DNA from: a virus | DNA length: 24,265 nucleotides | Direction: 5' to 3' (one strand) | Virus record (IMG/VR): IMGVR_UViG_3300007345_000269 | Location: 1-24,265 of that record | Shown: positions 1 through 24,265 of the stretch, one piece after another | How positions within the stretch are numbered: position 1 is the stretch's first letter | How the letters are laid out: each line of letters begins with the position of its first letter | Notes under the pieces: model-generated | The model's input: only the letters and a program-made list of their open reading frames with translations | The model's database searches: none | What the model was told of the DNA's origin: nothing | Position numbers and translations under genes: made by a program

Positions 1-16
1 AAGAGGAAACGTCTCT

Positions 17-199
17 TCATTTGATAGCTCCTGCATTTTCTATAATCTCCAACAATTCATCATCATCAACTATCTCTTTGCCACTGCCGTCACAAGCAGG
101 GCAGTCTTCATGAGACACATCATCATCTTCAAAAGCAGGAGTATCCCAAATCCATCCAGTTCCTCTGCATTGCAAACAATCAGTCTGTAAAAAAGTCAT
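17..199 (-). CDS. Small four-cysteine (DnaJ-type) zinc-finger protein
   Basis: A 60-residue protein with two CxxCxGxG-type motifs: C8-x2-C11-x-G-x-G, and C33-x2-C36-x-G-x-G-K. This is the pattern of the DnaJ cysteine-rich zinc centre, so one zinc ion held by four cysteines is the likely fold. The rest is acidic, with a run of Asp/Glu near residues 24-27 and 45-51. There is no J-domain, so it is not a chaperone of the DnaJ kind; in phages such isolated fingers usually have no assigned function. The start overlaps the end of the upstream HTH gene by 20 bases and a GGAAGG-like site lies about 10 bases before the ATG. It is therefore probably co-transcribed and coupled with the repressor. The function is unknown; a partner or modulator of the repressor is only a guess from position. 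Confidence 0.6.
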   Translation of the reverse strand: MTFLQTDCLQCRGTGWIWDTPAFEDDDVSHEDCPACDGSGKEIVDDDELLEIIENAGAIK

Positions 200-368
200 C
201 TGGCGTTACCTTCCCTTCAGTAGCTCTGTAGATGATCTGCATCACCCTCAAGCTTGGTTGCCTTTCACCCGCAATAATTCTGGACACAGTTGCTTTAGAT
301 AGTCCACACTTGTGAGCAAATTTAGTTTGGGTCAGCTTGTTCTGGCGTATGTAATGTCTGAGTTTCAT
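180..368 (-). CDS. Cro/CI-like HTH (XRE family) repressor
   Basis: A 62-residue basic protein made up almost entirely of one helix-turn-helix domain of the lambda repressor/Cro/XRE family. The HTH spans about residues 13-34 (Q14 to G34), with the typical turn at C21-G22-L23-S24 and a recognition helix K25-A-T-V-S-R-I-I. The length fits a Cro-type protein and there is no cleavable CI C-terminal domain. It is transcribed away from the early operon, and the shared intergenic region carries two palindromes over both promoters, so it very probably represses the early promoter, its own promoter, or both. The ATG at 368 lacks a clear ribosome-binding site, and the predicted transcription start falls on or next to this ATG. 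It may therefore be translated from a leaderless mRNA, as lambda cI is from PRM. The family call is secure; its role in a lysis-lysogeny decision is inferred. Confidence 0.85.
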   Translation of the reverse strand: MKLRHYIRQNKLTQTKFAHKCGLSKATVSRIIAGERQPSLRVMQIIYRATEGKVTPDDFFTD

Positions 369-372
369 AAGT

Positions 373-385
373 TAATTGTAAATTA
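373..385. promoter_or_regulatory. Second dyad over the repressor -10 box
   Basis: TAATT-gta-AATTA is a perfect dyad with 5-base arms. It overlaps the predicted -10 of the leftward promoter and lies just before the repressor start codon. Its sequence differs from the palindrome at 390-404, so it may be a second operator for autoregulation or a site for another protein. AT-rich dyads this short can also arise by chance. Confidence 0.35.
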
Positions 386-404
386 GTTGTTGACACAAAG
401 TCAA
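375..404 (-). promoter_or_regulatory. Leftward promoter of the repressor operon
   Basis: On the minus strand, TTGACT (404-399) is followed after 18 bases by TACAAT (380-375), a good sigma70-type pair. Transcription would begin about seven bases further on, at or beside the A of the repressor ATG (368), giving a leaderless transcript. The -35 box lies inside the palindrome at 390-404 and the -10 box inside the dyad at 373-385. Predicted from sequence only. Confidence 0.6.
390..404. promoter_or_regulatory. Candidate operator palindrome shared by both promoters
   Basis: TTGAC-acaaa-GTCAA is a perfect inverted repeat with 5-base arms and a 5-base centre. It contains the -35 boxes of the two divergent promoters, one in each arm. 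This is the size expected for a dimer of the adjacent 62-residue HTH protein, and binding here would close both promoters. The structure is seen directly; the protein that binds it is inferred. Confidence 0.6.
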
Positions 405-418
405 ATCATATCTACTTC
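390..418 (+). promoter_or_regulatory. Rightward early promoter
   Basis: A perfect -35 box TTGACA (390-395) is followed after 17 bases by a weak -10 box TACTTC (413-418). Transcription would start near 425, about 28 bases before the ATG of the nuclease gene at 453, leaving room for its AGGA ribosome-binding site at 439-442. The -35 box is half of the palindrome at 390-404, so a bound repressor would block it. The weak -10 suggests a promoter of moderate strength or one needing help. Confidence 0.55.
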
Positions 419-452
419 TACCACTATAAACCACTGTGAGGAACGGATTAAC

Positions 453-1337
453 ATGGAAGTACCAGCAACATTAAAAGAAATGGGTTATGCACATGATAGC
501 GCATCTGGGGCTACGGCTCCTAAAGATGAGATGATTTTAAAGCTGTGGGTGCGCCACAATAATATGCGCCTTCCAATGGCTGCTAGACCTTGGGCTGGAA
601 TTTGTGTTCAACAAGGTGTGGACCTAGCACTTGGATTAGCAGACTATAATGAGATGCTTGGTCAGCAAGAGCCTACCGACATGGCGCAAGCTGTTCGCTC
701 TGCGATGTCAAAGTATGACGAATACAAACCGCGCGATTGGGATGGCGGTAAAGATGCCGAAGAGTTTGACGCTTTTCGTGAGCATATCCCAGAAATGGTT
801 GCTGTTGGTATCGCTTCAGTAAAAGATTGTTTTTCTCAAGCTAATTTAATTGAAGGTGAGTATCAGCGTTGGCTTAAGGTTGATGGCTTAGATGTCCCTG
901 TAATGCTTTATCAAGATTATAGTGCGGGTGGTATGCAAGCTGACCTAAAGTGTAGCTTGCTGCTTCGCAACCCACCCAAAAAAGATGGCACAAGAAGTTG
1001 GCGCATACCAAAGCCGCGCACGACTCCAACATGGCAACAGGTTATGCAACAGGCTGTCTATTGGAAAGCTACAGGTCAAATGCCTTCACTGCTTTTTGTC
1101 ACAGCTTCCGGCTATCACATAGCCAATTCACAGAATTGTGAAGCCCTCACAGAAGATTCACTTAACAGGGCTTTCAATGATGCAGTCAGGTCTTGGAAGA
1201 CTACACAGAACCTAATTAGGGCTGCATACGGCAACTGGAACACGCTTGCTGGACTGGTTCAACCAGACTTTAATGAAATATCCAGAAGGCATGGGCCATC
1301 AATCACACAACTAGCAAGACAACTATGGAGTGACTAA
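453..1337 (+). CDS. PD-(D/E)XK (RecB/Cas4-like) exonuclease
   Basis: A 294-residue protein of the PD-(D/E)XK nuclease superfamily. The visible core is D155, then D164-L165-K166 (the D-x-K catalytic signature, here DLK in place of the usual DLKTS), followed by Q199/Q200 and Y203-W204, the Q-x-x-x-Y motif that marks RecB/Cas4-type nucleases. The strand after it (about 212-218, LLFVTAS) completes the fold. In phages this enzyme usually resects double-stranded ends to leave single strands for annealing, which fits the annealase gene and SSB-like gene downstream. The ATG at 453 is preferred: it has AGGA ten bases upstream, whereas the longer TTG start at 387 lies upstream of the predicted transcription start. 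It is the first gene of the early operon. The family is fairly sure; polarity and substrate are unknown. Confidence 0.75.
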   Translation: MEVPATLKEMGYAHDSASGATAPKDEMILKLWVRHNNMRLPMAARPWAGICVQQGVDLALGLADYNEMLGQQEPTDMAQAVRSAMSKYDEYKPRDWDGGKDAEEFDAFREHIPEMVAVGIASVKDCFSQANLIEGEYQRWLKVDGLDVPVMLYQDYSAGGMQADLKCSLLLRNPPKKDGTRSWRIPKPRTTPTWQQVMQQAVYWKATGQMPSLLFVTASGYHIANSQNCEALTEDSLNRAFNDAVRSWKTTQNLIRAAYGNWNTLAGLVQPDFNEISRRHGPSITQLARQLWSD

Positions 1338-1338
1338 T

Positions 1339-1611
1339 ATGTTTGAGCAAATTTGGGGTTATTTAACTGGCGCAAAGGAAGGCAAGGAAATTGTCTGGGA
1401 TTGGCCTGATGATAACTCAGAAAAAATCCCGCCTAAATATGTTGCTAATCTTTGCAAACGGATGCAGGTAAATGACTACATCATTTGTCCAAGCCGTAGA
1501 GAATCAGGCAGGGTTTTTAGTTGGCATCGCCGCAACACAGATAACCAGCTTATCACCCGTTCCATTATGAAAAATGGCAAAGCAGTAATTAAAGTTTGGA
1601 GAATCAGATGA
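1339..1611 (+). CDS. Small basic phage protein of unknown function
   Basis: A 90-residue protein with an acidic, tryptophan-containing N-terminal third and a strongly basic C-terminal half ending in V-W-R-I-R. The stretch from N49-D-Y-I-I to the end resembles small phage proteins that close with RVWRI. I recognise the pattern but cannot assign a function. The start at ATG 1339 is chosen over GTG 1330 because GGAG at 1327-1330 sits eight bases before it. The gene begins one base after the nuclease stop and its own stop overlaps the next start (ATGA), so it is part of the coupled early operon. No cysteine cluster, signal peptide or membrane segment is present. Confidence 0.6.
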   Translation: MFEQIWGYLTGAKEGKEIVWDWPDDNSEKIPPKYVANLCKRMQVNDYIICPSRRESGRVFSWHRRNTDNQLITRSIMKNGKAVIKVWRIR

Positions 1612-1937
1612 ACGATTTATTTGAAACACCAGCTTATAAGCTGTATCGGCAGACTGACCCCCAGACTAGCCGTGAGGCGGCGCAAAGTCTGGAAGTCAGT
1701 GCGATGGAACGTACCGTTGCGGAAGCTATCAAAGGCTTTCGTGCGGCAGGATGTATCTCTGATCAAGTCCTAGATGCCCTGCCGCAACACCGCTATAGCA
1801 CAGTCACGGCTAGGTACAAACAGCTAAAAGAGAAAGGAATTATCTTTGTGGATGACCGCAAGGCAAAGGGTGCGTCTGGCAGAGGTCAGCTAATAATGTG
1901 GCATAAAGATTTTTATAGGGAGCAAGCTAATGACTGA
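1608..1937 (+). CDS. Winged-helix DNA-binding protein (probable)
   Basis: A 109-residue protein whose middle looks like a winged helix: a helix around residues 30-45 (E-R-T-V-A-E-A-I-K-G-F), a second at about 50-58, and a recognition helix with S-T-V-T-A-R-Y-K-Q-L. A K-E-K-G-I-I-F-V beta hairpin and a Gly/Arg-rich loop (residues 86-95) then form the wing. The T-D-P-Q-T-S-R-E-A-A opening is common in small phage regulators of this type. It probably binds DNA, either as an early regulator or as a partner of the recombination proteins; no target is visible. GGAG at 1598-1601 lies six bases before ATG 1608, and that ATG overlaps the previous stop, so the longer TTG start at 1596 is not needed. 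Confidence 0.6.
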   Translation: MNDLFETPAYKLYRQTDPQTSREAAQSLEVSAMERTVAEAIKGFRAAGCISDQVLDALPQHRYSTVTARYKQLKEKGIIFVDDRKAKGASGRGQLIMWHKDFYREQAND

Positions 1938-2091
1938 TCAAGAAATGGAAATGTGGCAACACATTGATGAGTGCCGCGATGAAGTTAAGAAATTAACTGA
2001 ACAACTTACTGATTTGCAAAATGCTTTTACAGTATTTACTAACCTGTTAGCTGACAATTTCGAGAGGAGAAATAATGAGCGACCTAATTAA
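1930..2091 (+). CDS. Small acidic helical protein
   Basis: A 53-residue ORF that starts inside the end of the previous gene (8-base overlap) and ends 17 bases inside the annealase gene. It reads M-T-D-Q-E-M-E-M-W, then a heptad-like helix (residues 12-40: I-D-E-C-R-D-E-V-K-K-L-T-E-Q-L-T-D-L) that could form a short coiled coil. It fills the only gap in this part of the operon with a single open frame, which supports its being a gene. There is no clear ribosome-binding site; the overlap suggests coupled translation. The function is unknown. Confidence 0.5.
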   Translation: MTDQEMEMWQHIDECRDEVKKLTEQLTDLQNAFTVFTNLLADNFERRNNERPN

Positions 2092-2752
2092 ATGTATGGA
2101 TGCCGTCAATGAGTTGAACAAAACTCATGGTGTCAAACAGCGTGGCGGCAAGATGTACACTCAAGTTGTGCATCGCATGGAAGCCTTCCGCAGACACTTT
2201 GGTATATCGTGCGGCGTTAATACGTCTGTCTTGGTTGATGATGGTCAGCGTGTAGTTATCAAGGCTATCATCACTAATGCTGATGGTATCCAGATAGGCT
2301 CTGGTATGGCTGAAGAGATAAGAGGCCAAGGCCATGTCAATCAAACATCTGCATTAGAAAATGCCGAAACATCTGCTATCGGTAGAGCGTTAAGCTCTAT
2401 CGGTCTGGCTGGCGGTGAGTATGCGTCTGCTAATGAAATAGATGCAGTCAGCAGGAAAGAGGAAGCAAAGAAAGACCCTGCTCCTGTTCCTGTTCCTACT
2501 GCTACCGAAGTTGCAAAGAAAGAAACCCCAAAAGAAATAACAGAAGAGGTAAGAAAAGCTCAACTGTTCATGGGTGAAGTAAATGCAAAGTTGCCTAATC
2601 TTAAGCTGTTTACTGCGGTCAAAGAGTACATGGCTAATCCCTGGGTTAAAGAAAATATGAAGAACGCAGAGCTTCATGCACCCGAATTATATAAAATGAT
2701 CCGTGACAGATTTGTTTTGCGGGTAAACCAAGTGAAAGTAGCAGGAGAATAA
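2075..2752 (+). CDS. Single-strand annealing protein (ERF/Rad52-like)
   Basis: A 225-residue protein with an annealase-like core at about residues 22-125 and a charged helical C-terminal part, joined by a Pro/Val-rich linker (P-V-P-V-P-T, about 136-142). The strongest signature is S92-A-L-E-N-A-E-T-S-A-I-G-R-A-L followed by Gly-rich residues and A-S-A-N-E-I. It matches the E-T-x-A-I-G-R-A-L-x-x-x-G helix of phage ERF/Sak-type annealing proteins. These coat single-stranded ends and anneal them to complementary strands in phage recombination or concatemer and end repair. A strong AGGAGA site precedes ATG 2075. Between the nuclease and the SSB-like gene it forms a complete annealing module. Which annealase family (ERF, Rad52/Sak or a DUF1071-like group) cannot be decided by eye. 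Confidence 0.65.
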   Translation: MSDLIKCMDAVNELNKTHGVKQRGGKMYTQVVHRMEAFRRHFGISCGVNTSVLVDDGQRVVIKAIITNADGIQIGSGMAEEIRGQGHVNQTSALENAETSAIGRALSSIGLAGGEYASANEIDAVSRKEEAKKDPAPVPVPTATEVAKKETPKEITEEVRKAQLFMGEVNAKLPNLKLFTAVKEYMANPWVKENMKNAELHAPELYKMIRDRFVLRVNQVKVAGE

Positions 2753-2753
2753 A

Positions 2754-3104
2754 ATGGCGAAAAAGTTTATAAAGCTAACCACAATCCGTTGTTTCCCAAA
2801 CAATGATGGTCAGGCCAAGTCTAAATATGGCAACAGCAAATGGAAGCCGTGGAAGGACGGATCTCCTGCTGACATTCACCTTCGTTCTGAAGCTAGTTAC
2901 TCTGTGCAAGTTTATGAGAACGACGATGGCACATTGGGTATTAACATTGCTGAAGTGCAAGACTACGAATCATCAGACAGTATTGCTGACGGCATTTCGC
3001 AAGGTGGATTAAAGCCTGTTGGTGATGCAATCAATAAGAAGTTCCAACCTGCCGCTGGGCCAGTGGATGTTGAGGGTCTTGCTGATGACGATATTCCCTT
3101 CTAA
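2754..3104 (+). CDS. SSB-like protein with a DDDIPF C-terminal tip
   Basis: A 116-residue protein whose last nine residues, G-L-A-D-D-D-I-P-F, contain the canonical acidic tip of bacterial SSB (D-D-D-I-P-F), which recruits DNA repair and replication partners. Before it is a Gly/Pro-containing disordered linker (about 85-107). The N-terminal 75 residues (basic start, then K-Y-G-N-S-K-W-K-P-W, S-Y-S-V-Q-V-Y-E-N-D-D-G-T) look beta-rich and could be a compact OB fold, but are not close to standard SSB. It most likely coats single strands made by the nuclease and hands them to the annealase. ATG 2754 has AGGAGA five bases upstream and starts just after the annealase stop. The tip is certain; the OB fold is inferred. 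Confidence 0.65.
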   Translation: MAKKFIKLTTIRCFPNNDGQAKSKYGNSKWKPWKDGSPADIHLRSEASYSVQVYENDDGTLGINIAEVQDYESSDSIADGISQGGLKPVGDAINKKFQPAAGPVDVEGLADDDIPF

Positions 3105-3300
3105 GGCTGATGTCTCAGACAAGCTCCTCTATACAGCTAAAGAGGCTTGCTTGATTATCTTCGGAAGCAATGACAAAACGAAGATGAATCTTATGTATCG
3201 CTTGTTAAAGAGCAACAGGATAGACGCAGAGCGTGTTGGTAACACATGGTTTATCCCAAGACGGGAGCTTGTTAAGCTTAATGGAAAAGACCTTGTGTGA
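3085..3300 (+). CDS. Excisionase/MerR-type HTH DNA-binding protein
   Basis: A 71-residue protein with the layout of small excisionase-like domains. L-L-Y-T-A-K-E-A-C-L-I-I-F-G (residues 14-27) forms the first helices, M-Y-R-L-L-K-S-N-R-I-D-A (37-48) the recognition region, and R-V-G-N-T-W-F-I-P-R-R-E-L (50-62) the wing with its hallmark W-x-I-P-R-x-E. Such proteins bend DNA as recombination directionality factors or act as small transcription regulators. ATG 3085 overlaps the SSB-like gene by 20 bases with GAGGG eight bases upstream, so the longer upstream reading is rejected. With no integrase in the window a true excisionase role is unproven; an early regulator is as likely. Confidence 0.7.
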   Translation: MTIFPSKADVSDKLLYTAKEACLIIFGSNDKTKMNLMYRLLKSNRIDAERVGNTWFIPRRELVKLNGKDLV

Positions 3301-3457
3301 TGATTGCTCGAAAGAAGCAACCCAAACCGTCAAGAACAGGCAGTTCTGCTCACACTGTGCAATGCGTGTACTGCAACAAGACGATGCTTGCATCGGATAC
3401 GGGATGGGTGGTGAATGGTCTGGGGGTTGTGCTATGTCACAGTCTGTTACCAGATGA
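3281..3457 (+). CDS. Small zinc-ribbon protein (overlapping frame A)
   Basis: A 58-residue ORF with C6-D-D-C9 and C23-S-H-C26 separated by 13 residues, a plausible four-cysteine zinc ribbon of the form C-x2-C...F-C-x2-C-A. Its ATG overlaps the end of the HTH gene by 20 bases, and its TGA overlaps the ATG of the following gene (ATGA at 3454-3457), the geometry of coupled translation. The second half (Q-Q-D-D-A-C-I-G-Y-G-M-G-G-E-W) is less protein-like. The ORF at 3300-3515 reads the same DNA in another frame and also has a cysteine pattern, so one may be an accident or both may be used. The function is unknown. Confidence 0.45.
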   Translation: MEKTLCDDCSKEATQTVKNRQFCSHCAMRVLQQDDACIGYGMGGEWSGGCAMSQSVTR

Positions 3458-3515
3458 TTGTTTCTCTAGCTTCCGAAAAGAATCAGAGGCGGCTAGAGGC
3501 AAGGGAGTTAGCTGA
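3300..3515 (+). CDS. Small zinc-ribbon protein (overlapping frame B)
   Basis: A 71-residue ORF whose ATG shares one base with the stop of the HTH gene (TGATG), a common restart junction in this genome. After a basic N-terminal tail (K-K-Q-P-K-P-S-R) it has C23-V-Y-C26, then D-T-G-W-V-V-N-G-L-G-V-V-L-C-H and a further D-D-C-F. This is the layout of small phage zinc fingers with C-x2-C...C-H...C ligands. It overlaps frame A for 158 bases and the next gene for 62 bases. By appearance its second half is the better protein and frame A's first half the better one there, which leaves true dual coding open. Confidence 0.45.
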   Translation: MIARKKQPKPSRTGSSAHTVQCVYCNKTMLASDTGWVVNGLGVVLCHSLLPDDCFSSFRKESEAARGKGVS

Positions 3516-3711
3516 AGGTTACTACCTTGCTTTAATAAGCGCAGGATGGGGGCTATACCGCATTGGCAAAGAGCATAACATTGAGCCAATATACCCGAAA
3601 GGGAAAGGTATACTCCCTGATTGCACTGTTTCTGTAGGCATATGGACAGAAGAATACTTAATAGACCAACTGTCTGATTACATTCTTTATGGGGAAAAGT
3701 ATTTGATATGA
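3454..3711 (+). CDS. Small hypothetical phage protein
   Basis: An 85-residue protein with a helical start (S-E-K-N-Q-R-R-L-E-A-R-E-L-A-E) followed by a mixed region containing G-W-G-L-Y-R-I-G-K and I-P-like turns around residues 47-60. It ends with a helix W-T-E-E-Y-L-I-D-Q-L-S-D-Y-I. No family recognised. It starts at ATG 3454, overlapping the stop of frame A (ATGA), and its own stop overlaps the next ATG (ATGA at 3708-3711). No later in-frame ATG exists before the well-conserved-looking part, which supports this start. It is part of the early operon. Confidence 0.55.
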   Translation: MIVSLASEKNQRRLEARELAEGYYLALISAGWGLYRIGKEHNIEPIYPKGKGILPDCTVSVGIWTEEYLIDQLSDYILYGEKYLI

Positions 3712-3890
3712 AACAATATAAATGTTCCAGCGAAATGACTATCGAAGAGTTCAAAAAGGACTTAGAGGAAATAAAAAATAGAGCGAAAGAAGTGGAGCCA
3801 GTTAAAAATAATATTCGGCACAAGAAAGGAAAGCTTCCCTTAACTGTTTCCAACGCATTGTTTTACAACGGAACAAGAAAGAAAAACTAA
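3708..3890 (+). CDS. Small basic helical protein, last early gene
   Basis: A 60-residue lysine-rich protein: an amphipathic helix M10-T-I-E-E-F-K-K-D-L-E-E-I-K-N-R-A-K, then a basic tail ending in T-R-K-K-N. A start at M10 is possible, but ATG 3708 overlaps the previous stop in an ATGA junction and is preferred. It is the last rightward gene, and a hairpin terminator follows 18 bases after its stop. Charge and length would suit a nucleic-acid-binding or host-inhibitory peptide, but no function can be assigned. Confidence 0.5.
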   Translation: MKQYKCSSEMTIEEFKKDLEEIKNRAKEVEPVKNNIRHKKGKLPLTVSNALFYNGTRKKN

Positions 3891-3907
3891 CCCACTTCTT
3901 TTGTAGA

Positions 3908-3950
3908 AAAGGGGGCCACAAACCCCCCTTTCGTGTCATTTTTTCTTTTT
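3908..3950. terminator. Bidirectional terminator between converging operons
   Basis: AAAGGGGG (3908-3915) pairs perfectly with CCCCCTTT (3924-3931) around an 8-base loop. On the plus strand the stem is followed by a T-rich run (3939-3950), and on the minus strand it ends directly in four Ts. It lies between the last rightward early gene and the last leftward late gene (stop at 3936-3938), so it can stop both transcripts. The T-run on the plus side begins eight bases after the stem, which may make rightward termination less efficient. Confidence 0.75.
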
Positions 3951-4235
3951 AGCTTTATTACGCTTAGATATAGCAGAGGCTTTGCGTTTAGCATCAGACT
4001 TACTGCTTGCACCCCAAGCCCTAAGAGACAACAACAGTCTAGTCGGCTTGCCGTTCTTCTTCTCAGGCCCACGCATACCACCCATTCTAGCTAGGAAACT
4101 GGCCCTTCTAGGGTTGTCGCCCTTCTTTACTGGTGCTTTTAGCTTGCCACCTTTATAAGATGCCCTTCCCTTGGCGTTTAAACCGCCCTTGGGGTTCTTC
4201 CCTGCTTTGCGTGTCCATGCAGGAGACTTAGCCAT
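3936..4235 (-). CDS. Basic DUF6321-type protein
   Basis: A 99-residue, extremely basic protein. The opening P5-A-W-T-R-K-A-G-K-N-P-K-G-G-L-N-A-K-G-R and then Y-K-G-G-K-L-K-A-P-V are the hallmark of the DUF6321 family, known to me from marine phages. The C-terminal half is a lysine/arginine-rich, probably disordered tail ending in K-A-K-K-K-K. There are no cysteines or membrane segments. The charge suggests binding to nucleic acid or another polyanion, but no role is established. GGAGAG lies six bases before the ATG and the gene overlaps the lysozyme stop by 8 bases, so it is the last gene of the late lysis unit. Confidence 0.75.
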   Translation of the reverse strand: MAKSPAWTRKAGKNPKGGLNAKGRASYKGGKLKAPVKKGDNPRRASFLARMGGMRGPEKKNGKPTRLLLSLRAWGASSKSDAKRKASAISKRNKAKKKK

Positions 4236-4683
4236 CGTCGCTCTCCACAGCCCTCATACGGTCTACTAAACGCCTAGCCCGATTCGGAACTTGCGTATAC
4301 CAACGGCTATCGACCATTTCATCTGCGGCTTTATTCCAATCACGGGCATCAACGCCAGCCTTCATACCTTTGAATTTAGATAAGCGAGGTCTGCCCAGAT
4401 TAAACATCATGTTAGCTACGATGTGCTGGCACTCTTGTGGTAGATCATCAAAGTCAGAGTAAAGAGTTTTGCACTCATCAACAGCTATAGCCATATCAAG
4501 ATTAAACACTTGATGCACTCGCTCTTGCTCAATGACTGTGCCGACAGGCTTGCCGTATTCTTTATCTTCTTTGGTTACAAGATGACCAATGCCGAATGTG
4601 GGTAAGCCAAGATGATCTAAATAGATCTCGTACTTACAGCCCTCATCTTCCGCAAGCTCAACCCGTAGCTGAGTTACATTCAT
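4228..4683 (-). CDS. GH24 (T4-type) lysozyme, endolysin
   Basis: A 151-residue lysozyme that cuts the N-acetylmuramic acid-N-acetylglucosamine bond of peptidoglycan at the end of infection. The catalytic triad of T4 lysozyme (E11, D20, T26) is present with exact spacing as E14, D23 and T29, and G-I-G-H follows directly. The later helical lobe has M-M-F-N-L-G (about residues 92-97) and the closing N-R-A-R-R-L-V-D-R-M, both typical of the family. There is no signal peptide or signal-arrest-release helix, so it should stay in the cytoplasm until a holin opens the membrane. It is coupled (ATGA) to the small basic gene upstream and lies just after the GTA-type holin gene. Confidence 0.93.
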   Translation of the reverse strand: MNVTQLRVELAEDEGCKYEIYLDHLGLPTFGIGHLVTKEDKEYGKPVGTVIEQERVHQVFNLDMAIAVDECKTLYSDFDDLPQECQHIVANMMFNLGRPRLSKFKGMKAGVDARDWNKAADEMVDSRWYTQVPNRARRLVDRMRAVESDDG

Positions 4684-4832
4684 TTCTTTTTCTTCTTTGC
4701 TGTCTTGGCAGATTGCTTGAAAGCTTTAGCAGTAGGCGCACCCTTTGCTCCAACTTTCCGCATCTTCTCACCAGAACCAGCGGCAATGCGCTTTTTCTTG
4801 GCATGGATGTTGGCATATAAACCTTTTTTCAT
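4680..4832 (-). CDS. 50-residue basic phage protein (MKKGLYANIHAK type)
   Basis: A 50-residue protein beginning M-K-K-G-L-Y-A-N-I-H-A-K-K-K-R-I, then A-G-S-G-E-K-M-R and G-A-K-G-A-P-T-A-K-A-F-K, and ending in five lysines. I recognise this as a small, highly basic protein found in many marine phages, of unknown function. It overlaps both neighbours with ATGA junctions: the holin stop (4829-4831) and the lysozyme start (4681-4683). This strongly supports it as a gene despite its size. The protein is mostly Lys/Ala/Gly and has no membrane segment. Placement between holin and endolysin is conserved-looking but may be coincidental to function. Confidence 0.75.
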   Translation of the reverse strand: MKKGLYANIHAKKKRIAAGSGEKMRKVGAKGAPTAKAFKQSAKTAKKKKK

Positions 4833-5224
4833 TTCGTTAATCCTTTTGACTTTTCATAACTACGCATCCCGCCCAATCCTAATAACCCTAATAGTACAGT
4901 CATAAGACTATCCATGTCAAAAGCAGGGTAAGGCACAGCTTCTATTCCCATGTAGGCTGTCACTACATCCATAGTAGGGAACACTAAAAAGTGGGCAAAT
5001 AAAGCTAAGCTACAGCACCAACCAACACTAGGACGCCAGCCCGACACAAACAGGTTTCTTGACTTGGCCTCTTCAGCATTTATCGCCAACTGGCCTTTCG
5101 CTAATTCCTGCGCGTGGTTGTCTGCCATTGTCGCTAGATCGTGGGCTAACTTGTTCTTCTGATCCTTGTCCTCTATGAACTTGTCCAGTAATCCTGTCAC
5201 TGGCCCTATTAACGCTTGCAACAT
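4829..5224 (-). CDS. Holin, GTA_holin_3TM type
   Basis: A 131-residue membrane protein. The N-terminal half (residues 1-58) is a charged amphipathic helix. Then comes the signature W63-R-P-S-V-G-W, followed by hydrophobic segments at about 67-92 and 104-121 and a basic tail R-S-Y-E-K-S-K-G. This is the layout of the 'holin of 3TMs, for gene-transfer release' family (PF11351), known from gene transfer agents and phages of alphaproteobacteria. It would form the membrane lesion that releases the downstream GH24 lysozyme. A strong AGGAGAAGG site precedes ATG 5224. Among the several membrane proteins in the cassette this is the best holin candidate. Confidence 0.8.
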   Translation of the reverse strand: MLQALIGPVTGLLDKFIEDKDQKNKLAHDLATMADNHAQELAKGQLAINAEEAKSRNLFVSGWRPSVGWCCSLALFAHFLVFPTMDVVTAYMGIEAVPYPAFDMDSLMTVLLGLLGLGGMRSYEKSKGLTK

Positions 5225-5284
5225 TTTGCCTTCTCCTATTAGCTAAAGCCTGTGCTGTAGTAGTTCGGTTATTCATACTCCAAA

Positions 5285-5626
5285 TCATTTTGTTAATTTT
5301 CCATCGGTATATGCATTGGCCCCAAAATAAGCCGCAACAAGAGCAGAGTTAGCTACAAAATAAGTAGGAGCAATATTTCCTATGATTGTTGCCGCACTGT
5401 CATATCCAAGCATAGCTGTAATTAAAATAGCCGCTGGATAATTTAAAGTTCCAAACAAAGCAAACCAAGTCATGTACCTCATTGAGTCACGCCTAGCATC
5501 TGCATCTTCAAGTTCTTTTCTTTTAAACTCTAACGCCATAGACAACTCTTCATCGCAAAGAACATTATCTCCGTTAGTATCAAACTTTGAATAAGCACTA
5601 TCTTTCTGTAACTTTTTTTGCGTCAT
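5285..5626 (-). CDS. Membrane protein with an EF-hand calcium-binding loop
   Basis: A 113-residue protein. Residues 16-27 form a canonical 12-residue EF-hand loop, with ligands D16, N18, D20, V22 (backbone), C24 and E27 and the usual hydrophobic at position 8 (L23). A charged helix (28-48) leads to two predicted membrane segments, about 51-73 and 84-102. A single EF-hand needs a partner, so dimerisation is likely. Its place in the lysis cassette suggests a holin-like or antiholin-like role that senses divalent cations, but that is inference. The start shares a base with the upstream gene's stop (TAATG). The EF-loop helix is short on the N-terminal side, which could weaken binding. Confidence 0.65.
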   Translation of the reverse strand: MTQKKLQKDSAYSKFDTNGDNVLCDEELSMALEFKRKELEDADARRDSMRYMTWFALFGTLNYPAAILITAMLGYDSAATIIGNIAPTYFVANSALVAAYFGANAYTDGKLTK

Positions 5627-5826
5627 TACGCTCTCTTGTATTTGTTCTCACATTTATAAGACACTGACTTGTAGGGGGCTGGGAATAAAAGCTGTGTGTC
5701 TTGGAACATCTGAAGTACACGCTCAATACACTCAGACTGTCTATCGTATGGGCCTTTAGCATCTATTACTTTAATGCAATCACTACCAAGTAGCGGGGCA
5801 CATATTATAAGAACAGCAGTAAACAT
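5626..5826 (-). CDS. Small four-cysteine protein with hydrophobic N-terminus
   Basis: A 66-residue protein with a short hydrophobic start (M-F-T-A-V-L-I-I-C-A-P-L-L-G), then C17, G25-P-Y-D-R-Q-S-E-C33 and a closing K-C59-E. The G-P-Y...E-C pattern is one I associate with small exported proteins of marine phages. The N-terminal segment may be a signal sequence and the cysteines may form disulphides in the periplasm. No clear lipobox is seen, so a lipoprotein (o-spanin) is not supported. It shares the stop/start base with both neighbours (TGATG upstream, TAATG downstream). The function is unknown, with a role in lysis or superinfection suggested only by position. Confidence 0.55.
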   Translation of the reverse strand: MFTAVLIICAPLLGSDCIKVIDAKGPYDRQSECIERVLQMFQDTQLLFPAPYKSVSYKCENKYKRA

Positions 5827-6296
5827 CAGTCACCTGCAAAGATTATTGATAATGTAATACATGCAACCACAAAAATTAAAGCAAGAAGAGATATACCAAC
5901 TGTCTTAGCAACCTCCATCATCTCATGGTTCTTGCGGTTCTGTTCTATCTGTTGTTCCTTTGCTTCTTGCTTGGCTTCCTGTATGCGTCTAGCTCGTTCA
6001 TTGACAATGCTTTGCCAAGTTCCGTGACCAAACCTTTGGTCTACCATTACAGAAACCTCATACAGCTTCTCAGCCGCCAGCTTTGCATCTATAGTTTCTT
6101 TAGCTACAGTGTTAACACTAAACTGACTAGCACCAGCCTTCTTGTTCCTGGCTTTCTGAGCTTGTTGCTCACCAAGAAACAAGTTGTCTATGTGCCCAGC
6201 TATCTCACCAATGTCATTAGCTGTACCGATAGCGGACTTGATGCCATCTACAGCAGATTTAACAAGAGCAATCCCTGCAAGGGTTTCAGCTATCAT
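5826..6296 (-). CDS. Coiled-coil protein with C-terminal membrane anchor
   Basis: A 156-residue protein. The N-terminus (M-I-A-E-T-L-A-G-I-A-L-V-K-S-A-V-D) is an amphipathic helix. The middle carries the R-F-G-H-G-T-W-Q-S-I-V-N-E-R-A-R-R-I-Q-E-A-K block, which I recognise from a family of small marine phage proteins. A Gln/Glu/Lys-rich coiled coil follows, and the last 25 residues (V-G-I-S-L-L-A-L-I-F-V-V-A-C-I-T) form one membrane helix. It is tail-anchored, the reverse of an i-spanin. ATG 6296 with GGA nearby is preferred over TTG 6368, which would run through the upstream small gene. It sits at the head of the lysis and accessory set; function unknown. Confidence 0.6.
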   Translation of the reverse strand: MIAETLAGIALVKSAVDGIKSAIGTANDIGEIAGHIDNLFLGEQQAQKARNKKAGASQFSVNTVAKETIDAKLAAEKLYEVSVMVDQRFGHGTWQSIVNERARRIQEAKQEAKEQQIEQNRKNHEMMEVAKTVGISLLALIFVVACITLSIIFAGD

Positions 6297-6450
6297 TACG
6301 TTTCCGATACATAGAGTAAGCTCTGCCACACACCACAACAAAAGATACAACAGCAGTAGCCAAAGCAAACCAGCCTGTTAAAGCATTAACCCACAGCGGA
6401 GCTGTTATCCCACCACCTATAATGGCTATGTCAGTGTGAATGTCTTTCAT
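6286..6450 (-). CDS. Small membrane protein, possible holin
   Basis: A 54-residue ORF that fills an otherwise empty gap between the fibre assembly gene and the coiled-coil gene. After M-K-D-I-H-T-D there is a hydrophobic I-A-I-I-G-G-G-I-T-A-P-L-W-V stretch and then A-L-T-G-W-F-A-L-A-T-A-V-V-S-F-V-V-V-C-G, one clear membrane helix. A basic tail, R-A-Y-S-M-Y-R-K-R-N, follows. One or two membrane segments and a positively charged C-terminus suit a small holin or a pinholin-like partner. A longer start at 6462 is possible. It overlaps the next gene by 11 bases. The ribosome-binding site is weak. Confidence 0.5.
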   Translation of the reverse strand: MKDIHTDIAIIGGGITAPLWVNALTGWFALATAVVSFVVVCGRAYSMYRKRNDS

Positions 6451-6451
6451 C

Positions 6452-7000
6452 TTATAACTCATCAGGCCAGTTATTTATTGGTGGTTTGCCATTCGGCTCA
6501 CCATCACTATCAACAGGCGTGTCAAACAAAGCCATGAACGCATCAATGTCTGACGCATTGTCTATTGCTGTTTCGATTGTGCCAGAAGAAGTACGAACAG
6601 CGGCTCTATAATTTGCAACTGCGGTGCTGAGTGTCTTACTGCTATCTTCTTGCAAGCGGATAACCATCCAGTCAGTACCAGCTAACAACGCACCAGCCGT
6701 AACTTTTGTCTGAGCCTTGTACTGCGACTTTAGCCCAAGTGTTACGCCCTGTTCGCCTGTCATATCATCGACAACAGCGTTGCCATCATCATCGACCCAG
6801 AGCGTGTCATCAAGGTCACGGGCTACGCCAGCCGACCAGTAGAAGCGATTGTCAAATGGTGCTGGGTCATCTTCCCAAACAAGCCCCTTGTCGGCTTTTG
6901 TAGTGTTATCCCAGACCATCCAATTATACGGATGCTGAGTACCAGAGCTATCAACCCAAGCCTTACCCGCCCGAATGATTTTGTTGTTGTATTTCCACAT
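6452..7000 (-). CDS. Tail-fibre assembly protein (probable)
   Basis: A 182-residue protein just downstream of the two fibre genes. Residues 101-140 carry L-L-A-G-T-D-W-M-V-I-R followed by Y-R-A-A-V-R, a variant of the L-L-x-x-T-D-W-x-x-x-R...Y-R-x-x-L-R motif of phage tail-fibre assembly (chaperone) proteins. The N-terminal part is rich in Trp and Asp (V-W-E-D-D-P-A-P-F-D-N-R-F-Y-W) and may contact the fibre tip. Such proteins help trimeric fibres fold and may stay bound to them. ATG 7000 has GGAG six bases upstream. The start is only nine bases after the receptor-binding gene ends. A structural fibre-tip protein is the main alternative. Confidence 0.6.
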   Translation of the reverse strand: MWKYNNKIIRAGKAWVDSSGTQHPYNWMVWDNTTKADKGLVWEDDPAPFDNRFYWSAGVARDLDDTLWVDDDGNAVVDDMTGEQGVTLGLKSQYKAQTKVTAGALLAGTDWMVIRLQEDSSKTLSTAVANYRAAVRTSSGTIETAIDNASDIDAFMALFDTPVDSDGEPNGKPPINNWPDEL

Positions 7001-7009
7001 TGTAAGCTC

Positions 7010-9532
7010 CTATCGGGCGTTAGAATATTTAAAAGGCTGTTCGGCAAATGCTAAAAATATATGAGTATTGGAGGCACCCATATCCCCTGTGCTTGCACGG
7101 ATTTTAAACCCGTTACTCAAAAAATCTACTTCGTTTCCTCGATTAGAAATTGTAGTTTCAGTGCCAGCGTCATTTGCGGCTAGTGAACGAGTGTTTCCAT
7201 TGGTATTAGGGTAAACTTTATTATCAGTTATCATCCAAAAACCTGACGCACCTGCCTCTTTAATCATAACCCAAGCGGGGCGGAAATTTAGCGACACATA
7301 GGTGCCGTCAGCGTTTCCATTTCCGGTGTAACTGCCAGCCTTACAGTACCCGTCGATGTCTGCAAAGCAATAAGCTATGTAGTCTTCATCGGTTGCATTT
7401 GTTTGATGATTTGAGCCAACTGAAAAAACCGAATCGCTAGGAGTTGTGTCATTCCAAACTTGCGCCGCACTTGCTGACCCATTACTTTCATTCAGCTTCA
7501 AATAATTACCAGCACCGATTGCATTGTGATAAACAGCCCAGTCATCTCCTTGGTCTAGGTTTTTAGCAATAACCATTGTCGGTGCTGTAGCTACTCCACC
7601 AACCGTTAAATTATGCGGTATCGTATGACCCGCTGTGCCGTTACCAGTATATTTAATAATAGAAAAGCCAGCATCAGTATTTACAGAACCAGCGTAAGTT
7701 TTTGCTGTGCCTGACCCTGTTGTGTTGCCAGACACGGCTGTGCCAGCTTTCCAATTCCAAGAGACTATGCCTTTTGCGTTTTCATTTAATGCACCATCAC
7801 CACCAACAGTAAAACCGTCAGTGCCAAACGCTGTTAAGCCGTTGGCTTTTGTTGTTTCAGTAGAAGTTCCAGTTATTTCAAGACGCTTCTCAACGCCTCT
7901 AACAGAATCATACATTACATGATTGTAAGTGTTGCCCCTGTTTTTGCCCCAGACCCAATCCGGCTGGAAGCCAACGCCAGTAATGCTTTGAGTACCACTG
8001 TTGCCAGTGTATAGCACCGTATTGAAATAATCCTCACCCGAAATTATCGCTGGCTCTGGCAGGTTGGCTGTACACAAAGATGTGTAGCCAGAAGGAACAG
8101 CATACTCAAACGTCCCGATGCCATTGCTGTCAGTATTTGCAGAGGAAACATTCGCGCTGTCTTGCCCAAAGTTCACTTCCCAGCCTCCACCAGAACCACC
8201 GTTATGAGCGAAAAATGGTATGTATGTTACGCCTTCAGTGAGAAGAAAAACTCTGTTTGTACCATCTGAAAAATCAGGAGTGCCGTTAATATAAACGCCG
8301 TTTACAGCAACCCACACCCAGCGATTATCCATGTCTATAGCGAAGCTAACAGTTCCACTCGCTTGAGTGTCTATATGACTTTGAAAATTGTTAGTGTTGC
8401 CAAGACTGCTGTTTCTAATTGAATTTTTATGGCTATACCAGATGATATAATCACCTGCTGTATTGATAAAATTAGCAGTCTTACCGACTACAGGAATCGT
8501 TGAATCAAATACTCCTGCAAAGCATGTTAAAGAACCACCAGTATTTGCTCCGCTAAAATCGCCTTCCCAATACCATTTGCCAGAGAGAGGTAGTGACATT
8601 GTTGCTGGTGCAATCGTATATCCAGAACCAGAAGTTGAGTTCATTGCGGCTTTCAAATTGCCTTCGCTTAGAGTGACGGAACTACTTGCTTTATGCAGTG
8701 GGTTCATCGTAGCAAAATTATTCGTCGGGCTGTCTGGCACCACATCTGAAGCAACAAGGGCGGAGACAGCGAAGTTATTGCCAAGACCGGACTGGTCATC
8801 TCCAATATTAGTTTGAGCCGTTGTGTCTTGGGCTGTTGTTGCAGTTCCTGTAGCTTCAAACGTGAGGTGAAAGCCATTATCGCCGTAGGTCAAACCGCTA
8901 CTAATATCCTTCGGAATCCATATGCCGTCCTTTAGCTCTCCAAAACTATCATGACTCACAGCCGCAGAATCTATCGACACAAATTCAGCTATGTAACCGT
9001 CAAAGTAATTGCCTGTGCTTCTGCCAATATAAGTTAATTTGTTATTAGTGAATTGGCTGTTTTCCGAAGTAGTAGGATAATCTGCACTATCAAAAACAGT
9101 TTCTCTTACGCCGTTGATGTACAGCTTGAGACGGTCAGTCTCTGTTGAATTATCGCGGTCAAAGATTAAATGGATGTGATACCAACTGCTGACATCTCTG
9201 AAAACCCTAGTGGTATCTAATTGTGATGTAGCACTACCAGCGGATTCAGTTCTGTATCTTAGCGTGTCATCAGACAGAAATTGAATAACAGACGAGTCAT
9301 TGTGGTTACTGGGAAACGAACTTCCTACAGCATACATCATTTGCGTACTGCCTAGATTTCCACGCTTCACCCAGAATGATGTAGTGTTTAAGTTTCTGCC
9401 GTTTGAACTATTTGCATCAGGGTTTCTGCTAAGATGTGCGCTATCGCCATCCTCGAACCTCAAAGACTGGCTTATGCTGTGCGGATAGAAGCCAGAAGCT
9501 GGGCTAGATAACCATTTATCAGAACTAAACAT
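7010..9532 (-). CDS. Receptor-binding protein with LamG, SPRY and DUF7483 repeats
   Basis: An 840-residue protein with no membrane or signal segments and very rich in Ser, Thr, Gly and Asn, as expected for an exposed fibre. Residues about 45-195 form a LamG/ConA-like domain (W-Y-H-I-H-L-I-F-D, L-K-L-Y-I-N-G-V, Y-I-G-R, G-Y-I-A-E-F). Residues about 315-460 look like a SPRY domain (G-K-W-Y-W-E, C-F-A-G-V, W-V-W-V-A-V-N-G, I-P-F-F-A). From 500 to 840 are three similar units of DUF7483 type, each with Y-T-G-N near its start (508, 628, 735). Both lectin-like folds can bind glycans. It most likely recognises a host surface sugar, carried on the upstream tail fibre to which it is coupled (TAATG). 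Confidence 0.7.
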   Translation of the reverse strand: MFSSDKWLSSPASGFYPHSISQSLRFEDGDSAHLSRNPDANSSNGRNLNTTSFWVKRGNLGSTQMMYAVGSSFPSNHNDSSVIQFLSDDTLRYRTESAGSATSQLDTTRVFRDVSSWYHIHLIFDRDNSTETDRLKLYINGVRETVFDSADYPTTSENSQFTNNKLTYIGRSTGNYFDGYIAEFVSIDSAAVSHDSFGELKDGIWIPKDISSGLTYGDNGFHLTFEATGTATTAQDTTAQTNIGDDQSGLGNNFAVSALVASDVVPDSPTNNFATMNPLHKASSSVTLSEGNLKAAMNSTSGSGYTIAPATMSLPLSGKWYWEGDFSGANTGGSLTCFAGVFDSTIPVVGKTANFINTAGDYIIWYSHKNSIRNSSLGNTNNFQSHIDTQASGTVSFAIDMDNRWVWVAVNGVYINGTPDFSDGTNRVFLLTEGVTYIPFFAHNGGSGGGWEVNFGQDSANVSSANTDSNGIGTFEYAVPSGYTSLCTANLPEPAIISGEDYFNTVLYTGNSGTQSITGVGFQPDWVWGKNRGNTYNHVMYDSVRGVEKRLEITGTSTETTKANGLTAFGTDGFTVGGDGALNENAKGIVSWNWKAGTAVSGNTTGSGTAKTYAGSVNTDAGFSIIKYTGNGTAGHTIPHNLTVGGVATAPTMVIAKNLDQGDDWAVYHNAIGAGNYLKLNESNGSASAAQVWNDTTPSDSVFSVGSNHQTNATDEDYIAYCFADIDGYCKAGSYTGNGNADGTYVSLNFRPAWVMIKEAGASGFWMITDNKVYPNTNGNTRSLAANDAGTETTISNRGNEVDFLSNGFKIRASTGDMGASNTHIFLAFAEQPFKYSNAR

Positions 9533-11127
9533 TAGCTGAACGCCAGTTGTGGTGCGCCTAACAAGATAGAGTTGTCTGCTTTAATAATGTAAGGCACAAC
9601 ATCATAAGCATTGTTCGTTGCTGAGATTGTTAGTCCAGCACCGCCAGCCGATTCATAATCACCATGCAAAGACAGAGTTGCCGCCGCACCTGATGAAGGG
9701 TTGATAAAGATGATAGTGCCTGTCTGACCTATCTGACTGGCCTCTGTGGTAGGCGCGGCTAATGTGTTAGAGCCAGCTGCTAGGGTAATTATGAAGTTTT
9801 GATATGTGTCGAAGTCCAGCACACCGCTAGTTGCAGATAGAGCAGCTGTATAAGTTGATGGAACCTGTGCCTTAGTAAAGGTGTTCTGGTCGCTTGTCTT
9901 AACTACAACGCCCTGCAAACTCACTGCACCAGATGACACTGTAAAATCAGCAGTTGCAAAAGAAGCTATGCCTTTGTTGGATACAGTTGCATCCTCCCCA
10001 GCAATAGTAAGCGTGTCAGTTGCGGATACAGTAGCATCAATGCCCTCGCCGCTAGTTATTGTAAGAGTATTGCCATTGTCGATAGACTGCGTTGTAGACC
10101 CGTCTGTAAGACTAAATCCGCCAGATGCGTCTACACCTGAGTAACTAAAGTCAACTCTAATGCCATCAGTATTACTAAATGATCCGTTAGAAACAACATG
10201 CGTAACCGGCACCTTAGTATAGCCAGACGCATCAGTTACAGCACCAGAAACTTTGAACACTGCAAAAGTAGATGCTGTTCCTTCTTTCTCAATATGAATG
10301 ATGCCACGGGCCGTTGCGTTTGATATATCGTCAAAGCTTTGAACAAAACCGCTAATATCAACTGAGTTATCATCAGCGTCATCTATATACAAAATGCTTA
10401 CACTGCTTATTGTACCGTTGTTAAATGCCAACTTACCAGCACCAGGGTCGGCATCAGAAGTGGCTGAACTCCAAGTCATCTGCAAGCCAGCACTATTACC
10501 TGTTGCTCCTGTTGCACCTGTAGGAATACCTAGCGCTAACGCTAAAGCACCAGTTCCGACTGTGTAAGTGGCTGATGCTGTAGGGCTACCACCAACAGAC
10601 ACAGATGATGCTGTAGCTGACACAGTATCAACCTTGCCCTCAGTAACAGAAAGCTCACCACTACCGTCAAAACCAAGTATTTTGTTAGCTCTAGCTGTTG
10701 CTCCAACGGTAAATTCCGTAGATGTCATAGTGTTTGTACGAGAAATCTTGATAGATCTGCCCTGCTCCTCTGCAATTTCTTGAGCAATAAACGTTAGCTT
10801 ATCAAGAGCGTCTTCATGCGAGGCTGCTGGGAAAGGGTCATTAGGAGTGTAATCAGTTGTTTGAGTTTGTGCCGTTGATCTTAGCAGAACAACAGTCTCT
10901 CCATCCGCAGGAGCAGAACCGAATGTAATATTTCCGCCAGTTGCTACACCTACATTTGAAACCGTGTAATGAGTTGTCTTTGTTTTGACAGTTTCAGCAC
11001 CAGTAGAATCGGTTTTAATAATGACAGTAATATCGTCATCATCAAATATCTTAAAGTCATACGGAAAGACAGTAGTGGTGCCGTCACCGTCTGCACTTTT
11101 CTTTGTTGTAACGCTACTAACTGTCAT
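9532..11127 (-). CDS. Tail fibre with T7 gp17-type N-terminal domain
   Basis: A 531-residue fibre. The first 150 residues match the Phage_T7_tail domain that joins the fibre to the tail: F21-P-Y-D-F, D-D-I-T-V, the L-L-R-S-T block, then H104[17 protein letters not shown] and R-S-I. Residues 196-211 ([15 protein letters not shown]) form a short collagen-like Gly-x-Thr stretch. Beyond it is a Ser/Thr/Gly-rich beta shaft. The last 60 residues may form the trimer tip. T7 gp17 is of similar size (553 residues) but has a different tip. GGAG precedes the ATG and a sigma70-like promoter lies 21 bases upstream. It probably carries the LamG/SPRY protein encoded next. Confidence 0.85.
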
Positions 11128-11147
11128 GTCTATCTCCGTGTTGGCCT

Positions 11148-11175
11148 ATTATATCAAAAAATAGAGTTGTGTGAA
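11148..11175 (-). promoter_or_regulatory. Internal sigma70-like promoter for the fibre and lysis genes
   Basis: In the 54-base gap before the tail fibre gene the minus strand reads TTCACA (11175-11170), a 16-base spacer, then a perfect TATAAT (11153-11148). Transcription would start near 11141, about 14 bases before the ATG, leaving a short leader that still holds the GGAG site. Most late genes touch or overlap, so this gap is unusual. The promoter would let fibre, assembly and lysis genes be expressed more strongly or later than the head genes. Confidence 0.5.
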
Positions 11176-11181
11176 AGGATC

Positions 11182-13815
11182 TTAAAACCTTACCGCTGTC
11201 TGGCTAGGAGGGAAATAAAATGTTTGGTCTGTATCTTTCTTCATTCTTCTTTCCATCCTGCGTAAATACCCAGGGTTTACATGCTCCATCATTCCGTGAA
11301 TAAATAAATAATCTAAGGCTGTCTTTGTATAGAATAAGTTAATTCCAGGGATGTTACTCTTTGCAAACTGTACGCTGTTCTTCAAAATTGCATCAGGATC
11401 TCCAGACTTAACACTACCGTATATCTTGTCTATCTGCTCAATAGAACCAAACGTAGGGCCAGACATTGTTTGCAAAAGACCTCTGCCAAATTTCTGATGT
11501 TCTCCAAACAGCACATCTCCGTAAATGCCTAACCCGCCACCTTGAACAATAGCTCTTGTTAAAAGTTTAGGGTTTAACCCATACTCATCGCCAAACACTT
11601 CTTCTGGTGACTTGCCTTTCATAATGTCTTTCATGGTGACTGACAGGTAGCCCATCATAGTTGTGCCAACCATCATTTGAGCCACCCCAAACAGGCCACT
11701 CTTGCCTTCTTCAATTCTTGCGTAACGCTGTCTCTGTGCGGCCTTAGTTACATAAGTAACAGGGAAAGCCTTAAACTGCATAAACGCTCTGATAGCCTCA
11801 CCAAGCACAGTGCCACGCTCAGTGCCTACATTCATGTAAGCTCTTTCTTTGGCACCTGGGGTTGGTATAGCAGTCTCAGCCGAATCGGTTATATACATAG
11901 AATATTTTGCCATAAGGTCATTCTTGTACTTGTCGATAGATGCTTTGGTTGCTGTCTTAACAGGGCGTTTTCTACCAGCGTTAGTCTTAGCTAAAGCAGC
12001 AGCCTCTATGACATTGGCGGGAATATTATCTACTCCACCAGCAAACATATAAGCCCTGCCATCCGCCGCAGTCATGTCCATTTGCCGCAACACATCCCAC
12101 TCAGCTTCGTTTATGTCATATCTTTGTAAGCTGTTGCGTGTTCTGACGTTTAGTTCAGAAAATTGATTGCCTTTATAAGTGGCTAGATCGGCGGCTAACA
12201 GTTTAGCTACACCTGATTTCTGGTCATCGTTCCAAAACGTCATAAGGTTTAATCTAAAATAATGTTGTTGCGCTTTCCCTATTGTCCCAGGCAAACTATC
12301 ATTAGAGCCAAACCTAGCGTGTGTACTTCCCATCGCGCCTTCTATACCTACACCCAAAAGATAAGCCAATCTTTTCTGGTCTTTGCCTTTGAAGCGAGAG
12401 AAAACAAACCCAAGAGATTTAGCGTAAGAACCAAATATCCCTCTGTCTGTGTTGCTATTTATAAATGTTGCGTTTGTAGCAATATCACCAAATGACGAAA
12501 TAGTTGCTGCGCCTAGCTTTGCCATTGATTGTATCATTCGCCAACCAGACGCAAGGCCAGCAAAGTCAGCCCCAAACAATATAGGTCTACTAGACCCTCT
12601 TGCCTTTGAACTGCCATCTATTTCTTTAAATTGGTTTCTTAAGTTAAAATCTTTTACTGAGTCTAAAACCAATACATCCCCAGCATTGCCAGATCTTACA
12701 TCGTTCAAAACTCTATCAAACATTGCTGTAGGGTTTGTCCCAAAAACTTCCATCAACCCAATGGACTGTGCATCATGGTCAATTCCAGATATAACAGCAT
12801 CAACTAGGCTCATGCGAGTGTACTTTTTTGAGTATTCATAAGCAGCAGTGCCGTTCTCAAAGTGTATTGTACGGCTCTGGCTTAATTTCTTAGCCATGTT
12901 TGATGGCCCTTTGAAAGCTCCAACAGGGTCAGCAGAATTAGTGTTTGGGTCTAACTTTTGGTGTTGCCCTGTAACAAGATTGCCCCACATATCACTAAGA
13001 AACATCTCGTCAGTGTATGGAACTTTTTTCCCGTCAATGGTTGTGAATGATGGTTTATTGTCAAAAGTTTTTCGGCTTAACCTATTAGGTTCAAGCATGT
13101 AGTCTACCCATTCTTTTTTTGATACCTCTAGCTCGTCTGCTGTTTTAGCACCTTTCCTTAATAAAATTGGGTCATGCCCCTGACGAACAGCGTAGTTCTC
13201 TAGCTCCGCAATAACAGTGCCATGCAAGTTTTTCCTATCAAGACGAACTTTTTGATGAGCCTTAATAATGTCAGCAACTTTTTTTGCTTCCGCCCCACCC
13301 GCTTGATTAACATCGAAATCAACAAAGTTTCCGTTAGCGTCTTGTTCTTTAGCAAACATAGCTCTGTAAATAAGTTCCTCTGCGTCCTTGCTTTTGAAGA
13401 ACTTTTCAAGCCCAGCATCATTTATAGATGCAAGTAATGTGCCTTGGTAGTGCGTGTTTAAGGCGTGTTGCCTTGCGTCAACGCTCTTGAAGTTTCCAAG
13501 TTGGGCACTGCCCACCATTACGCTAGACAAAGCCTCTGACGGGTTATCAGGGTTTTTTCTAATAACTGTCATTATATCAATGTATGCCTTGGCGTTAAGT
13601 ATTCTGTTTCTCTTTTCGATAACAGCATTAGTCTTAGTCTGCCTTGCTATGTTCTTAGCTAGTTTAGCTAGGTCAGTGTACTCTTCAGCCAAAGAGTTTT
13701 CTGCGCGTTTTTGTAGCCGACCCTCAAGAACGTCTATGATTTCTTGCGCTTCTTCTTTGTTAAAAGACAGACCATCTTTTTTGGCGGCAGCTAGTATTGC
13801 TTCACTACAACTCAT
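11182..13815 (-). CDS. Internal virion (ejection) protein, C-terminal gp16-like part
   Basis: An 877-residue, mostly helical protein. The C-terminal third has the run R-A-F-M-Q-F-K-A-F-P-V-T-Y, then hydrophobic helices (G-V-A-Q-M-M-V-G-T-T-M-M-G-Y), K-D-I-M-K-G-K-S-P, G-G-G-L-G-I-Y-G-D and S-G-P-T-F-G-S. I recognise this as the C-terminal module of large podophage ejection proteins. Such proteins leave the virion after adsorption and help build a channel through the envelope. ATG 13815 with AAGGAG upstream is chosen over ATG 13839 because it makes a TAATG junction with the preceding gene. Together with that gene (568 residues) the size is close to T7 gp16 (1318). No lysozyme or transglycosylase motif is seen. 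Confidence 0.6.
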   Translation of the reverse strand: MSCSEAILAAAKKDGLSFNKEEAQEIIDVLEGRLQKRAENSLAEEYTDLAKLAKNIARQTKTNAVIEKRNRILNAKAYIDIMTVIRKNPDNPSEALSSVMVGSAQLGNFKSVDARQHALNTHYQGTLLASINDAGLEKFFKSKDAEELIYRAMFAKEQDANGNFVDFDVNQAGGAEAKKVADIIKAHQKVRLDRKNLHGTVIAELENYAVRQGHDPILLRKGAKTADELEVSKKEWVDYMLEPNRLSRKTFDNKPSFTTIDGKKVPYTDEMFLSDMWGNLVTGQHQKLDPNTNSADPVGAFKGPSNMAKKLSQSRTIHFENGTAAYEYSKKYTRMSLVDAVISGIDHDAQSIGLMEVFGTNPTAMFDRVLNDVRSGNAGDVLVLDSVKDFNLRNQFKEIDGSSKARGSSRPILFGADFAGLASGWRMIQSMAKLGAATISSFGDIATNATFINSNTDRGIFGSYAKSLGFVFSRFKGKDQKRLAYLLGVGIEGAMGSTHARFGSNDSLPGTIGKAQQHYFRLNLMTFWNDDQKSGVAKLLAADLATYKGNQFSELNVRTRNSLQRYDINEAEWDVLRQMDMTAADGRAYMFAGGVDNIPANVIEAAALAKTNAGRKRPVKTATKASIDKYKNDLMAKYSMYITDSAETAIPTPGAKERAYMNVGTERGTVLGEAIRAFMQFKAFPVTYVTKAAQRQRYARIEEGKSGLFGVAQMMVGTTMMGYLSVTMKDIMKGKSPEEVFGDEYGLNPKLLTRAIVQGGGLGIYGDVLFGEHQKFGRGLLQTMSGPTFGSIEQIDKIYGSVKSGDPDAILKNSVQFAKSNIPGINLFYTKTALDYLFIHGMMEHVNPGYLRRMERRMKKDTDQTFYFPPSQTAVRF

Positions 13816-15521
13816 TAGCCTTGGCTCCTTACAATACACGCACGACCAGCTTCAACATAGTTTTCAATGTTTTCCGCACTAGCCTCTAGGTCAGTAATTT
13901 CTTCCAAAGATTGTCTTGCTTCTGCGGGTAGCATTGCTAAGTTTTCTTCAGTTGTTATCTCGCTTAACAAGACTTGGTTTTCTTGCTCAATAGCATTAGC
14001 ATCGAACTCATCTTGCTTTAAAGATTGAGATTTAATTTCATCTACATCATCAGAATATTCAGCAAGCCTACCCAAATTACTAGGCTCTGGTTGTACTTCT
14101 TGCGCTTCTGTTACAGGTGCATCAGCTTGTTGTTGCGTAACAGTTTGACGCTTTTCAAGCATGTCATTTTGAATATCTTGGATTGCTTGTTTTTTTTGTT
14201 TTTGTTTTTCTGCATAAATGCGTGGCTGATCAACTTGTGGCAAAGCATCGCCTTTTCGGTCTACTTCTACCCAACCAGAGCCACCAAAACCATCGTCCTC
14301 TTGGAAGTCTAAATACCTAGTCGTCGTGCCATCAGTAATAGATATAATTTTTTCTCTAGGATCAAGACTAGGTTTACCGGCTATTATGATTGGTACGTTT
14401 TTAGACGTAAACTTAGGAGGTGTAAGTTCTGCCGCTTCAACCTCTACATCTGGCTCCGCTGGACGTTCTATAGTTTTTCCAGAACGCCTATCCATTTCTA
14501 CTTCAATAGCCTTTTTATCAGCTAATTTTTTAGGGTCATTGGGAAAATACTCTTTAATTTGCTTATCAAGCACAGCAGACATTTGCGCTAGTTCTTCTGG
14601 CGTAGCCTCAGACAACTTTCTTTCAAAGAAGTCTGGCAAATCCCCAAACGTGGAATCACCTACATTTACTGTGTATTCTTCATCAAAAGGAGATTTGACG
14701 GGCGTTTTATCTACCTCATTAGCAACCTTCTCAGCCCTTGCAGACGCAACAGCCTCGCCATCTCTAACAACGCTAGTTACATTAACTTCTTGATCTTGCA
14801 ACACTTGACCGATAGCCGTGTTCTGAGCTTGCTCTTTGCTTTTTGGAGGTAGCTTTCTAAGGCGGTCTGACAGTTTACCAACACCATAAAACAGGGAGCC
14901 ACCCAAAGCCGCACCAACCGCCACATTTAAAAAGCTATCCATCAAGCGATAATCACGGTCTTGCTCCGCCGCTGCCGCACCAATAACCAACGGCTCAACA
15001 ATAGCGGCACCTACAGCACCATCCATCGCGCCAGTCATAAAACGCTTTGATCCAGTGCGACTTGCTGTTGTCGCCATTCTCCCAAGAGCAACAGAAGGGA
15101 TAAACGCAGATGCTACGTTTAGAGGGTCAAGCATACTACCCGCTAAAGAAACAGCAAACTGCGCCGCGCCAAGACCAAATCCGCCTCTGGATCTGCCTAA
15201 CGTAGTTCTGAAATCCAAACGCTCGTCATGTCGCTCTGATAAAAGCTGTGCTAAACCTTCTTTAATACCTTCTTCGCCTACCTCAATGCCTTCTCTAAAG
15301 TAGTCGCTAGAGGCCCATGCGTCCTTGCTGAGTGTGCTTCCTTCTGTTCCCTTGCCTATGTACTGCTCTGACAGTCTTCCAAGCGCATTGGCGGGGTTGT
15401 AATAAAGAGTTTCGTTAAACGTAGCACCCAAAACATCCATCGTCCCAGCTTTGGCATAGTCATGGTATTGTTGGGTTAGGTTTTCATCCTCTTCCTGTTC
15501 TGGGATATACATATCAACCAT
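13815..15521 (-). CDS. Internal virion (ejection) protein, N-terminal gp16-like part
   Basis: A 568-residue protein. Residues about 110-220 are small-residue-rich and membrane-active in look: A-Q-F-A-V-S-L-A-G-S-M-L-D-P-L-N-V-A-S-A-F-I-P, then G-A-M-D-G-A-V-G-A-A-I-V-E-P-L and N-V-A-V-G-A-A-L-G-G-S-L. This pattern of Asp-Pro-x-Asn...Phe-Ile-Pro and Glu-Gly/Asp-Gly-Ala-Val-Gly is typical of the N-terminal region of large podophage ejection proteins. The rest is acidic, Gln/Glu-rich and probably disordered or coiled. It restarts directly into the 877-residue gene (TAATG), so the two may be halves of one ancestral protein. The usual N-terminal transglycosylase of T7 gp16 is absent. Confidence 0.6.
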   Translation of the reverse strand: MVDMYIPEQEEDENLTQQYHDYAKAGTMDVLGATFNETLYYNPANALGRLSEQYIGKGTEGSTLSKDAWASSDYFREGIEVGEEGIKEGLAQLLSERHDERLDFRTTLGRSRGGFGLGAAQFAVSLAGSMLDPLNVASAFIPSVALGRMATTASRTGSKRFMTGAMDGAVGAAIVEPLVIGAAAAEQDRDYRLMDSFLNVAVGAALGGSLFYGVGKLSDRLRKLPPKSKEQAQNTAIGQVLQDQEVNVTSVVRDGEAVASARAEKVANEVDKTPVKSPFDEEYTVNVGDSTFGDLPDFFERKLSEATPEELAQMSAVLDKQIKEYFPNDPKKLADKKAIEVEMDRRSGKTIERPAEPDVEVEAAELTPPKFTSKNVPIIIAGKPSLDPREKIISITDGTTTRYLDFQEDDGFGGSGWVEVDRKGDALPQVDQPRIYAEKQKQKKQAIQDIQNDMLEKRQTVTQQQADAPVTEAQEVQPEPSNLGRLAEYSDDVDEIKSQSLKQDEFDANAIEQENQVLLSEITTEENLAMLPAEARQSLEEITDLEASAENIENYVEAGRACIVRSQG

Positions 15522-18091
15522 TAGAACAACTGCCCTGCTAATATAACTTGGCTAAACGCCGCCCTTTTCCTGTCAAGAATTTGGCCTCTTGTCCGTCCAT
15601 ACACCTCAAGATACTCAGAAGTAGTGGCACTTAATTTGGAAAATGGTACGGTTATGTAAGGGTCTTGCCCGTCTTCTACTGTGCGCGTAACCATGTTTCC
15701 AAGTGCGTCTACAAGGTACACACTTTTGTTATCGGTGGTTGTGCGCCAAGAGCCATACTGCATTAGGTCACTAAAGTATTCGTTTTCGTCTGCTGTTGCT
15801 TCCTGTTCGCTGGAGCCTTGGCGTGACGGTGGTGCCTTAACAATACTTCTTAAATACTCTTCATTCATGCTTAAGGAATCACCTAACAACTCAGTCATCT
15901 CAGCAGGGTTTCTAAACTCACCAGAAGCAAAGCGTATCTTTTGATCATTAACTTCATGGAACTCAAAATGACTTCCAATAACATCTTCATAAGCTCTATC
16001 AACTGCGGCGTTTACATCTGTTTCTGAGCCACTGGTGATATACCCTAACGCTGTGTTTCTAACGATGTCTCTCATTCCAAACACATGAGAAGCCCTGCCA
16101 GATGTCATGCCACCGCCTAACACATCATTTGAAATGCCACCAAGTAAACTAGATGAATAATCGCCAATAAGTTCTGTAGCCCTTGTTTCGACTGCATCTC
16201 TGACATCTTTGGGTTGAGATTTATAACCATTGACCATCTCCGCCCTGTTAAAAATATCTACAGCTTTCATTGCTACGGAATTTGGATAAGCAATAATAAG
16301 GTTGTCAACTTTGTTAATAGTGCCTGTCTTAACCAAGTGCCTCATAACAGTATTGCCATGAACACCATACTGGCTAAGAAATTTCTGAGCCTCCTCAGAT
16401 TTATCATTGTAATCCTGTGCAGCGTCGTAGTTATCTTTGAATTTTTTTAGTTCTGCGTTACTAGCAACTCTTATGTCTAGCGGAGCTATACCCATGTTTT
16501 CTTGGATAGTAATAAGTTGCGTTGCTGAAGGACGCATGCCCTCTCTCTCTCTTGTGTAGTAACCTACAAAATCCTCAGTCATTTCTTTTTGTGCAGTGTT
16601 TACTTTACCAAGCAACCTTTCATAAGTTTTTTTACCTAAGTCAGTGCCTCTGTTGTTGTACGCTTCGTCGATCACCGCTTTTTGTTCTGATGGACTAGCA
16701 AACTGGATACTAGAAAAAGCAACAGATGCGGTCTGCTCTACCGTAACAGCAGTAGTCAAAGCGTTAGCCAAGTCTTCCCTCTCCGCTAAAACAAGCGTTG
16801 AAACAGTAGACGCAAGCAAGTTTTCATCTTCTTCGTCCATTACTCCTTTGTTTGCCTCTATAGAAGCAATAAGGTCTGCTTGATTTGCAGTTGCTTGAAT
16901 GACAGCCTTGCGTGAAGCGTTTGCTCTTGCGCTGTTGAGTAAAGTTGTCACTTGAGCTATTTGAGTAATATCCGTTACTTTTGCAAAACGCCCTGTTTTA
17001 TTTGCAAGCTGTTCTTCTAAAGAAACTATATCGCTTAATGATGTATCGTCTTGAGCAAGAGTTTCAGACAACCCTACTAGCATTACGTTAGTTGCTTTCG
17101 CTTCAACGCCGTTTCTTCTAGCTGTTAGCTTAGAGATAAGGGTTTCCCGTGAGGAGGCATTAAGAGAGCCTAAATTTACCTTTTGCCCATCATCAAGAAC
17201 AATGTCTTTACCTTCTCTAATTTCAAGAATTGTTGTGGATAATCCCTCGTCTGTCTGGAAGGTAGCTGACTCATCATAGGTTTCTACTAATTCAGTAAAT
17301 ACAGATTCAATAAGCTCTGCTTGAACCACTTTTTCTTGAGAATCTATAGCGTTCATTCTTGCTGAAAAGTCAGCAGGGCGAAGGTCATCCCTTGCCTCTG
17401 TTTGTTTACGCATTTTATCAATCTGGTGTTGTTGAGACGCACCCTCTAACCCTCTAACAAACGAGCCAGAATCTACAGTTTCTTTAAAAGACTGCAAACT
17501 ATACTTAGGTTTCAAGCCTTGAGATATGAAGGTGTCGTACTCTTCTTCTACGTTCTCCATATTCCTTTTGAACAAGTCGCCCTCTGGGTTCAACCCAACA
17601 AACTCTGATAGAGATGTATCCAACCATTGATTAGCTGACTCTGTTCTTATGGCTTGGTTTTTCCCAAACGCAACCTGAGTTCCTTGGGCTAGTTTTGACG
17701 CAAATGTAGAATCAAATGTGCCAGAAACTTTTTGAAACTGGCTTCTTGTAAGGCTGCCGCGAAGATTCTCTAAAGATGAAGCGCGTAGCTGGTTAGCTTT
17801 AGTTTGTGCAGATGCCTGATAAGATGAAACAGTTGTGTCTTGGTTCTCGTTAGTAAAGTTATTCATCTCTTGATTAACAAGAGTTTGTACATCTCTTTGA
17901 GCTTTACTTGTCTCAGCTTGCTTTTCTGCTTGCCCAAACGCAAACGCAACTTGTCCTGCCTTCTCAAAGAAAGCTGCTTGAGCTTGCCCAACAGAAGCAA
18001 AGGCTGCACTGTTTGCTCTAGGTGATAATGAGCCAGCAGCGGTTTTAACTTGTGGGCCTAGCCCTTGATTATATAAAGGTATTCTTGGCAT
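15521..18091 (-). CDS. Internal virion protein, gp15-like
   Basis: An 856-residue, almost wholly alpha-helical protein rich in Ala, Gln, Ser and Glu, with no cysteines seen in the first 500 residues. It begins M-P-R-I-P-L-Y-N-Q-G-L-G-P-Q-V-K, an opening I associate with marine podophage internal proteins, followed by an Ala-rich coiled stretch (Q-A-Q-A-A-F-F-E-K-A-G-Q-V-A-F-A-F-G-Q-A-E-K-Q-A). Position, size (T7 gp15 is 747 residues) and helical content fit the gp15 ejection-tube protein. It joins the next gene by a TAATG overlap and follows the gp14-like gene by 8 bases. Sequence similarity to T7 gp15 itself is not evident to me. Confidence 0.6.
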   Translation of the reverse strand: MPRIPLYNQGLGPQVKTAAGSLSPRANSAAFASVGQAQAAFFEKAGQVAFAFGQAEKQAETSKAQRDVQTLVNQEMNNFTNENQDTTVSSYQASAQTKANQLRASSLENLRGSLTRSQFQKVSGTFDSTFASKLAQGTQVAFGKNQAIRTESANQWLDTSLSEFVGLNPEGDLFKRNMENVEEEYDTFISQGLKPKYSLQSFKETVDSGSFVRGLEGASQQHQIDKMRKQTEARDDLRPADFSARMNAIDSQEKVVQAELIESVFTELVETYDESATFQTDEGLSTTILEIREGKDIVLDDGQKVNLGSLNASSRETLISKLTARRNGVEAKATNVMLVGLSETLAQDDTSLSDIVSLEEQLANKTGRFAKVTDITQIAQVTTLLNSARANASRKAVIQATANQADLIASIEANKGVMDEEDENLLASTVSTLVLAEREDLANALTTAVTVEQTASVAFSSIQFASPSEQKAVIDEAYNNRGTDLGKKTYERLLGKVNTAQKEMTEDFVGYYTREREGMRPSATQLITIQENMGIAPLDIRVASNAELKKFKDNYDAAQDYNDKSEEAQKFLSQYGVHGNTVMRHLVKTGTINKVDNLIIAYPNSVAMKAVDIFNRAEMVNGYKSQPKDVRDAVETRATELIGDYSSSLLGGISNDVLGGGMTSGRASHVFGMRDIVRNTALGYITSGSETDVNAAVDRAYEDVIGSHFEFHEVNDQKIRFASGEFRNPAEMTELLGDSLSMNEEYLRSIVKAPPSRQGSSEQEATADENEYFSDLMQYGSWRTTTDNKSVYLVDALGNMVTRTVEDGQDPYITVPFSKLSATTSEYLEVYGRTRGQILDRKRAAFSQVILAGQLF

Positions 18092-18099
18092 TTAATCAC

Positions 18100-18558
18100 C
18101 TAAGACATTAGGGTTGCTGCTTTAGACCCACCACTAAGAAGTGAGGTATAAGCCTGATATTTAGCACTTGCTGATCTTGCGCCACCTTCTGCTCTCACTA
18201 ATGCGGCCTCAGATTGCTTCTGAACTTGCTCTTGATTGCTTGCATACTGAATCATTGCTGCATCCATCTCTGTGCTAGCGTAAGTATCAAACAATGCTTG
18301 CAATGGGCTTCCGCTTATTTGCACACCAGATGCGGCAGTCATTAGTCTTTGAGTTCCGACAAGGCGATTAGACTGTCTTCTTAAAGAAACCTCTTCGTCT
18401 CTTTTAGCCCTTGCAAGTAAAACACTTTCATTTTCAGCCAAACCAGCATTGAATTCCGCAGTTTGCTGCATTCTTTTTGCAGAGGCCATGTTGCCTTTAT
18501 AGCCCATCATGCCGCTTACTGCGGATGCCCCTGCTGCTATGGTTACTGGATTTACCAT
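18100..18558 (-). CDS. Internal virion protein, gp14-like
   Basis: A 152-residue protein. It opens with a hydrophobic small-residue helix (V-N-P-V-T-I-A-A-G-A-S-A-V-S-G-M-M-G), then a long charged helix (A-K-R-M-Q-Q-T-A-E-F-N-A-G-L-A-E-N-E). Next comes L-R-R-Q-S-N-R-L-V-G-T-Q-R and G-V-Q-I-S-G-S-P-L-Q-A-L, a block shared by many podophage gp14-type proteins. T7 gp14 is 196 residues and inserts in the outer membrane during DNA ejection. Order (nozzle, GNAT, this gene, gp15-like, gp16-like) matches T7 exactly. It is coupled to the GNAT gene by TAATG. Confidence 0.7.
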   Translation of the reverse strand: MVNPVTIAAGASAVSGMMGYKGNMASAKRMQQTAEFNAGLAENESVLLARAKRDEEVSLRRQSNRLVGTQRLMTAASGVQISGSPLQALFDTYASTEMDAAMIQYASNQEQVQKQSEAALVRAEGGARSASAKYQAYTSLLSGGSKAATLMS

Positions 18559-18980
18559 TATATTACCCTTGCATAACGGATATAGTCAGTGCCGTCTGGC
18601 CCGTACTTACGCATTATACCCTCTTTTTCAAATCCTAGCCACTGTGCGTATCTGTTAGCCCTAACGTCTGAGGCACATACACTTGCTTGGATGCGTGACA
18701 ATTCATGCGTTTCTTGAATATGCTGGAACAAATAGTCGGTGTATTTGGCTATGGTCTTAGGAATTTTGTAACCTTCTTTGGCTACCAGTATCCAGGCTTC
18801 GCCTACGCCATTCCACATTTGATGAACTCCACCAATCGCAAGTATCACATCCTTGTCCATGCCTGTGTAGCCAATAACATCATCATAAGAAGCAAGCGAA
18901 TCTTTGCCGCTTTGAGTTAGCTCAAAAGCAAGGTTTATCTTACTGAGGTGTTCTTTCTCAAATTTTATAATATTAGGCAT
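18558..18980 (-). CDS. GNAT-fold protein in the T7 gp13 position
   Basis: A 140-residue protein with the GNAT acetyltransferase fold. The clearest part is the C-terminal motif R107-A-N-R-Y-A-Q-W-L-G-F-E-K-E-G, the usual N-x-x-A-x-x-x-Y-x-x-L-G-F-x-x-E-G block, preceded by a beta strand with A-W-I-L-V. The acetyl-CoA loop (Q/R-x-x-G-x-G/A) is not seen, so catalysis is doubtful. T7 gp13, which lies at the same place and is needed for virion assembly, is also placed in the GNAT superfamily to my knowledge. A structural or assembly role is therefore more likely than an enzyme. It overlaps the nozzle gene by 8 bases and the gp14-like gene by 1. Confidence 0.7.
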   Translation of the reverse strand: MPNIIKFEKEHLSKINLAFELTQSGKDSLASYDDVIGYTGMDKDVILAIGGVHQMWNGVGEAWILVAKEGYKIPKTIAKYTDYLFQHIQETHELSRIQASVCASDVRANRYAQWLGFEKEGIMRKYGPDGTDYIRYARVI

Positions 18981-21711
18981 CGAATGTATTAGACCTTCTC
19001 ATCACAGCAAGCACAGTCATTGGCAAAGGTTGGTTCTGTCGCACTATTATTCTTGCATCGTTGTCGTACCCAGAAGGGAAGTAAACTTCTTTATCACCAC
19101 TAAACAAAGGCACAGGCTCATCCATAGCCATGCTACTATCTCTAAACGGCAAACGATCTAGATTAGATAGATTTGGCCCTACTTCAGCACCAATGCTATC
19201 CAAGAACCTAACTGTCACGCCGTGTATACGCTTTACTTTGCCTTGAGAAATGCCGTCATCAGCACCAGCCTCTAACCGCAAAGTCTCTAGTATTGATGTG
19301 TAATTATAGCCAATGTGTACCTTAGTTGCGCTTCTGTCTAAAGTTATAGCTCCGCCTGTTACTATCTTGTCAGCATGAGTGGAACCATCAGCAACAATAG
19401 CTACTGTCTCACCTTCGAGATGGTTCAGACTGCTAATCGTTGTTGTTGCGGCACCGCTATAAGTTAAGCCACTATCTACATAAAATGCATCAGCCCCGTC
19501 AGTGCCAAAGAAGATAGCCTTCATAAAGCAAATATGACGTACAGTAGACCCGTCTATAGTTCTTTTTACAGACATATACACAGTGTCCTCTGAGCCTTCT
19601 GGGACGCTTGTAATGCTTTCAACAATGCAACTGCCTTGGCTAGTAGGTGCTAACCTTGTGCTGTCTGATGTTGCAACAGTTAGGAACCCCTGATTCTCTG
19701 GGGCTGTCTCTATAATTGTAACAACTGCTGCGGCTGGGTTAGCAACTGTAAAATCTGCATGGGCATTGATTCGTGTAAAAATATTATCAGCAGTTGTATT
19801 GTTGCTTTCGTTTGGCCTCCACCCAAGAGAGGTATCAGCAGGGTCAGTTCCCCCAGCAGCCTCGCTTGTAAAAACAACCGATTCGCCATCGCTTTTAGTT
19901 AAGGTAATAGTTGTGCCTATGGCTATGTTTGCATAGTCAGAAACAGTTACCGTTGCCTCGCCAAACTTCCCGCCTAAAGGATGAGTATGCCACCCCACAG
20001 CGTTGTTAGCGCGGTCATAGGTTAGCCCAATCAAGCGTCCATCTGTGTGAACAAACCATAAGATAAGCTCTGGCTCCTGTTGCCAAACCATATCACTGAC
20101 ACCACCTCTTAAAATATGGTCAGCTAAGATAGACAAGTCGATGCCAAGTAGACCGTCTGTATCTAAGTCGAACGTAATCTCTTTAACTTTTTCCTGACCT
20201 TTTTGGATTAGGATAGTTGAGTTTCCTGCTCGTAATGGCCTAACCTCAGAAGTTCCAAAAGTTGTTTCTCTTAAAATGTTTACATTAGTTGGCGTAACAG
20301 GTTGGGTGCCTTGCCCACCAGACAGTGTAAATTCTGCACTACTTGTTAAAATCTGTAGAAATCTAGCTGGCAAAAGATGCTTTATAACATTCACCTTATC
20401 AGACGAAATGGTAAAGTTTACCGCACTATCATCTAAGGTTGCTGGCGTATGGTTTTCAAAGTCAGCAGATGTGCTACCAAATATTGTCTGAGGTTTACCA
20501 GTAGTTCCAGCAAAGTATAGTCGTTGCTCATAAAAACCAACAGCCCTTGGTTGACCCTCTGTTCCCCCGAAAGAACCTAACGACCAACGAGTCGTTGCGT
20601 TACTACTACTTACTACGCTTGCTGGAAGAACCCCCTCACTGTTCTTGAATAACGCAGTAACAGTTGTTGCGTTTGTAAAAGCGGTAATTTTAAGGAACCC
20701 TGTTCCGCTATGTTGAAAAGCCCAAGTAATAGCTCCATAAGTCTCAGAGCCAGAAAGATGTACTGGGGGCGTTAGTCCAGAAGTATCTGAACCGCTATCT
20801 GTTTTCTTATAAACATTATCACCAAACCTAACTAAAGCGTTCTGGCTATAGCTTGTGCTTGTTGCCCATGCGTCGTGCTGAACCTCTATTACTTCTCTTA
20901 ACCTAACTAATCTTCCTACATCTGTAGCCGCAAATAAATCAGCAGATGCCGTAAGCGTAACGCTGCCAGTATTTGCAGAAGAATATATAGTGGTGTCAGT
21001 AATGTTTTCGTCTAGGTAAGGGCCATCAACAAAATCTATATCTGACAGATCCCAACCAGCATGGGCTGATGTTCTTGTAAGCTTTGCTGGCTCATGGCTT
21101 TTGTGGGCTAAAAAAATAACGTCAGCAGATTGAGTGTAGTTGAGTTCAAACACTTGCGCTTCTGTGTAAGTAGTAACTATCTCAACAATTTTTCCTGCGG
21201 TTCCACCACTGCCATAAGATGTGAAGCCAGAACTGTTTACACCACTTAGCTGAAAAGTATTTGTTGCTGTGCCAGCCACGGTAAACTCACGGTTATTTAC
21301 CTGTGTCATTCCAGCAACACCGCTAATAAATACTCTGTCTCCGTTGCTGTAGCCATGCCCATCAGACGTTACAACAGCAGGATTAGCAGATGTGATGCCA
21401 GTAATTGCTTTTGTTGCCTCTGTTACAATCCCGCCGTCTTTATAGACACGGATGTAATTTTCACCAAACTCAAGTACATAAGCCTGTTCGTCACTAAACT
21501 CAAAGTTTATCAGTCGTATTTTACCACCATCTTTAGACGAGCCAGCATAGTATGTACCTGGCCTTCTGGTAGTTCCGCCTTGAGGGAACACAAGCATATT
21601 CTGTAAGGTTTGTGCGCCTTCATTGTACTTTTCTAAGTCAATACGGCCCTCTAGTCTTGGGGAAAGTTCACCAGCCCGAAAGTTGGTAACAATGGTGGAT
21701 ACTCTCGCCAT
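18973..21711 (-). CDS. Tail nozzle (tail tubular protein B, gp12-like)
   Basis: A 912-residue beta-rich structural protein forming the end of the short tail. The N-terminal signature F11-R-A-G-E-L-S-P-R-L-E-G-R-I-D-L-E-K-Y with N-M-L-V-F-P-Q-G-G and R-R-P-G-T-Y-Y is typical of podophage nozzles, as is Q-S-A-D-V-I-F-L-A-H near residue 190. T7 gp12 has 794 residues. The extra length includes a small inserted domain at about 103-173 (I-T-S-A-N-P-A-V-V-T...G-H-G-Y-S-N-G-D-R-V) of the kind often found as an FCCH-like insert in phage nozzles. It starts three bases after the adaptor stop. Confidence 0.85.
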   Translation of the reverse strand: MARVSTIVTNFRAGELSPRLEGRIDLEKYNEGAQTLQNMLVFPQGGTTRRPGTYYAGSSKDGGKIRLINFEFSDEQAYVLEFGENYIRVYKDGGIVTEATKAITGITSANPAVVTSDGHGYSNGDRVFISGVAGMTQVNNREFTVAGTATNTFQLSGVNSSGFTSYGSGGTAGKIVEIVTTYTEAQVFELNYTQSADVIFLAHKSHEPAKLTRTSAHAGWDLSDIDFVDGPYLDENITDTTIYSSANTGSVTLTASADLFAATDVGRLVRLREVIEVQHDAWATSTSYSQNALVRFGDNVYKKTDSGSDTSGLTPPVHLSGSETYGAITWAFQHSGTGFLKITAFTNATTVTALFKNSEGVLPASVVSSSNATTRWSLGSFGGTEGQPRAVGFYEQRLYFAGTTGKPQTIFGSTSADFENHTPATLDDSAVNFTISSDKVNVIKHLLPARFLQILTSSAEFTLSGGQGTQPVTPTNVNILRETTFGTSEVRPLRAGNSTILIQKGQEKVKEITFDLDTDGLLGIDLSILADHILRGGVSDMVWQQEPELILWFVHTDGRLIGLTYDRANNAVGWHTHPLGGKFGEATVTVSDYANIAIGTTITLTKSDGESVVFTSEAAGGTDPADTSLGWRPNESNNTTADNIFTRINAHADFTVANPAAAVVTIIETAPENQGFLTVATSDSTRLAPTSQGSCIVESITSVPEGSEDTVYMSVKRTIDGSTVRHICFMKAIFFGTDGADAFYVDSGLTYSGAATTTISSLNHLEGETVAIVADGSTHADKIVTGGAITLDRSATKVHIGYNYTSILETLRLEAGADDGISQGKVKRIHGVTVRFLDSIGAEVGPNLSNLDRLPFRDSSMAMDEPVPLFSGDKEVYFPSGYDNDARIIVRQNQPLPMTVLAVMRRSNTFDA

Positions 21712-21714
21712 GTC

Positions 21715-22311
21715 TTAGTACCTTACGTTGATATACTCATTAGCTTGTGGTTGCTCTGGATACCCTTCCATAGCGTCTGCTGACTTAGCATCTCTTAAAC
21801 GAGATTCATACAAAGCTTGCATGGCTTGCAAAATACTATTACTGCCCGTGATTGCGTAAGCAGTTTCAGCAGCTAACTTATGTGCGATTGCAGACGATAG
21901 TAAACTATCATAAAGTTCTGTGTCTTGTTCTCTTGAAATGTATGTAATGTAACAAACACTTTCGTTTGATAGAACTTTTCGGCCTTCTATCTTAAACATT
22001 ACATTACTATCGTAAGCGGCAACCTCGTTATTAACACTAGAGTTCCAAAATGAAAGAACCCTTAAGCAATAGGGATCTGTGGGCAATGTAAATTGGTAAG
22101 CAAAACCAAAAGCAGGGCTTTCACTGTCCCGCGCTAGTTGCCTACGGGTAATTGCAATATTCCAAGGGTGTGCGCGAAGCACAGCGTCCCTGATTGTTTG
22201 AAACCGTCTATTACATAAACGGGCTTCTTTAGAATTTTCGGTTAAAGATGTGATGGTAGCTGCACCTAGCAAGTCCATCGCTTCATTACATATGTCTACA
22301 ACTGATGGCAT
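21715..22311 (-). CDS. Tail adaptor (tail tubular protein A, gp11-like)
   Basis: A 198-residue protein that joins portal to nozzle and anchors the fibres. The family features are a helical start with C8-N-E-A-M-D-L-L-G, the R-x-R/R-R-F...R-D-A-V-L-R-A-H-P-W-N block (residues 32-52), and the P-x-D-P-Y-C-L-R-V-L strand. The closing Y-E-S-R-L-R-D-A-K-S-A-D helix is also typical. The length equals T7 gp11 (196). ATG 22311 with GGAG six bases upstream is preferred to TTG 22323. It is directly upstream of the nozzle gene and directly after a hairpin. Confidence 0.85.
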   Translation of the reverse strand: MPSVVDICNEAMDLLGAATITSLTENSKEARLCNRRFQTIRDAVLRAHPWNIAITRRQLARDSESPAFGFAYQFTLPTDPYCLRVLSFWNSSVNNEVAAYDSNVMFKIEGRKVLSNESVCYITYISREQDTELYDSLLSSAIAHKLAAETAYAITGSNSILQAMQALYESRLRDAKSADAMEGYPEQPQANEYINVRY

Positions 22312-22320
22312 CGCAAGCTC

Positions 22321-22355
22321 CAAAAAGAGTTGAGAGGGCGGATAACCGCCCCCTC
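22321..22355 (-). terminator. Hairpin with T-tract between capsid and tail genes
   Basis: GAGAGGGCGG (22332-22341) pairs with CCGCCCCCTC (22346-22355) around a 4-base loop, with one mismatch in ten. On the minus strand the stem is followed by AACTCTTTTT (down to 22322). It follows the stop of the decoration-like gene by ten bases. It is a good rho-independent terminator or attenuator, and would keep capsid messages more abundant than tail messages. The T-run is five bases long and starts six bases after the stem, so read-through is likely. Confidence 0.6.
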
Positions 22356-22364
22356 AGTGTTTTG

Positions 22365-22844
22365 TTAGTTTACGACGTACTCAATGATAAACGCCATGTC
22401 ACCACCAGTTCCACCTGTTGCATCAAAGGTTGCTGCAATGTAGTAGAAACCGCCTGGGTCAGATGTGTCACCAGCCATTGTGTATAGCTGTTGACCAGTT
22501 GTGTTGAGGTCTGCCGCCTCGTAACGCAATTCAGCTATTGCTGCGCCATCAGCTACGGAAGTGGCAAAGAAGTCGATGTCCTTAACTGCACCAGCATCTG
22601 TATAGATGCCAATGTCGTAGGTACAACTTCCGCCTAACCCGTCTGAACCAACGCGAATAGACATGATAGATGCGTTACTTGGAATTGGAGCAAGCATAAC
22701 AATATCACCGTTAGTGCTGTCTGCCGCCAATAAAGCAACATTTCCTTGAGCTATTCGGACTACGCCTTGTAGCTCTTGAGTCTTGTTAGCAACTTGAGGG
22801 GATGCCTCAAGGTTAGCCACCAAGTCTGAGTTTACTGATGCCAT
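22365..22844 (-). CDS. Putative head decoration or structural protein
   Basis: A 159-residue beta-rich protein directly after the major capsid gene. It has no Cys apart from C74, many Ala, Thr and Gly residues, and strands such as I-V-M-L-A-P-I-P and I-M-S-I-R-V-G-S-D. Then come C-T-Y-D-I-G-I-Y-T-D and a closing F-I-I-E-Y-V-V-N. The layout (N-terminal helix, then a jelly-roll-like set of strands) is what one expects for a capsid-binding protein made in large amounts, and the position supports that. No family is recognised with certainty. GGAG lies seven bases before the ATG, and a terminator-like hairpin follows the gene. Confidence 0.5.
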   Translation of the reverse strand: MASVNSDLVANLEASPQVANKTQELQGVVRIAQGNVALLAADSTNGDIVMLAPIPSNASIMSIRVGSDGLGGSCTYDIGIYTDAGAVKDIDFFATSVADGAAIAELRYEAADLNTTGQQLYTMAGDTSDPGGFYYIAATFDATGGTGGDMAFIIEYVVN

Positions 22845-22856
22845 CTTTATCTCCTA

Positions 22857-23735
22857 TTAGTCTGGGGTTTCATCACAGAAGACTTGGCAAACTTTTGCTT
22901 CTTCCATGCGTGTAGCACCGATTGACATACAGTAATACACTTGTGTTGCGTACCCTTTGTCAGCGCGTTCATCAATACGAGCAGAGATGTCTTTACCCAT
23001 ACCTAATGTAAGCCCATCTTCTGCCCAAGCAAAACAAGTGCGAACATCAGTTGCAGAAACAGCAAGGCGGTTAGTCATGATGAAGCGGAAACCCATAAAG
23101 GTATCTACATCGCCCTGTACCAAAGCTTTTACTGTGTTAAAATCTGCTGATGTGATTTGAGTAGTTCCAAGCAAATCTTCAATCTGCTTTGGACCAACTG
23201 CAATGTAGCGCGGGATTGAAGGATCAACGTCCTGCAAGTCAAGCTTACGCTTTGCTTCAGTTAGCTTTGCAACTGTCAAACCATCGTTTGAAGAAGCAGA
23301 ACCTACTGAGTTAGCCGTGGCATCTAAACTCGCAGAGCCAGAACCAGTCTCACCAGTAGAGGCGGAACCAGTCGCAGCAGAGATGATGACATCATCCATC
23401 GCACGACCCATAGCAGCAGCCGCCGCTTGAGCGTAAGATGAAGTAGGATCAATCAACATGCGAACTTTATCCTGATCATCAATGAGATCAGCATACTCGT
23501 AATCCGCTAAAGACAACCGACGACGACCATGTGGTGTGTCAATCTGTGGTGTATCAGCGTTTCTTGATGTACGAAGCTGTGCTGTAGCTACGCCAATTTG
23601 GTCAATGAAAGCATTTTTTCCAATAACATTTTCAATACGCACCGCATCACGAAGACGAGAACCCATCTGCTGTGATAGCATCTGCACGTTTGCAGAATAT
23701 TGTTGAACAAATGCCGTGGTGATTTGATCGGACAT
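22857..23735 (-). CDS. Major capsid protein
   Basis: A 292-residue capsid protein. Features of the podophage HK97-fold capsid family (Phage_capsid_2 type) are visible: F9-V-Q-Q-Y and Q-Q-x-G-S-R-L near the start, the long R-R-R-L-S-L-A-D-Y-E-Y-A-D-L-I-D block, and A-A-A-A-M-G-R-A-M-D-D-V-I. Also present are L-T-E-A-K-R-K-L, the P-R-Y-I-A-V-G-P-K-Q strand and the closing T-Q-V-Y-Y-C-M-S-I-G-A-T-R. A Gly/Ser-rich stretch (about 120-150) probably forms a loop. T7 gp10A is 345 residues, so this one is compact. A near-perfect AGGAGGG site precedes the ATG, matching the need for high expression. Scaffold and decoration genes flank it. Confidence 0.85.
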   Translation of the reverse strand: MSDQITTAFVQQYSANVQMLSQQMGSRLRDAVRIENVIGKNAFIDQIGVATAQLRTSRNADTPQIDTPHGRRRLSLADYEYADLIDDQDKVRMLIDPTSSYAQAAAAAMGRAMDDVIISAATGSASTGETGSGSASLDATANSVGSASSNDGLTVAKLTEAKRKLDLQDVDPSIPRYIAVGPKQIEDLLGTTQITSADFNTVKALVQGDVDTFMGFRFIMTNRLAVSATDVRTCFAWAEDGLTLGMGKDISARIDERADKGYATQVYYCMSIGATRMEEAKVCQVFCDETPD

Positions 23736-23766
23736 ACTATGCCCTCCTTTAAAAACACGGGTTGAG

Positions 23767-23997
23767 TTAAACTAATTGCGATGCGCTACCCTTACGGACA
23801 CTTCTAGGTTTTTGAGCCACCATTAGGCTATCGTCTTTCCGATTGTCTTTAGGACGAGCTTCCTCGCTACCCTGCATAACAATCTCCCAATACTTATCGA
23901 AGAGCTTGTCAGGTTCTAAAATATCACGTTGTGTGCCAAATTCCAATGCTGTTCTTAAAACTTCTAGTCGCAATGAAACTTTTTCAAGTGTGTCCAT
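23767..23997 (-). CDS. Small hypothetical head-region protein
   Basis: A 76-residue protein. The N-terminal half is a helix (V7-S-L-R-L-E-V-L-R-T-A-L-E-F-G) and the C-terminal half is basic and unstructured (K-P-R-S-V-R-K-G). It starts 14 bases inside the scaffold gene's end and lies just before the capsid gene. Helix plus basic tail might suit an assembly helper or a short scaffold partner, but no family is recognised. No strong ribosome-binding site is seen, and translation is probably coupled to the scaffold gene. Confidence 0.5.
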   Translation of the reverse strand: MDTLEKVSLRLEVLRTALEFGTQRDILEPDKLFDKYWEIVMQGSEEARPKDNRKDDSLMVAQKPRSVRKGSASQLV

Positions 23998-24265
23998 GAA
24001 TCATCCCCATCAATTCTTGGACTTTTTTAATGGCGTTCTGTCTGCCTACAACATTGCGTCTGTCCCAATAGGCGTGTGTTTTGTCGTTCATAATTGCGTC
24101 AACTTCTGCTTGCGCTGAAACAGCCGTCATTCCACCAGACTGAGACATTTCAGAGATAGTGTCTTCACTTGTTACGTTCTGACGGAAATCAGCAATGTTA
24201 GAAAACGCTTTTATTACATCTGGGTTGTTACCTAGCTTTGTGCCGTCAGCCAGTTGAAGTTCCAT
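23984..24265 (-). CDS. Capsid scaffolding protein, C-terminal fragment
   Basis: Ninety-three residues are visible up to the window edge. The stop is certain, but the Met at the edge may be internal, so the gene is probably longer and cut by the window. L-G-N-N-P-D-V-I-K-A-F, an acidic middle, then A-Y-W-D-R-R-N...A-I-K-K-V-Q-E-L-M-G-M-I-H-G is the usual C-terminal end of podophage scaffold (capsid assembly) proteins. There a helix-loop-helix contacts the capsid protein. Position just before the capsid gene agrees. Confidence 0.65.
   Translation of the reverse strand: MELQLADGTKLGNNPDVIKAFSNIADFRQNVTSEDTISEMSQSGGMTAVSAQAEVDAIMNDKTHAYWDRRNVVGRQNAIKKVQELMGMIHGHT

Follow-up and report, generated by a model that had tools for sequence, protein, structure and literature searches.

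A Cro-like protein as probable autorepressor and early-gene timer at paired, opposing -35 boxes in an HTVC010P-like marine podovirus

In this study, we concluded that HTH1, a small DNA-binding protein encoded at the edge of a viral genome record, probably acts as a Cro-like autorepressor in a lytic marine podovirus of the abundant HTVC010P-like kind, serving as an early-gene timer and not as a lysogeny switch. Its candidate operator is a 15-bp palindrome, each arm of which supplies the -35 box of one of two opposing promoters; its message is predicted to begin at its own start codon.

The window, the whole stretch of DNA that was analysed, is the 24,265-nt IMG/VR virus record IMGVR_UViG_3300007345_000269, classed as linear; this class often denotes a fragment, and the window is itself probably one. 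In its major capsid protein it shares 72% identity with Pelagibacter phage HTVC010P. The features of the locus are collected in Table 1. The nuclease gene is distantly similar to an annotated pelagiphage "putative nuclease", is preceded by an SD-like GAGGAA (438-443) and is followed, like its equivalent in C72C1, by annealing-protein-like and SSB-like genes. The CxxCxGxG protein matches Pfam DnaJ_CXXCXGXG below the cut-off and occupies the equivalent position in relatives G002 and G003; a weak similarity also links it to a portion of the Q-like antiterminators (phrog_127, E=6e-6). In relatives, the HTH1 operon also holds methyltransferase and resolvase-like nuclease genes. An Rfam search of the first 5 kb of the window returned no match.

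Table 1. Features at the left end of the window (+, rightward; -, leftward strand).
Feature	Positions	Strand	Basis or remark
HTH1, 62-aa single-domain XRE/Cro-type DNA-binding protein	180..368	-	Pfam HTH_3, AlphaFold, fold matches, orthologues
Candidate operator TTGAC-ACAAA-GTCAA, 15 bp	390..404	.	Sole exact copy in the record; conserved with HTH1
Leftward (HTH1) promoter, -35 TTGACT	399..404	-	Sequence, consensus scan, sigma-70 matrix
Leftward promoter, -10 TACAAT	375..380	-	Predicted RNA start at 368, the A of the HTH1 ATG
Rightward early promoter, -35 TTGACA	390..395	+	Sequence, sigma-70 matrix
Putative rightward -10 TACTTC, weak	413..418	+	17-bp spacer
Nuclease, 294 aa, gene 1 of the rightward early operon	453..1337	+	Position and distant similarity
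CxxCxGxG zinc-finger-like protein, 60 aa, gene 2 of the leftward operon	17..199	-	Overlaps the end of HTH1

An earlier note on this DNA had proposed that TTGACA (390-395) and TTGACT (404-399) are the arms of a single palindrome (390-404), and all coordinates were confirmed. The exact motif TTGAC-N5-GTCAA occurs once in the window, with 0.04 copies expected in shuffled sequence. Using the divergent nuclease gene (453-1337) as query, we found 186 viral stretches, kept the best 80 loci and obtained 21 flanks after dereplication. HTH1 and the operator, with one arm mismatch allowed, occurred together in 75 of these best 80 of 186 loci, a count of loci that are not independent because three (L009-L011) match the window nuclease gene at 100% identity. 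As for the other five, the record of L081 is cut off just beyond its operator, those of L026 and L084 stop short of the operator, and both HTH1 and the operator are missing from L018 and L031. The exact operator never occurred more than once per locus, and each of the seven near-complete genomes that were read carries exactly one. Across the 21 flanks, mean pairwise identity was 96% for the ten arm bases, against 41% for the five central bases, 49% for the leftward spacer and 35% for the rightward 45 nt, which looks like the pattern of a protein-binding site. HTH1 orthologues with as little as 39% identity to the window protein retain nearly the same arms. In one clade (L019-L022, L024, L025), a different recognition helix (HYVYLRR) accompanies one changed arm base (GTAAA); as a single event, this co-change is only suggestive. 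Alignment of related phages thus showed the palindrome to be conserved and strongly supported the shared operator; the geometry of the region, its conservation, its co-occurrence with HTH1 and the missing SD all come directly from this comparison.

The two promoters differ in strength of support. The leftward TACAAT (380-375) was confirmed to end six bases before the HTH1 ATG, and it lies 18 bp from TTGACT. With a sigma-70 matrix that is approximate and has a spacer preference built in, the leftward promoter ranked 2nd among 48,464 -35 positions in the window, and a consensus scan gave it as the best match in the first 4300 bases (10/12). Support for this half of the promoter claim is strong. 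The rightward half is less well supported and draws on the -35 and on the relatives. Its -35 is perfect and TACTTC at 17 bp scores poorly (-1.75 bits); the promoter ranks 27th in the matrix scan solely if a 15-bp spacer is accepted, at which TCTACT is the best alternative -10, and the consensus scan lists the leftward promoter alone at the operator. The rightward RNA start near 425 put forward in the earlier note was not established, the rightward -10 of the window being weak, and TATAAA (425-430) was rejected as that -10 since no fitting -35 accompanies it. When the 21 flanks were shuffled 5000 times, 10 shuffles matched or exceeded the observed mean -10 score on the rightward side and none did on the leftward side.

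Judged from the 21 flanks, the repressor message is probably leaderless, by arguments that are strong but indirect. The HTH1 ATG (368-366, minus strand) was confirmed to have no Shine-Dalgarno sequence, and an in-frame TAA stands two codons upstream of it. In every intact case, the start codon lies 34-36 nt from the outer operator edge, counted from the methionine of MTLSEY if TTG opens the frame. An offset of 36 is paired with an 18-bp spacer in the clade of the window, and an offset of 35 mostly with a 17-bp spacer. The best -10 ended 5-6 nt before the HTH1 ATG in 21/21 flanks, a statistic that leans on the spacer preference within the sigma-70 matrix, and the constant distance from promoter to ATG could partly reflect shared ancestry. 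SD-like 4-mers preceded HTH1 in 3/21 flanks, compared with 19/21 for the nuclease gene. Natural variants point the same way. In L018, which has lost HTH1, the gene that comes next on the leftward side carries GAGGGAAG, which is SD-like, ahead of its ATG, and in L058 and L073 the ATG of the methyltransferase (phrog_757) coincides with the predicted RNA start, a leaderless position. This methyltransferase gene is an insertion (L058, 1056-1814; L073, 1212-1973) that has displaced HTH1 downstream; the displaced HTH1 is preceded by a weak G-rich stretch and no clear Shine-Dalgarno sequence, and this was not counted as evidence.

The description of HTH1 as a Cro-size HTH protein was borne out by Pfam, the AlphaFold model, and fold and profile matches. 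HTH1 matched Pfam HTH_3 above the cut-off (E=9.6e-11), as did 22/22 members tested, placing the family, with 46 distinct orthologue sequences, in the XRE/Cro-CI HTH superfamily. The AlphaFold model (pLDDT 91.6) has five helices in a single domain, and its fold matches are XRE proteins including C.AhdI, C.BclI, P22 c2 and YdaS. The best PDB profile match was YdaS of prophage CP-933P, deposited as Cro (E=2.4e-6); a single-sequence phmmer search against PDB gave one weak match alone, DBP48. A single-domain protein with a candidate operator overlapping both its own promoter and a divergent early promoter has the geometry of a Cro-like regulator.

HTH1 is unlikely to be a CI-type lysogeny repressor that silences the early operon of a dormant genome, episomal or integrated, even though lambda cI, PY54 cI and PaaR2 are known to have leaderless messages (PMC4488713, PMC8630535) and some cultured pelagiphages, such as HTVC028P, encode integrases. 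Searches that included positive controls revealed no tyrosine integrase, serine resolvase or cleavable S24 repressor in 12 near-complete relatives (eleven HTH1-type genomes and C72C1), and a scan of 84,980 bacterial genomes found no relative of the nuclease gene. Moreover, HTH1, at 62 aa, has no second domain, and thus nothing of the S24 type for self-cleavage or dimerisation, and a lone operator that equally blocks its own promoter would give no obvious maintenance state. The word "switch" in the earlier note is therefore unlikely to apply in the lysis-lysogeny sense, no integrase or resolvase having been found in the relatives, and it is from these absent genes that we infer a lytic lifestyle. 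The accompanying claim that HTH1 has no visible CI-type partner is less well supported: no cleavable CI was found in the relatives, but the absence seen in the window partly reflects the end of the record, and a partner on the left side cannot be judged there because the record ends 366 nt beyond the HTH1 start.

Eleven near-complete HTH1-type genomes have a second small HTH gene, HTH2, which lies 1-3 kb further left on the other strand; HMM matches identified it in ten, and in G001 it was recognised in an open frame that contains a masked stretch. Like HTH1, HTH2 has a single domain; it is a candidate regulator, not a CI. Inspection of six genomes showed a GC-rich hairpin and then a conserved CTAGC immediately ahead of HTH2, which usually has its own SD. 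The hairpin sites include L095 (about 10150-10247), L098 (6800-6884), L104 (1370-1470) and L101 (same gene); the four that were folded were more stable than shuffles (z -3.2 to -5.6), and the two stretches searched gave no convincing Rfam match. In L027 and L028 (G003 21207-21497), an additional HTH gene of 96 aa separates the operator from the nuclease gene; it resembles CII-like regulators and yields a facing HTH pair in G003.

It is slightly less probable still that HTH1 is a restriction-modification (R-M) controller, or C protein, activating at low dose and repressing at high dose so as to set the level of the operon methyltransferase. The fold matches to C.BclI and C.AhdI, the leaderless AhdI C mRNA and the overlapping divergent C and M promoters of EcoRV (PMC5333194) agree with such a role, as do the methyltransferase genes that follow HTH1 in several relatives. 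However, C/R promoters carry two adjacent operator sites, OL and OR (PMC4041747), where a single palindrome is found here, no R-M restriction endonuclease gene was identified among the neighbouring genes read, and C proteins give a weak sequence match (E about 0.1) next to that of YdaS/Cro (2e-6). Equally improbable is that the palindrome is kept only as two -35 boxes, or serves another protein (HTH2 or a host factor), with HTH1 acting elsewhere: both arms do fit the -35 consensus, and promoter function explains part of the conservation, but the fixed length of the 5-bp centre and the near-invariant leftward TTGAC exceed what a -35 tolerates, L018, from which HTH1 is gone, has one decayed operator arm (TTGACAGTGTTGCAA) yet has retained the rightward -35, and HTVC010P, with a different HTH protein at the equivalent position, has no TTGAC palindrome.

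Returning to HTH1 as a Cro-like autorepressor, we consider the following model of early gene control the most likely. Host sigma-70 RNA polymerase would start both early transcripts from interleaved promoters, the -35 hexamers of which are the two arms of one palindrome, and two polymerases would be unable to occupy the operator together. HTH1 would be translated from a message starting at its AUG, and as it accumulated, a dimer would cover the palindrome and block both -35 boxes, shutting off its own operon together with the divergent nuclease/annealing/SSB-like operon. As each operator arm is itself a -35 box, binding of the dimer should close both promoters together. We infer that a dimer binds and that it represses both promoters, as well as where the RNAs begin and how the shut-off is timed. 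One site and one protein would give negative feedback and not a two-state switch, with a burst of early transcription followed by shut-off as HTH1 builds up, and a timer is the simplest reading because the phage shows no signs of lysogeny. Leaderless translation, if slow, would delay the shut-off and so contribute to the timer; in a model of C.AhdI, leaderless translation was slower by a factor of five (PMC5333194), and a similar slowdown for HTH1 would lengthen the delay. Relatives of an AT-rich clade (L058, L070, L073, L075, L087 and others) have a second promoter-like sequence of the type TTGACA-N17-TAATAT past the operator, some 50-60 nt ahead of the nuclease gene. This second promoter may escape control, so that shut-off may be incomplete for the early operon of these relatives.

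Several known systems resemble parts of this arrangement. In the lambda-type YdaS/PaaR2 region of CP-933P, with YdaS as the Cro analogue, a small XRE protein is likewise divergent to another operon and operators overlap both promoters, and the leaderless PaaR2 regulator message has been mapped by RACE (PMC8630535). In contrast, lambda-type regions have several 18-bp repeats and two junction regulators, where the HTH1 locus has one 15-bp operator and one regulator, and no prophage genes were seen in the relatives. Cro of PY54 binds a single 16-bp palindrome, and the cro and cI mRNAs of this phage start at their AUG (PMC4488713); however, PY54 is temperate, its Cro is thought to repress cI and not itself, and it is at the HTH1 locus that the candidate operator forms the -35 of both promoters. 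C.AhdI shares with HTH1 the single-domain XRE fold, and its C message is leaderless, as is predicted for HTH1; C.EcoRV shares overlapping divergent core promoters (PMC5333194), whereas R-M controllers have two-site operators with activation and the HTH1 locus has one site and no identified restriction enzyme gene. At bidirectional promoters of Escherichia coli, near-symmetrical DNA drives transcription both ways and the polymerases can be mutually exclusive (PMC12825309); these share a symmetrical -10, whereas the symmetry at the HTH1 locus lies at the -35 and doubles as a candidate operator. Closer to the window, HTVC010P gp53 and the C72C1 repressor are also small HTH genes divergent from a nuclease-annealing-SSB-like module, but they have an SD before the start codon and no TTGAC palindrome. 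The annotated start of gp53 (NC_020481 30415-30801) seems to be placed about 51 codons too far upstream; the conserved HTH protein begins with the ATG at 30568, which follows an AGGAG.

Leaderless phage regulators, single-operator Cro proteins and overlapping divergent promoters have each been described already, while their combination and deep conservation in this marine phage group appear to be new. Early gene control in HTVC010P-like ocean viruses is apparently largely undescribed, as nothing on it was found in the literature searched. With somewhat less confidence than for the role of HTH1 itself, we lean towards the view that these loci represent a minimal one-protein, one-site early timer in lytic marine podoviruses, in which the operator is formed by paired opposing -35 boxes, the repressor is always leaderless and, in dozens of diverged phages, the start codon is locked to the -10. 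The circuit, with one protein and about 40 bp of DNA, is precise and testable. Furthermore, the predicted leaderless HTH1 group and the leadered HTVC010P and C72C1 form a natural comparative set at one gene position, which bears on why regulators tend toward leaderless messages, even in phages that show no signs of lysogeny.
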